From contig NZ_SKBU01000004.1 of NCBI RefSeq assembly GCF_004337705.1, forward strand, positions 1 to 64,000: a stretch of DNA of 64,000 nucleotides, written 5' to 3'. Below are positions 1-64,000 of this stretch, piece by piece. Origin of the DNA: Rubrobacter taiwanensis (GTDB lineage: Bacteria; Actinomycetota; Rubrobacteria; Rubrobacterales; Rubrobacteraceae). A model generated the notes under the pieces. The model saw nothing but the letters and a program-made list of their open reading frames with translations, did not search any database and was not told the DNA's origin. Made by a program: the position numbers and the translations under genes. Within the stretch, counting starts at the first letter, position 1; every line of letters begins with the position of its first letter.

Positions 1-487
1 CTTCGGGCTCGGGCTTCTCCTGAAAGCCCAGGATGTTGCCCTCCCGGTCCACCTCCACGACCCCGTACTCTGAGGTGTCCGAGACGCGGGCCAGCGCCAG
101 CGTTGCTAAGGCTTCGCGCTTCCTGTGGAAGTCCACCACCTCCCGCACATCTATATCCGTCAGGGCGTCGCCCATGATGACGACGAAGGTCTCCTCGAAG
201 CGGTCCTCGAGGCGCTTGACGCCCCCGGCGGTGCCCATCAGCTCCTCCTCGCGGCATAGGTGGACCCGCATGCCGTTCATCCGGGGAGTGCCCCCGTAGA
301 ACTCCAGTATGTAGTCCGCGAGATGATGGATGTTGACGTATGCTTCCTCTACGCCGCCGTCGGCCAGCAGCTCGAAGATGTACTCGATTACCGGGCGGTC
401 CACGACCGGGGCCAGGGGCTTCGGAATCTCGCTGGTCAGAGGTAACAGCCGGGTGCCTTTGCCGGCGGCCAGGATCATTGCCTTCAT
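1..487 (-). CDS. NDP-sugar pyrophosphorylase, N-terminal part (runs off window)
   Basis: The protein begins MKAMILAAGKGTRLLPLT, the GxGxRLxPLT nucleotide-binding signature of sugar-1-phosphate nucleotidyltransferases (RfbA/ManC/GalU type), and continues with KPLAPVVDRPVIEY and VIMGDALTDID, the substrate loop and the metal-binding Asp segment. About 162 residues are present before the window edge, so any C-terminal hexapeptide domain cannot be seen. Such enzymes make NDP-glucose or GDP-mannose for glycans; the exact sugar cannot be decided from this part. It is the last visible gene of a minus-strand run and follows the 72-residue ORF by 16 bases. The family assignment is firm, the substrate is open. 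Confidence 0.9.
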   Translation of the reverse strand, partial: MKAMILAAGKGTRLLPLTSEIPKPLAPVVDRPVIEYIFELLADGGVEEAYVNIHHLADYILEFYGGTPRMNGMRVHLCREEELMGTAGGVKRLEDRFEETFVVIMGDALTDIDVREVVDFHRKREALATLALARVSDTSEYGVVEVDREGNILGFQEKPEPE

Positions 488-503
488 AGCCGGGCGTTCC
501 TCC

Positions 504-722
504 TCAGCTGGCTTCTCTTGCCCCGGTCTTCTCCATGAGCTCCGTCGTTGCGACGCCGCTCCTGACGAAGAATACCTCGGGCTCGATCGGAAAGAGCACC
601 CGGATCTCGCTGCCGGGGTATACCTCCCCGGCTACCTTCAGCGCCTGCCGGATGCTCGCGGCCTGCACCTCGACCTCGAAGCGGTCGGTTCTGCGGATTA
701 CCTCCAGGGAGATCCTGATCAT
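504..722 (-). CDS. Small unknown protein, 72 aa
   Basis: A short acidic/amphipathic protein (MIRISLEVIRRTDRFEVEVQ...) with no motif I recognise. The start ATG overlaps the stop of the upstream receiver-like gene as ATGA, which argues for translational coupling, and the next gene starts 16 bases after its stop. Periods of alternating hydrophobic residues at both ends suggest a small alpha/beta fold. Being sandwiched in a tight run is the main support that it is real. Function unknown. Confidence 0.65.
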   Translation of the reverse strand: MIRISLEVIRRTDRFEVEVQAASIRQALKVAGEVYPGSEIRVLFPIEPEVFFVRSGVATTELMEKTGAREAS

Positions 723-1150
723 GATCCATCGCCCTCACTTTCATCCCGCTCCTCCAGGGAGTGGAGCCTCCGTATCCGGTGCCTGAGCTCCTCTACATCG
801 CAGGGCCAGGGCATCGTATAGCGCCCGGACTCGGCCCGGGAGGCCGGCGCGTCGGCCCTGAGCTCCAGGATCGGAATGCCGCTTGCTTCCGGGTTCGCCG
901 CGATCGACTCCAGCAGAGCTCTCCGGCGCTCTGAGACCGGCTCCGGTGTCAGGAGCAGCAGGTCGCTGCCCTCCAGCGCCTGCGGATCTGCCAGCGCCGA
1001 TTCGGGCAGGAACTCGGCCTCGTACTCGTCGCTCTGCAGCAGGAGCTCCAGGGTGCGGCCGACGACGGCGTCCCGGCCGAGGATGATTATCCGCCTCTTT
1101 CTCGCGTTGGGGTTGTTCTTCTTCGGCTCGGGTTTACGGGCGGGATACAC
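719..1150 (-). CDS. Degenerate receiver-domain protein
   Basis: About 143 residues with a single response-regulator-like fold: strand RRIIILG, helix, DLLLLTPEPV, IPILELRAD and a terminal MPWPCDVEELRHRIRR that matches the usual KPFDxxEL end of receivers. The phospho-acceptor Asp position carries Thr (LLLLTPEP) and the conserved Lys is missing, so phosphotransfer is not expected. No output domain follows. The start shown is a GTG without a good ribosome site, so the N-terminus is uncertain; no ATG lies in frame upstream before a stop. It sits between a two-component pair and a nucleotidyltransferase and is coupled to the next ORF. It may be a pseudo-receiver adaptor. Confidence 0.65.
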   Translation of the reverse strand: MYPARKPEPKKNNPNARKRRIIILGRDAVVGRTLELLLQSDEYEAEFLPESALADPQALEGSDLLLLTPEPVSERRRALLESIAANPEASGIPILELRADAPASRAESGRYTMPWPCDVEELRHRIRRLHSLEERDESEGDGS

Positions 1151-1260
1151 TCTGGCGCCGCGCTTTCGATCCGGAGGAGCTCGAGGTTCTCATGAGAGTA
1201 ATGGTGAGCCTCCGGCGGGCTGTGAGCATCAGCCGGGTGGCATATTTTGTCGGCCTCCGG

Positions 1261-1929
1261 CTACGACTTGGGGAAGGTGATGATGCCCTGTTCCAGTGCC
1301 CGCACCACCGCCTGGGTCCGGTCCGAGACGCCGAGCTTGGAGATGATGTGCTCGACGTGGTTCTTGATCGTGCCCACGCTGAGCACGAACTGCTGGGCTA
1401 TCTCGCGGTTGGTCTTACCCAGTGCCAGAAGCTCCAGTACCTCCAGCTCCCGGGGTGTGAGGGAGTGGGAAGACGTTCCACTCGAGAGAATTCCCCCCGG
1501 GCGGGGGGCATTGTTGGCCAGATCGTAGATGAGTTTGTTCGCCATCGCGCGGTTTAAGGTCGTCTCTCCTTCGAGCACCTTGCGTATGGCGGTGACCAGA
1601 TGCTGCTGGGGCGCGTCTTTCAGCACGTATCCGGCGGCCCCGGCCCGGATCGCCTCCAGGAGGTAGTCCTGATTCTCATACATCGTGAGCATCAGCACGC
1701 TGATATCCGGGAAGCGCCGCTTGATACTCCGGGTCGCCGCCAGTCCGTCCAGCTCTGGCATGCGCACGTCCATCAGGACCAGGTCCGGCCGTACCCTGCG
1801 GCAGAGGTGCAAGGCCTCCAGCCCGTTGGAGGCTTCGCCGGCGATCTCGATGCCCGGTTCGCCGGCGAGCATGACCCTTATGCCGTTCCGGACGGTATCG
1901 TGGTCGTCGACGATCAGCACTCGGGCCAT
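1261..1929 (-). CDS. NarL/LuxR-family response regulator
   Basis: A 222-residue two-component regulator. The receiver domain (about 1-120) has the acidic pair D8-D9, phospho-acceptor D54 in LMDVRMP and the Lys in YVLKDAP; a LuxR-type helix-turn-helix follows (LTPRELEVLELLALGKTNRE, about 150-215). I chose the ATG at 1929 because GGGGAGGTG precedes it and MARVLIVDD is the normal family N-terminus; the frame stays open to 2010 but that would overlap the kinase gene. It lies directly downstream of the histidine kinase gene, so the two form a cognate pair. Targets cannot be read from the sequence. Confidence 0.93.
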   Translation of the reverse strand: MARVLIVDDHDTVRNGIRVMLAGEPGIEIAGEASNGLEALHLCRRVRPDLVLMDVRMPELDGLAATRSIKRRFPDISVLMLTMYENQDYLLEAIRAGAAGYVLKDAPQQHLVTAIRKVLEGETTLNRAMANKLIYDLANNAPRPGGILSSGTSSHSLTPRELEVLELLALGKTNREIAQQFVLSVGTIKNHVEHIISKLGVSDRTQAVVRALEQGIITFPKS

Positions 1930-1990
1930 TGCCACCTCCCCGGGGCCGGGTGTCCTCTGCTCGTCCGGAGCGGAGCGGAGCGCGCGTTTC

Positions 1991-4279
1991 TCAAGAGCCA
2001 TCGGTGTCATCCTCCTCCTGAACGGAACTTCCGGAACGGGTCAGCGGGATCTCGGCCGTCACCAGGGTGCCGGATTTCGGACGGGTCGAGAGCTCGAAGC
2101 TTCCTCCGAGCAGGTTTACGCGTTCCTGCATGCTGGACAGGCCCAGCCGCTCGCCCGGTCCGGAGCCGGCCGGGGCGGCATCCGGGTCGAAGCCCCGGCC
2201 CCAGTCCCTCACCCGGAGGCGTACGCCCCGCCGCGTTCGGTCCAGCACGACGCTCACCCGCCTGGCGTGCGCGTGCTTGCGTACGTTTCTCAGCGCCTCC
2301 TGGGCTACCCGGAAGAGCGCCGTCTCCACGGCCACGGGCAGACGTTCGCCGTCCTGCAGGGTGCCACCGTACTCCACGCTCCAGCCGTCGGCTCGCATGC
2401 TCTCTACCTCGAGCCGCACGGCCGTCTTGAGCCCCAGATCGTCCAGTGCCGTGGGGATGAGGTTGGATATTACCCGCCGGGCCTCCCCAGCGGTGTCCTG
2501 TACCAGCTCCAAAGAGCGTTCGAGCAGCTCCCGACCTTCCGCGGAGTCTGGAGGATGGAACCGGGCGAAGGCCTGGAGGTGCTGGTGAGCGGCGGCGGCC
2601 ATCTGGGCCAGTCCGTCGTGGATCTCGAAGGCCACCCGGCGTCGCTCCTCTTCCTGAGCGACGAAGAGCTTCCTGACGAGGTTCTCGAGCCGTTTCTCGC
2701 GCTCCGCCAGCTCTCCGTAGAGGCGGGCGTTCTCCAGCGCGCTGGCTGCCTGGTTTGCCAGACTGGCGAGTATCTCGGGCATCTCGTCGACGGTCAGATC
2801 CTGCGGTCCGTAGACCTCCAGCACCCCTATTACCTGATCCCGGATCCTCAACGGCAGACAGAGCCCCATCAGGGACTCCGCCGGGTTCGCCGGTCGCCGC
2901 AGCCGGAACAGACGGTGCTTGCCGGTGGACATCACCTCCTCCCGGCTCTCCGTCGCTTCGGGCATGAAGCGTGCTCTGGGCCAGAGAGCATCGAGCCCTG
3001 AGGCGCGCCAGATGCGGAGCTGGCCGTCCCTGTCCTCCACGTCGATGATCGCCGTGGTTAGCCCGAAGACCTCGCGCATGATCTTCAGGAGCCTCATGCT
3101 GATCTCTCCGGCATCGAGGGTGGAGCCCAGGATCTGGCCGGCTTCCCGGAGCGCCAGCAGGGTTCCCAGACTGCGCTTGAGCCGCTCCTCGGTCTGTTTG
3201 CGCTCGGTTATGTCGCGGCAGGTGCCCTCATAGTACGCAACCTTTCCATCGGCTCCTCTTACGGCCCGCGCGCTCAGAGAGCTCCACATGAGAGCTCCGT
3301 CGCGCCGCCGGGTCCGGACCTCGAATTCACTGACGGATCCCCGCTCCTGCAGGCGGCGGATGAACTCGCCCCGATCCTGCGGATCGGCGTAGAGATGGTC
3401 CACGCCGGGGATCTCCTCCGGAGAGGTATAGCCGAACATGCGCACGAAGGCGGGGTTGGCGGTTAGCAGGGTGCCGTCCGGGGCACTCTGGTAGATGCCC
3501 TCGACCGCGTTCTCGAAGACGGAGCGGTACCTCTCCTCGGCGCGCCGGCGCTCCGTTATATCCAGTGTCAGGCCGCCCAGCCGCCGCACCCGGCCCCTCC
3601 TGCTCCGGACGGCGGACAGGACGCTGCGCACCCAGCGCTCGCCGCCGTCCGCCGCGAGAACCCGGTACTCGAGGCTCCGGCTCTCTCCCGTGTCGGCGAC
3701 CGACCGGCAGATACTCAGCACCCGCTCGCGATCTTCGGGGTGAACGGTGCCGGTCAGAGCTCCGGAGTCCGGGAAGAGCGCCGGCTGCCCAATGGTGGAG
3801 GTCAGCTGCAGGGTGTCTGCCTCGGCCTCCCAAGCGGCGGCGTTCGCCCGCTCGAATATCTCCTGCCGGAAGGTTTCTCGCCTCTGTTTTCTCCGGTGTG
3901 CGGAGCGCAGCTGCGCTCCGGCTCCGCTGAGGAGCAGCCCCGCGCCCGCGAGCACCGCCAGCGGCACCATGTGCCCGGGACCGGGCTGGGAGACGGAGTG
4001 CAGCAGGAGGTAGCCGTTCGCTGCGAGCGCCAGAGCGAGGGCTGCGAGGCCTGGCCCCAACCCTCCGAAAAGGGTGCTGGCCAGAACGGCGGCCAGAAAC
4101 AGAAGGGTTGCGGAGAACCGCTCCCGGAGCATGGAGTCCGGGACGATCCACAGCGCCGAGGCTGCGGCGACCGCCAGGGCGGGGATCAGGTAGCGTGCCG
4201 GAACGGGCAGATCCTCGCCTCCGGCAGATCCACCTCCGGGATGCGCCGCGCTGCCGGTGACATGTTTCAATCTCATCAC
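1991..4279 (-). CDS. Membrane-bound PAS/GAF histidine kinase (HisKA_3 type)
   Basis: A 762-residue sensor. The N-terminus carries several membrane segments (about 28-120) resembling the DUF4118/KdpD-type membrane module. PAS-like segments follow (about 140-375; the second contains SVFENAVEGIYQSAPDGTLL), then a GAF domain (about 390-525). The dimerisation box contains the phospho-acceptor H554 in EIHDGLAQ, and a HATPase_c domain ends the protein (KHAHARRVSV, DWGRGFD, GLSSMQERV). This is the NarX/DegS-like class that pairs with LuxR-type regulators, and the regulator gene follows at once. Multiple PAS and GAF domains suggest sensing of a small ligand or redox state, but the signal is unknown. 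Confidence 0.93.
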   Translation of the reverse strand: MMRLKHVTGSAAHPGGGSAGGEDLPVPARYLIPALAVAAASALWIVPDSMLRERFSATLLFLAAVLASTLFGGLGPGLAALALALAANGYLLLHSVSQPGPGHMVPLAVLAGAGLLLSGAGAQLRSAHRRKQRRETFRQEIFERANAAAWEAEADTLQLTSTIGQPALFPDSGALTGTVHPEDRERVLSICRSVADTGESRSLEYRVLAADGGERWVRSVLSAVRSRRGRVRRLGGLTLDITERRRAEERYRSVFENAVEGIYQSAPDGTLLTANPAFVRMFGYTSPEEIPGVDHLYADPQDRGEFIRRLQERGSVSEFEVRTRRRDGALMWSSLSARAVRGADGKVAYYEGTCRDITERKQTEERLKRSLGTLLALREAGQILGSTLDAGEISMRLLKIMREVFGLTTAIIDVEDRDGQLRIWRASGLDALWPRARFMPEATESREEVMSTGKHRLFRLRRPANPAESLMGLCLPLRIRDQVIGVLEVYGPQDLTVDEMPEILASLANQAASALENARLYGELAEREKRLENLVRKLFVAQEEERRRVAFEIHDGLAQMAAAAHQHLQAFARFHPPDSAEGRELLERSLELVQDTAGEARRVISNLIPTALDDLGLKTAVRLEVESMRADGWSVEYGGTLQDGERLPVAVETALFRVAQEALRNVRKHAHARRVSVVLDRTRRGVRLRVRDWGRGFDPDAAPAGSGPGERLGLSSMQERVNLLGGSFELSTRPKSGTLVTAEIPLTRSGSSVQEEDDTDGS

Positions 4280-4546
4280 GATTACTTAGACATTATCAAG
4301 AACTGAGGGGAATGGGGCACCGATCGGCGAATATGTGTATTTTCGTGGCGCTCTAACACTCGAGTTCGAACCTGAGAGGTCCGAGTGCGGCGCCCGGATG
4401 GCGGAGGCAACCCCCCGCCGGAGCCTCTTATCGAGGCAACGCTGGGGGTGGTCTTGAAGCACGGCCTCGCGCGGCGGCCTAGAATGGATTCGCCCGCGAG
4501 GCTCATCGCGGAAGCCGTAACGACCACTACTCTAGAGGAGGGGATC
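4280..4546. other. Divergent intergenic region, kinase / ulaBA
   Basis: This 267-base gap separates the divergent kinase and PTS genes. The PTS side contains short inverted repeats around 4380-4450 (GGCGGAGGCAACCCCCCGCC, then a second GAGGCAAC copy) that could fold as a leader, but they do not match a riboswitch class I know. A weak promoter-like TTGAAG (4454) and TAGAAT (4480) are 20 bases apart, longer than usual. I see no ORF here that I would support. Confidence 0.35.
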
Positions 4547-4828
4547 GTGATCAGGGTGCTGGCCGTCTGCGGGATGGGGCTGGGGACGAGCGTGATCCTC
4601 AAGAGCCGTCTGAAGGAGGCGCTGGACGCCGCGGGCGTGGAGTACACGCTGGATGTGGTGGACGCCGGAGCCGCCCGGGGACAGGATGCGGACATAATCT
4701 TTACCTCGGATGAGCTTGCCGACCGCGTGCGGCGCGAGGGTGCCCGGGTGGTCGTCGTCAGGAACTTCACCAGCCGCGACGAGGTGGGGGAGAAGGTGCG
4801 GGCCGCCCTCGCCGAGCTGGAGGGATAG
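4547..4828 (+). CDS. ulaB: PTS ascorbate-type EIIB component
   Basis: A 93-residue cytosolic EIIB of the lactose/ascorbate superfamily. The phosphocysteine loop is visible as LAVCGMGLGTS with Cys8, followed by a helix, IIFTSDELADRV and VVVVRNFTSRDEV. It accepts phosphate from EIIA and passes it to the incoming sugar through EIIC. Start GTG is preceded by GAGGAGGGG at good spacing; the frame is open further upstream but without such a site. The EIIC gene follows after 4 bases. No EIIA, HPr or EI gene is in the window, so the phosphate donor must lie elsewhere. Ascorbate is the family substrate; other substrates are possible. Confidence 0.85.
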   Translation: MIRVLAVCGMGLGTSVILKSRLKEALDAAGVEYTLDVVDAGAARGQDADIIFTSDELADRVRREGARVVVVRNFTSRDEVGEKVRAALAELEG

Positions 4829-4832
4829 GCCC

Positions 4833-6197
4833 GTGGCGGTCCTGAACGTCCTGCGGGACATCCTCGGCACCCCGGCGATCCTGGTCGGGCTGCTGGCGCT
4901 CGTCGGTCTGCTCGCGCTGCGCTCTTCTGCCCCGGACGTGGTGAGCGGGACGCTCAAGACCATCATCGGGTTCCTCATCCTGGGCGGCGGGGCGACCATC
5001 CTGATCGGGGCGCTGGAGCCGCTGGGAGAGATGATCTCCGAGGGGCTCGGGCTGCAGGGCGTGATCCCGACCAACGAGGCCGTCGTGGGACTGGCGCAGG
5101 CGGAGTTCGGCGCGCAGACGGCCGGGATAATGGGTCTGGCCTTCCTGGTGAATTTGTTGCTCGCCCGCATCACACGCCTCAAGTACGTCTTCCTCACCGG
5201 CCACCACGTCTTCTTCATGAGCGCGCTGGTGGCGGTAGTGCTCAGCTCCGCCGGGGTCGGCGGAGTGAACCTGCTGCTCGCGGGCGCCCTGATCGTCGGG
5301 AGCGTGATGGTGCTGATGCCCGCGGCTGCGATGCCGTTCATGCGCCGGATCACGGGCGGGGAGGACATCGCGCTCGGGCATTTCGGCACGCTGGGGTACG
5401 TGACGAGCGGCCTCGTAGGCCGGGCGCTCGGGAACGCCGCGCGGAGCACCGAGGAGATCACGGTCCCGCGCAGCCTCTCTTTCCTGCGCGACAACCTCGT
5501 CTCCACCGCGCTCGCCATGATCGTGGTCTACCTGGTCTTCGCGCTCATCGCCGGTCCGGCGTTCGTCTCGGAGCTGGCCGGAGACCTCAACCCGTTCGTC
5601 TTCGCCCTGGTGCAGGCGCTCACGTTCGCCGCCGGGGTGTGGGTGATCCTGGTCGGGGTGCGCATGATCCTGGGCGAGATCGTGCCCGCCTTCGAGGGCA
5701 TCTCGCGCAAGGTCATACCCGACGCCGTCCCCGCCCTCGACATCCCCATAACCTTCCCCTACGCTCCGACCGCCGTGATCGTGGGCTTCGCCGCCAGCGT
5801 GACGGCCGGGCTTGTGGCCCTGCCGTTTCTCGGCCCGCTGGGGCTCGCGCTCATAATCCCCGGCATGGTCCCGCACTTCTTCGTCGGGGGCGGAGCGGGG
5901 GTGTTCGGCAATGCTACCGGCGGCCGCCGGGGCGCGGCCCTCGGCGCCTTCGCCAACGGCCTGATCATCACGTTCCTCCCCGCGCTCCTGCTGGGCTACC
6001 TGGGGACTCTGGGGCTTGCGAACACCACCTTCGGCGATTCGGACTTCGCGTGGGTCGGCATCGTGCTGGGCTTCGTGGCGGAGGCCGGCGGTCCGGTGGG
6101 GGCCTGGGCCCTGGCGCTGGTCTTCGTCGCGCTCACCTTCGTCCTCGGCTACGTCTTCCCGCAGCTCCGGCCCCGCGACGAGTCCCGGAGGGACTAG
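4833..6197 (+). CDS. ulaA: PTS ascorbate-type EIIC permease
   Basis: A 454-residue polytopic membrane protein of the UlaA/SgaT family: about ten or more hydrophobic segments, with the family-like stretches LKTIIGFLILGGGATILIGA near the N-terminus, GLQGVIPTNEAVVGLAQAEFG and, later, VPALDIPITFPYAPTAVIVG and GGGAGVFGNATGGRRGA. It forms the translocation channel that works with the EIIB encoded just upstream. Start GTG follows GGAGGG; the gene begins 4 bases after the EIIB stop, so the two are one operon. Its 3' end overlaps the convergent 6194 gene by four bases. Specificity is inferred from family only. Confidence 0.88.
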   Translation: MAVLNVLRDILGTPAILVGLLALVGLLALRSSAPDVVSGTLKTIIGFLILGGGATILIGALEPLGEMISEGLGLQGVIPTNEAVVGLAQAEFGAQTAGIMGLAFLVNLLLARITRLKYVFLTGHHVFFMSALVAVVLSSAGVGGVNLLLAGALIVGSVMVLMPAAAMPFMRRITGGEDIALGHFGTLGYVTSGLVGRALGNAARSTEEITVPRSLSFLRDNLVSTALAMIVVYLVFALIAGPAFVSELAGDLNPFVFALVQALTFAAGVWVILVGVRMILGEIVPAFEGISRKVIPDAVPALDIPITFPYAPTAVIVGFAASVTAGLVALPFLGPLGLALIIPGMVPHFFVGGGAGVFGNATGGRRGAALGAFANGLIITFLPALLLGYLGTLGLANTTFGDSDFAWVGIVLGFVAEAGGPVGAWALALVFVALTFVLGYVFPQLRPRDESRRD

Positions 6198-6577
6198 CTT
6201 GCCCGGCCGGTCTTCAGGCCGTCCGGGCGCCGGACCCGGCGTCTTTCGAGTATCCGCTCGATGAAGACCTCGCGGCTTATGCTCACAAGACCGGCCGTCA
6301 GGGCGTCACCGGCCTCGGGCGGAGGGTCGAGAGCGACGCCGAGAGCCGCGGAACAGGGACCGTAGAGGATCGAGACGAGCTCGCCGGTGGTGGTGGGCCG
6401 GATCTGCCAGCCGGCGTCCCGTGAAGGCGCCGAACGCAGGAAGAGCCGGGCCTCCTCCTCGGAGGTGAAGACCGGCATGACTTCTTCGCCTCCGATCAGG
6501 TACATAGTCAGTACATTCATCTGACGGCGATCGTGTAGCGCGATCACCCAGTATGAAGCTCGGGTCGCCTCGCTCAT
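6194..6577 (-). CDS. Conserved-looking unknown protein, 127 aa
   Basis: A soluble protein with the segments SYWVIALHDRRQMNVLTMYL, VMPVFTSEEEARLFL and GLVSISREVFIERILE. The MPVFTSEEEA stretch recalls the SseB/DUF-type fold in which a strand is followed by a helix, but I cannot assign it. No signal peptide, membrane segment or catalytic motif is visible. It converges on and overlaps the ulaA end by four bases. Codon use is like the neighbours, which supports that it is a real gene. Confidence 0.65.
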   Translation of the reverse strand: MSEATRASYWVIALHDRRQMNVLTMYLIGGEEVMPVFTSEEEARLFLRSAPSRDAGWQIRPTTTGELVSILYGPCSAALGVALDPPPEAGDALTAGLVSISREVFIERILERRRVRRPDGLKTGRAS

Positions 6578-6629
6578 GCTGCTGCTCTTTTCTGCTTCCC
6601 TGAGAAGCTGTGGCGAAGGGGGCTTGCCG

Positions 6630-6788
6630 CTACCGGCTCTCGCTGCGGTCGGCGCTCTCCTTCCTCTCCGGGCGGTCTTCTTCGCTCGGACCGGGGCTGT
6701 GGCGGCGCTTCTCCTCTTCTTTCCCGGGCCGGTCGACCTGCTTGCTGCGGCCCGGGTTTTGCTGGTGTTTTTCTTCCCTCTCAGACAT
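6630..6788 (-). CDS. Very small, charged, disordered ORF (52 aa)
   Basis: An ORF below usual length limits that begins MSEREEKHQQNPGRSKQVDR and ends in ESADRSESR. It is built almost only of Glu, Arg, Lys, Ser, Pro and Gln, so it would be intrinsically disordered. A GGAG stretch lies upstream of the ATG but rather far. It sits between two minus-strand genes. It may be a small stress or nucleic-acid-binding protein like the KGG group, or it may be chance. No function can be given. Confidence 0.4.
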   Translation of the reverse strand: MSEREEKHQQNPGRSKQVDRPGKEEEKRRHSPGPSEEDRPERKESADRSESR

Positions 6789-6865
6789 CTCGCTGGCTCC
6801 GTTCTCCTGAGGTGCTACGGGCAGTATAGCCTATCCGGCTATGTACCCGCCCGGCAGATTTTTAA

Positions 6866-7558
6866 TCACTCGCCGGCGGCTTCGATCAGGCGCCGGCTCT
6901 CCCGCACCACGGCCCGGCTCACGGAATCCCCGCCGGGGCTGAGAGGCTTGCCGAACGCGACGCGCACGGTGCCCTCGCGAAGGGCCGGCACCATGGCCTG
7001 CAGCACGGCGGCGAGCCACCGCCGGTCCTCCGGTCTCCGGCGCAACCGGGTCAGGGGGTGGTGCAGCGCGCGCCGGGAGAGTACGCCGCTGACGACGGCC
7101 GGGACCACCGTCAGCTCCGGGGTCCGGCGAGCGAAGAGGTCCAGGCTCTCCGACCAGCGTTCCAGAGCCTCGGCCGCGCCGGGCAGCACCGCCGGGTCCG
7201 GCTCTATCCTGCCGCCGGGGAAGGTGAGCACCGCGCCGCCGCCTCTCAGGTGCCGGTTCGCCGCGCGGACGGCCTTCAGCCCGCTGCCAGAGACGTAGAA
7301 CAGGCGGCTCGCCGTGTTCGGCAGAGCGCTCAGAAGCGGGTTCGCCGCCGCCACGACCCGCAGGTCCGGCCGCGGGATGGCGGAGAAGAGGGCTATCGCG
7401 TCCGAGAGGCCTGGGTGGTTGGCGACGACCAGCAGCGGTCCCTCGGAGGGGAGGTTCTCCCGGCCCCGGACCTCGACCTGCCGCACGAACCGGCTCATGG
7501 CCCACGCCCCGCCGGCCTGAAGGCCGCTGCGCCCCACGACCTCGTCGTAGGTGAGCAA
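6866..7558 (-). CDS. PlsC-like 1-acylglycerol-3-phosphate acyltransferase
   Basis: Contains the acyltransferase motif NHPGLSDA (NHx4D, catalytic His-Asp) and the later FPGGRIEPDP that matches the acceptor-binding EG(T/R) region, so it probably transfers acyl chains to a lyso-lipid at the membrane. The start shown is a TTG. Coding-like residues (DPERRRRLERL, DDLLEALGARG, LLKPVLRLPARRF) continue in frame upstream to about 7785 with no ATG, GTG or TTG, so the real protein is probably about 70 residues longer and starts at a non-standard codon, or a frameshift is present. It lies downstream of folB on the same strand. The family is clear, the substrate is not. Confidence 0.75.
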   Translation of the reverse strand: MLTYDEVVGRSGLQAGGAWAMSRFVRQVEVRGRENLPSEGPLLVVANHPGLSDAIALFSAIPRPDLRVVAAANPLLSALPNTASRLFYVSGSGLKAVRAANRHLRGGGAVLTFPGGRIEPDPAVLPGAAEALERWSESLDLFARRTPELTVVPAVVSGVLSRRALHHPLTRLRRRPEDRRWLAAVLQAMVPALREGTVRVAFGKPLSPGGDSVSRAVVRESRRLIEAAGE

Positions 7559-7769
7559 CTGCTCCGCGAAGCGCCGCGCGGGGAGCCGGAGGACCGGCTT
7601 CAGCAGCCCGCTCCCGGTCCGGCCCCGGGCTCCCAGGGCCTCCAGCAGGTCGTCCGTGCCGGCGCGCGTGAGCCTCTCCAGCCGCCGCCGGCGCTCCGGG
7701 TCCGTTCCGCCGGCCGGCCCGGCGAGGGGGGTGTTCTGTGCTTCGATCCCGGCTATCTCGGCTCCAGTC

Positions 7770-8144
7770 TCATTCTCCCCGGCGGCGCAGGATCTCTACG
7801 GCCGAGCCGGAGAGGACGGTGTCTTCCAGCCGGACGTCCGGCTTCCGGACGCGCACGCGCACGGCCTCCACCATCGGGTGCTCGTCCAGGACGGCCGCGG
7901 CTATCCGCTCGGCCACGGTCTCGGTCAGGCTGACGGGCTCGCCCTCCACTATCTCGCGCGCCCGCCGGTGGACCCGGCTGTAGTCCACGGTCGCGGCGAG
8001 GTCGTCGGTCTTTCCGGCCCGGCGCAGGTCGCAGCGCAGCTCCACGTCCACCACGAACCGCTGCCCCAGCTCGCGCTCCGGCGCCAGCGTCCCGTGGCGG
8101 CCGAAGAAGACCATGCCCTCCAGGAGTATCCTGTCTTCACTCAT
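7770..8144 (-). CDS. folB: Dihydroneopterin aldolase
   Basis: At 124 residues it has the normal FolB length. Diagnostic parts are ILLEGMVFFGRHGTLAPERE (active-site region with the GxHG-type turn), DLAATVDYSRVHRRAREIVE, and SLTETVAERIA. The enzyme cleaves dihydroneopterin to 6-hydroxymethyl-dihydropterin and glycolaldehyde in folate synthesis. The other folate genes are not in the window. It is transcribed away from a pterin-flavoured operon that begins 73 bases further on, which may be meaningful. Its TGA stop is embedded in an ATGA, but that ATG frame stops after six codons. Confidence 0.92.
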   Translation of the reverse strand: MSEDRILLEGMVFFGRHGTLAPERELGQRFVVDVELRCDLRRAGKTDDLAATVDYSRVHRRAREIVEGEPVSLTETVAERIAAAVLDEHPMVEAVRVRVRKPDVRLEDTVLSGSAVEILRRRGE

Positions 8145-8217
8145 CGGGTGTTACCTCGCGTGAGTGATCGGCACACTTAATTTAAGATAGCACGGTGCGG
8201 GTAAGATAAGGGGTGAT

Positions 8218-8904
8218 ATGAACGACGTCTCCTCCGAACGGCCGCGAGTCACCCTCAGCTACGCCCAGACGCTCGACGGCCGGCTGGCCACCGTCACGGG
8301 CAGCTCGCAGTGGATCAGCTCCGAAGACTCCCTGCAACTCGCCCACCGCCTGCGCTCCGAGCACGACGCCATCCTGGTCGGCGTCGGCACGGTCTGCCGG
8401 GACGACCCGCGCCTGACGGTCCGGCTGGTGGAGGGCGAGGACCCTCTGCGCGTGGTAGCCGACAGCGCCCTGCGTACCCCACCCGCCGCCGCCGTGCTCT
8501 CCGGCGGGGCCGCGCGCGGAACGCTGCTGGCGGTCACGCGACGGGCCCCGGAGGAGCGGTGCCGGGAGCTGCGGCAACTGGGAGCGAAGGTGCTGCGGCT
8601 CCCGGAGGACGGCGCGGGACGCGTGGACCTGAGGGCTCTCCTGGTGGCGCTCGGCGAGCGGGGGGTGGGCTCGGTGATGGTCGAGGGCGGCGCCACCCTG
8701 ATCACGGCCCTGCTCCGGGAGCGGCTCGTGGACCGGGCGGTGGTCTGCATCGCGCCGAAGATCCTGGGCCGCGGCATAGCGGCCGTGGGGGACCTGGGCA
8801 TCCGGGAGCTGGACCGGTCCCTGCGGCTGACCGGGGTCTCCGTGGAGCGCTACGGCGTGGACCTGGTGCTGGACGGCCGGGTGGAGTACCCCGGTGCCGG
8901 GTAG
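8218..8904 (+). CDS. RibD C-terminal-type (DHFR-like) pyrimidine/pterin reductase
   Basis: A 228-residue stand-alone reductase of the RibD_C/DHFR fold. Typical motifs are SYAQTLDGRLA at the N-terminus, HRLRSEHDAILVGVGTVCRD (NADPH and substrate pocket), VEGGATLITALL and IAPKILG. The deaminase domain of RibD is absent, so it is not a complete riboflavin enzyme. AAGGGGTG precedes the ATG. It opens a five-gene operon with an MDR dehydrogenase, a PTPS-fold protein, a glycosyltransferase and a methyltransferase, which suggests reduction of a pterin- or pyrimidine-like intermediate. The fold is certain, the substrate is an inference. Confidence 0.88.
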   Translation: MNDVSSERPRVTLSYAQTLDGRLATVTGSSQWISSEDSLQLAHRLRSEHDAILVGVGTVCRDDPRLTVRLVEGEDPLRVVADSALRTPPAAAVLSGGAARGTLLAVTRRAPEERCRELRQLGAKVLRLPEDGAGRVDLRALLVALGERGVGSVMVEGGATLITALLRERLVDRAVVCIAPKILGRGIAAVGDLGIRELDRSLRLTGVSVERYGVDLVLDGRVEYPGAG

Positions 8905-9922
8905 CCCGCTCCCGGCCCGCGCCCTGTGGTTCGAGTCGGCGCGGGAGGCCCGGCTGCGCGCAGCAGAGGCCCCGCCCCCCGGTCCTGACGAGGTGCGGGT
9001 GCGCGCCGCCGCCTCGGGTGTGAGCGCCGGGACGGAGCTGCTCGTCTACCGGGGCGAGGTACCGGAGGACCTGCCCCTCGACCTGCCGACGCTGGAGGGG
9101 AGCTTCGGTTTCCCGATCAAGTACGGCTACGCCGCCGCCGGCCGCGTGCTGGACGCCGGCTCCGCGGTCGAGCACCTGCACCCCGGAGACCCGGTCTTCG
9201 TCCACCACCCGCACCAGAGCGTCTTCACGGTCCCGGCGGAGCTGCCGGTCCGGCTTCCCGCCGGGCTCGACCCGGAGTTGGGCGTGTTCGCCGCCAACCT
9301 GGAGACGGCCCTGAACATCCTCCACGACACCCCGCTACGCTTCGGAGAGACGGCCGTAATCTTCGGGCAGGGGGTAGTGGGGCTGCTGGTCACCCAGCTC
9401 CTCAAGCGTGCCGGAGCGGAGCCGGTGCTGGCCGTGGACCCCATCTCCCGGCGGCGGAAGCTGGCGCTGGCGCTGGGCGCGGACGAAGCGTTCGAGCCGG
9501 GGAAAGGGCTGCCGGAGGCGGTCCGGGAGGCGACTGGCGGCCGGGGCGCGGACGTCGCGGTGGAGGTCAGCGGCTCGGGGGCGGCGCTCCAGAGCGCCAT
9601 AGACTGCGTGGCGGAGGAGGGCACGGTCGTCGCGGCCTCCTGGTACGGCACGAAGCCCGTGACCCTGCAACTCGGCGGGGGCTTCCACCGGGGGCGGGTG
9701 CGGCTGCGCTCCTCGCAGGTCGGGCGTATCAACCCGGAGCTGGCCCCGCGCTGGAGCCTCCGGCGGCGGCTGGAGACCGTGACCGGCCTGCTGCCCCGCC
9801 TGCGGCTGCGCGAGCTGGTCTCCCACCGCCTGCCGTTCGCGCGGGCTCCGGAGGCGTACCGGCTGCTGGAGGAGCGGCCTGAGGAGGCGGTGCAGGTGAT
9901 CCTGGACTACGCCGGAGAGTAG
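8894..9922 (+). CDS. MDR-family dehydrogenase lacking zinc ligands
   Basis: A 342-residue medium-chain dehydrogenase. The GroES-like part shows PGPDEVRVRAAASGVSAGTE and KYGYAAAGRVLDAG; the Rossmann part shows VIFGQGVVGLLVTQLLKRAG. The position of the catalytic zinc Cys carries Ser (SGVSAGTE), the GHE motif is absent and the structural-zinc Cys cluster is missing; only one Cys is seen in the whole protein. It is therefore probably a zinc-independent reductase, in the BchC-like branch of the family. The gene starts with GTG 11 bases inside the previous gene, so it is translationally coupled. Substrate unknown. Confidence 0.87.
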   Translation: MPGSPLPARALWFESAREARLRAAEAPPPGPDEVRVRAAASGVSAGTELLVYRGEVPEDLPLDLPTLEGSFGFPIKYGYAAAGRVLDAGSAVEHLHPGDPVFVHHPHQSVFTVPAELPVRLPAGLDPELGVFAANLETALNILHDTPLRFGETAVIFGQGVVGLLVTQLLKRAGAEPVLAVDPISRRRKLALALGADEAFEPGKGLPEAVREATGGRGADVAVEVSGSGAALQSAIDCVAEEGTVVAASWYGTKPVTLQLGGGFHRGRVRLRSSQVGRINPELAPRWSLRRRLETVTGLLPRLRLRELVSHRLPFARAPEAYRLLEERPEEAVQVILDYAGE

Positions 9923-9949
9923 TTGTCGTTTTTCAGTGGAAGGAAGGAC

Positions 9950-10324
9950 ATGTACGAGATATACGTGGCGGCGCGGTTCGAGGCGGCTCACCGGCTGGTC
10001 GGGGACTTCGGACCGGCGACCCGGCTGCACGGCCACACCTACCGGCTGGAGGTGCTGGTGCGCGGCGAGCGCCTGGACGGCTCCGGCGTGCTCTTCGATA
10101 TCGGGGAGCTGCGCGGAGCGGTGGACGAGCTGGCCGCCGGGCTCCACTACCGCAACCTGGACGACGTGCCGGGCCTAGAGGGGCGGAACACCACCGCCGA
10201 GGTGGTGGCGGACCACGCCTGGGAGAAGCTCGCTCCGGGACTGCGCGGCCGGGGCCTGGACTCCCTGCTGGTGCGCGTCTGGGAGTCGCCGGATGTCTAC
10301 GCCGCCCGCGAGGACGCTCTTTGA
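9950..10324 (+). CDS. PTPS/QueD-fold protein without the usual catalytic residues
   Basis: A 124-residue tunnelling-fold protein. The three zinc-ligand histidines are in place (H14 in FEAAHRL, H27 and H29 in RLHGHTY), as is the C-terminal pterin-anchoring Glu in VRVWESPD. The catalytic Cys four residues before the first His of HGH is Ala23, and the Asp-His dyad of PTPS/QueD is replaced by His66-Tyr67 in HYRNLDD. It should bind a pterin-like ring but not do standard PTPS or QueD chemistry. I chose the ATG at 9950, preceded by AAGGAAGGA. It sits inside the five-gene operon. From memory, PTPS-like proteins of other actinobacteria share the FGPA.RLHG variant. Confidence 0.85.
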   Translation: MYEIYVAARFEAAHRLVGDFGPATRLHGHTYRLEVLVRGERLDGSGVLFDIGELRGAVDELAAGLHYRNLDDVPGLEGRNTTAEVVADHAWEKLAPGLRGRGLDSLLVRVWESPDVYAAREDAL

Positions 10325-10325
10325 T

Positions 10326-11330
10326 GTGAGGGTCGCCTTTCTCACCGTGGGAGATACCGGCCGCCGCACCGGCGGCTACCTGTACAACGCCCGGGTCTGC
10401 GCCGGGCTGCGGGAGCGGGGCGTTGCGGTGGACGAGATCTCGCTGGCCGGAGCCTCGCCGGAGGAGCAACGGGCCGCGAAGGTCGCCTTCGAGCCGGAGC
10501 CGTACGACGTGCTGGTGGTGGACGCGCTGGCCCGCAGAGCCCTCGCGCCGCACCTCGACCGCTGGCGGCGTTCGACACCCGCCGTCGCGCTGGTGCACGA
10601 GCTGCCGTCCGCCGCGGGCTCCGGAGTTCCGGATGAGGCCCGCTACGAGGAGCCTCTGCTGCGCGCCGAGCGGCTGGTGGCGGTGAGCGACCACGGGCGG
10701 AGCGTCCTGGAGGAGCGGGGGGTCCCGCCGGAGCGCATCCGGGTCGTGCCGCCGGGCTTCGACCGGCTGGGTAAGGCTTCGGGGAGCTCTCCGCCGAACC
10801 TGGTGGCGCTCTGCGTGGCGCAGTGGATCCCGCGCAAGGGTATCCTCACCCTCGTCGAGGCCTGGAAGCGGCTGGAGCCGGCCGGGGCCGAGCTCGTCCT
10901 CGCCGGGGAGCCGGACGCCGACCCGGAGTACGCGGCGGCCGTGCGCGCCGCCGTTGGGGAGACTGCCGGGATCCGGGTCGCCGGGGCCGTGCCGGATGCG
11001 GAGCTGGAGTCGCTGTACGCGGCGGCGGACCTCTTCGTCCTGCCCTCCCGCTACGAAGGGTACGGGATGGTCTACGCCGAGGCGCTCTCCTGCGGTCTTC
11101 CGGTGGTGGCCTGCGAGGTGGGACCGGTCCCGGAGCTCGTGGGACCGGCCGGCCTGCTGGTGCCGCCGGACGACCCGGCCGCCCTGGCCGCGGCCCTGGA
11201 GCGCCTGCTGAACGGTCCGGAGCTGCGGCGGAGGCTCGCCGAAAACGCGCTGCGGCGCGCCGCGGAGCTCCCCCGGTGGGGGGAGACCGTCGCCGGATTT
11301 ATGGCGGTGCTGCGGGAGGTGCGGCGTTGA
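10326..11330 (+). CDS. Family-4 type glycosyltransferase (GT-B)
   Basis: A retaining GT-B glycosyltransferase of about 334 residues. The N-terminal acceptor domain begins VRVAFLTVGDTGRRTGGYLY; the donor domain shows CVAQWIPRKGILTLVEAWKR, SLYAAADLFVLPSRYEGYGM and YAEALSCGLPVVACEVGPVPE, the EX7E-type nucleotide-sugar site. The chosen GTG start lies one base beyond the stop of the preceding gene. It would add a sugar to the operon product, for example a pterin glycoside, though a lipid or protein acceptor cannot be excluded. Glycosyltransferase identity is firm. Confidence 0.9.
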   Translation: MRVAFLTVGDTGRRTGGYLYNARVCAGLRERGVAVDEISLAGASPEEQRAAKVAFEPEPYDVLVVDALARRALAPHLDRWRRSTPAVALVHELPSAAGSGVPDEARYEEPLLRAERLVAVSDHGRSVLEERGVPPERIRVVPPGFDRLGKASGSSPPNLVALCVAQWIPRKGILTLVEAWKRLEPAGAELVLAGEPDADPEYAAAVRAAVGETAGIRVAGAVPDAELESLYAAADLFVLPSRYEGYGMVYAEALSCGLPVVACEVGPVPELVGPAGLLVPPDDPAALAAALERLLNGPELRRRLAENALRRAAELPRWGETVAGFMAVLREVRR

Positions 11331-12181
11331 GCGGCCGGGAGCGGCGCGAGCAGAACCGGCGCTCGTGGAACGCGGCCGTCGGGGCGCACGAGAGCCACCG
11401 GGGAGACCTGGCCCGCTTCCTGCGCGCGGGCGGCAGCACCCTCTTCCCGGAGGAGCTGGAGCTGCTCGGGGACGTGCGGGGCAAGACCCTGCTGCACCTG
11501 ATGTGCAACGCGGGCGGGGACTCGCTCAGCCTGGCCCGGCTCGGGGCCGCCGTCACCGGGGTGGACATAAGCGACGCGGCCATCGGTGCGGCCCGCAGGC
11601 TGTCCGAAGCGGCCGGCATCCCCGCCGAGTTCCACCGCCGGGACGTCTACGACTGGCTGGAGGAGAACCGGGGGGCGCGCCGCTTCGAGCGGGTCTTCGC
11701 CTCCTACGGGGTGGTCTGCTGGCTCTCCGACCTCGACGCCTGGGCCGCCGGGGTGGCCGGCGTGCTCGCTCCCGGCGGGCGCTTCGTGCTGGTGGACTTC
11801 CACCCGGCGGCCATGATGTTCGACCGCGACTGGAACCTCGCCCACGACTACTACGCGGGCGGCGCGCCGCTGGAGGACGCCGCCGGGGTGGGGGACTACG
11901 TGGCGGAGTCCGAAGGCGGCCTGACCCCGGCCGGGTACGCCGCAGGAGTACGGGACTTCCGCAACCCGGAGGCGTGCCACCTCTTCCGGTGGGGGCTGGG
12001 GGAGGTGGTATCGGCGCTGGCCGGAGCCGGGCTCCGGGTCCTGGTACTTAAAGAGTACCCGTACTCCAACGGGGAGCGGCAGTTCGCCCGGATGCGCGAG
12101 CTGCCGGGCCGCCGGATGTACCCGCCGGAGGACGTGCCCGCGCTGCCCCTGATGTACGGGATCTCGGCCGGAAGGAGCTGA
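11327..12181 (+). CDS. SAM-dependent methyltransferase
   Basis: A 284-residue class I methyltransferase. The SAM-binding strand/loop is LLHLMCNAGGDSLSLARLG, followed by VTGVDISDAAIGAARRL (acidic residue that binds ribose hydroxyls), a post-motif with VFASYGVVCWLSDLDAW and VLAPGGRFVLVDFHP. The TTG start overlaps the previous stop and is preceded by GGGAGGTG. It ends the operon begun at 8218, so it probably methylates the pathway product. Its long C-terminal part (PYSNGERQFARMRELPG, PLMYGISA) resembles the family found with glycosyltransferases in actinobacteria. Confidence 0.88.
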   Translation: MSGRERREQNRRSWNAAVGAHESHRGDLARFLRAGGSTLFPEELELLGDVRGKTLLHLMCNAGGDSLSLARLGAAVTGVDISDAAIGAARRLSEAAGIPAEFHRRDVYDWLEENRGARRFERVFASYGVVCWLSDLDAWAAGVAGVLAPGGRFVLVDFHPAAMMFDRDWNLAHDYYAGGAPLEDAAGVGDYVAESEGGLTPAGYAAGVRDFRNPEACHLFRWGLGEVVSALAGAGLRVLVLKEYPYSNGERQFARMRELPGRRMYPPEDVPALPLMYGISAGRS

Positions 12182-12230
12182 CGCGGCCCCCCGCAGGCCG
12201 GGGTCAGATCCCGGAGGTCTTGCGGTGAGT

Positions 12231-12314
12231 CTACTCGACCCTCTCTTCCGGCCGCTCGCCGGTGTAGCGGGCGCGGGGCCGGATGAGCCGCCGTCCGCCC
12301 CAGTGTGCGACCCG
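12231..12314 (-). pseudogene. Citrate synthase C-terminal remnant (minus strand)
   Basis: In this frame the last 27 codons read RVAHWGGRRLIRPRARYTGE and end PEERVE before TAG. The NRLIRPRA.Y(V/T)G tail is characteristic of citrate/methylcitrate synthases. Nothing upstream in the frame looks like citrate synthase, so only the tail survives. It is oriented opposite to a second citrate-synthase fragment that begins next to it. I treat it as gene debris. Confidence 0.55.
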
Positions 12315-12487
12315 CGGGCAGAGATCCTGTCTGAAGCGGCCGGGCGCATGTACCGCGCCGGCGGGGACATGCGGCTCTACGGGCTCTCCCGGTACGTGGA
12401 AGAGGAGGCCGTGGAGCTGCTCGAGGAGTACGGTCCGAGTACGTCGGAGAGCGCGACCGCCGCTGGGTGCCGCTGGAAGAGCGTTAG
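12303..12487 (+). pseudogene. Citrate synthase fragment with deletion and frameshift
   Basis: The frame starting at 12303 encodes VCDPRAEILSEAAG...RLYGLSRYVEEEAVELLEEY, matching the DPRA-x-L...E helix region of citrate synthase. At about 12430 the homology jumps to another frame that encodes RSEYVGERDRRWVPLEER and stops at 12487, the typical citrate synthase C-terminus. The roughly 80 residues expected between the two parts, including catalytic Asp and His, are missing. There is no start. It is a decayed gene lying between the methyltransferase operon and a toxin-antitoxin module. Confidence 0.65.
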
Positions 12488-12505
12488 GGGCGGCTTCGGG
12501 GAGCG

Positions 12506-12979
12506 TTACCGGATCCCGGCGAAGGGGTTGATCACTACCACCCCACCATAGCTTTGTCCGGCGTTGAGATCTTCTGAGTAGAGAGCCTTGCACCCCAGAG
12601 ACCGGGCGCTGGTCAGGATCATGGCGTCCCAGAAAGAGATGTCGGCCTGCCGGTGGAGGTCTATCGCGCGAAGCACCTCCTCGGGAGGCGGAGTGTGCAC
12701 CCTCCAGCGCAGGAGCCTCTGGACTATCTGCCGGGCCCGCTCCGGCGGCAGGGGCTTTGCGACCTTGCGGGTGAGGTTGGCGTAAAGCTCCTGCAAGACC
12801 TGCACGCTCACACACCCACGCCGCTGCTCCCAACCTTGCGCCACCAGCGCCCTCGCCCGTTCGCGCTTCTCTCCGGCGCTCTCGTCGTAAGCGTAGATGA
12901 ACAGGTTGGTGTCTACGAAAAAACGTTGCTCGAAACCCTGCCTGTCCTGGCCCTCTGCCGCCGATTCAGCGGCGCTCAT
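12506..12979 (-). CDS. PIN-domain ribonuclease toxin (VapC-like)
   Basis: A 157-residue PIN protein. The acidic metal-binding residues are visible: FFVDTNLFIYAY near residue 23, QELYANL, FWDAMILTSA, and LYSEDLNAGQ. Such toxins cleave tRNA or rRNA and are held inactive by the partner antitoxin. The gene overlaps the upstream antitoxin by 14 bases. Its 3' end lies 18 bases from citrate-synthase debris. The GFEQRFFVDTN start region suggests that translation could also begin further in; the long start is kept because no better ribosome site is evident. Confidence 0.87.
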   Translation of the reverse strand: MSAAESAAEGQDRQGFEQRFFVDTNLFIYAYDESAGEKRERARALVAQGWEQRRGCVSVQVLQELYANLTRKVAKPLPPERARQIVQRLLRWRVHTPPPEEVLRAIDLHRQADISFWDAMILTSARSLGCKALYSEDLNAGQSYGGVVVINPFAGIR

Positions 12980-13217
12980 GCGCCTCTTCCCTGCTCCAGG
13001 TTATCTCTCCGTGAGTGCCGAGGTCGAAGCCCCGCTCCAGCTCGAAAAGCTCCTCTTCCCGGGCCAGAGCGTAACCACTCTCCCGATCGATCATCTCTCG
13101 CAGAGCCCCGGCCAGAAGCGCCGAGAGCGAACTCTCCCTCCGCGCAGCCAGCACCTTCGCCTCCTTGAGCAACTCCTCGGGCAAGCTCAACGTCACGTTG
13201 CGGTTCGCCACTACCAC
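12966..13217 (-). CDS. Ribbon-helix-helix antitoxin (VapB-like)
   Basis: An 83-residue protein with an N-terminal ribbon-helix-helix (NRNVTLSLPEELLKEAKVLA, then SSLSALLAGALREMI) and a charged C-terminal tail that would wrap the toxin. It binds its own promoter in dimeric form and neutralises the PIN toxin encoded downstream with a 14-base overlap. Two ACAC-N6-GTGT palindromes lie just upstream of its start and are the likely operator. Confidence 0.85.
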   Translation of the reverse strand: MVVANRNVTLSLPEELLKEAKVLAARRESSLSALLAGALREMIDRESGYALAREEELFELERGFDLGTHGEITWSREEAHERR

Positions 13218-13233
13218 TCACCTCCGATCTGCC

Positions 13234-13264
13234 ACACAAAACAGTGTAGCACACTTTTATGTGT
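13234..13264 (-). promoter_or_regulatory. Tandem ACAC-N6-GTGT operator of the TA module
   Basis: Two 14-base palindromic sites, 13234-13247 and 13251-13264, share the form ACAC-N6-GTGT and begin 17 bases apart. The first ends 17 bases upstream of the antitoxin start. Spacing and position fit cooperative binding of a ribbon-helix-helix antitoxin. No other gene uses this interval. Confidence 0.5.
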
Positions 13265-13324
13265 AAAAGGCGGACGCATCTTGAAGCCTGGCCCGCGGCC
13301 TCGATTGGGGGTTGCGGTAGAGGG

Positions 13325-13984
13325 TTAGAACAGGCTCTCCTGATTCCCACCCGCCCGGCGGAGGCGGTTGGCGGCGTTGTGGGCCTGGCGGGTCGGCTCG
13401 GGCAGCCGGTAGCGGGTGCAGCAGGCCAGGACCAGATCCACGGCGCTCTGCAGGTCTATGCGATTGCCGACCGAGACGAAGACGGGGGAGACCCCGTCCC
13501 GGGTCCTGACCACCCTGCCGACGACCTCACCCCGGTCTACGAGGTCGGTTGCGCTGCCCTTCTTCCGGTCCGGCTCCTCAAAGCGCCCGGTGAGGCGGCT
13601 CTTGGCGCAGCCCACGCTCGGGACGTCGAGGAAGAGTCCCAGGTGCGAGGCCAGCCCGAGCCGCCGCGGGTGGGCGAGCCCCTGGGCGTCGAAGATCACG
13701 GCGTCCACCGGGGTTTCGATCCGGCTCAGAGCCTCCGCCACGGAGGGTATCTCCCTGAAGGCCAGCAGCCCCGGGACGTAGGGGAAAGACAGGGGAGCTC
13801 CGGCTCCCCGCACCTCCACCACCTCCAGCTCCGGGAAGCGCAGCACGGCGACCGTGGCGTAGGCCATCTCGTCCCCGGTGGAGACGTCGGCGCCGGCTAC
13901 GAAGCGCACCCGGTCCAGGTCCAGCGGCGGCCCGGTCTGCACCCGGGAGGCGAGCTCGCTCTGGAGGCGCCGGGCCTCCGCCAC
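13325..13984 (-). CDS. nfi: Endonuclease V
   Basis: Carries endonuclease V motifs: FVAGADVS (first catalytic Asp), PLSFPYVPGLLAFRE, the substrate wedge PYVPG, DAVIFDAQGLAHPRRLGLAS and SVGCAKSRL. The enzyme nicks DNA one base 3' of deoxyinosine. At 219 residues from the GTG shown it lacks part of the normal N-terminus; in-frame codons upstream read IRVARLHELNLP, which looks native, and AAAGGGG sits 9 bases before an ATA at 14020. A non-standard start (ATA or the CTG at 14005) is therefore likely. It follows the SBP56 gene on the same strand. Confidence 0.9.
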   Translation of the reverse strand: MAEARRLQSELASRVQTGPPLDLDRVRFVAGADVSTGDEMAYATVAVLRFPELEVVEVRGAGAPLSFPYVPGLLAFREIPSVAEALSRIETPVDAVIFDAQGLAHPRRLGLASHLGLFLDVPSVGCAKSRLTGRFEEPDRKKGSATDLVDRGEVVGRVVRTRDGVSPVFVSVGNRIDLQSAVDLVLACCTRYRLPEPTRQAHNAANRLRRAGGNQESLF

Positions 13985-14035
13985 CGGGAGGTTCAGCTCG
14001 TGCAGTCTGGCGACTCTTATCCGGCGTTGCCCCTT

Positions 14036-15400
14036 TCAGAACCAGATGTCCGAGGTCACATCACCGCCCGGGTAGCGCATCTCGTGCGCGCGGGCGGGAC
14101 CTTTGGGTTCCTGCCCGAAGTCTACCAGGAAGTCCTCGTTGATCTTCATGCCACCGTTCTCGGTGTCGCAGTCTATCTGCAGCAGGAAGGAGCCTTCCCG
14201 GGCCATCTCCGGGTAGAACTGGTTGTCCCACGAGCTGTAGAGCGAGCTGGTGACGTACAGGCGCTTCCCGTCCAGGCTGAGCTGGAGCATCTGCGGGCCA
14301 CCAATGAGCCGCTTGCCGTTCAGCTCCTCCGCCTTGCCCAGCAGGCCGCCGCACCACACCTGCCCGCTCAGGCGCGGGTTGGACGGGTCGGATATGTCGT
14401 ACTGGCGGATGTCCCCGTGCAGCCAGTTGGAGAAGTAGAGGAAGCGGTCGTCCAGGGAGATGAGCAGGTCGGTGATGAGCCCCGGCACCGGGAAGGGCCA
14501 GCCCTCCAGCTCTACCGGCTCCACGTCTATCACCTTCTCCACCCGCCAGGAGCCGTTCTGTCTGTGCCAGTGGAACATGTTGGAGCTAAGGGCAGCCCCG
14601 ACGAAGCCGTGGGTGCTCTCGGGATCGTGGTGGAAGCGGACTTCGAGCGGGATCATGCCCTCCTCGCCGAGGTCGAAGCTCTGCGCTATCTGGCGCTTCT
14701 CCCAGTCCCAGAAGTGGAGCTTGCGGCCGTACTTGCCGGCCTCCACGTCCTCCAGTTTAAAGCCGTCCCGGTAGGTGTTGGGGGCGGCCCACTCGCTGCT
14801 CACCATCACGTTGTGCCGGGGCTGGTACCAGAAGTCGTAGTTGTAGTCCATGCCGCCGGTTTCGCGCTCCCAGCGGCCGGCGATGTTGAACTCCTCGTCC
14901 AGCACCAGAAAGCCGCCCGGCCCGTTGCCCGCACCGTCCCCGAGCATGGAGATGAGGATCTTGTCCGGCAGACAGTGGACGGTGTGCGGGGCGCTGAGGT
15001 TCGTCTTCTCGACTATCTCCTCCGGCTCTATGACCTTGTGGAGCTTCGGGGCGCGCTCATCGGCGGTGTCCACGATGTGGATGCGCCCGGAGCGCTGGCC
15101 CGGGATGATTAGGTACCGGCGCTCCTTGCTCGCGTCGTGGTGGCAGGAGCTGCACGCGTTCCATCCGAAGTGGTGCAGCTCGTCGCCCACGTTGGGCATC
15201 GGGGTGCGGTGGATCACCTGCGAGTAGGTCGGCGAGTCTGGGTCTACGTCCACCGTGGCCAGGTAGTCCGGCTCCTCCACCCCGGTCCCCACGTAGAGCG
15301 CCACTGTGTAGAGCACCCTCTCGCGCTCGGCCTGCATGGCCTCCTCGGGCGAGGCGTAGCCCGGCCCGCAGCAGGCGTGCCCTCCTTCGTGGTGCGCCAT
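14036..15400 (-). CDS. SBP56-family methanethiol oxidase (selenium-binding protein)
   Basis: A 454-residue protein with strong family signatures: N-terminal [64 protein letters not shown] and [20 protein letters not shown]. The many His residues fit the metal site (copper in characterised relatives). SBP56 proteins oxidise methanethiol to formaldehyde, sulfide and peroxide. It is encoded directly downstream of a YeeE/YedE sulfur transporter, which supports a role in organosulfur use. No signal peptide is seen. Confidence 0.92.
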
Positions 15401-15424
15401 GATCTCCTCCTTTCCCCGTGTTCG

Positions 15425-16693
15425 TCAGCAGCTGGAGTCGGTGGGCTTGGGGTTGGCGAGCTCGAAGAGCGGCCGCACCTTGAGCCCGGCGTAGGTGCCG
15501 ATAAGCGCCATCGCGATCCACAGCCAGCCGTGCAGCGAGAAGGATGCGACGCCGCTGAAGTACGCTCCAATGTTGCAGCCGTAGGCCAGGCGCGCGCCGT
15601 AACCCATCAGGAGCCCCCCGATTATCGCGGCGGCCGCCGTCTTCGGCGGTATCCGACGGTGGAGGGCGAAGGACCCCCCGATAGCGGCGGCCAGAAGAGC
15701 GCCGAAGACGATCCCGAAGTTCATCACGCTCGTGGAGTCGGCGAGCACGGACGCCTGCAGCGCGGCGGCCCGCTCGCCGGACCAGTAGCTCCAGCTCGCC
15801 ACATCAACGCCGAGCGCCTGCGCGATCTTGGACCCCCACAGCGCGAACGCCGAGGTGATACCCCACGGCTCGCCCCGGACGAGCAGGGTGGCTGCGTTGA
15901 GCCCGGCCAGCACGACCGCACCGGCCCATAGCGGCCACGCGCCGCGAATCACGCGCGCCACTCCGGAGGCGGCGGCCGGCGGCCGGCGCGGCGGCGGGTT
16001 CTTGCGCCGGGCTATGAGCACCGTCGCTCCGGCTATCGCGGCGAAGATGGCGAGCTGTACCGCCAGCGCCCCGCCGTAGCCGAGCCCCGTGCTCTCGGCG
16101 AGCGAGACCGGCGGCAGCGCGGGCATCGTCTCGGTCCAGAAGTCCCAATGCCAAGCCCCGAGTACCGACCCCCCGATGAACCCAGCGAGCGTCAACAGGA
16201 TGGCGGTCTGCCCGCCGCCGATGGAGAAGAGCGTCCCCGAGGCGCACGCACCCCCGAGCTGCATCCCGATCCCGAAGATGAACGCGCCGACCACCACGCT
16301 CAATCCCAGCGGCGCCACGAAACCGGCCGGCTCCACCCCGAAAAACCCGACCCCGGCCGCCAGGATCGGGGCGAACAGCACGCTCGCCACCGCCAGCATC
16401 AACATGTGCGCCCGCAGCCCCGCTCCCTGACCCACCGCCACGAGCTGCCGGAAGGCCGAGGTGAACCCGAACCGGGCGTGGTAGAGCGCGATGCCGAGCA
16501 GCACCCCCAGCGCGTACAGGATCCCCTGCTGAACGCCGTGCCCGGCCACGATCGCATACCCCAGCGCCACCAGCGCCAGAGAACCCCCCAGCGCTACACC
16601 TAGCCGGGGCGGAGGGAGCTCCGCTCCCACGGCGCCCGCGGCCCGCTCCGCCGTCCGGGCCGCGACCTGATTGCTCTGCCGAGTCTCGGCCAT
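15425..16693 (-). CDS. YeeE/YedE-family (TsuA-like) sulfur-compound transporter
   Basis: A polytopic membrane protein of about 422 residues formed by an internal pseudo-repeat. The two Cys-containing helix loops typical of thiosulfate transporter TsuA/YeeE are present: LGGACASGTLFSIGGGQ and LAYGCNIGAYFSGVASFSLH. The chosen ATG at 16693 follows GGGAGGTGG. It begins an operon with methanethiol oxidase and endonuclease V. It likely imports thiosulfate or a related sulfur species; the precise ligand is inferred from family. Confidence 0.9.
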   Translation of the reverse strand: MAETRQSNQVAARTAERAAGAVGAELPPPRLGVALGGSLALVALGYAIVAGHGVQQGILYALGVLLGIALYHARFGFTSAFRQLVAVGQGAGLRAHMLMLAVASVLFAPILAAGVGFFGVEPAGFVAPLGLSVVVGAFIFGIGMQLGGACASGTLFSIGGGQTAILLTLAGFIGGSVLGAWHWDFWTETMPALPPVSLAESTGLGYGGALAVQLAIFAAIAGATVLIARRKNPPPRRPPAAASGVARVIRGAWPLWAGAVVLAGLNAATLLVRGEPWGITSAFALWGSKIAQALGVDVASWSYWSGERAAALQASVLADSTSVMNFGIVFGALLAAAIGGSFALHRRIPPKTAAAAIIGGLLMGYGARLAYGCNIGAYFSGVASFSLHGWLWIAMALIGTYAGLKVRPLFELANPKPTDSSC

Positions 16694-16707
16694 ACCACCT
16701 CCCACTA

Positions 16708-16731
16708 AATCCGATATCTTTTGTCGGGATT
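16708..16731. promoter_or_regulatory. Imperfect inverted repeat over the yeeE promoter start
   Basis: AATCCGA and TCGGGATT flank a 9-base spacer and form an imperfect palindrome that overlaps the -10 box and expected transcription start of the sulfur operon. Its place would let a repressor block RNA polymerase. The regulator is not known. Confidence 0.4.
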
Positions 16732-16756
16732 ATACAAAGCGCGCGGGGACGTTCAA
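16729..16756 (-). promoter_or_regulatory. Promoter of the sulfur operon
   Basis: On the minus strand TTGAAC (16756-16751) and a perfect TATAAT (16734-16729) are 16 bases apart, about 36 bases before the transporter start. This is one of the clearer sigma-70 type promoters in the window. Confidence 0.6.
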
Positions 16757-16803
16757 CGGGCGGCCGGTTCTGCTTTAAACTTCTTCTGCGGGAGGTGAGG
16801 ATC

Positions 16804-17340
16804 ATGGCGAGGATAGACGGCGTGACGGTCGAGTGCGTACGCGGGGACATAACGGCCCAGGAGGACATCGCGGCGGTAGTTAATGCGGCGAACGCGGAGT
16901 TGAGGCCGGGGGGCGGGGTCGCCGGTGCGATCCACCGGGCTGCCGGACCGGGGCTGGAGGAGGAGTGCCGGCCGCTGGCGCCCATAAGTCCTGGGGAGGC
17001 GGTCATAACCGGGGGGCACGGGCTGCCGAACCGGTACGTGATCCACACCCTCGGTCCCGTCTACGGGCGGGACGAGCCGGCGGCGGAGCTGCTCGCGAGC
17101 TGCTACCGCAACGCGCTCCGGCTCGCCGAGGAGAACGGGGTGGAATCCGTGGCGTTCCCCGCCATCTCCACCGGGGTCTTCGGCTACCCGGTCGAGGAGG
17201 CTGCGGAGGTCGCCTTGGGGACGGTGCTGGAGGAGGCGCCGCGGCTGGGGTCGGTGCGGCTGGTGCGCTTCGTGCTCTTCGGGGAGGAGGACTTCGAGAT
17301 CCACCGGCGGGTGCTCTCCCGGCTGGCCGGGGAGGGGTAG
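16804..17340 (+). CDS. Macrodomain protein (ADP-ribose/O-acetyl-ADP-ribose hydrolase type)
   Basis: A 178-residue macrodomain. Signature segments are VVNAANAELRPGGGVAGAIH (ADP-ribose binding with NAAN and GGGV) and AFPAISTGVFGYPVEEAA (phosphate loop). This is the YmdB/MacroD class that removes ADP-ribose from proteins or hydrolyses O-acetyl-ADP-ribose. The ATG at 16804 is chosen because GGAGGTGAGG precedes it; a GTG at 16795 is in frame but has no site. It stands alone between divergent and parallel genes. Confidence 0.9.
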   Translation: MARIDGVTVECVRGDITAQEDIAAVVNAANAELRPGGGVAGAIHRAAGPGLEEECRPLAPISPGEAVITGGHGLPNRYVIHTLGPVYGRDEPAAELLASCYRNALRLAEENGVESVAFPAISTGVFGYPVEEAAEVALGTVLEEAPRLGSVRLVRFVLFGEEDFEIHRRVLSRLAGEG

Positions 17341-17395
17341 CGGCGGAATCCTCCGCCGGGTGCCGGGATCGCCGGTCCGGTGTAAAGTACCCGGA

Positions 17396-18493
17396 ATGGA
17401 GACCAACTTCGACGCCTCGGCGCGCTACACCGTGGGTGTGGAGGAGGAGTTTCAGCTGGTGGACCCCGGCACGCTCGGGCTCGCTCCCGCCATCGATTCC
17501 CTGCTCGCCGCCCGCGACACCGTGGGGCTCCCCGGGGACTCTCTGGCTTCCGAGCTCTTCTCCTCGTGTCTGGAGGTGCGGTCTCCGGTCTGCTCCACGC
17601 TGGGAGAGCTGGCGGCGGAGCTGGCCGCCCTGCGGCGGAGGGCTCGGGAGCTGGCCGAGAGCTGTGGCGTGCGGCTGGCGGCGGCGGGAGCGCACCCCTT
17701 CAGCGAGGCCGTAGACCAGCCGCTCACCGGCGGCGAGCGCTACCGCCGGGTGGAGGAGAAGATGGGCTGGGCGGCGCGGATGCAGGCGATATACGGCCTG
17801 CACGTGCACGTGGCGGTACCGGACGAGGAACGGGCCATCCTGGGCGTCGGGGCGCTCGCGCGGTACATCCCGCTCTTCCTCGCCCTCTCGGCCAACTCGC
17901 CCTTCTGGGGCGGCCGGGACACCCGGCTGGCTTCTGTGCGGATTAAGGTCTTCGACCTCTTCCCCCGCTCCGGGGTGCCACCCGCCTTCAGCTGCTGGGA
18001 AGATTTCGAGCGGCATGTCGCCGTCCTGACGGAGGCCGGGAGCGTGCCGGACTACACCTGGTGCTGGTGGGACGTGCGGCCGCACCCGAGGCTCGGGACG
18101 GTGGAGCTACGCGCGCCGGACGCCCAGACAGAGCTCGACCGTACCGTCTCACTCGCCGCCCTCGCCCGGTGCATCGTCGCGACCGCCGGGGAGCACCCGC
18201 CTCCGGAGAGCCCCGTGCTCCTGCAGGAGAACAAGTGGCGGGCCACCCGCCACGGCCTCGACGCCCGATTCTACGACTTTACGGCCGGCCGGAGCATCGC
18301 CGCCCGGGAGGCGGTCCGGGAGCTGGTCCGGAGGCTACGGCCCGTTGCTCAGGATCTCGGGTGTGAGGAGGAGCTGGCAGGGGTGCTGGAGATAGTGAGG
18401 GATGGGAGCGGGTCCGAGCGCCAGCGGGCCGTCCTCAAGAAGCGCGGCTCGCTGGAGGCCGTCGTCGAGTACCTGATCTCCGCTACCGCTTGA
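17396..18493 (+). CDS. YbdK-like carboxylate-amine ligase (GCS2 family)
   Basis: A 365-residue member of the glutamate-cysteine ligase family 2. It begins with ARYTVGVEEEFQLVDP, the Mg/ATP-binding GxEEEF motif, and contains MQAIYGLHVHVAVPDEE, LALSANSPFWGGRDT and TLGVELRAPD-like DARTVELRAPDAQTE. The family joins glutamate to an amine, as in YbdK and EgtA; which amine cannot be told. Its end overlaps the convergent FAD oxidoreductase by 11 bases. Confidence 0.9.
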   Translation: METNFDASARYTVGVEEEFQLVDPGTLGLAPAIDSLLAARDTVGLPGDSLASELFSSCLEVRSPVCSTLGELAAELAALRRRARELAESCGVRLAAAGAHPFSEAVDQPLTGGERYRRVEEKMGWAARMQAIYGLHVHVAVPDEERAILGVGALARYIPLFLALSANSPFWGGRDTRLASVRIKVFDLFPRSGVPPAFSCWEDFERHVAVLTEAGSVPDYTWCWWDVRPHPRLGTVELRAPDAQTELDRTVSLAALARCIVATAGEHPPPESPVLLQENKWRATRHGLDARFYDFTAGRSIAAREAVRELVRRLRPVAQDLGCEEELAGVLEIVRDGSGSERQRAVLKKRGSLEAVVEYLISATA

Positions 18494-19817
18494 GATCCGC
18501 CTTTCCGTCTTCCACCGCGGAACCGGCGGCTACCCGGCCGAAGACCAGCGCCGAGGCGAGGCCGCTCGCGTACCCGCCGGTCGAGACCCCGCCGGCCTCG
18601 ACGCCCGCTGCGTACAGCCCGGGCAGCGGCCGCCCGTCCGCCTGCCGGAGCACGCGGCACCCCGCATCGACCGCGAGCCCTCCCGTGGTGTGCGTTATGG
18701 CCGGCGCGACCTCCACGGCCATGAACGGGGGGACCCGCACGGGCGCGGCCGGTTCGCTCCGGGGCGGTGAGAGCTCCGCTGCCCGGCCGGCTGAGACGGC
18801 GGCGTCGTACTCGCCGAGCGTGCGGAGCGCCCTCTTCAGGGGCACGCCCCGCTCCGCGAGCCTTTCTGCAAGCTTCTCCAGGCTCTCCGCCCGCAGGACC
18901 GTCCCCCCGGCGCGCAGGGCCGCCGCGACCATCTCCTCCACGGTGCGGTCCCGGACGCGCCGCCGGAGGGCCGCGGCGTCCAGCACGTACCACGCCCGGA
19001 GGCCCGGCTGGCGGGCGGTGGCCCGGACGAGCGCCGTCTCCGACCAGTCGGCGGCCTCGTCGGCGTAGCGTTCGCCCGCGGCGTTCAGGGCTACGGCGTG
19101 GCGGCCGTAGAGCTGGGAGACCTCGACGAACTCCTGCGGAGAGAAGTTGGCGGGAGGTGCGGGCAGGTTGCGGCCGTAGAAACCGTCGAGGCCCGGGCTC
19201 GCCAGCGCACCCGCCGCCAGAGCTGCGCGGAAGCCGTCCCCGGTGCTCCGGGGGTGTGCCCGCAGCTGCAGCTCCCCGGGGCCCCGGAGGATGTACCGCC
19301 GGACCAGCTCCCGGCTGGCCGCGAACCCGCCGGTGGCCAGGATCACCGCGTCTGCCGGCTCCCGGCGCTCCCCGCCGTTCTGCGCCACCTCCGCTCCGGC
19401 TATCCGGCCTCCGGCGAGGGTCAGGATGCGCAGCCGGGCGTTCGTCAGGATGCGCCCTCCGGCGGCCGCGATGCGCTGCACGAGGGAAGCTACCACCCGC
19501 TCCGGGTCGAAGCGGGCGCCGAAGGTCAGGGGGTTGCCCGTCTCGCGCGCGAGCGCGGGGGCGCCGCGCTCCTCCAGCCAGCCGAGGTCGGGCGGCAGCC
19601 GCCTCAGGATGAGCCTCTGCAGTGCGGCGTCGCCCGCCGGGACCTCGCGGCGGAAGGTTGCCAGATCCCGGTAGGACCAGATATAGCCGCTGGAGTAGAC
19701 GAAGGAGCCGCCGGGCCGGACGCCCTTCTCCAGGAGAGTGACCTCGGCCCCCGACTCCAGGGAGCCGAGGGCGGCGACCAGGCCGGCGAGTCCTCCGCCG
19801 GCGACGAGGATGCGCAT
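18483..19817 (-). CDS. FAD-dependent oxidoreductase, fumarate reductase/ketosteroid dehydrogenase type
   Basis: A 444-residue flavoprotein. The N-terminal dinucleotide loop is ILVAGGGLAGLVAALGSLES; later ADAVILATGGFAAS and the C-terminal FAD motif GLYAAGVEAGGVSTGGYASG follow, with the capping domain between. This matches the FRD/SdhA-like branch that also holds 3-ketosteroid dehydrogenases. No flavocytochrome domain or signal peptide is seen, so it is a soluble enzyme. A VOC-family dioxygenase-like gene lies 5 bases upstream on the same strand, so both may act on one cyclic or aromatic substrate, which is not identified. Confidence 0.85.
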   Translation of the reverse strand: MRILVAGGGLAGLVAALGSLESGAEVTLLEKGVRPGGSFVYSSGYIWSYRDLATFRREVPAGDAALQRLILRRLPPDLGWLEERGAPALARETGNPLTFGARFDPERVVASLVQRIAAAGGRILTNARLRILTLAGGRIAGAEVAQNGGERREPADAVILATGGFAASRELVRRYILRGPGELQLRAHPRSTGDGFRAALAAGALASPGLDGFYGRNLPAPPANFSPQEFVEVSQLYGRHAVALNAAGERYADEAADWSETALVRATARQPGLRAWYVLDAAALRRRVRDRTVEEMVAAALRAGGTVLRAESLEKLAERLAERGVPLKRALRTLGEYDAAVSAGRAAELSPPRSEPAAPVRVPPFMAVEVAPAITHTTGGLAVDAGCRVLRQADGRPLPGLYAAGVEAGGVSTGGYASGLASALVFGRVAAGSAVEDGKADLKR

Positions 19818-19822
19818 CCCGG

Positions 19823-20515
19823 TCAGGTCAGCGAGAAGGTGGGCTTGTGCTCCACGTACTCCACGCTGATGCCCTCCGGTCCCCGGACGAAGACGGCCCG
19901 GGTGTTCGGGCCCTCGACGAAGTCCTGGATCTCCAGCCCCCGCTCCTCGGCTTCGCGGCGGTGATCCTCCGCCGACTGCACCAGGCAGCCCAGGTGGTAG
20001 AGCATCTCCTGACCTTCCCTGAAGGGCGTCGAGGAGGTCAGGCGCAGCCGGTACTCGCCGGCCCGGACCGTCCGCTCGTCCTCCCCCGGCTCGAAGCCCA
20101 TCCCGGCGAAGCGGCGCGCCGAGCCCTCCGGGTCGCCGGAGCGCAGAACGATGCCCTCCAGGTCGTAGTCGGTGAAGCCTCCCTCGCCTGGCACGAGAGC
20201 GAACGGCAGCCCCTCCGGGCCGGTGAAGAGGTATGCGCCGTCCCGCCGCTCCACGCCGGCCTCCTGCGGGAGCCGGGCGGCGGACTCGGGGTCCGACACG
20301 CGGAAGTTTATGCGTTCGATCACCTGCGGCGCCGGCACCGTTCCCTCCGGGGCGTCGAAGAGGGTCAGCTTCCCGATCCTGCCCCCGGCTCCCACCAGAG
20401 TGTAGCGGTCGGTACGGTCCACGACGTGGAGCCCCAGATGCGAGGTCAGGAACGCGGCAGCCGCCTCTCTGTCGCTCATGTAGAGCGCTACGTGGTCCAG
20501 TTTCTCTATCTCCAT
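19823..20515 (-). CDS. VOC-superfamily (glyoxalase/extradiol dioxygenase-like) protein
   Basis: A 230-residue protein with two beta-alpha-beta-beta-beta modules: MEIEKLDHVALYMSDREAAA at the start and FTDYDLEGIVLRSGDPEG in the second half, ending NTRAVFVRGPEGISVEYVEH. His of LDHVAL and Glu of ISVEYVE are candidate metal ligands. The ATG at 20515 follows GAGGAGGG. It is followed directly by the FAD oxidoreductase gene. Function could be dioxygenase, isomerase or lyase. Confidence 0.82.
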   Translation of the reverse strand: MEIEKLDHVALYMSDREAAAAFLTSHLGLHVVDRTDRYTLVGAGGRIGKLTLFDAPEGTVPAPQVIERINFRVSDPESAARLPQEAGVERRDGAYLFTGPEGLPFALVPGEGGFTDYDLEGIVLRSGDPEGSARRFAGMGFEPGEDERTVRAGEYRLRLTSSTPFREGQEMLYHLGCLVQSAEDHRREAEERGLEIQDFVEGPNTRAVFVRGPEGISVEYVEHKPTFSLT

Positions 20516-20587
20516 GCTCCCTCCTCTAAAGATGGCCGGCTCTTGCACCTACCCTGCTTTTTTGCCCGTTGCGCCGGGCCTGCACAC

Positions 20588-20615
20588 CTGACGCAGCACC
20601 AGAGAAATATATAAT
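20588..20615 (+). promoter_or_regulatory. Promoter of the creatininase-family gene
   Basis: CTGACG (20588-20593) and a perfect TATAAT (20610-20615) are 16 bases apart and lie 31 bases before the ATG. Confidence 0.5.
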
Positions 20616-20646
20616 CCGGTCGGGTGGCCGGAGGACGGGGAGGCAA

Positions 20647-21417
20647 ATGACCTCGCTTCACCACATGGAACGGATGACCTACCCCCGGATCGGGCAGCTC
20701 GCCGCCCGGACGGAGCTGGCTCTCCTCCCGGTCGGCCCGCCGGAGGCGCACGGCCCCCACCTGCCGGTAGGAACCGACCTCCTGGCGGCCCGCGAGCTCT
20801 GCGATCGCGCAGCCCGGAAGCTCGCCGCCCGGCGCACCGAGTGCCTGATAGCGCCCCCGCTCGCCTACTGCCTGGCCGAGGCCGCATCTCCCTTCCCCGG
20901 CACGGTCACGGTCCGGTCGGAGGTGGTGGCGGCGCTCGTAGAGGACATCTGCCGGAGCCTGGCCCGTTCGGGGTTCCGCCGGGTGCTGGTGGTAAGCGGG
21001 CACGCCGAAGGGGAGAACCTGGCGGCGCTGCGGGCGGGAGCCGAACGGGCGGGAGAAGGTGGAGCAGTGGTGGCGGTCTCCCGCTGGTACACGAACGCGC
21101 TGCCGGGGCTGCTGCACCTTCTGGACGAGGATCACCCGGAGTGCGATATCCACGCCGGGGAGTGGGAGACGGCACTGGTTATGCTGCGGGCTCCCGAACT
21201 CGTGGACGGAGAGGCCCTGGCCTCGCTGCCGGCGAACTGGGAGGCCTGCCGTATCTCCGAGCTCCGGGCGGCCGGCGGGCGCACCTTCCCGGAGCTGGGG
21301 GCTCCAGAAGCCTACTGCGGAGACCCGCGCCGGGCGAAACCAGAGACCGCCGAGAGGCTCTACGCGGCTCTCGGGGAGTTCGTCGCAGAAGAGGCCGGCT
21401 CCCTGCTCCGCTCCTGA
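20647..21417 (+). CDS. Creatininase-family amidohydrolase
   Basis: A 256-residue member of the creatinine amidohydrolase fold. Metal ligands are visible in VGPPEAHGPHLPVGTDLLAA (Glu, His, Asp), VVSGHAEGENLAALR (His) and DIHAGEWETALVM (Glu). The usual GNHGGN loop is changed to SGHAEGEN. The family includes creatininase, formamide hydrolases of riboflavin-type pathways and the MftE peptidase; none of the mycofactocin genes is nearby, so the substrate stays open. The ATG at 20647 follows GGGGAGGCAA. Confidence 0.85.
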   Translation: MTSLHHMERMTYPRIGQLAARTELALLPVGPPEAHGPHLPVGTDLLAARELCDRAARKLAARRTECLIAPPLAYCLAEAASPFPGTVTVRSEVVAALVEDICRSLARSGFRRVLVVSGHAEGENLAALRAGAERAGEGGAVVAVSRWYTNALPGLLHLLDEDHPECDIHAGEWETALVMLRAPELVDGEALASLPANWEACRISELRAAGGRTFPELGAPEAYCGDPRRAKPETAERLYAALGEFVAEEAGSLLRS

Positions 21418-21435
21418 GGCGCAGAGCCGCCTGTT

Positions 21436-21645
21436 CTAAGCGCCCGAGGGAGCTCTCTTGTCGAGGCCTCCTTCGCCCTCGTCGCCCTGAGTATAGACTC
21501 TATCCGAGACCAGGCCCCGGATCTCCTCGTCGCTCAGGTGCATCTCGGGGTGGTCCTCGTCGACGTGCCTGCGCGCCTGCTCCACCAGGGCTTCGTCATC
21601 CGGCGCTTCCAGGTGCCTGCCGCACTCGCAGTCCATCGCCCGCAT
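21436..21645 (-). CDS. DUF1059-like small protein
   Basis: A 69-residue protein starting MRAMDCECGRHLEAPDDEAL and continuing EQARRHVDEDHPEMHLSDEE, which matches the short DUF1059 family (conserved Cys near the start, HxxxxH-like helix). AAAGGAGGAGAAC precedes the ATG. Function unknown; the Cys and His residues could bind a metal. Confidence 0.7.
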   Translation of the reverse strand: MRAMDCECGRHLEAPDDEALVEQARRHVDEDHPEMHLSDEEIRGLVSDRVYTQGDEGEGGLDKRAPSGA

Positions 21646-21692
21646 GTTCTCCTCCTTTCCGCCCGCCAGAAGCGATAAAGTGAACCAAATAA

Positions 21693-21850
21693 TTATTCCC
21701 CGTCTGGGCGGAGCGTAACCCGGTCCGGGCGGATGTCTTTGTGCCGCTGCACGAACGGCTCGCACAGCACCGAGTAGTGGTTTGCGCCCTTGAGGACCGC
21801 GTCTTTGCGTCCGGCGCCCGTTCCATGACTTCCCGGGTTTCGCCGTCTAT
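21693..21850 (-). pseudogene. Possible C-terminal gene remnant
   Basis: The frame ending at 21693 reads KDAVLKGANHYSVLCEPFV and QRHKDIRPDRVTLRPDGE before TAA. The composition looks protein-like, and the GANHYS segment is like the end of an alpha/beta hydrolase, but there is no start and no upstream homology because the PucR-type gene ends at 21854. It may be a leftover tail or a chance frame. Confidence 0.25.
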
Positions 21851-21853
21851 GCT

Positions 21854-23893
21854 TCAGGCGCTGCGCACCGGGTTGCGGCGCAGCCAGGCGAAGGCGGCCA
21901 GGCTCAGGGCGGTCCGCTCTTTGGGCCGCTCCAGATCCCGGCCCAGGATCTGCTCTGCGCGCCGCACCCTGTAGCGGACCGTGTTCTCGTGCACGAAGAG
22001 CCGCTCGGCCGCGGCGCGGGGCGAGCCGAGGGCGAGCGCCAGGCAGAAGGTTCTGGTGAGCTCGGAGCCGTGCTCCCGGTCGTAGGCCAGCAGGGGGGAG
22101 AGGAGGTTCTGCGCGAACGCCGCCAGCTCGCCGCCCAGCCGGGGGTTCTCCAGCAGGCTGTCCAGCCCCCAGCTGCTCACCTCCAGGACATAGCGCCCGG
22201 CGTCTTCCCGCCGCGCGCGGCGGGCTATCCCCACGGCGTGCAGCAGGGCGTCCTTGAGCTCTCCGAAGGTATCGTAGGCTGCGCCGTGCACCAGCCACAG
22301 AGGGTCCGGCCCGAAGTACTTCAGCAGCTCGTCGCGCACGGCCGAGGGCCGGCTGCGCGTCCGGCTCCGGCGCAGCACCACCCCTAGGCCGTCCTCGAGC
22401 ACGACGAGCGGGTCGCCCAGCAGGTCTAGCACGGCGTCCTCGGCCAGCATCTTGAGCCGGGTGTGCGCCTTTTCCGCGGTCCAGGCGAAGACCCACACCT
22501 CGCCCCGGTCCACCGCCAGACCCAGATGGTTCCCCTCCCGGTGCGCTTGCGGGGAGGCGTTCCCCTCCGCTACCCCCTGGAGCCACCGGGAGCGCTGGTG
22601 GTTGAGCCGGTTATAGGCGTGCTCCATGCGGTCTATGATCACGCCGGCTGCGACCGCGGCGTCATCGAGCAGGTCGGGCCACTCCGCCAGGGGAAGGTTC
22701 ACCGAGGGCCAGAGGTACAGGCGGCCCCGGTCTCCGGAGCCGTCCAGCGGAACGGTTTGCGGCGCGCGTCCCGCACAGAGGCGCTCCAGACGGTCCAGGT
22801 TGTGGAACACGTACGGACGCTCTCCGGAATCCACGCAGATCGCCGGTCCCCGGACGAGCCGTTCGAGCCACAGCTCTAGATCCCGCACCTGGGTGGAGTG
22901 GAGCAGGATCCGGCGCAGCTCGGACTTCACGACCTTCAGGTGATCCCGGCCCGAGACGAACAGGTGCCGGGGAGCCGGCCACAGCTCGGGCACCGGCTCG
23001 ACGCCGCGGGCCAGACGCAGCAGCAGCGTCCGCCGGGCGGGGGAGAAGGGCGCCACCTCCCGCCGGACGGCGTAGAGTACCGCACCGGTCTGTGGGGTAG
23101 AGCTGCGGACCGGGATGGCGAGCACCGAACGGGCCTGCTCCTCGTCGGTGACGTCGCTGACGCCCGGGTAGCGGTAGCGGCAGTTCTGGTAGTCTTCGAT
23201 CTCGAAGACCGCACCCCCGGCGAACGCCCGTCCGCCGACCCCCTCCCCGAGGGGCAGCTCGAAGCCAAACCCGGCGTCCCGGGCCCCCAGGTGCCACTTC
23301 ACGTCCACCAGCTCGTCGTGCACGCTGCCCCAGTAGGTGAGATCCGCATCGCCGATCGCTCGCGCCAGGGTCAGCAGTGCGGGCAGTCCCTGCTCGTCCC
23401 GATTTCTGAGCGCGTCTGCCAGCTCCTCCTCCAGCGGCGCGCCGCCGCGGAAGTAGAGGCGTTCCAGGTGCTCCACCTCCAGAAACGACTCCAGAGCCTG
23501 CCGGAAGCGCTCCAGCCTCTCCGCCCCCGCAAGCCCACCGCGCGGCCACAGAACCCAGAACCCCCGGAGGGCCGCCTCCCGCGGATGGAGAGGGAAGAGG
23601 ACCGGCTCTATCCCGGGGAAGCAGGGAGCCCGCTGCATGAGCGCCTGAGCCGTGACCTCCGGCGAAGCGTCGAGGCGGGAGCGCAGCCAGCGCAGCAACT
23701 CCGCCCGCCGCTCTCCCGCATAGCTCACCTGCCAGGGCGTCTCCCCGTCCAGCCGGGGCCGGATCAGGGCCGTGCCCGCAGCAGAGACCCAGCCGGCAAC
23801 ACCCGCCAGCGCCCGCTCCAGCTCCCCGGCCCGCCGCTCCGGCTCCAGAGCGGCCCGCTCCAGCAGGTTCCAGACACCGCTTTGTTCCGTCAT
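21854..23893 (-). CDS. PucR-family transcriptional regulator with GAF-like domain
   Basis: A 679-residue regulator. The middle (about 215-300) has a GAF-like segment (GFELPLGEGVGGRAFAGG, ARSVLAIPVRSS). The C-terminus is a PucR-type helix-turn-helix (ALGSPRAAAERLFVHENTVR, YRVRRAEQILGRDLERP). Start ATG at 23893 is preceded by AGGGG; the frame is open to 24010 but that region is the divergent promoter. It faces a hydrolase-transporter-hydroxybutyrate dehydrogenase operon and likely controls it. The ligand is unknown. Confidence 0.85.
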   Translation of the reverse strand: MTEQSGVWNLLERAALEPERRAGELERALAGVAGWVSAAGTALIRPRLDGETPWQVSYAGERRAELLRWLRSRLDASPEVTAQALMQRAPCFPGIEPVLFPLHPREAALRGFWVLWPRGGLAGAERLERFRQALESFLEVEHLERLYFRGGAPLEEELADALRNRDEQGLPALLTLARAIGDADLTYWGSVHDELVDVKWHLGARDAGFGFELPLGEGVGGRAFAGGAVFEIEDYQNCRYRYPGVSDVTDEEQARSVLAIPVRSSTPQTGAVLYAVRREVAPFSPARRTLLLRLARGVEPVPELWPAPRHLFVSGRDHLKVVKSELRRILLHSTQVRDLELWLERLVRGPAICVDSGERPYVFHNLDRLERLCAGRAPQTVPLDGSGDRGRLYLWPSVNLPLAEWPDLLDDAAVAAGVIIDRMEHAYNRLNHQRSRWLQGVAEGNASPQAHREGNHLGLAVDRGEVWVFAWTAEKAHTRLKMLAEDAVLDLLGDPLVVLEDGLGVVLRRSRTRSRPSAVRDELLKYFGPDPLWLVHGAAYDTFGELKDALLHAVGIARRARREDAGRYVLEVSSWGLDSLLENPRLGGELAAFAQNLLSPLLAYDREHGSELTRTFCLALALGSPRAAAERLFVHENTVRYRVRRAEQILGRDLERPKERTALSLAAFAWLRRNPVRSA

Positions 23894-23913
23894 ACAAACC
23901 CCTGCCCGGAGTT

Positions 23914-23926
23914 TTGTCTCCGACAA
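23914..23926. promoter_or_regulatory. Small palindrome in the divergent promoter region
   Basis: TTGTC-TCC-GACAA is a perfect 5+5 inverted repeat in the 96-base gap between the PucR-type regulator and the hydrolase operon. It is a candidate regulator site by position only. Confidence 0.3.
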
Positions 23927-23989
23927 CATAGTAACGGATCTTGCCAGAGAGATACAATCCAGGTATTTGGGGAGAGAGGGGTGGTAAGC

Positions 23990-25432
23990 GTGAAGTCTAA
24001 CGGCGTTCATCGCGGCAGGTTCGGGGCACGGTTTTCGGCCGTTCTAATAGCGGCGGTTTGTCTGGCGGCACTCTCGGCCGTCATGGTGTGGGAATCCGGC
24101 TTGGCGGGGGCGGCTGTGTGCGCGGAGGGGGTGCTGGTGCCGGGCGCGGAGCGGCAGAAGGTGGCGTGTCTGGACGACCTAACGACCGCGGGCACCGAGC
24201 GCACGGGGCACACCAACCGTTCCGACTGGGAGGGGCTGCACGCCAGCGGCACCTGGAACCCGAGCGGTGTTCCGGGTGTTCAGATCGACGGCTACTTCCC
24301 GGATGACTCCTACTCGAACAGCAACAACGGCTACTTCCACGACTCGCAGTTCGTGATCCGGCTCCCCGACGACTGGAACGGCAAGCTCGTGGTCACCGGA
24401 GCTCCGGGGGTGCGGCGGCAGTACGCCAACGACTTCATCATCAGCGACTGGGTGCTGGCCCGGGGCTATGCCTTCGCTGCCACCGACAAGGGAAACACCG
24501 GCGTCTTCTTCTACCGGGACGGCGAGGAGCCCGGTGACGCGGTGGCCGAGTGGCACTATCGGGTGGAGGAGCTCACGCTCGCGGCGCAGGCCACCGTCGA
24601 GCAGTACTACGGCCGGGAGGCGGAGAGGACGTATATCACCGGCATCTCCAACGGCGGGTATCTCACGCGCTACGCGCTGGAGAACAGCCCTGAGCTCTAC
24701 GACGGCGGGGTGGATTGGGAGGGGACGCTCTTCCGGGAGGAGGGGCCGAACCTGCTCACGTACCTGCCGGTTGCGCTGGCGAACTACCCGCGCTACGCGG
24801 CGACCGGGGACAGGAGGGCTTACCGGGCCATGATCCGGGCCGGGTTCTAGCCGGGTTCGGAGTTCCTGTGGCAGGACCACTACCTCACCTACTGGGACCT
24901 GACGCAGCGGATCTACCGGGAGGAGTTCGACCCCGAATACGACGGTGCTCTCGAAGCGGGTATCCCATTCTGCCGGCCCGGCACCCCGAACTGCGACGCC
25001 GACTACGACTACGAGGGTCGGCCGCAGGAGGTAAAAGACGCCGTCGGGCGGGTGTCGCTGGACGGGGATATCGGGCGGCCCATGATCACGCTGCACGGCA
25101 CGCTCGACGCCCTGCTACCCATCGGTCTGCACGCCGACGAGTACGAGCGGCTGGTCAGGGAGGCCGGCAACAAGCGGCTACACCGCTACTACGTGATCGA
25201 GGCCGGCAACCACGTGGACTCCTACTACGACAGGTACCCGGACCGGCTGCGCCCGATCCTGCCCTGTTACCGGGCGGCTTTCGAGCTGATGGAGCGGTGG
25301 GTCGAGAGCGGCCGGAAGCCTCCCGGCAGCCGGTTCGTACCGAAGCCGGAGGGCGGGGACGTCGTCAACTCCTGCTCGATAGGAGGTGTTAGGAAGGAGA
25401 AGGGGGGAAAGGGGCGTATGAGGGGCGGGTAA
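23990..25432 (+). pseudogene. Secreted alpha/beta hydrolase interrupted by in-frame TAG
   Basis: The reading frame codes for about 480 residues: a signal peptide (VLIAAVCLAALSAVMVWESG), then IRLPDDWNGKLVVTGAPGVR, the nucleophile elbow TYITGISNGGYLTRYALE, LHGTLDALLPIG (Asp) and IEAGNHVDSYY (His). It looks like the tannase/feruloyl-esterase or hydroxybutyrate-oligomer hydrolase group. At 24848-24850 an in-frame TAG follows AMIRAGF; the frame then stays open with good homology to 25432, so one point change separates it from an intact gene. Nonsense mutation, sequencing error or readthrough are the options. A GTG at 23981 could also be the start. It leads an operon with a transporter and 3-hydroxybutyrate dehydrogenase. 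Confidence 0.8.
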
Positions 25433-25481
25433 TCGGAGAGCGGGGAATTTGGGGGGCTCTAAACTCGACAGGAGGATGTGT

Positions 25482-26849
25482 ATGGAGAGAGAAGGCGGAC
25501 AACGGGCAGTTCAGGGTGCAGAGATCCGGAAGGTCGCACTGGCCAGCTTCATCGGGACGGCCATCGAGTGGTACGACTACTTCCTGTACGGCACGGCGGC
25601 GGCGCTGGTCTTTGGCGTACTCTTCTTCCCGGAGTTCGATCCCCTGACCGGGACGCTGGCGGCGTTCGCGACCTTTGCGGTCGGGTTCTTCGCCCGGCCG
25701 GTGGGCGGCATAATCTTCGGCCACTTCGGGGACCGGATCGGGCGCAAAACGATGCTGGTGATCACGCTGATGATCATGGGCATCGCCACGTTTCTCATCG
25801 GGCTGTTGCCGACGTATGCCCAGATAGGCATCTGGGCTCCGATACTGCTCGTCACGATGCGTATCCTGCAGGGGCTCGCTGTCGGGGGAGAGTGGGGCGG
25901 TGCGGTCCTGATGGCCGTCGAGCACTCGCCGCCCGGCAGGCGCGGGTTCTACGGCAGCTGGCCCCAGATGGGCGTTCCGGCGGGGCTGTTGCTCGGGACG
26001 AGCGCCCTGTACATCTTCGCCGCGCTGCTGCCGGAGGAGGCGTTTCTGGCCTGGGGCTGGCGCGTGCCGTTTCTCCTTAGCATAGTGCTGGTGGGTGTGG
26101 GGCTGTACATCCGGCTCTCCATCTCGGAGTCGCCGGCCTTCCGGCGTGTGCGGGAGAGCCGCACGGAGGCCCGGATGCCGATCATAGACGTGCTGCGCAC
26201 CTACCCGAAGTCGGTCCTGATCGCGATGGGTCTGCGGGTGGCGGAGAACGGATCGTTCTACGTGTTCAGCGTCTTCGTGCTGGCCTATGCCACCCAGCAG
26301 CTGGGGCTGCCGAACAGCATGATCCTGGCCGGTGTCATGATCGCCGCGGCGATCCAGCTCTGCACCATTCCGGCTTGGGCTGCGCTTTCTGACAGGTTCG
26401 GCCGCCGGCCGGTGTACCTGGGCGGTGCGGTCTTCTCGCTGCTCTTCGCCTTCCCGTTCTTCTGGCTCGTCAACACCAGCGTCAATGTGCTTATCTGGCT
26501 GGCGATTGCGCTGGCACTCGCCGGCGGCCACGCTGCGATGTACGGGCCGCAGGCGGCCTTCTTCTCCGAGCTCTTCGGCACGCGGGTCCGCTACAGCGGG
26601 GCCTCGCTCGGCTACCAGCTTGCCTCGGTCTTTGCGGGCGGCCTCTCGCCGTTTATCGCCACGGCGTTGCTGGCGTGGGCCGGCAGCTACTGGCCGGTCG
26701 CCGTGTACCTCGGCTTCATGGCCCTCATAACCATCGTGGCGGTGGTCCTGGCGACCGAGACCTTCCGGGAGGATATAGCGGCTGACCAGCAGGAGGAGCG
26801 GCAGCTGATCGCCGAGCGCAAGGGCGGGGTCGCCCGGGAGGGGGCATGA
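25482..26849 (+). CDS. MHS-family MFS metabolite:proton symporter
   Basis: A 455-residue, 12-helix transporter. Typical metabolite-H+-symport signatures are ALASFIGTAIEWYDYFLYGT in helix 1, FGHFGDRIGRKTMLVITLMI (loop 2-3), and ILQGLAVGGEWGGAVLMAVE (helix 4). The ATG at 25482 lies 6 bases after AGGAGG. It is followed by 3-hydroxybutyrate dehydrogenase with an ATGA overlap, so 3-hydroxybutyrate or a related hydroxy acid is the likely cargo; relatives carry proline betaine, citrate, alpha-ketoglutarate or shikimate. Confidence 0.9.
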   Translation: MEREGGQRAVQGAEIRKVALASFIGTAIEWYDYFLYGTAAALVFGVLFFPEFDPLTGTLAAFATFAVGFFARPVGGIIFGHFGDRIGRKTMLVITLMIMGIATFLIGLLPTYAQIGIWAPILLVTMRILQGLAVGGEWGGAVLMAVEHSPPGRRGFYGSWPQMGVPAGLLLGTSALYIFAALLPEEAFLAWGWRVPFLLSIVLVGVGLYIRLSISESPAFRRVRESRTEARMPIIDVLRTYPKSVLIAMGLRVAENGSFYVFSVFVLAYATQQLGLPNSMILAGVMIAAAIQLCTIPAWAALSDRFGRRPVYLGGAVFSLLFAFPFFWLVNTSVNVLIWLAIALALAGGHAAMYGPQAAFFSELFGTRVRYSGASLGYQLASVFAGGLSPFIATALLAWAGSYWPVAVYLGFMALITIVAVVLATETFREDIAADQQEERQLIAERKGGVAREGA

Positions 26850-27631
26850 GCGGGTTCTCTGTAGGGATGAGCTCCGCCGCCTCCGGCGTGAATCTCTCGG
26901 GCCGCCGGGCGCTGGTGACCGGGGGGGCGAGCGGTATCGGGAGGGCTTGCGCCGCGCGGCTGGCCCGCGCGGGTGCGGAGGTCACGGTGCTGGACCTGGA
27001 CGGCGAGGCTGCTGAGGAGGTGGCCGGCAAACTCGGGGGAAAGGCCGTGCGGGCCGATCTGTCCGATCCCGCCGCGCTGGACGGGCTGGAGGTGGAGGCA
27101 GAGATCGTGGTCAACAACGCCGGTCTGCAACACGTCTCGCCCGTCCAGGAGTTTCCGCCGGAGAAGTTTGCGGCGATGCTGCGGGTGATGCTGGAGGCGC
27201 CGTTCAGGATCGTGCGCGCCGCGCTGCCGGGGATGTACGAGCGGGGCTGGGGCCGGGTGATCAACATCTCCTCGGTGCACGGTCTGCGGGCCTCGCCGTA
27301 CAAGTCCGCGTACGTCGCGGCCAAGCACGGGCTGGAAGGTTTCTCCAAGGTGGTCGCGCTGGAAGGGGGGCCGCACGGCGTGACCTCCAACTGCGTCTGC
27401 CCGGCGTACGTCCGGACGCCGCTGGTGGAGGGGCAGATCTCGGACCAGGCGAGGACGCACGGCATCCCGGAGGAGCGGGTGATCGAGGAGATCATGCTCA
27501 CCGAACCGGCCATAAAGCGCCTGATCGAACCCGAAGAGGTCGCCGAACTCGTCGTCTACCTCTGCTCCGATGCAGCCTCGTTCATGAACGGAGCTTCGTT
27601 GGTGATGGACGGAGGCTGGACCGCCCGGTGA
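26846..27631 (+). CDS. 3-hydroxybutyrate dehydrogenase (SDR)
   Basis: A 261-residue short-chain dehydrogenase. It shows ALVTGGASGIGRACAARLAR (NAD-binding TGxxxGIG), VVNNAGLQHVSPVQEFP, INISSVHGLRASPYKSAYVA with the catalytic Ser, Tyr and Lys (YVAAK), and TSNCVCPAYVRTPLVEGQI. The NAGLQHVSPVQEFP and SVHGLRASPYKSAY stretches are typical of bacterial D-3-hydroxybutyrate dehydrogenase, which oxidises 3-hydroxybutyrate to acetoacetate. ATGA overlap with the transporter shows coupling. A second in-frame ATG lies 7 codons downstream. Confidence 0.9.
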   Translation: MSGFSVGMSSAASGVNLSGRRALVTGGASGIGRACAARLARAGAEVTVLDLDGEAAEEVAGKLGGKAVRADLSDPAALDGLEVEAEIVVNNAGLQHVSPVQEFPPEKFAAMLRVMLEAPFRIVRAALPGMYERGWGRVINISSVHGLRASPYKSAYVAAKHGLEGFSKVVALEGGPHGVTSNCVCPAYVRTPLVEGQISDQARTHGIPEERVIEEIMLTEPAIKRLIEPEEVAELVVYLCSDAASFMNGASLVMDGGWTAR

Positions 27632-27639
27632 GAAAGAAA

Positions 27640-27665
27640 GGGCCGCCGGAGAAACCCGGCGGCCC
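27640..27665. terminator. Hairpin between bdh and the sigma gene
   Basis: GGGCCGCCGG and CCGGCGGCCC form a 10-bp stem with a 6-base loop, placed 9 bases after the dehydrogenase stop and before the convergent sigma-factor end. An A-rich arm (AGAAAGAAA) is on the sigma side, giving a U-rich RNA tail for minus-strand transcripts, so it may serve both genes. Confidence 0.75.
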
Positions 27666-27682
27666 CTCTTCTCCACAAGCTT

Positions 27683-28564
27683 TTACGCCGCGTTGCGCCC
27701 GGCCTGACCGAGCTCGCCGGAGCGCAGCATGTGTTCGGCCTCCCGCTGCAGCTGCCGCACGCGCTCCCGGGAGACGCCCATCTCGTCGGAGAGCTTCGCC
27801 AGCGTGGCGGGCTCGCGGCTATCCAGCCCGTAGCGCCGCACCAGCACGTGCCGGTGCCGGTCGGGCAGGCGCTTTATAGCCTCGGAGAGCAGCTCCGTCT
27901 CCATGCCCCGCACCACCTCGGAAGCGGTGTCGGAGCTCCGCTCATCCTCGACGAACTCGCCCAGCTCGGAGCCCTCCTCCTCGGAACCGCTGGTGAGCGG
28001 GCGGTTGAGGCTGGTGGCGTCGGCCATGGCGCTCTTGACCTCCTTGAGCTCCTCCACGGACCAGCCGAGCTGCCCGGCCACCTCCTCTTCGGTAGCATCC
28101 CGGCCGAGCTCGGCGGAGAGCTCGTTCTGGGTCCTGATAACCTTCCGGATCTTCTCGCCCATGTGTACCGGGACCCTTATGGTGCGGCCCTTGTCGGCCA
28201 CGGCCCGCTGCACCGCCTGCCTTATCCACCAGGTAGCGTACGTGGAGAAGCGGTAGCCCCTTTCGGGGTCGTACTTCTCCACGGCCCGCATCAGGCCGAT
28301 ATTGCCCTCCTGGATGAGGTCTTCGAACGGCAGGCCCATCCCCCGGTACTTCTTGGCCACGCTGATGACCAGCTTGAGGTTCTTCTCGATGAGCTTCTTC
28401 CTCGCCTGCCGGTCACCGCGCTTGGCCCGGCGGGAGAGCTCTATCTCCTCCTCGTGCGTGAGCAGCTTGCCCTGATCTATGCGGGAGAAGTACGCCGGGA
28501 TGAGCTCCGGCGTCTCCTCCGGCCTCTTCTGCTGTTCGCCGAGCATCTTCTTCAGATCCTCCAT
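27683..28564 (-). CDS. Sigma-70 family RNA polymerase sigma factor (group 1/2)
   Basis: A 293-residue sigma factor without region 1.1. Region 2 is complete: [40 protein letters not shown] (-10 recognition and melting); region 3 has [14 protein letters not shown]; region 4 has [20 protein letters not shown] (-35 recognition). Length and sequence fit a primary-like factor such as HrdB/SigB of actinobacteria, but whether it is the housekeeping factor is unclear. AAGGAGG precedes the ATG. Confidence 0.92.
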
Positions 28565-28735
28565 CTTATATAACCTCCTTATCCCGAAATCTGCTTCTCA
28601 AAACACCGCAACCCCCCCGCAGCAATAACCGCCCAGACCCGGCGCCACTCTTCCTGCCGGCCTGCGCGTCATTATCGAGTTAGATGCGGCTGGGTGCTGA
28701 TCTGTACTCTATATACCACCTGCGCGAAGAAAATA

Positions 28736-28763
28736 AACATAGCACAGAGGAACGATTTGTCAA
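28736..28763 (-). promoter_or_regulatory. Promoter for the sigma-factor gene
   Basis: On the minus strand a perfect TTGACA (28763-28758) and TATGTT (28741-28736) are 16 bases apart. It lies about 170 bases upstream of the sigma gene start, leaving a long leader in which I see no ORF or named element. Confidence 0.5.
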
Positions 28764-28818
28764 GGCGATGGAGCTGCGGCCTTTCTCGGGATTCGGGGCT
28801 TTGCAATAATGCCGGGGT

Positions 28819-29577
28819 ATGTATGTGGATTCTCACACGCACCTCCTGCGGCTGGAGCGACCGCCCGGTGAGGCCGTGCGGATGGCCCGGGAGGCGGGGG
28901 TCGGGGCCGTGGTCAACATCGGCACCGACGTCGAGGACTCGCGGCGGGGTGCGGAGCTGGTGACCGCGCTGCCGGGCGTATATTCGGCGGCGGGCATACA
29001 TCCCCAGAATGCGGGCAACTACACGGCGGAGGATCTGGAGGCCCTGGCCGAGCTTCTGGAGGAGCCGGGGATCGTGGCGCTTGGGGAGGTAGGGCTAGAC
29101 TACTACCGGGAGTACTGGTCGAAGGAGGTACAACAGGCCCTATTTGAGGATGTGATCTCACTCGCCAACGACACACGCATCCCGCTCATAATCCACAACC
29201 GGGAGGCGTTCGACGACACGATGGGTTGTTTGAGCCGCGCCCGTGTCCCGGTGGTGCTGCACTGCTTCGAAGGCGGTGAGCGTGAGATCCGGGAGGCCGG
29301 TGAGCGCGGCTACTACATCGGGCTGGCGGGCAACGTTACGTTCCGGAAGAGCGTCACCGCCGGGTTCCTTCACCTTATAGACCCCGGGCGGCTCCTGATC
29401 GAGACCGATGCTCCCTACCTGAGTCCCGAGCCCGTGCGGGGCACCAGGAACGAGCCGAAGAACGTGGTTTACACTGCCCGCTTTATCGCGGAGCGGCTGG
29501 GGATGAAGCCTGAGGAGCTGGGCAGGATGACGGCCCGCAATGCCCGGGATGTATTCGGCCTGCCCCTTGAAGTCTAG
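28819..29577 (+). CDS. tatD: TatD-family metal-dependent hydrolase (DNase)
   Basis: A 252-residue TIM-barrel hydrolase. Metal ligands are seen in MYVDSHTHLL (HxH), ALGEVGLDYY (Glu), IIHNREAFDD (His), VLHCFEGG (His) and LIETDAPYL (Asp). It acts as a 3'-5' deoxyribonuclease in characterised relatives. It opens the tatD-ksgA-ispE run that is common in Gram-positive genomes. The gene has no clear ribosome site; an AATAAT lies 8 bases before the ATG, so a leaderless start is possible. Confidence 0.92.
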   Translation: MYVDSHTHLLRLERPPGEAVRMAREAGVGAVVNIGTDVEDSRRGAELVTALPGVYSAAGIHPQNAGNYTAEDLEALAELLEEPGIVALGEVGLDYYREYWSKEVQQALFEDVISLANDTRIPLIIHNREAFDDTMGCLSRARVPVVLHCFEGGEREIREAGERGYYIGLAGNVTFRKSVTAGFLHLIDPGRLLIETDAPYLSPEPVRGTRNEPKNVVYTARFIAERLGMKPEELGRMTARNARDVFGLPLEV

Positions 29578-29584
29578 AGGGAGA

Positions 29585-30337
29585 TTGAGTTTCCCGAAGA
29601 AACGGCTGGGCCAGCACTTCCTGAAGGACCCCAACATCGCCCGCATCGTGGCGGAGGGCGTGGGGGAGGGCGACGTGGTGCTGGAGATTGGGGCGGGGAG
29701 GGGGGCGCTCACGGCCGTGCTGGCGGAGCGGGCCCGGCTGGTGCACGCTGTGGAGTTAGATGCGGAGATCATCCCGGAACTGGAGGAGGCCGTGCGGGGG
29801 TTTGCGAACGTGAGGATCCACCAGGCCGACGCTCTCACCTTCGACTACGGACGGCTGGATCCGCCTCCGGTCCGTCTGGCGGCGAACCTGCCCTACAACA
29901 TCGCCTCGCCGCTTGTGCTGCGGTTGCTGGAGGAGGTAGGGTGTTTGCGCATCCTCCGGTTCATGGTGCAGCTGGAGGTAGCGCGGAGGATGGCCGCTGC
30001 GCCCCGGAGCAAGGACTACGGCTCGTACGCGGTGCTGGTGCAGCTTCTGGCACGGGTGCGGGTGGTGCACCGGGTCTCGCCCCGCGTCTTCGAACCGCCG
30101 CCACGGGTGTGGTCGGCCGTGGTGGAGCTGGAGCGCCGGGGGCCGGTCCCGGAGGATTGCGGCCGGATCAGGGAGCTCGTGCTCGCCGCCTTCTCCAGCC
30201 GGCGCAAGCGTCTGGTAAACAACCTGCCGGACCGGGAGGCCGCCGGGCAGGCGCTGCGGGATCTGGGGTTCGGGCCAGACGTTCGGGCCGAGGAGCTGGA
30301 GCCGGAGCAGTTCGCGAGGCTGGCCGGGGCGTTATGA
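29585..30337 (+). CDS. ksgA: 16S rRNA dimethyladenosine transferase
   Basis: A 250-residue RsmA/KsgA. It starts LSFPKKRLGQHFLKDPNIA, the family entry motif, then VLEIGAGRGALTAVLAERA (SAM site), VHAVELDAEI, and the catalytic NLPYNIASPLVLRLLEE. It dimethylates two adjacent adenines of helix 45 in 16S rRNA. The start is TTG, just after GAGGGAGA, 7 bases from the tatD stop. The ispE gene overlaps its stop. Confidence 0.93.
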   Translation: MSFPKKRLGQHFLKDPNIARIVAEGVGEGDVVLEIGAGRGALTAVLAERARLVHAVELDAEIIPELEEAVRGFANVRIHQADALTFDYGRLDPPPVRLAANLPYNIASPLVLRLLEEVGCLRILRFMVQLEVARRMAAAPRSKDYGSYAVLVQLLARVRVVHRVSPRVFEPPPRVWSAVVELERRGPVPEDCGRIRELVLAAFSSRRKRLVNNLPDREAAGQALRDLGFGPDVRAEELEPEQFARLAGAL

Positions 30338-31218
30338 CGATCCGGCTGTTGGCGCGCGCCAAGATCAACTACGCTCTGGAGGTACTGGGCTCCCGGCCGG
30401 ACGGATACCACGAGCTCCGAACCGTCCTGCAGAGCATCTCGCTCGCGGACGAGGTAGCGATGAGGCGGGGGGGAGCGGGGTTCGAGCTTGAGGTGGAGCC
30501 GGCCGGGATGGATCTCGGTCCGCCGGAGGCGAATACGATGCGCCGGGCGTGGGAGGCGATATGCGGGCTAGCCGGAGAGGAATTGCCGGTCCGGGTACGG
30601 GTGCGCAAGCGGATCCCGCCCGGTTCCGGGCTCGGAGGAGGGTCGGCCGATGCGGCCGCCGTGCTCTTCGGGATGAACCGGATCTACGCGCTCGGGTTTC
30701 TAGAGGAGCAGCTCTCCCAGGCCGGAGCTCGCGTGGGGGCCGACGTCCCCTTCTGCCTGAGGGGCGGCACGGCGCTCGGGGAGGGGATCGGTGATCGCCT
30801 CTCTGTGCTGCCGGCTCCGCCGCCGCACCGGCTCGTCGTCGTCAAGCCCCCGCGCGGTGCGAGCACGGCCCGGATCTACCGGGACTACGACGCAGAAGAA
30901 CGGGACGGCGTGGAGAGCGTCGGGCCGGTCATAGAGGCGCTGGAGACCGGGAGCCTGAACCTGCTCGCCGCCGCCATCGAGAACGACCTGACCGGCGTGA
31001 CCGTAAAGAGGGTGCCTGAGGTGGGGGATCTCAAGAGTGATCTGCTGCGGGCCGGGGCGCTCGGGGCGGAGATGAGCGGGACCGGTACGGCGGTGTACGG
31101 GATCTTCGCCTCCGGCGAGCTCGCCCGGCGGGCCGCTGCGGCGGTGCGGGCGGACTTCGCCGGCGTCTACGAGCCGGTGCAGCGGGGGATTGAACGCCTC
31201 GGCGAGGAGATAAAATAG
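30334..31218 (+). CDS. ispE: 4-diphosphocytidyl-2-C-methyl-D-erythritol kinase
   Basis: A 294-residue GHMP kinase. It shows LLARAKINYALEVLGSRPDG (substrate site), RIPPGSGLGGGSADAAAVLF (ATP loop) and LGAEMSGTGTAVYGIF (motif 3). It phosphorylates CDP-methylerythritol in the non-mevalonate isoprenoid pathway. ATGA overlap with ksgA marks the operon. The other MEP genes are outside the window. Confidence 0.93.
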   Translation: MTIRLLARAKINYALEVLGSRPDGYHELRTVLQSISLADEVAMRRGGAGFELEVEPAGMDLGPPEANTMRRAWEAICGLAGEELPVRVRVRKRIPPGSGLGGGSADAAAVLFGMNRIYALGFLEEQLSQAGARVGADVPFCLRGGTALGEGIGDRLSVLPAPPPHRLVVVKPPRGASTARIYRDYDAEERDGVESVGPVIEALETGSLNLLAAAIENDLTGVTVKRVPEVGDLKSDLLRAGALGAEMSGTGTAVYGIFASGELARRAAAAVRADFAGVYEPVQRGIERLGEEIK

Positions 31219-31243
31219 CGGGGAGAACCGGGTGGCTGCGGGC

Positions 31244-31273
31244 CTGAACCTCGCGGTCTATATCCGGTATAAT
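31244..31273 (+). promoter_or_regulatory. Promoter of tRNA-Gln
   Basis: CTGAAC (31244) and a perfect TATAAT (31268-31273) are 18 bases apart, and the tRNA begins 18 bases after the -10 box. Confidence 0.6.
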
Positions 31274-31291
31274 CCGCCGCGTTGCGGGCGT

Positions 31292-31362
31292 TGGGGCGTA
31301 GCCAAGTGGTAAGGCGCCGGGTTTTGGTCCCGGGATCGCAGGTTCGAATCCTGCCGCCCCAG
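31292..31362 (+). tRNA. tRNA-Gln (anticodon TTG)
   Basis: A full cloverleaf can be folded: acceptor TGGGGCG with CGCCCCA, D arm GCC/GGC, anticodon stem CCGGG/CCCGG with loop TTTTGGT (anticodon TTG), and T arm GCAGG-TTCGAAT-CCTGC. The unusual U1-A72 pair is typical of tRNA-Gln. The discriminator is G and a complete CCA is not encoded. It lies between ispE and glmU. Confidence 0.95.
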
Positions 31363-31409
31363 CACTCCCTGCTTTGCAGGTTCCATCGGGCAGAGGAGTT
31401 CACGGACTC

Positions 31410-32774
31410 ATGACGCACGACAGGCCGCTCTTCGTCGCCGTACTGGCGGCCGGCAAGGGCACCCGGATGAAGTCCAACCGGGCCAAGATGCTGCACACCC
31501 TATGCGGCGTGCCGATGGTCAACTACGCCATCTCCGCGATCCTCCCCCTCAGGCCCGAGCGGTTGCTGGTCGTGGTGGGGCATCAGGCCGAGGAGGTAAG
31601 GGCCGTGCTACCGCCGGAGGCCGTACCGGTCTTCCAGGAGCGGCAACTGGGCACCGGGGATGCGGTAAGGGTCGCGCTGGAGGAGATCGAGGCCGAGGAA
31701 GGGACGTTGCTGGTTGTGAACGGCGACGGCCCGCTCATCTCCGAGCGGACGCTGCGGGAGCTGCTGGAGCGGCACCGCTCCGCCGGGGTAGGGGCCACGG
31801 TGCTGGCGGCTGAGCTTCCAGATCCCACGGGTCTCGGGCGGGTCACCGAAGACGCCGGCACGGTGCGCATCGTAGAGGAACAGGAGGCCACGCCGGAAGA
31901 ACGCGAGAACCAGCTCGTCAACCTGGGGCTCTACGCTTTCGAGCTGCCCCTGATCCGGGACGCTCTGAGCCGGATGGAGCGGCAGGACGGCGAGGGCGAG
32001 CTCTACCTGACGGACGCGCTGGAGATCATCGGGCGGCGGGCCCGCGCCGTGACCTACCGGCTCAGGAACCTGGAGGAGGCGCACCTGGTGAACAACCGGG
32101 CGCAGCTGGCGAAGGCCGAGGAGATCCTCCGGCGCCGCATTCTGGACGCGCACATGGTCGCCGGGGTGACGGTGCGCGATCCCGTCTCCACCCATATAGA
32201 GGCTTCGGTAGAGATCGGGCCGGACACCATCATCCTGCCCGGGACGCTTCTGCGGGGCAGCACGAAGATAGGCTCTGACTGCGTCATCGGCCCGTCCACG
32301 GACCTGGTGGACACGGTCGTGGAGGACGGGGCCGTGGTGGAGCATTCGGTCGGCCGCGGGGCCCGCATCGGCGCGGGAGCGACCGTAGGACCCTTCTCCT
32401 ACCTGCGGCCGGGCACGGTGCTGGGCCGGGGGGCGAAGGTGGGGTCCTACTGCGAGATCAAGAACAGCCGGGTAGGGGCCGGGAGCAAGATCCCGCACCT
32501 CAGCTACGTGGGGGACGCCGAGATCGGGGAGGGTGTCAACCTCGGTGCGGGCACGATAACCGCCAACTACGACGGCAGGAACAAGAACCGCACCGTCATA
32601 GAGGACGGCGTGTTCACGGGCGTAAATACGAATTTGATCGCGCCTGTTACAATAGGGCGTGGAGCCTATCTCGGAGCCGGAAGCGTTGTGAACAAGGACA
32701 TCCCGCCGGGCAAGCTGGCCGTCGGCATGCCCGCGCGGGTTATCCGGGACATCTCCGGCGGCGAAAGAGATTGA
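31410..32774 (+). CDS. glmU: Bifunctional UDP-GlcNAc pyrophosphorylase / GlcN-1-P acetyltransferase
   Basis: A 454-residue GlmU. The N-terminal uridyltransferase has VAVLAAGKGTRMKSNRAKML and NGDGPLIS; the C-terminal left-handed beta-helix with many hexapeptide repeats holds LRPGTVLGRGAKVGSYCEIK and the active loop GTITANYDGRNKNRT. It makes UDP-GlcNAc for peptidoglycan. The prs and ctc genes follow closely, the common glmU-prs-ctc-pth order of Gram-positive bacteria. Confidence 0.95.
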   Translation: MTHDRPLFVAVLAAGKGTRMKSNRAKMLHTLCGVPMVNYAISAILPLRPERLLVVVGHQAEEVRAVLPPEAVPVFQERQLGTGDAVRVALEEIEAEEGTLLVVNGDGPLISERTLRELLERHRSAGVGATVLAAELPDPTGLGRVTEDAGTVRIVEEQEATPEERENQLVNLGLYAFELPLIRDALSRMERQDGEGELYLTDALEIIGRRARAVTYRLRNLEEAHLVNNRAQLAKAEEILRRRILDAHMVAGVTVRDPVSTHIEASVEIGPDTIILPGTLLRGSTKIGSDCVIGPSTDLVDTVVEDGAVVEHSVGRGARIGAGATVGPFSYLRPGTVLGRGAKVGSYCEIKNSRVGAGSKIPHLSYVGDAEIGEGVNLGAGTITANYDGRNKNRTVIEDGVFTGVNTNLIAPVTIGRGAYLGAGSVVNKDIPPGKLAVGMPARVIRDISGGERD

Positions 32775-32813
32775 GGGGGGGACGGTCAGCGGAATATGGA
32801 GGCGGAGATAGAG

Positions 32814-33806
32814 ATGCGCAACGGGTATCTGTCGCAGGCCGCCGAGCGGAGACTTATGCTCTTCTCCGGGCGCGGATACCCCGAACTCGCGGAGAAGATA
32901 GCCGACCGGCTGGACATTCATCTGGGCGAGGTCGAGCTGAGGCAGTTCGCCAACGGGGAGATGTACGCCCGGTATCTGGAGAGCATCCGCGGCTCGGACG
33001 TCTTCATCGTCCAGAGCCTCTGCGACCCCGTCAACCAGAACCTGATGGAGCTGCTCATCATGATAGACGCCGCCAAGCGCGCTTCGGCGGCTAACATCGT
33101 GGCGGTGATCCCGTGGTACGCCTACTCCCGTCAGGACCGCAAGACCAAGCCGCGCGAACCGATAACGGCCCGGCTGGTTGCGAACATGATCCAGACCGCC
33201 GGGGCGGACCGCGTGATGACCATGGACCTGCACGTGGGACAGATCGAGGGCTTCTTCAACTTCCCGGTCGATCACCTGACCGCGATGCACACCTTCGTGG
33301 ACTACTACATCGACCAGGGTTTCAAGGGAGCCGGGGATGCCGTGGTCGTCGCTCCGGATACGGGAGAGGTGAAGCAGGCCAAGCTGCTGGCCGACCATCT
33401 GGGGCTGCCGTGGGCTATCCTGAGCAAGACGCGCCGCGGACCCGGGGAGTCGGAGATCACGCACGTCATAGGCGAGGTCGAGGGCCGGCGCGCCATCCTG
33501 ATAGACGACATAATCGCCACCGGGGGGACGCTCTGCAACGCGGCGGAGCGGCTGATCCGGGAGGGGGCGACCGAGATCTACGCCGCCGCCACCCACGGCG
33601 AGTTCTCCGGCAGTGCCTACGAGAGGCTGGAGGAGTCCGTGATCCGCGAGATCGTGGTGACCGACACGCTGCCCTTGAAGGCCGACCGCCCGACGTCTAA
33701 GATACGGACGCTTACGATCGCTCCCATTCTGGCGAATACGATACGGAACGTATTTCTGGGTGAGTCCGTGAGCGCGGTGTTCATGGGCGAGAACCAGCTC
33801 TTCTGA
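32814..33806 (+). CDS. prs: Ribose-phosphate pyrophosphokinase
   Basis: A PRPP synthetase of about 330 residues: LMLFSGRGYPELAEKIADRL, PWYAYSRQDRKTKPREPITA (ATP site), MTMDLHVGQIEGFF (metal-binding MDLHxxQ) and AILIDDIIATGGTLCNAA (PRPP loop). I prefer the ATG at 32814 because GGAGGCGGAG precedes it; an in-frame ATG at 32796 would add six residues. PRPP feeds nucleotide, His and Trp synthesis. Confidence 0.95.
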   Translation: MRNGYLSQAAERRLMLFSGRGYPELAEKIADRLDIHLGEVELRQFANGEMYARYLESIRGSDVFIVQSLCDPVNQNLMELLIMIDAAKRASAANIVAVIPWYAYSRQDRKTKPREPITARLVANMIQTAGADRVMTMDLHVGQIEGFFNFPVDHLTAMHTFVDYYIDQGFKGAGDAVVVAPDTGEVKQAKLLADHLGLPWAILSKTRRGPGESEITHVIGEVEGRRAILIDDIIATGGTLCNAAERLIREGATEIYAAATHGEFSGSAYERLEESVIREIVVTDTLPLKADRPTSKIRTLTIAPILANTIRNVFLGESVSAVFMGENQLF

Positions 33807-33830
33807 ACGGAAAAGGTTTGGTGATCGGTT

Positions 33831-34493
33831 ATGGCGAACGTTCATCTGGAGGCTCTGGACCGCAACGAGAGCGGCAAGAACGCCGCCCGCCGCCTGCGGC
33901 GCAGCGGATTCGTGCCCGCGATCCTCTACCGGAAAGGGGAGCACAGCGCGAAGCTGGCGGTGAAGGCGAAGACGGTGGACCAGACGCTCTATCGCCTGGG
34001 CGACAACGCCATCTACGAGATTGAGGACGAGCGCGGCAAGTCGGTGACGGCCCGGATCATAGACCTGCAGCGGGACCCGATCACCGACCGGTTGCTGCAC
34101 GTGGACTTCGTGCCGGTCATCATGACCGAGCGCATCGAGGTCACCGTCCCGATCACGATCGTAGGCGAGGCTCCGGGCGTGCAGGAGGGCGGCGTTCTGA
34201 ACCAGGTCGTCTACGAGGTGCAGGTCGAGACGCTGCCGGGGAACATACCGCAGGAGCTGGAGCTGGATGTCTCCGGGCTGGGGATGAACGAGAACCTGAC
34301 GCTCGCCGACCTGAAGCTCCCCGAGGGCGTGACCCTGCTCTCCGATCCGGAAGAGGTTGCGGTGACCATCAGCCCGCCGACCGAGATCACCGAGGAGGAG
34401 ATGGAGGCCGCGGGCGTCGTCGAGGAGCCGGCCGAGGAGGAGCCGGCCCCCGAGGCCGAAGAGGAGGCCGCCGAAGGGGAAGAGGAGGAGTAG
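33831..34493 (+). CDS. rplY: 50S ribosomal protein L25/Ctc
   Basis: A 220-residue TL5/CTC form of L25. The N-terminal 5S rRNA-binding domain has RNESGKNAARRLRRSGFVPA and VDQTLYRLGDNAIYEI; the C-terminal TL5 domain has VPITIVGEAPGVQEGGVLNQ and EVQVETLPGNIPQELELDVS. It ends in a very acidic Glu/Ala/Pro tail of about 40 residues. It lies 24 bases after prs and just before pth. Confidence 0.93.
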   Translation: MANVHLEALDRNESGKNAARRLRRSGFVPAILYRKGEHSAKLAVKAKTVDQTLYRLGDNAIYEIEDERGKSVTARIIDLQRDPITDRLLHVDFVPVIMTERIEVTVPITIVGEAPGVQEGGVLNQVVYEVQVETLPGNIPQELELDVSGLGMNENLTLADLKLPEGVTLLSDPEEVAVTISPPTEITEEEMEAAGVVEEPAEEEPAPEAEEEAAEGEEEE

Positions 34494-34502
34494 ACCGCAA
34501 CC

Positions 34503-35081
34503 GTGGCAGCGGATGCTCCTTCTGCGGGCGGGGGGCCTCTCCGGCCCCCCGTCGTCGTCGGGCTGGGCAACCCCGGACCCCGGTATGCCGGAACCCGGCA
34601 CAACGCGGGCTTCCTGGTCGCCGACGAACTCGCCGGGCGCCACGGCGGCCGCTGGAAGCGCGTGAAGCAAGCCGAGGCAGCCTCGGTGATGATCGAAGGC
34701 CGGCCGGCCGAGCTCCTGAAGCCCCGAACCTACATGAACGAGTCCGGCCGGGCTCTGGGCGGCTACCGGGCGGATGAGCTCATCGTCGTGCACGACGATC
34801 TGGACCTGGATGCCGGGGTCGTGCGGGTCAAGGTCGGGGGCGGTGCCGGCGGGCATAACGGGCTGCGCTCAATCATCGCCCGGCTCGGCCGCGACTTCGT
34901 GCGCGTGCGGATCGGGGTCGGACGGCCGCCCGCGGGAGTAGACCCGCGGGACTACGTGCTCTCGAAGATGGACCCCGCCCTGCGGGAGGCGATCCCGCGC
35001 GCGGCCGACGCGGTCGAGGCCGTGATCCTGGAGGGGCCGGAGGCCGCGATGAACCGCTTCAACGTCCGGGTCCGCGGGTAG
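34503..35081 (+). CDS. pth: Peptidyl-tRNA hydrolase
   Basis: A 192-residue Pth. Conserved parts are VVVGLGNPGPRYAGTRHNAG (catalytic His and Asn), LLKPRTYMNESGRAL, VVHDDLDLDAGVVRVKVGGG and GGAGGHNGLRSIIARLG. It frees tRNA from drop-off peptidyl-tRNA. Start is GTG with GGAGGAG upstream inside the ctc end. Its stop overlaps the convergent surface-protein gene by 23 bases. Confidence 0.94.
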   Translation: MAADAPSAGGGPLRPPVVVGLGNPGPRYAGTRHNAGFLVADELAGRHGGRWKRVKQAEAASVMIEGRPAELLKPRTYMNESGRALGGYRADELIVVHDDLDLDAGVVRVKVGGGAGGHNGLRSIIARLGRDFVRVRIGVGRPPAGVDPRDYVLSKMDPALREAIPRAADAVEAVILEGPEAAMNRFNVRVRG

Positions 35082-35679
35082 CGAGCGCCCTTACGGCGAG
35101 GGCCCCGATCCCGATCAGCGCCACAATCCCCGCCGGCAGGAGCGGGGAGATGCCGCCGGTTTCGTGCAGCGTCTCCTCACCGCCCGGTGTACGGATCGGG
35201 ATGAGATCCGCGCAGGCGATCCCGGGCGGCACCTCGTCTCCCCGCGCAGCGTGGACGTCGACGTAGCGCGTGGTCTCACCGGCGAAGAGGCCGGCGAGCT
35301 CCACTCCCTCAAGCATGGTCGTGCCGGCCCCGGCGCCGTCCTCCCCAGCTACTACGGGCTCCAGGGAATGCTCGACCGGTCCCTCCTGACCGGCGCGGCC
35401 GGCGGTGCAGGTTGCGTCCCGGTGGATGTGCGCGGGGTACTCCGCCCCGCTCTCCGGCAGGTTCGCCACCTCCAAGGTCACCTCGACGCCGCCTTCGACG
35501 GCGGTGAAGGTGACGGTCCCGCTCACTTCCTGCCCGTCGACCGGTGTCAGCTCCAGCGTCCTGCTGCCTGTATCCTCCTGCGCGCCTCCGGTGCCGGCCA
35601 CCGCTCCTGCGGCGAACACCAGCAATGCCACCAGGGCCGGAAGAACACCCGCCGGAACGATTCTGGACGCATAAACCAA
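35059..35679 (-). CDS. Cell-surface CHRD-like protein with LxxTG-type anchor
   Basis: A 206-residue secreted protein. A signal peptide (VPAGVLPALVALLVFAAGAV) is followed by a beta-rich domain with VTFTAVEGGVEVTLEVANLP and AHIHRDATCTAG, which recalls CHRD or Cu-Zn superoxide-dismutase-like folds. It ends in LHETGG, a hydrophobic helix (ISPLLPAGIVALIGIGALAV) and a basic tail, the layout of sortase substrates though Pro of LPxTG is His. No sortase gene is in the window. Confidence 0.75.
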   Translation of the reverse strand: MVYASRIVPAGVLPALVALLVFAAGAVAGTGGAQEDTGSRTLELTPVDGQEVSGTVTFTAVEGGVEVTLEVANLPESGAEYPAHIHRDATCTAGRAGQEGPVEHSLEPVVAGEDGAGAGTTMLEGVELAGLFAGETTRYVDVHAARGDEVPPGIACADLIPIRTPGGEETLHETGGISPLLPAGIVALIGIGALAVRALATRGPGR

Positions 35680-35715
35680 TCTCTCACCCCCCAGTCTCCG
35701 AGAACCCCGCCCCCG

Positions 35716-36660
35716 CTATTGCACCTCCCGCAGCAGCCTCTCCGCCGCGGTAATGGGGTCCAGCTCGCGGGAGTACACCCGGTTCATGAGCTCGGAGTTC
35801 TCACGCGAGAGCCGGCTCTGAAGCTCTTCCTCCAGCCGGGAAGAGGCCCAGGAGATGACGGTGCCCTTAAGAGACTCGCGGCGGCGGGTCTTGAGCTCGC
35901 CGCTCTCCTCCAGAAAGGCGCGGTGCTCCTCGATCTTCTCCTTGAGCTCCTCTACGCCCTCGCCGCTGTCCCCCCGGGTCATGACGATGGGGGGGACCCA
36001 CGGCCGCGGGTTGAGCTCCTGCCCGATCTCCAGGATCGAGCGCACCTGCGCCGCCGTGCCGCGGGCCTGCGGATGGTCGGCCTTGTTGACACAGAAGATG
36101 TCCGCGACCTCCATCACGCCCGCCTTGAGCGCCTGCACCGCATCGCCGGAACCGGGCTGAAGCGCTACGACCACGGTGTCCGCGGCCGAGGCTATCTCAA
36201 CCTCCCCCTGCCCGACCCCGACCGTCTCGTAGAGGACGAGGTCCACGCCATAAGCCTCCATCGCCAGAGCGCCGAGCTTTGAGGTGGCCGCCAAGCCGCC
36301 CAGATGCCCCCGGCTGCCCATCGAGCGGATGTAGACTCCCCTGTCCAGAAAGTGTTCGGCGAGCCGGATGCGGTCGCCCAGGATCGCACCCTGCGAAAAC
36401 GGACTGGAAGGGTCTACCGAAACCACCCCGATCTTAAGCCCCTCCCGCCGGTACAGCTTTATGAGCTGGCCGATCAAACTGCTCTTCCCAACCCCCGGCG
36501 GACCGGTGAACCCCAGACTGTACGCCCCCCCCGTGCTCGGATAGAGCTCGGAGATTATCTCCGGCGTCTCCGGAGAACCGTCCTCGATCTTGGATATGAC
36601 CCGCGCCAGCGCCCGCCGGTCGCCGCTCCTCAAACGCTCGATCAAACCGTTCTCCACCAA
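35716..36660 (-). CDS. meaB: MeaB/ArgK-family GTPase, methylmalonyl-CoA mutase chaperone
   Basis: A 314-residue G3E GTPase. Motifs are GFTGPPGVGKSSLIGQLIKL (P-loop), VVSVDPSSPFSQGAILGDRI, YIRSMGSRGHLGGLA, VLYETVGVGQGEVEI (switch) and FCVNKADHPQA (NKxD). It helps load and protect B12 in methylmalonyl-CoA mutase. The mutase genes are not visible on this side. Start is TTG or the following GTG. Confidence 0.92.
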   Translation of the reverse strand: MVENGLIERLRSGDRRALARVISKIEDGSPETPEIISELYPSTGGAYSLGFTGPPGVGKSSLIGQLIKLYRREGLKIGVVSVDPSSPFSQGAILGDRIRLAEHFLDRGVYIRSMGSRGHLGGLAATSKLGALAMEAYGVDLVLYETVGVGQGEVEIASAADTVVVALQPGSGDAVQALKAGVMEVADIFCVNKADHPQARGTAAQVRSILEIGQELNPRPWVPPIVMTRGDSGEGVEELKEKIEEHRAFLEESGELKTRRRESLKGTVISWASSRLEEELQSRLSRENSELMNRVYSRELDPITAAERLLREVQ

Positions 36661-36777
36661 TTCCTACCGCCCGCTCCCAGAGAGTCGCAGCCTGCAAAAC
36701 CATAGTCTACCCAAAACCATCCCCCGGTTTCCCGCACAAACGATCCGGGAAATTTCTAAATAAATGAATCCTAACCC

Positions 36778-36805
36778 TTGACAGCTTGGTATATATATGT
36801 AGAAT
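36778..36805 (+). promoter_or_regulatory. Promoter of the PadR/PhaQ-like regulator
   Basis: Perfect TTGACA (36778-36783) and TAGAAT (36800-36805) with 16 bases between, in an AT-rich patch. The ATG follows the -10 box by 15 bases, so the leader is only about 8 bases long and has no clear ribosome site. Confidence 0.7.
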
Positions 36806-36820
36806 GCACATAGACTGAGT

Positions 36821-37231
36821 ATGGCTGAGAAGGACGACAAGGACAAGAAGGCTCGGGAAGAGGAGCTTCGGGAGAAGGCCGGCAAGGCCAATGCCCGGCC
36901 GAAGAACTGGATGGTTCCCTTTCTGTTGCTCTGTTTGAGGGAGTGGAACTCCTACGGGTACGAGCTGATGGAGCGGATGACGGCCTTTGGGTTTGGTGCG
37001 ATGAACCCGGGCACCCTTTACAGGGTGTTGCGTCAGATGGAGAGGGATGGGATGGTCAGTTCGCGGTGGGAGACTTCCGGGGATGGTCCGGCGCGGAGGG
37101 TGTACTCGATCACGGACGTGGGCGAGGCTTACCTGAGGTTCTGGGCCGACTCTCTGGAGCAGTACCGGAGGATGACCGACACGTTCTTCAGGCTGTACAC
37201 GGGCCGGTCGCCGGAGCGAGAGGAAGAGTAG
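36821..37231 (+). CDS. PadR-family regulator (PhaQ-like)
   Basis: A 136-residue winged-helix protein. After a Lys/Glu-rich N-terminal tail, LLLCLREWNSYGYELMERMT, MNPGTLYRVLRQMERDGMVS and RRVYSITDVGEAYLRFW match PadR. It lies immediately upstream of a phasin gene and a thiolase gene. In Bacillus megaterium the PadR-like PhaQ represses phaP until polyhydroxybutyrate appears, so a like role is inferred. It is expressed from its own strong promoter with a near-leaderless start. Confidence 0.88.
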   Translation: MAEKDDKDKKAREEELREKAGKANARPKNWMVPFLLLCLREWNSYGYELMERMTAFGFGAMNPGTLYRVLRQMERDGMVSSRWETSGDGPARRVYSITDVGEAYLRFWADSLEQYRRMTDTFFRLYTGRSPEREEE

Positions 37232-37290
37232 GGCGACCGGCGGCTTTTCGGGCAGCGAGTTCTGCGGGAGACCGCAAGAAAGGAGAAGTA

Positions 37291-37641
37291 ATGGCCGACA
37301 AGAAGACCGAGCAGAAGGCGGAGAAGATGAACCGGGCCGCTGAGGATCTGGCCGTGGCGACGCGCGACTCTTACAAGATGGTCGTGGACAACCTTGTGGC
37401 TCTGCAGGAGCGGAACGTGAAGTTCGCCCAGAGCTGGGTGGAGAACGCTCTTGAGGAGTATCGCAATCAGGCCGAGGCCAATCGGGCTACCGCGCAGGCT
37501 CTGGTCGAGCACACCCGGAAGCAGCGGGACGCCTTTCAGGCTCTGGTTCAGGAGTCGGTGGACGCCTACATGGACTATCTCTATGCCCCGCTCGCCTATT
37601 ATGAGGAGGGGCTGAAGGAGGCCGGGAAGGTCACCAAGTAA
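37291..37641 (+). CDS. Phasin-like polyhydroxyalkanoate granule protein
   Basis: A 116-residue, almost fully helical and strongly amphipathic protein: EKMNRAAEDLAVATRDSYKM, QERNVKFAQSWVENALEEYR, QAEANRATAQALVEHTRKQR, DAFQALVQESVDAYMDYLYA. This heptad-like pattern and the C-terminal FQALVQESVDAYMDYLYAP match small phasins that coat PHA granules. AGGAGAAG precedes the ATG. Its place between a PhaQ-like regulator and a thiolase supports this. A strong terminator follows. Confidence 0.8.
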   Translation: MADKKTEQKAEKMNRAAEDLAVATRDSYKMVVDNLVALQERNVKFAQSWVENALEEYRNQAEANRATAQALVEHTRKQRDAFQALVQESVDAYMDYLYAPLAYYEEGLKEAGKVTK

Positions 37642-37667
37642 CGCCGGAGAGGCGGGGAGATTTGCGG

Positions 37668-37699
37668 GGGCCGGATGCGATCTGCGTCCGGCCCTTTTT
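37668..37699 (+). terminator. Rho-independent terminator after the phasin gene
   Basis: GGGCCGGA and TCCGGCCC form an 8-bp stem, followed by five T. It ends the regulator-phasin transcript and separates it from the thiolase gene. Confidence 0.85.
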
Positions 37700-37760
37700 C
37701 CATTTACGCGCTTTGGGGTATCCTTCCGGATAAGGACATCCGCAGGAAAGGAGGAGCCGA

Positions 37761-38963
37761 GTGAACGCTGTGAACGGCAGCGAGATCGTAGTCTCCACCC
37801 CCTTGAGGACTGCCATAGGTACCTTCGGGGGAGCTCTCAAGGACGTACCTGCCACCGAGCTTGGGGCCACCGTGGCGCGTGAGGTCGTCTCCCGCGCGGG
37901 CATAGAGCCTGAGCGCGTGGATCAGGTCATCGTAGGCAACATCCTCTCGGCGGGGCAGGGCATGAACCCCGCTCGGCAGGTCGGCATGTACGCCGGGCTT
38001 CCGGTCACGACCCCCGCCATGACCCTCAACCGGATGTGCGGCTCGGGTCTGCAGGCGATAGTCTCCGCGGCGCAGGAGGTCGCTCTGGGCGACGCCGAGG
38101 TGGTGCTTGCGGGCGGCATCGAGAACATGGACCGGGCGCCGTTCCTTCTGCCCAAGGGGCGCTACGGCTACCGGATGGGGATGCCGGGCGCCGAGATCTA
38201 CGACCACATGGTCTACGACGGCCTCTGGGACATCTTCAACGACTACCACATGGGGACCACGGCCGAGAACGTCGCCGAGAAGTACGGCATCAGCCGGGAG
38301 GAGCAGGACGCCTACGCCGCGCGCAGCCACCAGCGGGCCGCGAAGGCCATGGAGGAGGGGTACTTCGCGGACCAGATCGTGCCCGTTGAGGTCAGGCAGA
38401 AGAAGGAGACGGTGCAGTTCACCACGGATGAGCACGTCCGGCCGAACGCCACCGTCAAGGGGCTCGGCAAGCTCAGGCCGGTCTTCAAGAGGGACGGGAC
38501 GGTGACCGCCGGCAACGCCAGCGGTATCAACGACGGGGCGAGCTTCACGCTCGTCACCACGGCCCGGAAGGCCGAGGAGCTGGGCCTTCCGGTCGATGGG
38601 AGGCTGGTCTCCGCCGCGGTGGCCGGGGTGGACCCCTCGATCATGGGGACGGGCATGATCCCGGCCTCGCAGGCCGCCCTGAAGAAGGCCGGGCTTACGG
38701 TGGACGATCTGGACATCGTGGAGGCCAACGAGGCTTTCGCCTCCATCGCGGTCGCCGTCGGGCGCGAGCTGGAGGTCCCGGAGGAGAAGCTCAACCCGCT
38801 CGGCGGCGCGGTCGCTCTCGGGCATCCCATCGGGGCCACGGGCGCCATCCTGACGACCAAGATCCTGCACGAGCTGAAGCGCCGCAACGGCCGCTACGGT
38901 CTCGTGACCCTCTGCATCGGCGGCGGCATGGGCATCGCCGCCATCTTCGAGCGGGCCGCTTAG
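37761..38963 (+). CDS. Acetyl-CoA acetyltransferase (thiolase)
   Basis: A 400-residue thiolase. The acyl-carrying Cys is in NRMCGSGLQAIVSAAQ; the other active-site parts are NEAFASIAVA, LGHPIGATGAI and CIGGGMGIAA. GTG start follows AAAGGAGGAG. It is of the biosynthetic/degradative AtoB/PhaA class. Beside the phasin gene it would supply acetoacetyl-CoA for polyhydroxybutyrate, although a beta-oxidation role with the neighbouring acyl-CoA dehydrogenase is also possible. phaB and phaC are not in the window. Confidence 0.9.
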   Translation: MNAVNGSEIVVSTPLRTAIGTFGGALKDVPATELGATVAREVVSRAGIEPERVDQVIVGNILSAGQGMNPARQVGMYAGLPVTTPAMTLNRMCGSGLQAIVSAAQEVALGDAEVVLAGGIENMDRAPFLLPKGRYGYRMGMPGAEIYDHMVYDGLWDIFNDYHMGTTAENVAEKYGISREEQDAYAARSHQRAAKAMEEGYFADQIVPVEVRQKKETVQFTTDEHVRPNATVKGLGKLRPVFKRDGTVTAGNASGINDGASFTLVTTARKAEELGLPVDGRLVSAAVAGVDPSIMGTGMIPASQAALKKAGLTVDDLDIVEANEAFASIAVAVGRELEVPEEKLNPLGGAVALGHPIGATGAILTTKILHELKRRNGRYGLVTLCIGGGMGIAAIFERAA

Positions 38964-38987
38964 TAGAGGAGCGTCACAGAGGTAACC

Positions 38988-39016
38988 GGAGGGGGGGCGG
39001 GAGGCCGCCCCCCTCC
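38988..39016. terminator. G/C-rich hairpin between convergent genes
   Basis: GGAGGGGGGGCGG and CCGCCCCCCTCC pair with one bulge and a 4-base loop. It lies between the ends of the thiolase and acyl-CoA dehydrogenase genes. A clear T-run is missing, so termination efficiency is uncertain. Confidence 0.5.
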
Positions 39017-39030
39017 CGCCGCGCGTTCTC

Positions 39031-40224
39031 TTACTGGGCGGGGATCTTCTCTCCGGCGGTGTGCCCGGCCTCCTCCTGCAGCAGGGAGCGGGCTATGATC
39101 TGGCGGTTGATCTCGCTCGTTCCCTCGCCGATCTCGTTGATCTTCACCTGCCGCCAGTAGCGGGCCACGGCGTTCGTCTCCATGAATCCCTCGCCGCCCC
39201 AGATCTGGACCGCCCGGTCCGCGGCTCTTTTGGCCGTCTCGGAGGCGAAGACCTTAGCCATGCTGGCCTCGCGCGAGAAGGGCCGGCCTTGATCCTTGAG
39301 CCAGGCGGCCTTCAAGACCATGTTGCGTGCCAGCTCGATCTCCATCGCCATGTCGGCGAGCTTGAACTGGATGGCCTGAAACTCGGAGATCGGGCGCCCG
39401 AACTGCCGGCGGGATCTGGCCCGCCTGAGGGCCTCGTCGAAACACGCCTGCGCCAGCCCGACGGAGAGGGCGCCGACCGCGACCCGGCCGCCGTCCAGCG
39501 TGCTCAGGAACTGGCGGAAGCCCCGGCCGCGTTCGCCCAAAGTGTTCTCCTCCGGCACCCGGCAATCCCGGAAGTAGAGGGGGCGCTGATCCGAGGCGCG
39601 CCAGCCGGTCTTCTCGTAGCCGGGGCCGCGGGTGTAGCCGGGCGTGTCCTGCGGCACTATGATCGCCGTCAGCTCCGGCCGGCCGTCCCCGCGCGTGCCG
39701 GTCCGGGCGATTATCGTTACGCCGGCGGTGATGTCCGTGCCGCCGTTGGTGATCCACTTCTTCGAGCCGTTGATGACCCACTCGCCGCCCTGGAGCTCGG
39801 CGGTCGTCTCGGTGCCGCCCGCGTCGGTCCCGGCGTTCTCCTCGGTGAGCCCGAAGGCCCAGAGCCGCCGCCCGCCCTGGATGATCTCGCCCAGATAGCG
39901 CTCCTTCTGCTGCTGCGTGCCGAAGTTGAGGAGCGGAGCGCAGCCCAGAGAGATGTGAGCCTCCATGGTTATGCCGACCGAGGTGTCGGCCCGGCTGATC
40001 TCCTCCAGCGCCAGGTTGTAGCCTACGAAGTCTCCCCCGCTGCCGCCGTACTCCTCGGGGATGGTCAGGCCCATGAGCCCCAGATCCGCCATCTTCTCGA
40101 TTATGTCGTAGGGGAATCTCTGCTCTCTGTCCAGCCGGGCGGCCCGGGGGGCTATCTCGTCCCGGGCGAACTCGCGGGCGAGTTCCCGCCACTTGCGCTG
40201 CTCCGGGGTTGTGTCGAAGTTCAT
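39031..40224 (-). CDS. Acyl-CoA dehydrogenase
   Basis: A 397-residue flavoprotein of the short/medium-chain class. It shows TIPEEYGGSGGDFVGYNLAL, FGLTEENAGTDAGGTET (FAD binding), ITNGGTDITAGV, and the C-terminal IWGGEGFMETNAVARYWRQV and NEIGEGTSEINRQIIAR. It introduces the trans-2,3 double bond in acyl-CoA. Sequence resembles butyryl- or isovaleryl-type enzymes, but chain length cannot be set. The start ATG follows AGGAGGAG. Confidence 0.92.
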   Translation of the reverse strand: MNFDTTPEQRKWRELAREFARDEIAPRAARLDREQRFPYDIIEKMADLGLMGLTIPEEYGGSGGDFVGYNLALEEISRADTSVGITMEAHISLGCAPLLNFGTQQQKERYLGEIIQGGRRLWAFGLTEENAGTDAGGTETTAELQGGEWVINGSKKWITNGGTDITAGVTIIARTGTRGDGRPELTAIIVPQDTPGYTRGPGYEKTGWRASDQRPLYFRDCRVPEENTLGERGRGFRQFLSTLDGGRVAVGALSVGLAQACFDEALRRARSRRQFGRPISEFQAIQFKLADMAMEIELARNMVLKAAWLKDQGRPFSREASMAKVFASETAKRAADRAVQIWGGEGFMETNAVARYWRQVKINEIGEGTSEINRQIIARSLLQEEAGHTAGEKIPAQ

Positions 40225-40260
40225 CCGCTCCTCCTGACCGGTAAGCCGCGTTCGCGGAGC

Positions 40261-41655
40261 CTATCTCTCTTCTGAAGGATTATGCCGGGTGTCCCGAACT
40301 CCCGCTACGGGCACCGGCAGCCGCTCCTCCCGGGCCGCGAGCGTCAGCAGCACGACCGCACCGGTCCAGCCGAGCGGCGCTACCGAGACGGGCCGGCCGT
40401 CCGCCGCGACCTTCTCCGGGAAGCTGCCGGTAGGTGCGCGGTGCTCTGCCAACCACCTCAACCAGCGCCCGGCGGCAACCTCGTCGCCACCAGCGGCGGC
40501 CGAGAGGGCGAAGAAGGCCGTCTCGGGCGTCCAGGCTTCGTTGAAGCGCCAGTTCTCGCCGGGCCGGAGACCGCCGTTGGTGGCCGCGAGCCCGGAGATG
40601 GCTGCCTCTATGGACCGCCGGACCTGCGGGTCTTCCGGTGCGAACGGCGGCCCTAGCCACGCCACTGCCGAGTCGGCGCCACTCTCCGGGTCGGGGGTGC
40701 GGGAGTAGCCGTTCGGGGCGAAGCTGCGCTCTATGGCTGCGTCCAGCTCCACCGCAGCCGCCGCGTACCGCTCCGCGGCCCGTCCTTCACCGAGCCGCCG
40801 GGCGAGGTCCGATGCGGCCCTGAGGCCGGTCAGCAGGGGCGCTGCGGTCCCGAGGTTCGGCTCCTCCGTGGGCGTCTCCCAGTAGTCCGGACCGGGGGGC
40901 GGGAGGCCGTCCCGTCCGAGCGAAGCAGCGGCGGCGCCGGCCGCCTTCCGGGCGGCGGGCCACAGCTCTCTCCCGATCTCCCACTCGCCCATCTTAGAGC
41001 AGAACCATACCGACCATAAGAACCAGCCGTTGCCGTCTAACTGCGGGGCCCGGCCGTCGGCCACGGGCTCGCCGGTGATGTGGTAGCGGGCCTCCCAGGT
41101 GCCGTCTTCACGCTGCACGCTGGCGAGGAAGTGCAGGATGCTGCGCGCCTCCTCCCGGTGACCGGTGACGGCGAAAGCGGCCGCCGCCCAGCTCGCATCC
41201 CGGGGCCAGACGTAGTTCCAGCCCGGATGTGGGGCCGCGATCGAGGCCCCGTTGGGCCGGGTCAGGAGCCGCAGGTCCAGCAACGCCCGCTCGGCCAGCG
41301 CGCGTTCGGCCTCGTTCGCGCCGGGAATGTTGCCGCTCCGTAGCCAGGCCCGGCTCTCCCGGATGGCCTCCCGCGCGCCCGGATCGGAGGCCGGTACGCG
41401 GACGAGGCCGCTCTCTCCGGACGGCAGGTAGAGGAGGTCGCCGCCCGGCAGCCGCAGCACGCTGCTGCCCGGCAGGTATCGGGCTCCCTCAGCCTCGGAG
41501 GGATAGACCGGTGCGAAAGATTCGAGCGAAGAGTGATCGCCGGTGATCCCTACCGGCTTCGGAGGGGCGTGGTCGCGCTGGAGAGCCCCGGTGCCTAGGA
41601 GCAGCAGGAGGAAGATCAAGGCCCCTCCCGTAGCCCGGCGTACCAGATGCCGCAC
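40261..41655 (-). CDS. Secreted glycoside hydrolase family 15-like enzyme
   Basis: About 464 residues. The GTG at 41655, preceded by CAGGAG, gives a clean signal peptide (TGGALIFLLLLLGTGAL). The (alpha/alpha)6 barrel shows HPGWNYVWPRDASWAAAAFA, EDGTWEARYHITGEP, DYWETPTEEP (general acid Glu), and FNEAWTPETAFFALSAA. These fit glucoamylase/glucodextranase. Substrate may be starch, trehalose-like or other alpha-glucans. A longer ATG start at 41712 would run through the ferredoxin remnant and is rejected. Confidence 0.8.
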   Translation of the reverse strand: MRHLVRRATGGALIFLLLLLGTGALQRDHAPPKPVGITGDHSSLESFAPVYPSEAEGARYLPGSSVLRLPGGDLLYLPSGESGLVRVPASDPGAREAIRESRAWLRSGNIPGANEAERALAERALLDLRLLTRPNGASIAAPHPGWNYVWPRDASWAAAAFAVTGHREEARSILHFLASVQREDGTWEARYHITGEPVADGRAPQLDGNGWFLWSVWFCSKMGEWEIGRELWPAARKAAGAAAASLGRDGLPPPGPDYWETPTEEPNLGTAAPLLTGLRAASDLARRLGEGRAAERYAAAAVELDAAIERSFAPNGYSRTPDPESGADSAVAWLGPPFAPEDPQVRRSIEAAISGLAATNGGLRPGENWRFNEAWTPETAFFALSAAAGGDEVAAGRWLRWLAEHRAPTGSFPEKVAADGRPVSVAPLGWTGAVVLLTLAAREERLPVPVAGVRDTRHNPSEER

Positions 41656-41669
41656 CCGGCTCCTGCTAC

Positions 41670-41755
41670 TCAGGCATCGAGCACCACGTCGGAGAGGGGG
41701 CTGCTGGTGCATATGAGGCGGCAGCCCCGCTCGAGCTCTTCGTCCGGGATGGTGA
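41670..41755 (-). pseudogene. Ferredoxin tail remnant (duplicate of 42636-42721)
   Basis: The minus strand encodes IPDEELERGCRLICTSSPLS followed by DVVLDA and TGA, nearly the same as the end of the ferredoxin gene at 42636 (ISDEELEQGYRLICIGSPLS). Across about 80 bases only some five differ. Homology stops abruptly at about 41755, next to the end of the PIN toxin gene. It is a 3' gene fragment, either a duplication made with insertion of the toxin-antitoxin module or the end of a former second ferredoxin. Confidence 0.8.
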
Positions 41756-41762
41756 GATTCGT

Positions 41763-42209
41763 TCAGTCTCCGGGGAAAGAGGTCAGGAAGTCTCTAAGGG
41801 TGGTAATAGATATTCCCTGGAACGACCCGAGAGGTAGTAAGTGCTTTTTGTCTCCGGTCACGACGAGTTCTGCACCGGCGGCAAGAGCGCACTCCAGAAC
41901 TCTATTGTCCGCCGGATCGTCTTCGACCATGTCCACCGAATCTTCCGGCTCATGTACCCTGCCGGAGATCCTGCGGATCTGATCCACCGCCCGCCCGATC
42001 TTGTCCTCCTCCCAATCGAACTTCTCGCGCAGGATTCGCCCGACCTCGTCCAGAATGAACGTACTTACGTGCAGCTCTACCACCCCTCTTCTCACCAGGG
42101 AGTAGGCATGGTCCGCTGTACCACCGGGCCAGTTGTACGCCGCTACCAAAATGTTGGAGTCGAAGACAACCTTGGGAACCCTCCTGCTTTGCTCGTGGCT
42201 CGTAGACAG
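41763..42209 (-). CDS. PIN-domain toxin, probably started at CTG
   Basis: A PIN protein whose first catalytic Asp lies in RVPKVVFDSNILVAAYNWPG; other acidic parts are STFILDEVGRIL, VEDDPADNRVLECALA and LVVTGDKKHLLPL (COG1569/PIN_3-like). The first ATG/GTG/TTG in frame (42149) lies after this Asp and would give an inactive protein. A CTG at 42209 follows GGAGAGG by 9 bases and is the best start. The frame is the same as the upstream antitoxin's and is separated from it only by the antitoxin TAG, so readthrough fusion is also possible. Confidence 0.75.
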   Translation of the reverse strand: MSTSHEQSRRVPKVVFDSNILVAAYNWPGGTADHAYSLVRRGVVELHVSTFILDEVGRILREKFDWEEDKIGRAVDQIRRISGRVHEPEDSVDMVEDDPADNRVLECALAAGAELVVTGDKKHLLPLGSFQGISITTLRDFLTSFPGD

Positions 42210-42215
42210 AGGCCG

Positions 42216-42461
42216 CTACCTCTCCGAATACAGAAACTCGAACAGCTCCTCCTCGCTCTCGAACCTGCCCCGCGATTGGATGGTCCCATACCTCTGTAAC
42301 CGCCGGAACTCTTTCTCCTCCCGGTAGTCCTCGTAGACTCGTACCATCTCCCGGAACAGCTCGCTCGCTCCCATACTTTGCTCTTCCGCCAGCTTCTTGA
42401 ACTCTCTCTTCGTCTCCGGCGGTACTGAGAAGCTCATAACTTCCGTCTTCCTTCGGCTCAT
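42216..42461 (-). CDS. Ribbon-helix-helix antitoxin
   Basis: An 81-residue protein with TEVMSFSVPPETKREFKKLA and MGASELFREMVRVYEDY, a CopG/RHH fold, then a charged tail SEEELFEFLYSER. It would bind the downstream PIN toxin and its own operator, a perfect 21-base palindrome 31 bases upstream of the ATG. Its TAG is followed in the same frame by the toxin. Confidence 0.8.
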   Translation of the reverse strand: MSRRKTEVMSFSVPPETKREFKKLAEEQSMGASELFREMVRVYEDYREEKEFRRLQRYGTIQSRGRFESEEELFEFLYSER

Positions 42462-42492
42462 CCTGATGAGCTCCCTTCTATCCGATCACGAA

Positions 42493-42513
42493 GTGTAATA
42501 CTAAGTATTACAC
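42493..42513. promoter_or_regulatory. Perfect 21-base palindrome, operator of the TA module
   Basis: GTGTAATACT-A-AGTATTACAC is a perfect 10+1+10 inverted repeat in an otherwise GC-rich setting, placed just upstream of the antitoxin gene. Size and place fit an RHH antitoxin operator. Its outer GTGT/ACAC bases also occur in the operator of the other TA module in this window. Confidence 0.75.
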
Positions 42514-42635
42514 AAAATCCCGGCTTGTCTGTGGCAGAGTTACGCTTGACGGCGCGGGCTTCGAAAGGAATGTATACGGTTGTCCGCTCTCCGGTGCCGG
42601 TTAGCTACGGATAGAGGATCGGGAGTGATTATCCA

Positions 42636-42721
42636 TCAGGCATCGAGCACCACGTCGGAGAGGGGGCTGCCGATGCATATGAGGCGGTAGCCCTGCTCGA
42701 GCTCTTCGTCCGAGATGGCGA
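42636..42721. repeat. Direct repeat, copy 2 (ferredoxin 3' end)
   Basis: About 86 bases shared with 41670-41755 in the same orientation and about 94 percent identical by eye. The two copies flank the toxin-antitoxin module and its operator, an arrangement like that left when a mobile segment integrates in a gene end. Confidence 0.75.
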
Positions 42722-42905
42722 AGGCCAGATCCTGGTCTATCTCTCCCTCCAGGCACTTCTGCATGCAGGTTGTGCAGGTACCGCTGCGGCAGTCGTACGG
42801 AAGATCCAGTCCCTCCTCCTCTGCGCGCTCCAGGATGTACTCGTCCTCACCGCACTCGAAGCTTACACCGCTCCGCTTGAATATCACCGTGTGCTTCTTC
42901 GCCAT
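42636..42905 (-). CDS. [2Fe-2S] plant-type ferredoxin
   Basis: An 89-residue ferredoxin. The cluster ligands are visible in DCRSGTCTTCMQKC (C-x4-C-x2-C) and YRLICIGSP. It is the last gene after the stress-protein fusion on the same strand, with an 80-base gap that holds a hairpin, so it may carry electrons to or from the fusion's rubredoxin domains. The 3' end is duplicated at 41670-41755. Confidence 0.92.
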   Translation of the reverse strand: MAKKHTVIFKRSGVSFECGEDEYILERAEEEGLDLPYDCRSGTCTTCMQKCLEGEIDQDLAFAISDEELEQGYRLICIGSPLSDVVLDA

Positions 42906-42927
42906 TTCCTTCCTCCGCGCCCGAGAA

Positions 42928-42958
42928 GGCCCCGGCGCCTGGGGGGCGGGCCGGGGCC
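42928..42958 (-). terminator. Hairpin between stress fusion gene and ferredoxin
   Basis: GGCCCCGGC and GCCGGGGCC form a 9-bp stem around a 13-base loop. No T-run follows, so it could be an RNA-stability or attenuation element rather than a full terminator. Confidence 0.35.
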
Positions 42959-42984
42959 TCCGGTCTTACGCCTTTGCCTCTTCT

Positions 42985-45330
42985 CTATACCTGCTTGACC
43001 TCGAAGTCCTCGGCCGGTGCTCCGCACACCTCGCACTCTTCGGGCGGCTGGATTCCCTCCGACTCCTCGCCACAGACGGTGCAGACCATCGTCACGGTGA
43101 GCGTCGGGTGTGGGGCCTCGCCCTCCTCGGAGGAGATGGTCTCCCCGGTGTCACGTGCCAGCTCGGCGATGGAGATCTTACCCGTTATAACGTCCTCCAT
43201 CGTGTTGCGCGCCCCCTCGAGCGCCTCCTCGATGAGCGGCAGGTCTATCTGCCGCACGCCCTTCTCACGCGCCAGGTTCTCGGTCATGTTGCGCGAGATG
43301 TTGCGCATGAAGCCCTTGGGGACGCGCTCCAGACGCGCTACGGCGTCCTCCGTCCAGGCGAACTGCTTCGAGCCGCCCTCCGGAACCTTCTCTCCGGCTT
43401 GCTTGAAGGCCTTGTGATCTACCGGGCACTTCTCGCCGGTCTCCTGCTCCACCTTCTGCCTGGCGTGGCTGACCGGGCAGCCGCCGGACTCGCGCTGCGG
43501 GTAGACGCGGTTCCCTTCGGTGTTGAGCCGTACCTCGGTCTCGTAGTAGTCGCGGCCGGTCTCCTCCCGGTAGCACTGCTCGACGTACTCGCGGGTGACG
43601 GTGGTGTAGCCCTTCTTGAGCGCGCTCTTCTCGGCCCGCGCCCGGACCCGGCGCTTGACCTGCCACTCGTCGAGCGTATCCAGCAGGCGCTTGGCATCGT
43701 CCGTCCACAGCAGCTCCCGCCCGTCGTATACCTCAGAGCGGTTCAGGTTCTCGTCGTCGGAGGCCCGGGCTATCTCCCGATCGACCGGGCGGAACTTTAT
43801 GGCCTCAGCGCCGCAGACCGGGCACTTAACCGGCTTGCCCTTGGCCACGTAGTTGCAGACCTCGCACTCGTAGCGGTCTTTCCCCTGCGCGGCACGGTCT
43901 ATCTCGCTGCGCACCTCTTCGGAGATACCCGCTATGTCGCCCTGATCCTCGGCCTTCCCGAAGCCTCCGCGGCCGCTGTTTAGGATCTCGTCCTTCTCGG
44001 AGGCGCCGTTCTCCCGATGGCCGTTTCCGCCACTTGCGGTACGCTCGGTGAAGTCCTGGAAGAGCGAGTCTACCGAGGCGTCCTCACCGGCGGCTTCCCT
44101 CCGGCGCATCTCCTCCCCGACGGCGCGCATGGACTCCATGGCACCGGGTGGCAGGATGTTCTCGATGACCTCGTCGATCACGCTCTCGGTGATGACCGTG
44201 TAGCCCTTCTCGATCGCGTAGCGCAGAATGGCGCCGGTCGCCATGCCGACCACGAAGCCCGGCACCCGGTCCATGCGCTCCAGGGCCTCTTTGGTCCAGG
44301 TCATGTGCTCCGCGGCAGTGTAGAGGTCCGGAGCCTGATACTCGTAGTTGCCGACCATTACGTTGGTCGGCAAGTACCGCATCATGTTCTCGGCATTGGA
44401 CCCGATGTCCATGTCGTCGTCGGAGTGGTAGCCGATGCGGCCCATCATGACCAGCGTGGGTTCGACCTCGCGGGTGTACTTCAGAACCTGCTCGAAGGGC
44501 TTGCCCGCCAGCAGCGTAGTCTTCAGCTCGACGCCCTCGTCCGCGGCGACCTTCCTGGCGACCTCCAGGTGGGCGGTGTAGATCTTCGCGAGCCCCGAGT
44601 CTATGATCTCCTCGTGCAGCTTCTCCTGCTCCTTGAACCTGAAGACTTTCTGCGCCTTGGCAGAGAGCACGCCCGCGATGGAATGGAACATCGCGTAGTG
44701 GAAGTACGGGTCGAAGACGCTCACGGCCTCCACGTAACCGTCAAACGCCTTGGCCAGCTCGATGGCCCGCTTGAGCGCCCCCAGAGACTTGGCCGAACCG
44801 TCTATGGTGACCAGGATGTGATCGAAGGGCATCCGGTCCAGATCCTTGACGATCAGGAGATCGGCCTTCTTCAGGCGCCGGGCCACCCGCTCGGTCACCG
44901 AGCCGAGCACGGTGTCTTTGACGGCGGCCATGCCCATCGCTCCCATGACCACCAGGTCGTAGGGACCGTTGTTCACGTCCTCGACGATGACCTTGAAGTT
45001 CTTGCCCTCCAGCGAGCGGCGTACCAGCTCAATGTCGTACTTCTCGCAGAGGGGCTCCAGAACATCTATGTAGGAATCGGTTATTATCTCCAGCCCCTTG
45101 GTGATGAGCTGGTCGTGGATCTTGCGCTGGCGCTTCATCTCTTCCTCGTCCCGGAACTCCTCCGGGAGCCCGCTCTCCATCTGCCGGAAGCGGACGTCGT
45201 GCATCTTCGCCGCGTAGGCGTGACACCCGGCTACCCGACCCCCGAACCTGCGGGCGACCTCTACCCCGATGACGCTCGCCTGATTGGAGTAGTCCGAGTT
45301 GTCTACCGGGACGTAGATCTCTCTGTACAT
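42985..45330 (-). CDS. Universal stress / PCP_red / rubredoxin-like fusion protein
   Basis: A 781-residue protein with an unusual domain string. Two universal-stress domains (about 1-165 and 166-330) each keep the ATP motif G-x2-G-x9-GS (GAMG...GS from 130; GRIG...GS from 297). Three PCP_red-type helical repeats, as at the C-terminus of dark-operative protochlorophyllide reductase subunits, start WTKEALERMD (345), WTDDAKRLLD (542) and WTEDAVARLE (659). Two zinc-ribbon/rubredoxin-like knuckles have C489/C492/C503/C506 and C750/C753/C766/C769. Between them are two CPVxH motifs (C618, C635). It looks like an ATP-binding stress sensor joined to metal/redox parts. A ferredoxin gene follows. Confidence 0.88.
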   Translation of the reverse strand: MYREIYVPVDNSDYSNQASVIGVEVARRFGGRVAGCHAYAAKMHDVRFRQMESGLPEEFRDEEEMKRQRKIHDQLITKGLEIITDSYIDVLEPLCEKYDIELVRRSLEGKNFKVIVEDVNNGPYDLVVMGAMGMAAVKDTVLGSVTERVARRLKKADLLIVKDLDRMPFDHILVTIDGSAKSLGALKRAIELAKAFDGYVEAVSVFDPYFHYAMFHSIAGVLSAKAQKVFRFKEQEKLHEEIIDSGLAKIYTAHLEVARKVAADEGVELKTTLLAGKPFEQVLKYTREVEPTLVMMGRIGYHSDDDMDIGSNAENMMRYLPTNVMVGNYEYQAPDLYTAAEHMTWTKEALERMDRVPGFVVGMATGAILRYAIEKGYTVITESVIDEVIENILPPGAMESMRAVGEEMRRREAAGEDASVDSLFQDFTERTASGGNGHRENGASEKDEILNSGRGGFGKAEDQGDIAGISEEVRSEIDRAAQGKDRYECEVCNYVAKGKPVKCPVCGAEAIKFRPVDREIARASDDENLNRSEVYDGRELLWTDDAKRLLDTLDEWQVKRRVRARAEKSALKKGYTTVTREYVEQCYREETGRDYYETEVRLNTEGNRVYPQRESGGCPVSHARQKVEQETGEKCPVDHKAFKQAGEKVPEGGSKQFAWTEDAVARLERVPKGFMRNISRNMTENLAREKGVRQIDLPLIEEALEGARNTMEDVITGKISIAELARDTGETISSEEGEAPHPTLTVTMVCTVCGEESEGIQPPEECEVCGAPAEDFEVKQV

Positions 45331-45446
45331 ATCGAACCCACTCTCCAGTCTCTAGAGAACGCTGAGACAAGATCCTGACGCCTACCTAGCATACGCACCT
45401 ACTTTACAGCCAGAGCTCTGCTCCCGCAAATAAAATCGTTCACAGA

Positions 45447-45479
45447 GGAAAACCCCGGGCGGAACGGACCCGCCCGGGG
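45447..45479 (-). terminator. Terminator of the RlpA-like gene
   Basis: CCCCGGGCGG and CCGCCCGGGG form a 10-bp stem with a 7-base loop, followed on the minus strand by TTTTCC, 27 bases after the gene's stop. Confidence 0.8.
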
Positions 45480-45505
45480 TGCATGAGAGCCTGCCGCTCG
45501 CCGCT

Positions 45506-45886
45506 TTAATAAGTGGCGGCGTAAGGCTGCTGGCCGACGACCTGCGCGTCCACCACGGCGACACCAGGGCCGGTGAGACCGATGGCCTGCGCCGCAGCCT
45601 GCGAGAGATCGAGCCCCCGCCCGCCGACGAACGGACCGCGGTCGTTGACCGTCACAACAACACAGCCCTGGTAACAGACCTGCAGCTGCGTCCCGAACGG
45701 CAGATAGGGGTGGGCCGCCGTGTAGGCATACGGGTTGAACGGCTCGCCGCTCGCCGTAAGCGCCCCCTCAAACCCCGGCCCATACCAGCTGGCCACCACC
45801 GGCTCAGCCTGAGCCTCGTTGCTGAAAGCAGCCAGCGAAAACACCATCAGGCCGGCCACCATTGCAGCCTTCAGAAAAGACCTCAA
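45506..45886 (-). CDS. Secreted RlpA-like double-psi beta-barrel protein
   Basis: A 126-residue exported protein. The TTG at 45886, preceded by GGAGGGAGG, gives a signal peptide (AMVAGLMVFSLAAFSNEAQA) cut before EPVVASWYGPGFEGALTASG. The barrel shows YTAAHPYLPFGTQLQV and VVTVNDRGPFVGGRGLDLSQ with the catalytic-type Asp of RlpA/MltA barrels. It probably acts on or binds peptidoglycan. No SPOR domain is present. Confidence 0.85.
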   Translation of the reverse strand: MRSFLKAAMVAGLMVFSLAAFSNEAQAEPVVASWYGPGFEGALTASGEPFNPYAYTAAHPYLPFGTQLQVCYQGCVVVTVNDRGPFVGGRGLDLSQAAAQAIGLTGPGVAVVDAQVVGQQPYAATY

Positions 45887-45927
45887 AAGTCCCTCCCTCC
45901 AGACTTGCCTGCAGTTACAGGCGCGAG

Positions 45928-45956
45928 AGGCTAGCACAACCCCAGCCGGGTTTCAA
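45928..45956 (-). promoter_or_regulatory. Promoter of the RlpA-like gene
   Basis: On the minus strand TTGAAA (45956-45951) and TAGCCT (45933-45928) are 17 bases apart, about 42 bases before the TTG start, downstream of an AT-rich stretch. Confidence 0.45.
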
Positions 45957-46090
45957 ACTTTTACAAGTAAATAACAAGTCTGTAACAAAGTTGTCTGACC
46001 CGTTATGCTGGGGCGGGGCGTTAGTTTCCCGGGAGGCGAGGGTAGTTAGAATGGGGTGATCTCTGGGTAGGATCTGGACGGGAGTGAGGT

Positions 46091-46339
46091 ATGAAGAGCG
46101 CGGGACTGGCGGCGGTTCTGAGTTTTCTGATCCCCGGTTTGGGGCAGATATACAACGGGCAGATTCTGAAGGGTTTGGTGGTCTTTATCATCGGGGCGAT
46201 CAACGCGTCTTTGACGTCCGTTCTGATAGGTTTTGTTACCTATCCGGTAGTGGTGATCTATGCCACCTACGACGCATACCGCACGGCGAGCCGGATAAAC
46301 GAGACCTACGCCGGCCCTGGGACTCCGCCGCGGTACTAA
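46091..46339 (+). CDS. Small TM2-like membrane protein
   Basis: An 82-residue protein with two membrane helices: AAVLSFLIPGLGQIYNGQIL and GLVVFIIGAINASLTSVLIG. The PGLGQIYNGQ turn between them is the mark of TM2-domain and related proteins. A short Pro-rich tail follows. Function unknown; it is followed after 4 bases by a small helical protein. Confidence 0.75.
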   Translation: MKSAGLAAVLSFLIPGLGQIYNGQILKGLVVFIIGAINASLTSVLIGFVTYPVVVIYATYDAYRTASRINETYAGPGTPPRY

Positions 46340-46343
46340 GCTG

Positions 46344-46541
46344 ATGGCGAACGAGAGCGTCACTTCGCTGCAGAGCGCCATGACCGCCATCGAGGAGGCG
46401 GCCGAGGCCGTCCGCCGGGAGGTTGAGAGTGGGCGGCTGGGGGATTCGGCTGTGGCCCGGCTCTCGGCGACCGAGGCGGATCTCCGGCGCAGCCGGCTCG
46501 TGTTGGAGAAGATAGTTCGGGAGGTCTCGGAGGAGAGGTAG
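46344..46541 (+). CDS. Small helical unknown protein, 65 aa
   Basis: Predicted to be one or two long helices (LQSAMTAIEEAAEAVRREVE, LEKIVREVSEE) like a short coiled coil. It starts 4 bases after the TM2-like gene and so is probably co-transcribed. No known motif. It converges on the protease gene with a 6-base gap. Confidence 0.6.
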   Translation: MANESVTSLQSAMTAIEEAAEAVRREVESGRLGDSAVARLSATEADLRRSRLVLEKIVREVSEER

Positions 46542-46547
46542 GGCTCT

Positions 46548-47711
46548 CTACGCCGCGCAGGGGCCGGTATCTGCCGGTTCGGGGTTCTGGAGGGCTGTGG
46601 CTATCAGGTCCTCCACGATTGGGGAGGGGATGCCGTAGCCCACGCGCTCGCCGTCGGCGCGGCTGGCGAAGACCGTGGCTACCACTTCGCCGCGGGCGTT
46701 CACCACGGGGCCGCCGGAGTTGCCCTGCCGCACGAGCCCGCGGATGCTGGTGACCTGGCGCTGTACGGGGCCGCGCCCGTAGAAATCGCTGGAGATAACG
46801 GCGTGGGTGTTGCCCAGACGGCCGGGGCGCACGTCGAAGGGGCCGTTGCCGGGGTAGCCCAGGATCGCGACGGGCTCTCCGGGGATGGGAGAGGCGGTCG
46901 GCAGGGAGGGGAGATCCAGGCCCGGGACGCGCAGGACGGCTATATCGTTACGGACGTCGAAGAGCACCACCTCGGCGTCCAGCCGCTGGCCCGCGCCGCC
47001 GGGCTGGACGGAGGTGTACTCCTCGCCGGCGACCACGTGGGCGTTGGTGACGACGAGTCCGGGGGCTGCGACCCAGCCCGAGCCCTCCACGCCGACCCCG
47101 CAGGCGATGCCGGAGACGCGGACCACGCTCGGGCCGAGGGTCTGCAGGTCCAGGTCCTGCAGGATGGCGGCGTCCGGCGGGGCCACATCGGCATCCGGCC
47201 CGTCCAGTTCCGGGAGTGGGTCGAGGCGGGCGAAGGTCTGAAGCAGGGTCTGGGAGGGGAGGCGTTCGTCCAGCCGCTGGAAGATCTCCGAGCGCTGCAC
47301 CGGGTTGTGGAGCAGGGGAGACAGGGGGGCTTGCAGGATCAGGACCCCGGCGATCCAGGCGAAGATCAGGGCCATTGCGGCTCCGAAGAGCGCTCCGCCG
47401 AGGCCGTCCAGGGCGGCAACGAGGCCGCCGTCCTTCAGGCGCCGGCGCAGCCGGTCACCCAGGGAGCGGGCGGCGGCCTCCCCGATCGCGGCGAAGATCA
47501 GCGCCCCGGCGATGCTGATGAGCGGGCCGTAGGGGGCGAGCGTCTCGCCGGAGAGGAGCGCCGGGGCCAGCCGCGAGCCCAGGAAGGCCCCGGCGACCAC
47601 GCCCGCCAGCGAGAGGAGGCTCGCCAGGAAGCCTGCGCTCAGTCCGCGCATGGCGAGCAGCACCGCGAACGCAACTATCAGCCAGTCGAGAATGTTGAGT
47701 TCGCCGAGCAT
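46548..47711 (-). CDS. MarP-like membrane serine protease (CvpA + trypsin)
   Basis: A 387-residue protein. Four CvpA-like membrane helices (about 8-125) precede a trypsin-like domain with the triad His in VVTNAHVVAGE, Asp in RNDIAVLRV and Ser in RQGNSGGPVV. The same layout is found in mycobacterial MarP, which guards the cell against acid and oxidative stress through peptidoglycan hydrolase cleavage. GACG and Cys residues (ACGV, TGPCAA) may form a disulfide. The start is ATG at 47711. Confidence 0.88.
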   Translation of the reverse strand: MLGELNILDWLIVAFAVLLAMRGLSAGFLASLLSLAGVVAGAFLGSRLAPALLSGETLAPYGPLISIAGALIFAAIGEAAARSLGDRLRRRLKDGGLVAALDGLGGALFGAAMALIFAWIAGVLILQAPLSPLLHNPVQRSEIFQRLDERLPSQTLLQTFARLDPLPELDGPDADVAPPDAAILQDLDLQTLGPSVVRVSGIACGVGVEGSGWVAAPGLVVTNAHVVAGEEYTSVQPGGAGQRLDAEVVLFDVRNDIAVLRVPGLDLPSLPTASPIPGEPVAILGYPGNGPFDVRPGRLGNTHAVISSDFYGRGPVQRQVTSIRGLVRQGNSGGPVVNARGEVVATVFASRADGERVGYGIPSPIVEDLIATALQNPEPADTGPCAA

Positions 47712-47782
47712 GCTCCTGAGTTATACATTCTGCGGGGGCTTTTCCTAAGGGCCGCTTCTTCGCGGCGGACCCCGATTTTACC

Positions 47783-47811
47783 CTGAGAAGGCTTTGCCCG
47801 GGCTATATAAT
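47783..47811 (+). promoter_or_regulatory. Promoter giving a leaderless rlmN mRNA
   Basis: A perfect TATAAT (47806-47811) ends only 10 bases before the GTG start, with a weak CTGAGA 17 bases upstream. Transcription would begin close to the start codon itself, and no Shine-Dalgarno sequence fits between. Confidence 0.55.
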
Positions 47812-47821
47812 CAGCCCTGTT

Positions 47822-48871
47822 GTGAAGAAGGGGCCGAACGTAGAGGAGTACCTGCCGGAGGTTGCCGCGCTGCTCGAGCGGCGTGGCGAGCCCGGGTTCC
47901 GGCTGCAGCAGGTCTACGAGGCCCTCGCCGTCCGGCGCGTGGGGGGCTGGGAAGAGGCAACGAGCCTGCCGGCGGACCTGCGGGCGGAGCTGGAGGCGCA
48001 GGTTCCGGTCTCTTCGCTGGAGCTCCAGCGCGTCTCCGAGGGGCGGGACGGGACGCGCAAGTACCTCTTCGTCACCCGCGACGGGCACGCCATCGAGACG
48101 GTCATGATCCCGGAGAAAGAGCGCCGGACGGTCTGTATCTCCACGCAGGTCGGCTGCCCGATGGCCTGCACCTTCTGCGCCACGGGGCTGCTCGGGATCA
48201 AGCGCAACCTCAAGGCGCGGGAGATCTCCGAGCAGGTGTTCGCCGTTGCCCGGGACATAGCACCCGAGCGGGTCTCCAACGTTGTGGTCATGGGAATGGG
48301 GGAGCCGTTCCTGAACTACCGGCGGCTCCTGGCCGCGCTGCGGGTGCTCAACGACGGGCGCGGGCTGAACCTGGCGGCCCGGTCAATCGCGGTCTCGACC
48401 AGCGGGCTGGTAGAGAAGATACGGCGCTTCGCCGACGAGCCGGAGCAGTTCCATCTCGCCATCTCGCTGCATACACCGTTCGAGGAGCAGCGCCGGGAGC
48501 TGATGCCGGTCGCGGCGAGGCACACCATCCCGGAGCTCATGTCCGCCGCCCGCTACTACGTGGAGAGGACGCGCCGCAAGCTCTTCTTCGAGTACACCCT
48601 GCTCGCCGGGGTAAACGATACGCCCGAGCACGCCGCCGCGCTGGCCGAGCTGCTCGACCACCGGCTCTACCACCTGAATCTGCTGCGCTTCAACTGGACG
48701 GAGACCGGGTACACCGCCACCTCGAAGCCGGCCGCGAAGGAGTTCCTGCGGCGCGCCCGCGAGAGAGGGCTCTCGGCCACGCTGCGCCCGAGCCGGGGCC
48801 AGGACATAGACGCCGCCTGCGGACAGCTCGCCGCCAGAGAAGGCGGCGAGAGGGTCGGGGCCGGCCGGTGA
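47822..48871 (+). CDS. rlmN: Dual-specificity rRNA/tRNA methyltransferase (adenine C2)
   Basis: A 349-residue radical-SAM enzyme. The cluster motif is [11 protein letters not shown] (Cx3Cx2C), with [20 protein letters not shown] and the C-terminal [10 protein letters not shown] holding the methyl-carrier Cys. It methylates A2503 of 23S rRNA and A37 of some tRNAs. The GTG start is 10 bases after a TATAAT, suggesting leaderless translation. Its TGA overlaps the GTG of the next gene. Confidence 0.93.
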
Positions 48872-49371
48872 GCAGCGTCCGGGAAGAGGGCGGGCTCAAG
48901 GCGGAGCCGAAGGAGCGGCTAGACCCCCGGGCGAAGGCGCTCTGGCGCATCGTCGGCTCCTTCTGGGCACTCTTTCTGCTGGCACTGGGGAGTGCGGGGA
49001 CGGTGGTTCTCACGCTCGCCGGGGCTCCGGTTTACGTGGGTCTCCTGCCCGTACTGGGGGCTCTCGCTCTCGGGGTGCTCATCGTGGGGGTGATCCCGGC
49101 CGTGCTCTGGCGCCGGTGGCGCTACGAGGTGCGGGAGACCGAGATAGATCTTCAGCGGGGGTTGTTAAAGGTGCGGCGCACGCTCGTGCCGATGGCGCGG
49201 GTGCAGCACGTGGACACCCAGCACGGTCCGTTGCAGCGGGCGCTGGGGCTCTCTACCGTCATCTTCTACACGGCCGCCGGGCCGAACCAGATCCCGCAGC
49301 TCGCCGCACCCGTCGCGGCCGCCGTCCGGGACCGCATCGCCGAGCTTACCAAGACCCAAGATGAGCTCTGA
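48868..49371 (+). CDS. Bacterial PH-domain (bPH2/YdbS-like) membrane protein
   Basis: A 167-residue protein with two membrane helices ([39 protein letters not shown]) and one bPH2 domain: [40 protein letters not shown] and [13 protein letters not shown]. The start GTG overlaps the rlmN stop. With the larger following protein it resembles the YdbS/YdbT pair. Role in the envelope is unknown. Confidence 0.85.
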
Positions 49372-50845
49372 GCCCCGGGAGTTCCTGGAGCGTCCCGAGG
49401 CCTTCGGAAAGCCGACGGCCGAGCGGGAGCCGCCGCTTCTGGACCGGCACCTGCATCCGGTAGGCATGCTGCTGGACGCTCTGGGCACGATCCGGCAATG
49501 GATCGGCATCGCCGCCTTTCCCAGTCTCGCCGCCCTCTTCGGGGGCGGACTGCGGCCCGGCACGCTCGTCCTGATCGGCTTCTTCGCGGTGCTGCTGGTG
49601 GTGGGAGCGGCCGTGTGGGGCGTGCTCTCCTGGCGGGCTACGACCTACAGCGTGGCCGGGGACACCTTCACCCTGCGGCGCGGCGTGGTGCAGAAGAGCG
49701 AGCGCTCGCTGCGGCTGGAGCGCATCCAGTCGGTGGATACCGTGCAGGGGGTCATACAGCGCCTCTTCGGCGTGGTGGAGCTGCGAATAGAGACGGCCGG
49801 CGGCGGCTCCGAGCCGGACGTCCGGCTGCCGGCGCTCTCCCGGGAGACGGCGGAGGCGCTGCGGGAGCGGCTGACCCGGGTGCACCGGGAGACAGGGGGC
49901 GGAGAGGAGCCGGAGCGGGAGGTGCTCCGGACGCTGGGCGTCCGGGAGCTGCTGGTGGCCGGGGCGACTTCGGGCCAGGTCGGGGTCGCGGCTTCGCTGC
50001 TGGCCGGGGCCACGCAGTTCGTGCAGCAGGTTCTGCCGGAGACCCTGGCCGCCCGCCTCTTCGAGGCTATCCTGCCACGGGACGCCGGGACCGCGGTGCT
50101 CTACGTTGCGGCGCTGCTCGTCTTCGCGTGGCTGCTCGCCATCGGGGGGACTTTCCTCGCCTACTACGGATTTACGCTCTCCAGGTCCGGGGACCACCTG
50201 CACATCCGGCGCGGGCTGCTGAACCGCTACGAGGCCACCATCCCGCTGGCCCGCATCCAGGCGATCCGGGTCGTGGAGGGCGTGCTCCGGCAGCCGTTCG
50301 GGCTTGCTTACCTCCGGGTGGACAGCGCCGGGTACGGGGCGGAGGAGGGGACCTCTACCACGCTCTATCCACTGCTGCCGGTCAAGGAGGTCCCGGGGCT
50401 GCTGGAGGCAGCCGCACCCGAGTTCGCCGCGCCGGTGCAGGAGGTTGGGCCCGTGCCGCGGCGCGCACTGCGCCGGTACCTGATCCGGGCCGTCGTGCCG
50501 GTCTTGCTTTTGGCTGCTCCCCTCTCCTACTTCTTCTACCCGTGGGGGATGCTCGCCCTGCTGCTGGTCCTGCCGGCGGCGGTCCTCGGCTGGCTCAGGT
50601 TCCGGGCGGCGGGCTGGAACTACGCTTCCGAGCGGCTGACGGTCCGGTTCCGCAACCTGGCCCGCACGACGGTCGTGGTCCCGCGCCGGCGGTTGCAGTC
50701 ACGCACCGTCTCGCAGACGCCCTTCCAGCGTCGGCTGCACCTGGCCAGTCTGGAGGTGCAGGTGGCCTCCGGCTCCACCGGGGCCGGGTTCTCGGTGCTG
50801 GATATGGATGCGGACGACGCACTGAAGCTGCTCGCCCGGCTCTAG
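49361..50845 (+). CDS. Large bPH2-domain membrane protein (YdbT-like)
   Basis: A 494-residue protein with several helix pairs and three bPH2 repeats: TTYSVAGDTFTLRRGVVQKS with RLERIQSVDTVQGVIQRLFG; FTLSRSGDHLHIRRGLLNRY with PLARIQAIRVVEGVLRQPFG; and RLTVRFRNLARTTVVVPRRR with FQRRLHLASLEVQVASGSTG. It starts inside the end of the preceding gene (11-base overlap) and its stop overlaps the convergent sbcC by four bases. Function unknown; relatives are membrane proteins of Firmicutes. Confidence 0.87.
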   Translation: MSSEPREFLERPEAFGKPTAEREPPLLDRHLHPVGMLLDALGTIRQWIGIAAFPSLAALFGGGLRPGTLVLIGFFAVLLVVGAAVWGVLSWRATTYSVAGDTFTLRRGVVQKSERSLRLERIQSVDTVQGVIQRLFGVVELRIETAGGGSEPDVRLPALSRETAEALRERLTRVHRETGGGEEPEREVLRTLGVRELLVAGATSGQVGVAASLLAGATQFVQQVLPETLAARLFEAILPRDAGTAVLYVAALLVFAWLLAIGGTFLAYYGFTLSRSGDHLHIRRGLLNRYEATIPLARIQAIRVVEGVLRQPFGLAYLRVDSAGYGAEEGTSTTLYPLLPVKEVPGLLEAAAPEFAAPVQEVGPVPRRALRRYLIRAVVPVLLLAAPLSYFFYPWGMLALLLVLPAAVLGWLRFRAAGWNYASERLTVRFRNLARTTVVVPRRRLQSRTVSQTPFQRRLHLASLEVQVASGSTGAGFSVLDMDADDALKLLARL

Positions 50846-53694
50846 AGTATCCGCTCCAGATCGCTCTTTCCGGGCTTTAGAACGCGGGTGCGGCTCTTGT
50901 TCTCCCCGTCCTCCTCGACGAGCCAGATCTCGTCCAGGAGCGCCGATTCCTGCACGTCTACGACGTGGGAGATGATGAAGATCTGGCCGAAGGCCCGCTT
51001 GAGCCGGTCGAGGGCCAGGAGCACGTTGTGCCGCCGGTCGGAGTCCAGCGCGCCGAAGACCTCATCCAGCACGATAAATCCCAGAGCCTCCGAGTTGCGG
51101 GCCGAGATCATCTTGGAGAGGGAGACCCGCGCCGCCAGGCTCACGATGTCCGCCTCGCCGCCGGAGAACCGCTCTATGCCGTAGGCGTCCGAGAGGCCGT
51201 CGAAGAGCCGGAGCCCGTAGTTCTCGTCGAACTCGACCCGCTCGTACTTGCCGTCGGTGAGCATGCGGACGAGTTCGCTGGCCTCCCGCTCCAGCGCCGG
51301 GCGTGCGCGGCTGCTCAGCTCTACGTAGAACTCCTTGAAGAGCCGGTTCATCCGCTCCAGGCGCCCGGCCCGGGCGGCCTGCTCGTCGGCCCTCTTCCGG
51401 TCCGCGTCGTATTCCCGGAGCCTACCGGCGACGCTCTCCAGACGGTGTTCCAGGCGGGTGTGCTCCCGCTCCAGCTCGTGCAACCGCTCGCCGAGGGCAT
51501 CGCGCTGGAGCTCGGCCGCTCGCAGCCTCTCTCCGGCGGCCCGGTACTCCGCCTCGTTGAAGGCCAGTCCGGCCAGCCGGGCCTTCAGACTGGAGGCCCG
51601 TTCCCGGCAGCTCTTTCCGGCGGTCTCGGCCTCATCGAGCTCCCGCTCGATCCCGCCCCGGCGGGAGAGGTCGGCACGCAGGACCTCGACCCGGCCCCGG
51701 ACCCCCTCCAGGTGCGCCCTCTCCGCTTCGAGCCGCCGGTGCTCCTCCGCGTCGTAGGCGAGGTCCGCGAGCTGCCGGATCTCGTCCCGCAGCTCCGCGA
51801 CGGATTCCTCGGCGTCCCGGAAGGCCTGAATGCAGCTCGAGATCCCGGCCCCAGCTTCCCGCAGCCGGGTCAGCCACGCCACCCGGTCGGTGGCCCGCCG
51901 GATCTCCTCCTCCGCCGGAGGAGCGGCCGGAAGCTGCGCGCGCAGCTCCTCGACCCGCCGGCGGTCCCGGGCGAGGCTCTCCTCGGCGCTCTTGAGCCGG
52001 GCGGCGGTCTGCGTCCGCCGCTCCTTCAGGAGGGTGAGCTCGCGCAGCCTGCCCGCGACGCTCCGGAGGCGTCCGGAGACGGCGTCGGCCTCTTCCCGGA
52101 GGCGCCCGGCCTCCGCCAGGGCTTCGGCCGCCCGGTCGCGCAGTATCTTCGCCTGACGCTTCTGGGTCTCCACGACCGCCCGGTAGTCGTCGCCATCGAA
52201 CGGCCGGCGGCAGGTGGGGCACTCTCCCTCTGAGCCCGCCGCCTCCACGATCTCCCGGGCCCGGTCCAGGTTCGCCGCCTCCCGCCCGGCGGCCGCTGCC
52301 TCGCCCTCCAGAGCGGCGATCTTCTGCCGGAGATCCTCCTTGCGGCCGCGCAGCCTCTCCGAGAGAGCCTCCAGATCCTCTCCGCCCGAGACCTCCCGGA
52401 TCTCCTCCTCCACCGCGGACAGATCTTCCGCGAGCCCGGCCAGCGCCTCTTCCGCCCGCCGCAGCCCGGCCTCTTCCCGCTCGAGCTCCGCGTGGCGCCG
52501 TCCCAGGTCTTTAAGGCGGTGGAGGCGCTCCTCGGCGGCCCGCAGCGCGTCCGGAGCATGCCGGAGTACCCTGACGGCTTCGTGCATCTGTTCGGTCTCG
52601 TCCTCGATCCGGAGGACCGCCGCCCAGCCCGGCAGCGGCTCCTCGTCGAAGCCGTCCAGGTCCTCCAGCAGCCGGGAGGACCTCACCACGGCCTCCGCCG
52701 CCCGGCGGCGGGCGCGGCCGAGCTCCCGTTTTGCGCGCTCCCGGTCCTCGATCTGGCGGCGGGTCTCGTCCAGTCTCTTCAGCTCCCGCCCCACCCGGGG
52801 CAGGCGCTCCAGGGCGGGCCGGAGGCGCTCCAGTTCGCGCTCCGCTTCGTCCAGCTCCCGCAGGCGCTCCCGCAGCGCCTGTGCCCGGTCCGCCGCACGC
52901 TGCTCTCCGGCGCGCGCCTCCCGGAGCTCCGAGCTCAGGCGGTTGTGCTCCCGGTAGAGCTCCTCCAGCCGCTCCCGCTCCTGGCGGGCGGCGGCAAGCT
53001 CCGAGCTTGCGGCCTCGTGCTCCTTTCGAGCGGCGGCAAGGCGGAGCTGGAGCTCCGCCTTCTCCTCCCGGACGGCGGCGAGCTCCTCCTCCAGCCCTTC
53101 GCGATCTCTTCCCGCCAGCCGCGCTTCCAGGAACTCGGCGCGCTCCCTGACCTTCCGGCGCTCCTCGTTCAGCAGCTCCCGGGCGCGCTCGATCCGGCTG
53201 ATACCGAGCAGCCGCGCTACCTCCCGCTGGCGGCTGATGCCGGTCACGCCGGAGAAGAACTCCAGCTCCTTCTGGCGGGCGAAGAAGGTGGACTCGAACG
53301 CCTTCTGATCCATGCCCAGCAGGTGGTTCTGCACCCAGTCGGAGACTTCCCGCGGGCCGCTCAAGATCTCGCCCCCCATTCCGCTCAGCACCCGGGCCTG
53401 GGCCCGGCCGCTCTGCAGGGTCCGCTCGACGGTGTAGCGGCCGCCGCCGGTATCCAGCGTCACCCGCACGGCGGTCCTGTCCCGGCTGGAGCCGCCGCTC
53501 CAGGGGATCATGTCGTTCTTGAACCGCTCGCCGCCGGCCTGCGGGCCGAAGAAGGCCCAGAGGATGCTCTCGAAGAGCGTGGTCTTCCCGGCCCCGTTGG
53601 CACCCACAACCCCGATGGCTCCCTCCGGGGGCTCCAGCTCCAGCGGGTCGCGGAACTGCTTGTAGTTCTCCAGATACAGGCGCTCCAGGATCAC
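50842..53694 (-). CDS. sbcC: SbcC/Rad50 ATPase
   Basis: A 950-residue SMC-like protein. The N-terminal head has VVGANGAGKTTLFESILWAF (Walker A); long coiled coils run either side of a central zinc hook CPTCRRPF (about residue 490); the C-terminal head has ERFSGGEADIVSLAARVSLS (signature) and GFIVLDEVFGALDSDRR (Walker B, D-loop). With SbcD it opens and trims DNA ends. ATGA overlap with sbcD shows coupling. The ordering NurA-HerA-SbcD-SbcC resembles archaeal Mre11 operons. Confidence 0.94.
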   Translation of the reverse strand: MILERLYLENYKQFRDPLELEPPEGAIGVVGANGAGKTTLFESILWAFFGPQAGGERFKNDMIPWSGGSSRDRTAVRVTLDTGGGRYTVERTLQSGRAQARVLSGMGGEILSGPREVSDWVQNHLLGMDQKAFESTFFARQKELEFFSGVTGISRQREVARLLGISRIERARELLNEERRKVRERAEFLEARLAGRDREGLEEELAAVREEKAELQLRLAAARKEHEAASSELAAARQERERLEELYREHNRLSSELREARAGEQRAADRAQALRERLRELDEAERELERLRPALERLPRVGRELKRLDETRRQIEDRERAKRELGRARRRAAEAVVRSSRLLEDLDGFDEEPLPGWAAVLRIEDETEQMHEAVRVLRHAPDALRAAEERLHRLKDLGRRHAELEREEAGLRRAEEALAGLAEDLSAVEEEIREVSGGEDLEALSERLRGRKEDLRQKIAALEGEAAAAGREAANLDRAREIVEAAGSEGECPTCRRPFDGDDYRAVVETQKRQAKILRDRAAEALAEAGRLREEADAVSGRLRSVAGRLRELTLLKERRTQTAARLKSAEESLARDRRRVEELRAQLPAAPPAEEEIRRATDRVAWLTRLREAGAGISSCIQAFRDAEESVAELRDEIRQLADLAYDAEEHRRLEAERAHLEGVRGRVEVLRADLSRRGGIERELDEAETAGKSCRERASSLKARLAGLAFNEAEYRAAGERLRAAELQRDALGERLHELEREHTRLEHRLESVAGRLREYDADRKRADEQAARAGRLERMNRLFKEFYVELSSRARPALEREASELVRMLTDGKYERVEFDENYGLRLFDGLSDAYGIERFSGGEADIVSLAARVSLSKMISARNSEALGFIVLDEVFGALDSDRRHNVLLALDRLKRAFGQIFIISHVVDVQESALLDEIWLVEEDGENKSRTRVLKPGKSDLERIL

Positions 53695-54839
53695 GACGCC
53701 GCCCGCTCCTCTTCTGCGGCGCTCCGCAGGTACTCCACGCCGCGCTCCAGAAACTCGGCGGCGAACTCCTTCTCCAGCTCGCCGCGCTCCCGCCGGATCT
53801 CTACGAAGCTCCGCAGCTCCTCCTCCAGCGGGCCGAAGGCGGTCGCGGCCGGTTCGCCGGCGGCTTCCGGAGCGGTCTCAGCAGCGCTGATCTCCAGGCT
53901 GAAGTTGAGGCATCGGCTCCGGAGCTCCCGCAGCAGCTCGCGGTCCACCTCGCTGCCGGCCGGGGCGTTTACGACCTTCAGGCGCACGATGGCCCCGTTC
54001 AGCTCGACGGACTCCGCGCGCCGCCGGATCTCCTCGGTCAGCTCCGGACCGGAGAGCCCGCGGGCGTCTATCTTGGGGAGGTCCAGCATGGGGCGGGCGG
54101 GGAGCGGGACGTGCTCCACCCGCACCTCGCCGCCGGAGAAGTCCAGGATCACGAACCCGGTCTCGAAGTCCGCCTCGGCGAAGCTGAAGCGCTCGGTGGC
54201 CCCGGCGTAGTATGAGTTGTGGTTGTGCCGGTGGTGCTTGTGGTAGTGGCCCAGGGCCACGTAGTCGAAGCCCTGGTCCAGCACGCCCGGCGTCAGGTCC
54301 ACGTCGCCGAGCTCGTGGCCGTGGATCCTGAGCCCCGGCACCGTCCCGTGCGTAACCATGATGTTTATCTCCGCCGCCGGGTCCGGGCTCACGACGAGAT
54401 CCCGGTCCAGCACCGCGCCGTGGGGGACGAGGGCGAGCCCCACGGTCGTCTCTCCGGCCTGCGTGGAGTCGTACACCGGCTCGTAGCCGTGGGCGAAGCG
54501 GGCACCGAGCATGTTGGCGTACTCCAGCGCGGCAGTGGTGGAGCGCAGGCGCGGGGTTTCGTGGTTGCCGGCGATGCCGTAGTACGGGATGCCTTCCCGG
54601 AGGATGCGGTCCGTCTGCCGGAGGAAGTCTATGATCACGTGGGTGGCCGGGCGGATGGTGTCGAACACGTCGCCGGAGTGGACGACGAGGTCCACCTCAC
54701 GCCTCAGGATCTCCTCTACCGCCCGCCGGTAGGCTTCCCTGACGTCCACCTCCCGCTGGTTGCGGCTGGTCTCCGGGCAGAGCTTCGCGTACCGGCTGTA
54801 GCCCAGGTGCGTATCCGAGATGTGTGCGACCCTAACCAC
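53691..54839 (-). CDS. sbcD: SbcD/Mre11 nuclease
   Basis: About 382 residues. The calcineurin-like phosphoesterase motifs are VAHISDTHLGYS, VVHSGDVFDTI, YGIAGNHETPRL, IMVTHGTVPG and YVALGHYHKHHRHN. The GTG at 54839 overlaps the herA stop by 8 bases and puts the first motif at the N-terminus; a longer ATG start at 54923 would run deep into herA and is less likely. It is the Mn-dependent exo/endonuclease partner of SbcC. Confidence 0.93.
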   Translation of the reverse strand: MVRVAHISDTHLGYSRYAKLCPETSRNQREVDVREAYRRAVEEILRREVDLVVHSGDVFDTIRPATHVIIDFLRQTDRILREGIPYYGIAGNHETPRLRSTTAALEYANMLGARFAHGYEPVYDSTQAGETTVGLALVPHGAVLDRDLVVSPDPAAEINIMVTHGTVPGLRIHGHELGDVDLTPGVLDQGFDYVALGHYHKHHRHNHNSYYAGATERFSFAEADFETGFVILDFSGGEVRVEHVPLPARPMLDLPKIDARGLSGPELTEEIRRRAESVELNGAIVRLKVVNAPAGSEVDRELLRELRSRCLNFSLEISAAETAPEAAGEPAATAFGPLEEELRSFVEIRRERGELEKEFAAEFLERGVEYLRSAAEEERAAS

Positions 54840-56874
54840 GGCCCCGGTCGTCCTCCGGCGGACCGAAGCCGCGGCGGAAGGGAGAGTCTCCGAAGCCGAA
54901 CCCGCTCTCGCGTCCGAGCTCACGCTTGAGCATCCTGTAGGGGTCTCTCGTCCCGCCGTTGCGGCAGACAGCGGAGATCTTGTCCAGCAGCTCCAGGATC
55001 TGCTCCTCGGACGCTCCGGCTATGTCCTCCCGGATCTTGGGCAGGGGCGGGGGGCGGTGGTTGAGGCCGCGGAGGGTGCTCTGCACCGCTTCGGCCAGAT
55101 CCCCGCTCTTCGTTCCGAAGATGTCGGTGCCCTGCTTGCCCATCAGGACCGGCGGGCGCGGGAAGCGGCCGAAGACCGGCACGGCATAGTGGGCGTGGCG
55201 CAGCAAGAGGCGCCCCTTCTCCAACTGCAGCAGCTCATCGCGCGTGGTCTGGGAGAAGGAGCGGTAGCTGGCGTTCGTGATCTCCTCGTCTCCTATCCTG
55301 CCGTAGAGGCTGGTCGCGGCGTTGCCGATGACCTCCTCGTCCACCTTGCTGCGGAACTGCTGTGCCCCAAAGAGGGTGAGCCTGAGGTGGCGGCCCCGGG
55401 CTGAGATGTCTACGAGCGTGTCCTTGAGCGAGGAGCTCTTCGCCCCGGAGGGGGCGTACTTGTTCAGCTCGTCCACGAAGATTATGAGCTTGTCCACGTT
55501 CAATTCGCCCTTCTCGGCCTTCTCCCAGATGCTGCGGATCACGCTCGTCACGATGAGATCCTGGGGCACGCCGGAGAGCCGGGAGATGTCCACGACGCGC
55601 ATCTCCCGGTCTTCGAAGGGATCGTCCACCCGCGGGGCGTCGCCGTACTCCACCCGGCCGTGCACCAGCAGCCCGGCGCACTTGCTGGGCAGGTTGGAGA
55701 AGCGGTTGTAGGCCTTGGCTATGGTAGCCGTGTGGTGTCCCCTCCAGCCGGTGGCCTCCTTCTCGGCCATCTCCTCCTGGGCCCGGTCTATCTCGTCGAA
55801 GAGCTCGCTCATGGTCCGGACCCTCTGGGACCTCAGGTACTCCACAAACCCGCGGAACTTGTCGTCGTAGTCTGCGGGGTCGAAGACGTAGCCGGCGTAG
55901 GGCAGCACGTCGCCCAGCTCCCAGACGATGGGGTAGACGCACAGGCTCTCTCCGGGCGTGTTGCGCAGGGTGTTAAGGCGCCGGGGGGAGATCTCAGACA
56001 CCCGCACCTCCCGCTCTTTGGGGTCCATCCCGGGCCTTAGAGGGGCGAAGATCTTGAGGTTCTCGAACGGTTCCACGCGCAGGCCGAGGTCCTCATACAT
56101 CCTCCGCTCCTCGTCGGAGAGCCCCCTGACCCCGGCCTCCTCGTACCGGGCGGCGAGGGCGGGGTCGTCGGCGGGGGGCTCCACGGGTTTGTCCAGAAAG
56201 AGCAGGTCTGCGCCCTTGACGTTGAACATGAGCGCGGCCACCTTCTTCTTACCGGCGTTCTGGAAGATGCTCGCGATGGTGAAGAGCGCGTGGCTGGTCT
56301 TGGTGGAGAGGCCGCTCATGCCGGTTATGTTCATGTGGCCGGCCTCGGGGCCGAGCAGGTAATCCTCATCCACGTACAGCGGGGTGCGCTGCGGCGCGCC
56401 GCCCGCCTGGTTGCCGTTCTCGTGCAGGAGCATCGGGATCGGGGTTCCGGAGAAGTCTTCCCGGCCGAGGGCGAACTCTATGGCGGAGCGGGTGGCGAAG
56501 TATACCGGACCGCTGCGCACCGGACGCCGGGACTTCCCGTGCCCCGAGCGGTGCCGGGTAGCGAGTACACGGGCGCGGAAGACCAGGATCTCCACCCGCT
56601 CGGAGAGGGCTTCGAGGGCGGCGTCGCCGTCGCGGGCGTAGAAGTCGTCCAGGAAGCTGGCGAGGTCCGAGTAGCGCCGGGGGTCGTCCAGAACGGCGAC
56701 GGCCGTTGCATCCTCGGACTCGGCAGCGACGATGTGCCCGATGTCCAGCTTTCGGGCGGCCTCGGACTCCGCCGTCCAGAAGTAGAACTCGTGGGCGGTG
56801 GCTGGATACTCCTCGCTGGTCACGACCCGGCCCACGGGACCGGCGTCCAGATCCAGAAACTCCCTGTGCAGCAC
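54832..56874 (-). CDS. herA: HerA-family DNA translocase/ATPase
   Basis: A 680-residue HerA/FtsK-like ATPase (DUF87). A HAS-barrel-like N-terminus (AGPVGRVVTSEEYPATAHEF) precedes the ATPase. The nucleotide loop is MNITGMSGLSTKTSHALFTI, where the usual GxTGSGKT is replaced by SG-x-STKT; Walker B is KLIIFVDELNKYAPS; arginine-finger parts follow (DISARGRHLRLTLFGAQQFR). Hexameric HerA drives the NurA nuclease at DNA ends. The nurA gene ends 6 bases upstream and sbcD overlaps downstream. GTG start. Confidence 0.9.
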   Translation of the reverse strand: MLHREFLDLDAGPVGRVVTSEEYPATAHEFYFWTAESEAARKLDIGHIVAAESEDATAVAVLDDPRRYSDLASFLDDFYARDGDAALEALSERVEILVFRARVLATRHRSGHGKSRRPVRSGPVYFATRSAIEFALGREDFSGTPIPMLLHENGNQAGGAPQRTPLYVDEDYLLGPEAGHMNITGMSGLSTKTSHALFTIASIFQNAGKKKVAALMFNVKGADLLFLDKPVEPPADDPALAARYEEAGVRGLSDEERRMYEDLGLRVEPFENLKIFAPLRPGMDPKEREVRVSEISPRRLNTLRNTPGESLCVYPIVWELGDVLPYAGYVFDPADYDDKFRGFVEYLRSQRVRTMSELFDEIDRAQEEMAEKEATGWRGHHTATIAKAYNRFSNLPSKCAGLLVHGRVEYGDAPRVDDPFEDREMRVVDISRLSGVPQDLIVTSVIRSIWEKAEKGELNVDKLIIFVDELNKYAPSGAKSSSLKDTLVDISARGRHLRLTLFGAQQFRSKVDEEVIGNAATSLYGRIGDEEITNASYRSFSQTTRDELLQLEKGRLLLRHAHYAVPVFGRFPRPPVLMGKQGTDIFGTKSGDLAEAVQSTLRGLNHRPPPLPKIREDIAGASEEQILELLDKISAVCRNGGTRDPYRMLKRELGRESGFGFGDSPFRRGFGPPEDDRGRG

Positions 56875-56880
56875 TCTCCT

Positions 56881-58017
56881 CTATCCTCCCTGCAAGTTGG
56901 CTATCAGGCGTTCGAGCCGCGCCCGGGTGCGCCGCTGGTCCGCGACCAGGGGCTTGAGCATCTTCTCGACGTGGTGGATGGGGTAGATCATGGAGGCCCA
57001 GCGCGGATCGGGCCGGGCGAGCGGCACGCGCTCGGCCAGGAGCCAGCGCGTAATCTCGTCCATCTCCTCCGGCCGGGGATCCCGGCTGACCGCGAAGGTG
57101 CGCCGGATCTCCAGCCGGACGAGCCCTTCCATGGCGTCCGCTCCGTCCGGGGCGGGCATGAGCCGCACGTACCACGAGGCGCGTTCGTCTTCGGGGTGCC
57201 CGGCCGCGGCCCGCGCGACCTGCCACGGCGGGACGAAGGCGGTCGTGCGGCGGCCTGCTCCGAGCTCGAGTAGCATCCGGGCCTGCTCGCCGCCGAAGAA
57301 GAGCTTGCCGGAGCTCTTGGCGATCCCCACGGCCCGTTCTGCGGGTAGCGGGAGCTGTCCGTCGACCGCGATCCAGTCCCCGCCCGTCTCCAGAGCCGAC
57401 CAGCGCTCCAGCAGCAGCCGCTCCAGACCCTCCCGTAGCGAGCGGACCTTGGCCCGGGCCTGCTGCTTGAGCCCGGCGTAGTCTGCCGGGTCTGCTCCGG
57501 TGCCTTGCTGCGGGGTTGAGTCTGCGAGGACCATGGGGGCGCCGGCCGGGATCCGGCCGGGATCGCCGGGGAGAAGCGGTATGCCCGCCTCCAGCACCGC
57601 TTCGAAGAGCCGGCGGGCCCCGGAGCGGGGCAGCACGAGCGCCCGCAGGATCTGCGGCGCGCCGTCCAGCTCCATCCGGTGCAGCCGGCGCTCCCGCCGC
57701 TGCGCGACGGCTGCGGCGACGGTGGCCAGAACGATCGGGACGGTTCCCGCCCGGCCGAGTTCGTAGGTCACCTGCACCCCGTCCAGAAAGTAAGCCAGCC
57801 GGGAGGAGCCGTCCGGATCTCCCGGGTGACGCTCGGTGACCGGGTCTGCCTCGAACGCTTCCACGGCGTCCCCCCCGCGGGGGTGCTCGGTCTCTCCCGG
57901 GAGCTCCGGCTCCAGCTGCCCGCCGCCCGCGCTCAGGCGCACCCCGCTCCGGCGGGCTGCCTGAAATGCCTCTTTCAGCCGGTCTACGAAGTCGGCCGTC
58001 GATCCTCCGCTGCGCAT
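56881..58017 (-). CDS. nurA: NurA-family 5'-3' nuclease
   Basis: A 378-residue protein with NurA features: RLAYFLDGVQVTYELGRAGT (first catalytic Asp), GDWIAVDGQLPLPAERAVGI (second Asp), and the C-terminal MIYPIHHVEKMLKPLVADQR that forms part of the active site and HerA contact. The HerA gene begins 6 bases after its stop. In archaea NurA and HerA resect DNA ends that Mre11-Rad50 prepare. It is less conserved than HerA, so the call rests on motifs and context together. Confidence 0.85.
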   Translation of the reverse strand: MRSGGSTADFVDRLKEAFQAARRSGVRLSAGGGQLEPELPGETEHPRGGDAVEAFEADPVTERHPGDPDGSSRLAYFLDGVQVTYELGRAGTVPIVLATVAAAVAQRRERRLHRMELDGAPQILRALVLPRSGARRLFEAVLEAGIPLLPGDPGRIPAGAPMVLADSTPQQGTGADPADYAGLKQQARAKVRSLREGLERLLLERWSALETGGDWIAVDGQLPLPAERAVGIAKSSGKLFFGGEQARMLLELGAGRRTTAFVPPWQVARAAAGHPEDERASWYVRLMPAPDGADAMEGLVRLEIRRTFAVSRDPRPEEMDEITRWLLAERVPLARPDPRWASMIYPIHHVEKMLKPLVADQRRTRARLERLIANLQGG

Positions 58018-58058
58018 TACCAGAGAGTATACGCAGCGGGTGGTCGGAATTCAGCGGC

Positions 58059-58658
58059 TCAGGGCTTCGGGGGAGCGTCCGGAGCTCGTTCCGGCGGCGG
58101 TACCGGCAGCTCGAACTGCCGCCCGGCCAGCGCGACTGCGCGCCGGAAGCTGCGCCGCTCCGCGGGGGTCTCCCCGTATGCCCCGCGGGCCATCCTGAGG
58201 ATTCTGCGGGCCTCGCCGCGCTGCTTTTCGTCGTTGGAGAGCTGTTTGGAGAACTCGTAGACGAGGTCGCCGCTCTCCGCCCGGTAGAAGTGGAGGTAGA
58301 GGTCCTTCTGTTTGCCGAGACCGGTGAGGACGGCATCCCCGCTTACCTGCGCGACGTCCAGCACGGCGGCGGCGCTCAGGGGCTCGCCGTCCGGCGGGTA
58401 GGCGCTGAGTGCCAGGCGTACCACGGGGCCGTAGGAGGTCTTGTAGAGCTCGAGGCGCCGCACGAGCGAGACTCTCCCCCGGATGCGCTCTATGTCTCTC
58501 CTCTCCGCCGCGACCACGACGTGCGCCTGCGGCGGCCGCATGGAGGTGCGCGTCTGGGCAGCTACCACCCGCGCCTGCGGCCCCTGCTCCGCCGCCGCGG
58601 CGGCGATGCTCTGCCGGACGCGGTCGGGCAGCCTTAGTCCGCCGGTCTTCTCGCTCAC
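58059..58658 (-). CDS. Unknown protein in the nurA-herA operon, 199 aa
   Basis: A soluble, basic protein with LELYKTSYGPVVRLALSAYP, QKDLYLHFYRAESGDLVYEF and a Pro-rich tail. It starts with ATGA overlap on the dipeptidase gene and ends 41 bases before nurA, so it is in the operon. No known motif is visible. It could be an accessory of the repair complex, which cannot be shown from sequence. Confidence 0.7.
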   Translation of the reverse strand: MSEKTGGLRLPDRVRQSIAAAAAEQGPQARVVAAQTRTSMRPPQAHVVVAAERRDIERIRGRVSLVRRLELYKTSYGPVVRLALSAYPPDGEPLSAAAVLDVAQVSGDAVLTGLGKQKDLYLHFYRAESGDLVYEFSKQLSNDEKQRGEARRILRMARGAYGETPAERRSFRRAVALAGRQFELPVPPPERAPDAPPKP

Positions 58659-60007
58659 CGCTCTCCGAACTTCCTGAAGAGGGTGGCGAAGTATTCCACG
58701 GTCTCGAAGTAATCTTCGAGCCGCGTGGACTCGTTGGGGGAATGGATGCGACTCCCCGCCCAGGCCACGCTCCCGGTCATCACGGTCGGGATGCCGAGGT
58801 CGGTGGCGATGAACGAGGTGGGACCGCTGCCGCCGACGGTAGGGTAGACCACGGCGTCGTCCCGCCCGATCTCCCGCCAGCTCTCGACCGCCAGCCGCAC
58901 CACCGGGCTGTCCACCGGGGTCTTGGCAGGCTCCAGACCGCCGAGGTCCACTATCTCCACATCCTCGAACCCGCGGCGGTCCAGATGTTCGCGCAGGAGC
59001 TGCATCACCCGTCGCGGGCTCTGGCCGCTGACGAGCCGGAAGTCCATCTTTACGAAGGCCTCGGAGGGCACTATCGTCTTGGAGCCAGGACCGGTGTAGC
59101 CGGAGTGCATCCCGGCGATGTTCGCCGTCGGGCGCAGCAGCAGCTCGCGCAGCAGGGCGTCGCCGGTGAGGCCGCGGTCGAAGGCTTCGACGTTCCAGGA
59201 GGCCCTAAGAGCTTCTTCGTCGAAGGGTATCTCCTCTATGGCGCGCAGGTCTAGCTCGGTCGGCGGATCGGCGAGCTCGTGCAGGCCGTCGAGCGTGATC
59301 TCGCCCGTCTCGTCCTTGATGGTCCTCAGGGCCTGCACCAGCCGCCAGGCCGGATTGGGCGCTATGCCACCGTACATGCTGTGCAGGTCGTGGGAGGCTC
59401 CCTTCGCCCGCAGCTCCACGTAGAGCATCCCCTTGGTGCCGCAGAAGATCAGGGGCCGTCCGGACTCGTCCTGCATCGAGCCCTCCCACAGGCAGGCGTC
59501 GGCGCGCAGCAGGTCGGCGTTCTCGCGCACGAACTTCCCTAGCGAGGGGCTGCCGACCTCCTCCTCGCCTTCTATGAGGAACTTCAGCCGGAACGGGGGC
59601 TCGCCGAACACCTCCCGGTAGAGCCTGAGGGCCTGGATGCGGGCCAGCACATCACCCTTGTCATCGGCCACTCCCCGGGCGAAGAGCTTGCTGTCCCTCA
59701 CTTCCGGCTCGAACGGGTCGCTCTCCCAGAGCTCCAGCGGCTCGGGGGGCTGCACGTCGTAGTGACCGTAGGAGAGGAGCGTCCTCTCGCCTTGCCCGAT
59801 CTCGGCGTAGACCACCGGATGTCCGGCGGTCTCCATCAGGCGCGCCTCGGCTCCGGCCTCGCGCAGCTTGCGGGCCACCCACTCTGCGCACTCGCGGAAC
59901 CGGGCGCCGCCCTGCGCGGAGACCGAGGGGATGCGCAGGAACTCCTTTAGCTCCTCCAGAAGATCCTCCCGGGATCTCTCTATCTTATCCTTCAGCTCTT
60001 GCGCCAT
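58655..60007 (-). CDS. M20-family metallopeptidase (dipeptidase)
   Basis: A 450-residue M20 peptidase. Zinc ligands are seen in LLSYGHYDVQPPEPLELW (His, Asp), VADDKGDVLARI, FLIEGEEEVGSPSLG (Glu pair) and near the C-terminus GSVAWAGSRIHSPNEST (His). The ATG at 60007 follows GGAGGTG. It resembles CPDG2/PepV-like dipeptidases that cleave short peptides in the cytosol. It is first in the repair operon, which may be chance. Confidence 0.92.
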   Translation of the reverse strand: MAQELKDKIERSREDLLEELKEFLRIPSVSAQGGARFRECAEWVARKLREAGAEARLMETAGHPVVYAEIGQGERTLLSYGHYDVQPPEPLELWESDPFEPEVRDSKLFARGVADDKGDVLARIQALRLYREVFGEPPFRLKFLIEGEEEVGSPSLGKFVRENADLLRADACLWEGSMQDESGRPLIFCGTKGMLYVELRAKGASHDLHSMYGGIAPNPAWRLVQALRTIKDETGEITLDGLHELADPPTELDLRAIEEIPFDEEALRASWNVEAFDRGLTGDALLRELLLRPTANIAGMHSGYTGPGSKTIVPSEAFVKMDFRLVSGQSPRRVMQLLREHLDRRGFEDVEIVDLGGLEPAKTPVDSPVVRLAVESWREIGRDDAVVYPTVGGSGPTSFIATDLGIPTVMTGSVAWAGSRIHSPNESTRLEDYFETVEYFATLFRKFGER

Positions 60008-60100
60008 TTCCACACCTCCGCTTCGCTCTTCTGAAGGGTAGCATCCCCGGGTTTCGAGGCTAGCCGCCACACGTGATTACTGTTATATTTAAACGGGATC

Positions 60101-60625
60101 ATGAGGCGCCACGGGCTTCCAGAACATCCTTCCGGCAGAGACCTTCCGGGTGGCGGGAAGGGAGCCGCCGGGAGCGAGGCCGGAAAGCTCCTATCCGATA
60201 TTGGGATAGACGTCGAGGGGATGAGCCCGAAGGCTCGGGCGGCCACAGGGCTGGTCGTGGGAGGGGTTATCCTCATCGCCGCCGCTTACGTTCTGGCCAC
60301 CGGGTTTTGGTGGATGATCTTCATCTTCGGCTGGACGTTGTTACCGGCGCTGGGGCTCTTCGCGAAGGGGGTGGCCGAGATGATAGATCCCGGAGAGAGG
60401 GCTGCTCCGGCGGCAGACACCAGGGAGAGGGAGCTGCTGGAGGTCATCGAGCGCCGCGGAGAGGTCACCGCCGCCCGGGCCGCGATGGAGACGACGCTCA
60501 CGGTCTCTGAGGCGGACGCGATGCTCTCCGGGCTCGCGGAGAAGGGGCATCTGAGGGTGAGCGTGCGGGGCGGGAGCCTCGTCTATTCGTTCTGGGATCC
60601 GGACCGGGAGGGACTTCCGGGTTAG
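60101..60625 (+). CDS. Membrane protein with C-terminal winged-helix-like part
   Basis: A 174-residue protein. Two membrane helices (GLVVGGVILIAAAYVLATGF, WWMIFIFGWTLLPALGLFAK) are followed by LLEVIERRGEVTAARAAMET and SEADAMLSGLAEKGHLRVSV, which looks like a small winged-helix unit. A TATATT at 60084-60089 lies 11 bases before the ATG, so a leaderless mRNA is possible. No function is known. Confidence 0.7.
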   Translation: MRRHGLPEHPSGRDLPGGGKGAAGSEAGKLLSDIGIDVEGMSPKARAATGLVVGGVILIAAAYVLATGFWWMIFIFGWTLLPALGLFAKGVAEMIDPGERAAPAADTRERELLEVIERRGEVTAARAAMETTLTVSEADAMLSGLAEKGHLRVSVRGGSLVYSFWDPDREGLPG

Positions 60626-60710
60626 CCGCGTATTCCCGGTGGTATCATAGGGGTAGGAGAAGATTTGCCATCCGGAGACGGAGAGACCAGGGGTCCGGCC
60701 GCAGATATCT

Positions 60711-61448
60711 ATGGAAGAGAGGAAGATCCCAAGAACTCTTGAAGAAGCCTACCGGCTCAGGGATGAAGCCGAGACTATCGAGGAGCGCGACTTCTATCAG
60801 GAGCACGTCTACCGGCTGAGGCGCGAGGAGTACCGGGCGCGCGGGATAAGGACCGAGATCTCCGCCCGCCGCCGCGAGCGCCAGAGCCAGATCGAGTTCT
60901 CCCGCGAGATGTTCTTCCTGGAGGTCAACGAGATAGTAAGCAACCGGCCCCACTGCACTCCCGAAGAGGAGGCAGAGGCCCGCCGGTTTGCGACCCGCCT
61001 GGACAACCACGCTTTCTTGAAGCAGCTGGCCTCCCCGCACTCGAACGCGGTGGACCTGTACAGGCGCAACTACCTGGAGCTTCTGCGGCTGGGCAAACCC
61101 CCCGCCGAGGCGTACTATATCTCGCGCGTCATGGGGCTGGCCGGGGAGGAGGAGTTCCGGCGCACGCTGGAGAACGTGCGCAACAGCGGCTACCCCAAGG
61201 GGGGTAGGCTCTCATACCTTATAGAGCGGTCGGCGATCCAGATCAGGGACCTGCCCGGGGGCATGATCCTGATCCTGCTGACCTTCTTCGCCTCGCTGTT
61301 TGCCTTTGTGTGGGTCTCGGGCGGCGAATGGCAGACGGCCAGCCTGGAGACGACCATCCTGGTGGGGCTGGGCCTGATCGCAGCCGGAGTGCTGATGGTG
61401 ATCTCGGCCGTCTTTATCTTCACCTTCATCCGCTCGATGAACAAATGA
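60711..61448 (+). CDS. Unknown membrane protein, 245 aa
   Basis: The first 170 residues are charged and helical (RTLEEAYRLRDEAETIEERD, EARRFATRLDNHAFLKQLAS); two C-terminal membrane helices follow (MILILLTFFASLFAFVWVSG, ILVGLGLIAAGVLMVISAVF). I do not recognise a family. It may be a membrane-tethered cytosolic helical protein. Confidence 0.7.
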   Translation: MEERKIPRTLEEAYRLRDEAETIEERDFYQEHVYRLRREEYRARGIRTEISARRRERQSQIEFSREMFFLEVNEIVSNRPHCTPEEEAEARRFATRLDNHAFLKQLASPHSNAVDLYRRNYLELLRLGKPPAEAYYISRVMGLAGEEEFRRTLENVRNSGYPKGGRLSYLIERSAIQIRDLPGGMILILLTFFASLFAFVWVSGGEWQTASLETTILVGLGLIAAGVLMVISAVFIFTFIRSMNK

Positions 61449-61470
61449 GCCCCGGCCGGACCGGGCGCGT

Positions 61471-61498
61471 TTGACACACGCTCCCCCTCTGCTAAAGT
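61471..61498 (+). promoter_or_regulatory. Promoter of the CAP-domain gene
   Basis: Perfect TTGACA (61471-61476) and TAAAGT (61493-61498) are 16 bases apart, 67 bases before the GTG start. Confidence 0.6.
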
Positions 61499-61565
61499 AT
61501 CCCCGGTCTGGCACCGATAAAGCCGTATACACGGCTCTACACAAGATACGCTCTGGAGGGGGGAC

Positions 61566-62132
61566 GTGAAATACGCGCTGATCTTCCTCACCGCCGCGGC
61601 GACGAGCCTCGCCGCCTTCGGTGCCGCGTCTCTGACCGGCCCGGAACCGGCCCAGGCCGCCTCCGGCAAGCAGGTGCGTACCTGTGGCGGCGGTACCATG
61701 ATCCTCAATAACGCCGAGCACCGCATGCTGGTTCTGCACAACCAGGCCCGGCGCAACCACGGCCTGCGCCCGCTCTGCATCCATCCCCGGCTGCAAAGAG
61801 CCGCCCGCTACCACTCCAGAGATATGATCCAGAACAACTACTTCTCCCATACCTCCCGAAACGGCCAGTCCTTCCAACAGCGGCTCAAGCGCTTCGGATA
61901 CCCGCCTAACAGCTGCCGCGCCTCCGGCGTCGGAGAGAACATAGCCTGGGGACGGGGCCAGCAGGGATGGCCCGGCCCCATCTTCCAAAACTGGATGAAT
62001 AGCTCCGGCCACCGGGCCAATATCCTCGCCCGGCAATTCCGCCACGTCGGAATAGGCGTCGCCGGCGGTACCTACCGGGGAATGAACAACGTCCGTATGT
62101 ACACCGTGGATTTCGGCTACTGCCGGCGTTAA
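61566..62132 (+). CDS. Secreted CAP-domain (SCP/YkwD-like) protein
   Basis: A 188-residue exported protein. Signal peptide (YALIFLTAAATSLAAFGAAS) leads to the CAP domain: MLVLHNQARRNHGLRPLCIH, AARYHSRDMIQNNYFSHTSR, GENIAWGRGQ and NWMNSSGHRANILARQFRHV, with the His and Glu residues of the CAP pocket. Four Cys suggest two disulfides. The GTG start follows GGAGGGG. Bacterial CAP proteins are secreted and of unclear role. Confidence 0.9.
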   Translation: MKYALIFLTAAATSLAAFGAASLTGPEPAQAASGKQVRTCGGGTMILNNAEHRMLVLHNQARRNHGLRPLCIHPRLQRAARYHSRDMIQNNYFSHTSRNGQSFQQRLKRFGYPPNSCRASGVGENIAWGRGQQGWPGPIFQNWMNSSGHRANILARQFRHVGIGVAGGTYRGMNNVRMYTVDFGYCRR

Positions 62133-62163
62133 ATTAAGAAAAATTAAGAAAAATTGAAAAAAA
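62131..62163. repeat. A-rich tandem 10-base repeats, UP-element-like
   Basis: Three near-repeats (AAATTAAGAA twice, then AAATTGAAAA) form a 30-base A/T stretch in a GC-rich genome, ending 14 bases upstream of a strong -35 box. It may bend DNA or contact the RNA polymerase alpha subunit. Confidence 0.55.
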
Positions 62164-62176
62164 CCCCGATTCAATG

Positions 62177-62205
62177 TTGACACGCGGGAGATACATTGAG
62201 AGAAT
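62177..62205 (+). promoter_or_regulatory. Strong promoter of the LPDTGG protein gene
   Basis: Perfect TTGACA (62177-62182), 17-base spacer, GAGAAT (62200-62205), with the A-rich element upstream. The gene start lies 42 bases downstream. Confidence 0.7.
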
Positions 62206-62246
62206 GCGGTCCGACGGTAACTTCCGCCTAGAAGGAGGTGTTAGAG

Positions 62247-62654
62247 TTGAGGAAGTTGATGTTGGTTGGGGCTATGCTGGCCATGATGCTGGCTGCGGCT
62301 TCGCCGGCTCTCGCTGAGGCGCACGCCGGTGCTGAGGCCACCACTCTGAACGTGCAGGAGTGCATCGCCATCTTCGGCGATCAGGATGCTGCTCAGTATC
62401 AGGTCGACACCCAGTACTCTGCGCAGGATCTGACGCAGGCTCAGGTCCAGTACTGCCAGCAGCTGATTCAGAACATCACTGCGGCTGGCGCTGTCCAGTA
62501 CGGGGATGATGGCGAGGTGATCATCGAGGAAGGCGTGGCCGGTGAGGAGGGCTTCGCCCTGCTGCCGGACACGGGCGGTGCCTCCATGCTGATGCTGGGC
62601 GCTGGTGCTCTGCTGGTTGCCGGTGGTCTTCTGGCTCGCCGGATCGCCCGGTAG
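62247..62654 (+). CDS. Wall-anchored LPDTGG protein
   Basis: A 135-residue exported protein. The TTG at 62247 follows a perfect AAGGAGGTG. A signal peptide (LVGAMLAMMLAAASPALAEA) is followed by a Gln-rich acidic part (QDAAQYQVDTQYSAQDLTQA) with two Cys, then LPDTGG, a hydrophobic helix (SMLMLGAGALLVAGGLLARR) and a basic tail. This is a sortase substrate by form. The strong promoter and perfect ribosome site suggest an abundant surface protein. Confidence 0.85.
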   Translation: MRKLMLVGAMLAMMLAAASPALAEAHAGAEATTLNVQECIAIFGDQDAAQYQVDTQYSAQDLTQAQVQYCQQLIQNITAAGAVQYGDDGEVIIEEGVAGEEGFALLPDTGGASMLMLGAGALLVAGGLLARRIAR

Positions 62655-62686
62655 TTAGCCTCTAGCGGCTAGCGAAGTAAAGAGGG

Positions 62687-62716
62687 GCAGACCCTTCGGG
62701 GTCTGTCTCTCTTTCT
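62687..62716 (+). terminator. Rho-independent terminator after the LPDTGG gene
   Basis: GCAGACCC-TTCG-GGGTCTGT forms an 8-bp stem with a stable TTCG loop, followed by a pyrimidine-rich CTCTCTTTCTT tract. Confidence 0.85.
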
Positions 62717-62744
62717 TGTATTCGGGGAGCTTTTCAGATATATC
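62716..62744 (+). promoter_or_regulatory. Promoter giving a near-leaderless TPR mRNA
   Basis: TTGTAT (62716-62721) and TATATC (62739-62744) have a 17-base spacer and end 7 bases before the GTG at 62752; transcription would start at or next to the start codon. Confidence 0.45.
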
Positions 62745-62751
62745 TTGGCGG

Positions 62752-63564
62752 GTGGTGAGTGGAGCAATCTTCAGAATCGCCGTGGGGTTCGTCACGGCGG
62801 CCGTTATGTTGCTGGGCGGGGGCATCTATTTCTCCGACCGCTACACCGCCGAGCAGCAACGGCTCGCCGCGGCCGGGGATACGGAGGCTGCGCTGGAGCA
62901 TCTGGAGCTGGCGGCGCGCCTGAACCCTTTCAGCGCGCGGCCGCTGGTGTATGAGTCTGCGCTCTACCGGCAGCAGGGCCGGCCGCAGGAGGCGCTGCGT
63001 GCGATAGAGGTGGCTATAGAGCGCGAGCCGCGCAACTACGCGCACTACGTTTCGCTGGCCGAGCTGCAGGCCGGGGAGCTGAACGAGCCGCGGGCGGCTG
63101 TGGAGAGCTACAGGCGGGCGCTGGAGCTGAACCCCAACTCCATTCCGACCCGGCACCAGCTCGCAGCGCTGTACATTCGGCTCGGGGAGCTGGAGGAGGC
63201 CCGGGACGTGTACATCGGGCTCATGCACATAAACCGGCTCTCGCTGGAGGGGCGCTACGATCTGGGCCGGATCTACGTACGCACCGGCGCGCCCGCGCTG
63301 GGCGAGGTGAGACTGCGGGAGACCAGGGAGCGGGCGGAGCGCGAGCTGGAGGGCATGGCGGGTCCGCAGCGAGTGCAGCGGGAGAGCTTCATAGACTCGG
63401 TCGAGCTCGCCATAGCGGACGCGCTCGTGGTTCAGAGGCGGTATGAGGAGGCGCGCGAGATAATCCAGGAGAGCGAGGCCGAGCAGGCTCCCGCCATACT
63501 TCAGCTTCTGAACGCCGATCCGGAGGCTTACCGCGAGACGGTGCTGGAGAGTGCGATCTACTAG
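62752..63564 (+). CDS. Membrane-anchored TPR protein
   Basis: About 270 residues. One N-terminal membrane helix (IAVGFVTAAVMLLGGGIYFS) is followed by tetratricopeptide repeats (AALEHLELAARLNPFSARPL, EALRAIEVAIEREPRNYAHY, AAVESYRRALELNPNSIPTR, ELEEARDVYIGLMHINRLSL). GTG at 62752 or 62755 may be the start. The next gene, a Wzz-like protein, overlaps its end, so it may serve in polysaccharide assembly or export. Confidence 0.82.
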   Translation: MVSGAIFRIAVGFVTAAVMLLGGGIYFSDRYTAEQQRLAAAGDTEAALEHLELAARLNPFSARPLVYESALYRQQGRPQEALRAIEVAIEREPRNYAHYVSLAELQAGELNEPRAAVESYRRALELNPNSIPTRHQLAALYIRLGELEEARDVYIGLMHINRLSLEGRYDLGRIYVRTGAPALGEVRLRETRERAERELEGMAGPQRVQRESFIDSVELAIADALVVQRRYEEAREIIQESEAEQAPAILQLLNADPEAYRETVLESAIY

Positions 63565-64000
63565 CCGGCAGGCAGGAGGGCGGGAGGACTTCGTCCTCTC
63601 GGAGATACTCTACATCCTCTGGCAGAGGGTGTTTCTGGTCGGTGGGATCGCGGCGCTCATGGCGCTCGGGGCTCTGGGTTTCGGTCTCCTCCGGGAGCCG
63701 GCGTATACTGCCGGAGCTGCGGTCACCATTCGGCCCGAGATAAATCTCGGGGAGGAGGCTCCGGAGGCGCTGGCGCAGGAGGTGCTGGGCTCGGTGGCCA
63801 ATCGGGAGCTAGTTGAGGAGGCCATCCGGCGCTCGGGCTGGGAGGGGAGGGGCGAGGAGTTCAATGAGCGTCTGGAGGTGAGCGCGGCGAGTTCTGGGGA
63901 GATCTCGGTCCGCTTCTCGGCTCCCGATCCGGAGCGAGCCGCGGCGGCTGCTAACGCCTATGCCGGGGCGCTGGCGGATCGGGTGAACGAGCTGAGCGAG
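63551..64000 (+). CDS. Wzz-like chain-length/polysaccharide co-polymerase, N-terminal part
   Basis: The frame begins with GTG at 63551 inside the end of the TPR gene and stays open to the window edge (150 codons). ILYILWQRVFLVGGIAALMA is a first membrane helix, then a periplasmic-like part with ITIRPE-like AAVTIRPEINLGEEAPEALA and FSAPDPERAAAAANAYAGAL, the Wzz pattern. It would set glycan chain length or, with a kinase domain, act as a tyrosine kinase. The rest is outside the window. Confidence 0.8.
   Translation, partial: MRSTSRQAGGREDFVLSEILYILWQRVFLVGGIAALMALGALGFGLLREPAYTAGAAVTIRPEINLGEEAPEALAQEVLGSVANRELVEEAIRRSGWEGRGEEFNERLEVSAASSGEISVRFSAPDPERAAAAANAYAGALADRVNELSE

Follow-up and report, generated by a model that had tools for sequence, protein, structure and literature searches.

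The window analyzed in the present work, a 64,000-nucleotide stretch of a Rubrobacter taiwanensis contig (NZ_SKBU01000004.1, positions 1 to 64,000), contains four adjacent reverse-strand genes for predicted components of DNA break processing. The first of these, nurA (56881..58017, ATG start, 378 aa), encodes a predicted bacterial-type NurA nuclease with an RNaseH-like fold and is followed by herA (54832..56874, GTG, 680 aa), which encodes a predicted bacterial-type HerA hexameric DNA translocase, sbcD/mre11 (53691..54839, GTG, 382 aa), for a predicted archaeal-type Mre11 nuclease, and sbcC/rad50 (50842..53694, GTG, 950 aa), for a predicted archaeal-type Rad50 ATPase with a zinc hook. The ORF coordinates bear out the arrangement described in the initial annotation of this DNA, namely four genes in one direction with a 6-base gap between nurA and herA and an 8-base overlap between herA and sbcD; the 4-base overlap of sbcD and sbcC, given there as ATGA, reads GTGA. 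The start of sbcD is placed at the GTG at 54839, which fits the homologs and the DTHLG motif; the ORF list also includes an upstream GTG at 54923. The four genes have a GC content of 67-73%, in keeping with the 68% of the window. Upstream of nurA and in the same direction are ORF199 (58059..58658, reverse strand, 199 codons) and a gene for an M20 peptidase (58655-60070), and a convergent gene for a bPH_2 protein (49361-50845) is located downstream of sbcC. The host, which had been guessed to be a Rubrobacter, indeed belongs to Rubrobacteraceae and is of a radiation-tolerant kind of soil bacteria.

Conservation of the locus in Rubrobacteraceae

The four-gene cluster is core to Rubrobacteraceae. 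NurA was identified in 37 of the 39 genomes of the family, including all 22 of those with completeness of 90% or more and contamination of 5% or less, and HerA in 35 of the 39, the misses being incomplete or fragmented assemblies. The order M20-ORF199-nurA-herA-(insert)-sbcD-sbcC is kept in every Rubrobacteraceae locus long enough to show it, and because it recurs across the family, the arrangement is not due to chance. ORF199 is a linked, family-specific neighbor of nurA that can be regarded only as a candidate member of the system: in a search of 396 Actinomycetota genomes, its profile detects 37 of the 39 Rubrobacteraceae and nothing elsewhere at E<1e-3, it matches no protein family, and its structural model, although confident (pLDDT 87), has no fold match in the PDB.

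A promoter-like element immediately precedes nurA. In the window, the conserved GCGTATACT (58026..58034, reverse strand) is located 8 nt before the nurA start codon, and TATACT (TATAAT once) is found 6-9 nt, usually 7, before the nurA start in all 19 Rubrobacteraceae loci that were read, mostly as GCGTATACT, with a TAGTCT-like element further upstream in most of them. In two loci, ORF199 is separated from nurA by 1.1-1.5 kb, yet the element stays with nurA. Within the window, this TATACT is the only one located 6-8 nt before an ATG or GTG, with 0.27 expected. Taken together, the position and conservation of the element suggest a dedicated nurA promoter and a leaderless nurA transcript. The actinobacterial LexA-type box gave no signal, with 17 one-mismatch matches in the window compared to the 17.2 expected.

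The junction between herA and sbcD is the variable part of the locus. These two genes overlap only in the window genome; in the relatives, the interval ranges from 72 to 3,600 bp and often contains variable cargo which, by inspection, appears to include methyltransferase, restriction-like nuclease and toxin-antitoxin-like genes as well as genes for a RelA-like protein, a lipoate ligase and ASCH-like proteins. In many of the loci with a gap of at least 133 bp, sbcD is preceded, as judged by eye, by a site resembling TAGAAT or AGAAT and by a ribosome site of the GGA type. Where herA and sbcD adjoin directly, as they do in the window genome, the four genes may plausibly be transcribed together. 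Most relatives have an insert, with a separate promoter-like site ahead of sbcD, so that strict four-gene co-transcription is no family rule, and these same features speak against obligatory co-expression of the two pairs. The interval and the separate TAGAAT-like site are also what would be seen if NurA-HerA and SbcCD were independent neighbors, with SbcCD trimming hairpins and covalent adducts, as it does in E. coli, and NurA-HerA acting at forks or in recombination; the nurA-hepA pair of Thermus has surroundings with no connection to DNA metabolism (PMC5448004). We consider such independence unlikely, given that the order is kept family-wide despite repeated insertions, that herA and sbcD overlap by 8 bases in the window genome, and that archaeal Mre11 interacts with HerA as well as with Rad50 (PMC2288612).

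Mixed ancestry of the two protein pairs

All four gene calls made in the initial annotation hold, as judged from homology, sequence models and, for NurA, structure. The NurA sequence yields no match in Pfam, NCBIfam or PADLOC, does not reach the gathering score of PF09376, and is connected to D. radiodurans NurA by phmmer with an E-value of 0.02 only. Structure prediction was therefore used, and an AlphaFold model built from 19 homologs (pLDDT 82) matched D. radiodurans NurA (7f6d, E 5.5e-11) and the Thermotoga protein TM1739 (1zup, E 5e-9) in a Foldseek search, both with probability 1.0, the next match being at 0.1 and nothing else convincing. A structure search of this kind had been named beforehand as the observation that could overturn the NurA call, and it supported the call instead. 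Residues D79, K234 and R339 are invariant in the 19 homologs. In the phmmer alignment, K234 corresponds to K201 and R339 to R309 of D. radiodurans NurA, provided that the chain numbering (K221 and R329) carries a 20-residue tag, whereas D79 is equated with D53 by position, not by residue alignment. K201 and R309 are both required for cleavage in the D. radiodurans enzyme (PMC9960219).

HerA is readily aligned with its D. radiodurans homolog (E 1.7e-36), and its Walker A (K192/T193) and Walker B (D468/E469) residues are invariant in 18 homologs. The archaeal HerA models (DUF87, PF01935) gave no Pfam or NCBIfam match to the Rubrobacter protein. Two arginines needed for translocation by D. radiodurans HerA, R495 and R552, are not kept, their equivalents being S/A476 and N534. 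These arginines are functional in the D. radiodurans protein but are not known to define the HerA family as a whole; K/R at position 479, three residues on from S/A476, might serve as a substitute, although one relative has A there.

In hhalign comparisons with profiles of the bacterial-type (kind II) and archaeal-type (kind I) clusters of other Actinomycetota (see below), Rubrobacter HerA matches the bacterial type at 1e-45 and NurA at 7.7e-16, compared to probabilities of 0.9% and 0.6%, respectively, for the archaeal type. Thus, as judged from profiles, NurA and HerA are of the bacterial, Deinococcus-like type, and profile comparison detects no link between them and their archaeal-type counterparts. 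The Rubrobacter pair shares with that of D. radiodurans (7f6d; PMC9960219) the NurA and HerA subfamilies, as assigned by fold and profile, the D/K/R residues of NurA and the Walker motifs. It differs in its linkage to Mre11-Rad50, in the absence of the R495 and R552 equivalents, and in the NurA sequence itself, with about 17% identity over the fold match.

The other half of the cluster has a different affinity. The SbcD protein matches Metallophos at 5e-15 and Mre11 models at 1.6e-25, archaeal Mre11 models of NCBIfam outscore bacterial SbcD on it, and its best PDB match is the Mre11 of M. jannaschii. The Mre11 motifs (DxH, GD, GNHE, H, GHxH) are all present, with D9, H11, D57, N92-H93-E94, H164, H198 and H200 invariant in 15 sequences. 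Similarly, SbcC matches AAA_23 at 2e-17, scores 5e-52 with Rad50 models vs 3e-18 with the SbcC model, contains a CxxC zinc hook and has M. jannaschii Rad50 as its best PDB match. In hhalign, Rubrobacter SbcD matches the archaeal type (kind I) at 1.4e-69 vs 1.5e-20 for the bacterial type (kind II), and the closest Mre11 relatives found belong to the archaeal-type operons of small-genome Actinomycetota (E about 1e-64 to 1e-74). Since an Mre11 tree without an archaeal outgroup cannot by itself place Rubrobacter, weight is put on the trees of both proteins that contain the outgroup and on the model scores. The Mre11 tree separates Rubrobacter, kind I and M. jannaschii from kind II, canonical actinobacterial SbcD and T. 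maritima with support of 100/99, and the Rad50 tree shows the same split with support of 96/92, Rubrobacter grouping with archaea and the archaeal-type operons. In these trees, archaeal rows are few (M. jannaschii, P. furiosus) and consist of fragments taken from alignments, with long branches flagged, so that the archaeal affinity rests also on the NCBIfam scores and the PDB ranks. On this combined evidence, the Rubrobacter Mre11-Rad50 pair is archaeal-type, closer to the archaeal proteins than to bacterial SbcCD.

The locus was initially described as an archaeal-style operon, to be checked with trees of the four proteins. This description is accurate for Mre11 and Rad50, which group with archaea in the trees, and fails for HerA and NurA, which are bacterial-type by profile. 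Compared to the archaeal nurA-herA-mre11-rad50 operon of Sulfolobus and Pyrococcus, the likeness lies in the clustering of the four functions and in the archaeal type of Mre11 and Rad50, and the difference in the bacterial-type NurA and HerA, with no Pfam NurA or DUF87 match. Acquisition of the entire four-gene operon from a thermophilic archaeon, with the proteins working in the archaeal way, would account for the match to archaeal operons (PMC2288612), for the archaeal type of Mre11 and Rad50, and for the existence of archaeal-type operons in other Actinomycetota, but HerA and NurA can be aligned to Deinococcus and other bacterial homologs and not to the archaeal-type ones. A wholly archaeal origin was rejected on the strength of these bacterial-type profiles and appears very improbable.

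Related clusters in other bacteria

Three kinds of cluster can be distinguished in Actinomycetota. In kind I, found in five small-genome Actinomycetota, NurA (PF09376, above the cut-off), HerA (PF01935), Mre11 and Rad50 are encoded in one gene run, and one further locus (L200), which has the same layout, is a candidate member. Kind II is represented by bacterial-type HerA in 76 further Actinomycetota genomes among about 360 sampled, with NurA and/or SbcD or SbcC encoded near HerA in most of the 20 loci that were read; the SbcD and SbcC proteins that were scanned are of the canonical bacterial type, with TIGR00619 and TIGR00618 as the best models. Rubrobacteraceae constitute kind III, which combines the NurA-HerA of kind II with the Mre11-Rad50 of kind I. 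The five kind I operons compared are the closest found to Rubrobacter in Mre11 and Rad50, with NurA (PF09376) and HerA (PF01935) of the archaeal type. Homologous NurA proteins from two loci of other Actinomycetota pass PF09376. A single-sequence search had indicated that NurA was confined to Rubrobacteraceae (0 of 60 other genomes); this was overturned by the HerA profile, which revealed the clusters in the 76 further genomes.

The four-gene set is also present on plasmids, in Streptomyces, in the cyanobacterial Sphaerospermopsis and in Candidatus Chlorohelix (Chloroflexota), and bacterial NurA-HerA, including a case linked to SbcDC, has been published (PMC9960219, PMC5448004, PMC8708640), with Actinobacteria already listed among the carriers in a review (PMC8708640). 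Thus, the cluster is not unusual for a bacterium, although most bacteria had initially been described as having only SbcCD. In Oceanithermus profundus, sbcD and sbcC follow hepA (PMC5448004), and this arrangement, along with four actinobacterial chromosome and plasmid clusters, resembles that of Rubrobacter in that SbcD and SbcC are encoded beside NurA and HerA of the bacterial type. The four actinobacterial clusters, to which this comparison applies, differ in that their SbcD, as well as SbcC in those scanned for it, is of the canonical bacterial type. Bacterial NurA-HerA and the four-gene order are therefore already known; as far as could be found, the hybrid composition, the family-wide fixation with a promoter-like element, the pathway context, and the archaeal-type operons of other Actinomycetota are new. 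No paper that brings together HerA, NurA and Rubrobacter was found in a search of a literature collection with few subscription journals.

Some of the plasmid clusters adjoin Wadjet-type genes (TIGR02680, TIGR02678, DUF2397) or genes for a restriction endonuclease or a TIR protein, and in PADLOC, HerA and SbcC match components of the MADS system (mad8, 1.7e-8, and mad3, 6.5e-23, respectively), which brings up the possibility that the cluster is an anti-phage defense module akin to HerA- and SMC-based defense systems. The PADLOC matches, however, appear to be at the level of domains (SMC and FtsK-HerA ATPases), no defense-specific subunit is encoded, and one syntenic copy is found in essentially all Rubrobacteraceae. 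A viral source for HerA was sought among viral contigs, and no relatives were found there. A defense function accordingly seems improbable.

Predicted role in the resection of DNA breaks

Most Rubrobacteraceae appear to be without the enzymes that commonly process breaks in bacteria. The window genome (99.7% complete) encodes a single UvrD-family helicase (721-aa frame), which implies that RecBCD, AddAB and AdnAB are all missing, and the same is seen for this helicase in two complete single-contig relatives. The same search identified adjacent AdnAB-like pairs of about 1,000-1,300 codons in four genomes and pairs or fragments in three others, that is, in about 7 of the 39 Rubrobacteraceae genomes and 5 of the 22 best, where such pairs are called by size and adjacency rather than with a dedicated AdnAB model. 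RecB-type nuclease domains, strong in nearly all other Actinomycetota, give weak matches or none in most Rubrobacteraceae; the window genome has one PDDEXK_1 match (E 3.7e-13). Ku was detected in none of the 39 Rubrobacteraceae genomes, in agreement with its absence noted for R. radiotolerans (PMC4148983). RecJ is present in 36 and RecO in 37 of the 39 genomes, and only one strong SbcC-like ATPase was found. The genome paper on R. radiotolerans lists RecFOR, RecJ and SbcCD, and NurA appears nowhere in its text (PMC4148983). D. radiodurans likewise lacks RecBCD and AddAB and relies on RecFOR and RecJ (PMC9960219).

We consider it probable that the products of the cluster form a machine of hybrid ancestry for resecting the ends of DNA double-strand breaks and that this machine, together with RecJ, is the main route from breaks to recombination. 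The latter part of this proposal follows from the lack of RecBCD, AddAB, AdnAB and Ku in the window genome and in most of the family. The activities are predicted by analogy with NurA-HerA of D. radiodurans and with archaeal and bacterial Mre11-Rad50. The archaeal-type Mre11-Rad50 (SbcD-SbcC) would recognize and trim broken ends, after which the bacterial-type HerA hexamer would pump the duplex into the NurA dimer, and NurA would cut the 5' strand, leaving a 3' tail onto which RecFOR would load RecA. The HerA hexamer of D. radiodurans translocates duplex DNA and feeds it to the NurA dimer, which digests the 5' strand as translocation proceeds (PMC9960219). We infer that NurA-HerA cooperates with Mre11-Rad50 and that the cluster has the primary role in repair. 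The expectation that this host resects breaks in the archaeal way, with or instead of RecBCD or AddAB, is thus sustained with respect to the missing RecBCD and AddAB, and Ku is absent as well; the archaeal character does not extend to NurA-HerA, and the link of the cluster to radiation is weak. Loss of nurA or herA barely affects the radioresistance of D. radiodurans (PMC9960219, PMC5448004). The weak sensitivity of the Deinococcus mutants and the lost translocation arginines of Rubrobacter HerA both speak against a simple transfer from D. radiodurans.

A more specific scenario, which we put forward tentatively and regard as somewhat unlikely, is that a bacterial-type NurA-HerA displaced the archaeal-type pair next to archaeal-type Mre11-Rad50, that the two halves cooperate physically, and that the resulting machine took over primary resection of double-strand breaks, allowing the loss of AdnAB and Ku.

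It is not yet settled how bacteria that lack RecBCD, AddAB and AdnAB start recombination, and, in view of the weak effects of the Deinococcus mutations, what bacterial NurA-HerA does has been described as controversial (PMC9960219). Rubrobacteraceae lend themselves to a cleaner test, as the family includes radiation-tolerant bacteria, lacks Ku and, for the most part, AdnAB, and has its candidate resection genes in one conserved cluster. The hybrid ancestry also suggests that either half of the archaeal operon can be exchanged without the other, so that the need for a match between Mre11-Rad50 and NurA-HerA can be examined, and the occurrence of all three combinations within one phylum, Actinomycetota, makes a comparative experiment possible.

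Rubrobacteraceae loci

In Rubrobacteraceae, variable cargo is inserted between herA and sbcD (loci L042, L043, L045, L052, L054, L057, L058, L059 and L060); within it, methyltransferase, restriction-like, toxin-antitoxin-like, RelA-like, lipoate-ligase-like and ASCH-like genes were named by inspection. The 199-aa protein encoded at 58059-58658, upstream of nurA, is specific to this family and always has nurA in its neighbourhood; its fold is predicted confidently, without a match to any solved structure.

AdnAB-like helicase-nuclease pairs, called by size and adjacency, or fragments thereof are patchily distributed in the family (genomes G004, G007, G010, G012, G016, G021 and G024), which suggests that these pairs were repeatedly lost or gained while NurA-HerA remained constant beside them.

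Plasmid-borne bacterial clusters

Bacterial nurA, herA, sbcD and sbcC clusters are also carried by a Streptomyces plasmid (L140) and a Chlorohelix plasmid (L143). Their neighbours are Wadjet-type genes (TIGR02680, TIGR02678, DUF2397), ImmA/IrrE peptidases, a restriction endonuclease or a TIR protein, a setting that hints at a function in defence or mobility on these plasmids.

Archaeal-type genes in other Actinomycetota

Archaeal-type nurA-herA-mre11-rad50 gene runs are present in Actinomycetota with genomes of 1.3-1.8 Mb (L195, L198, L199, L200, L202 and L210); in all five loci scanned with Pfam (L195, L198, L199, L202 and L210), NurA and DUF87 both scored above the cut-off. Archaeal-like Mre11-Rad50 pairs with no recognisable NurA-HerA among their neighbours form a third group, found in further Actinomycetota (L204-L209 and L212); a second Mre11-Rad50 pair in genome G113 is one example.
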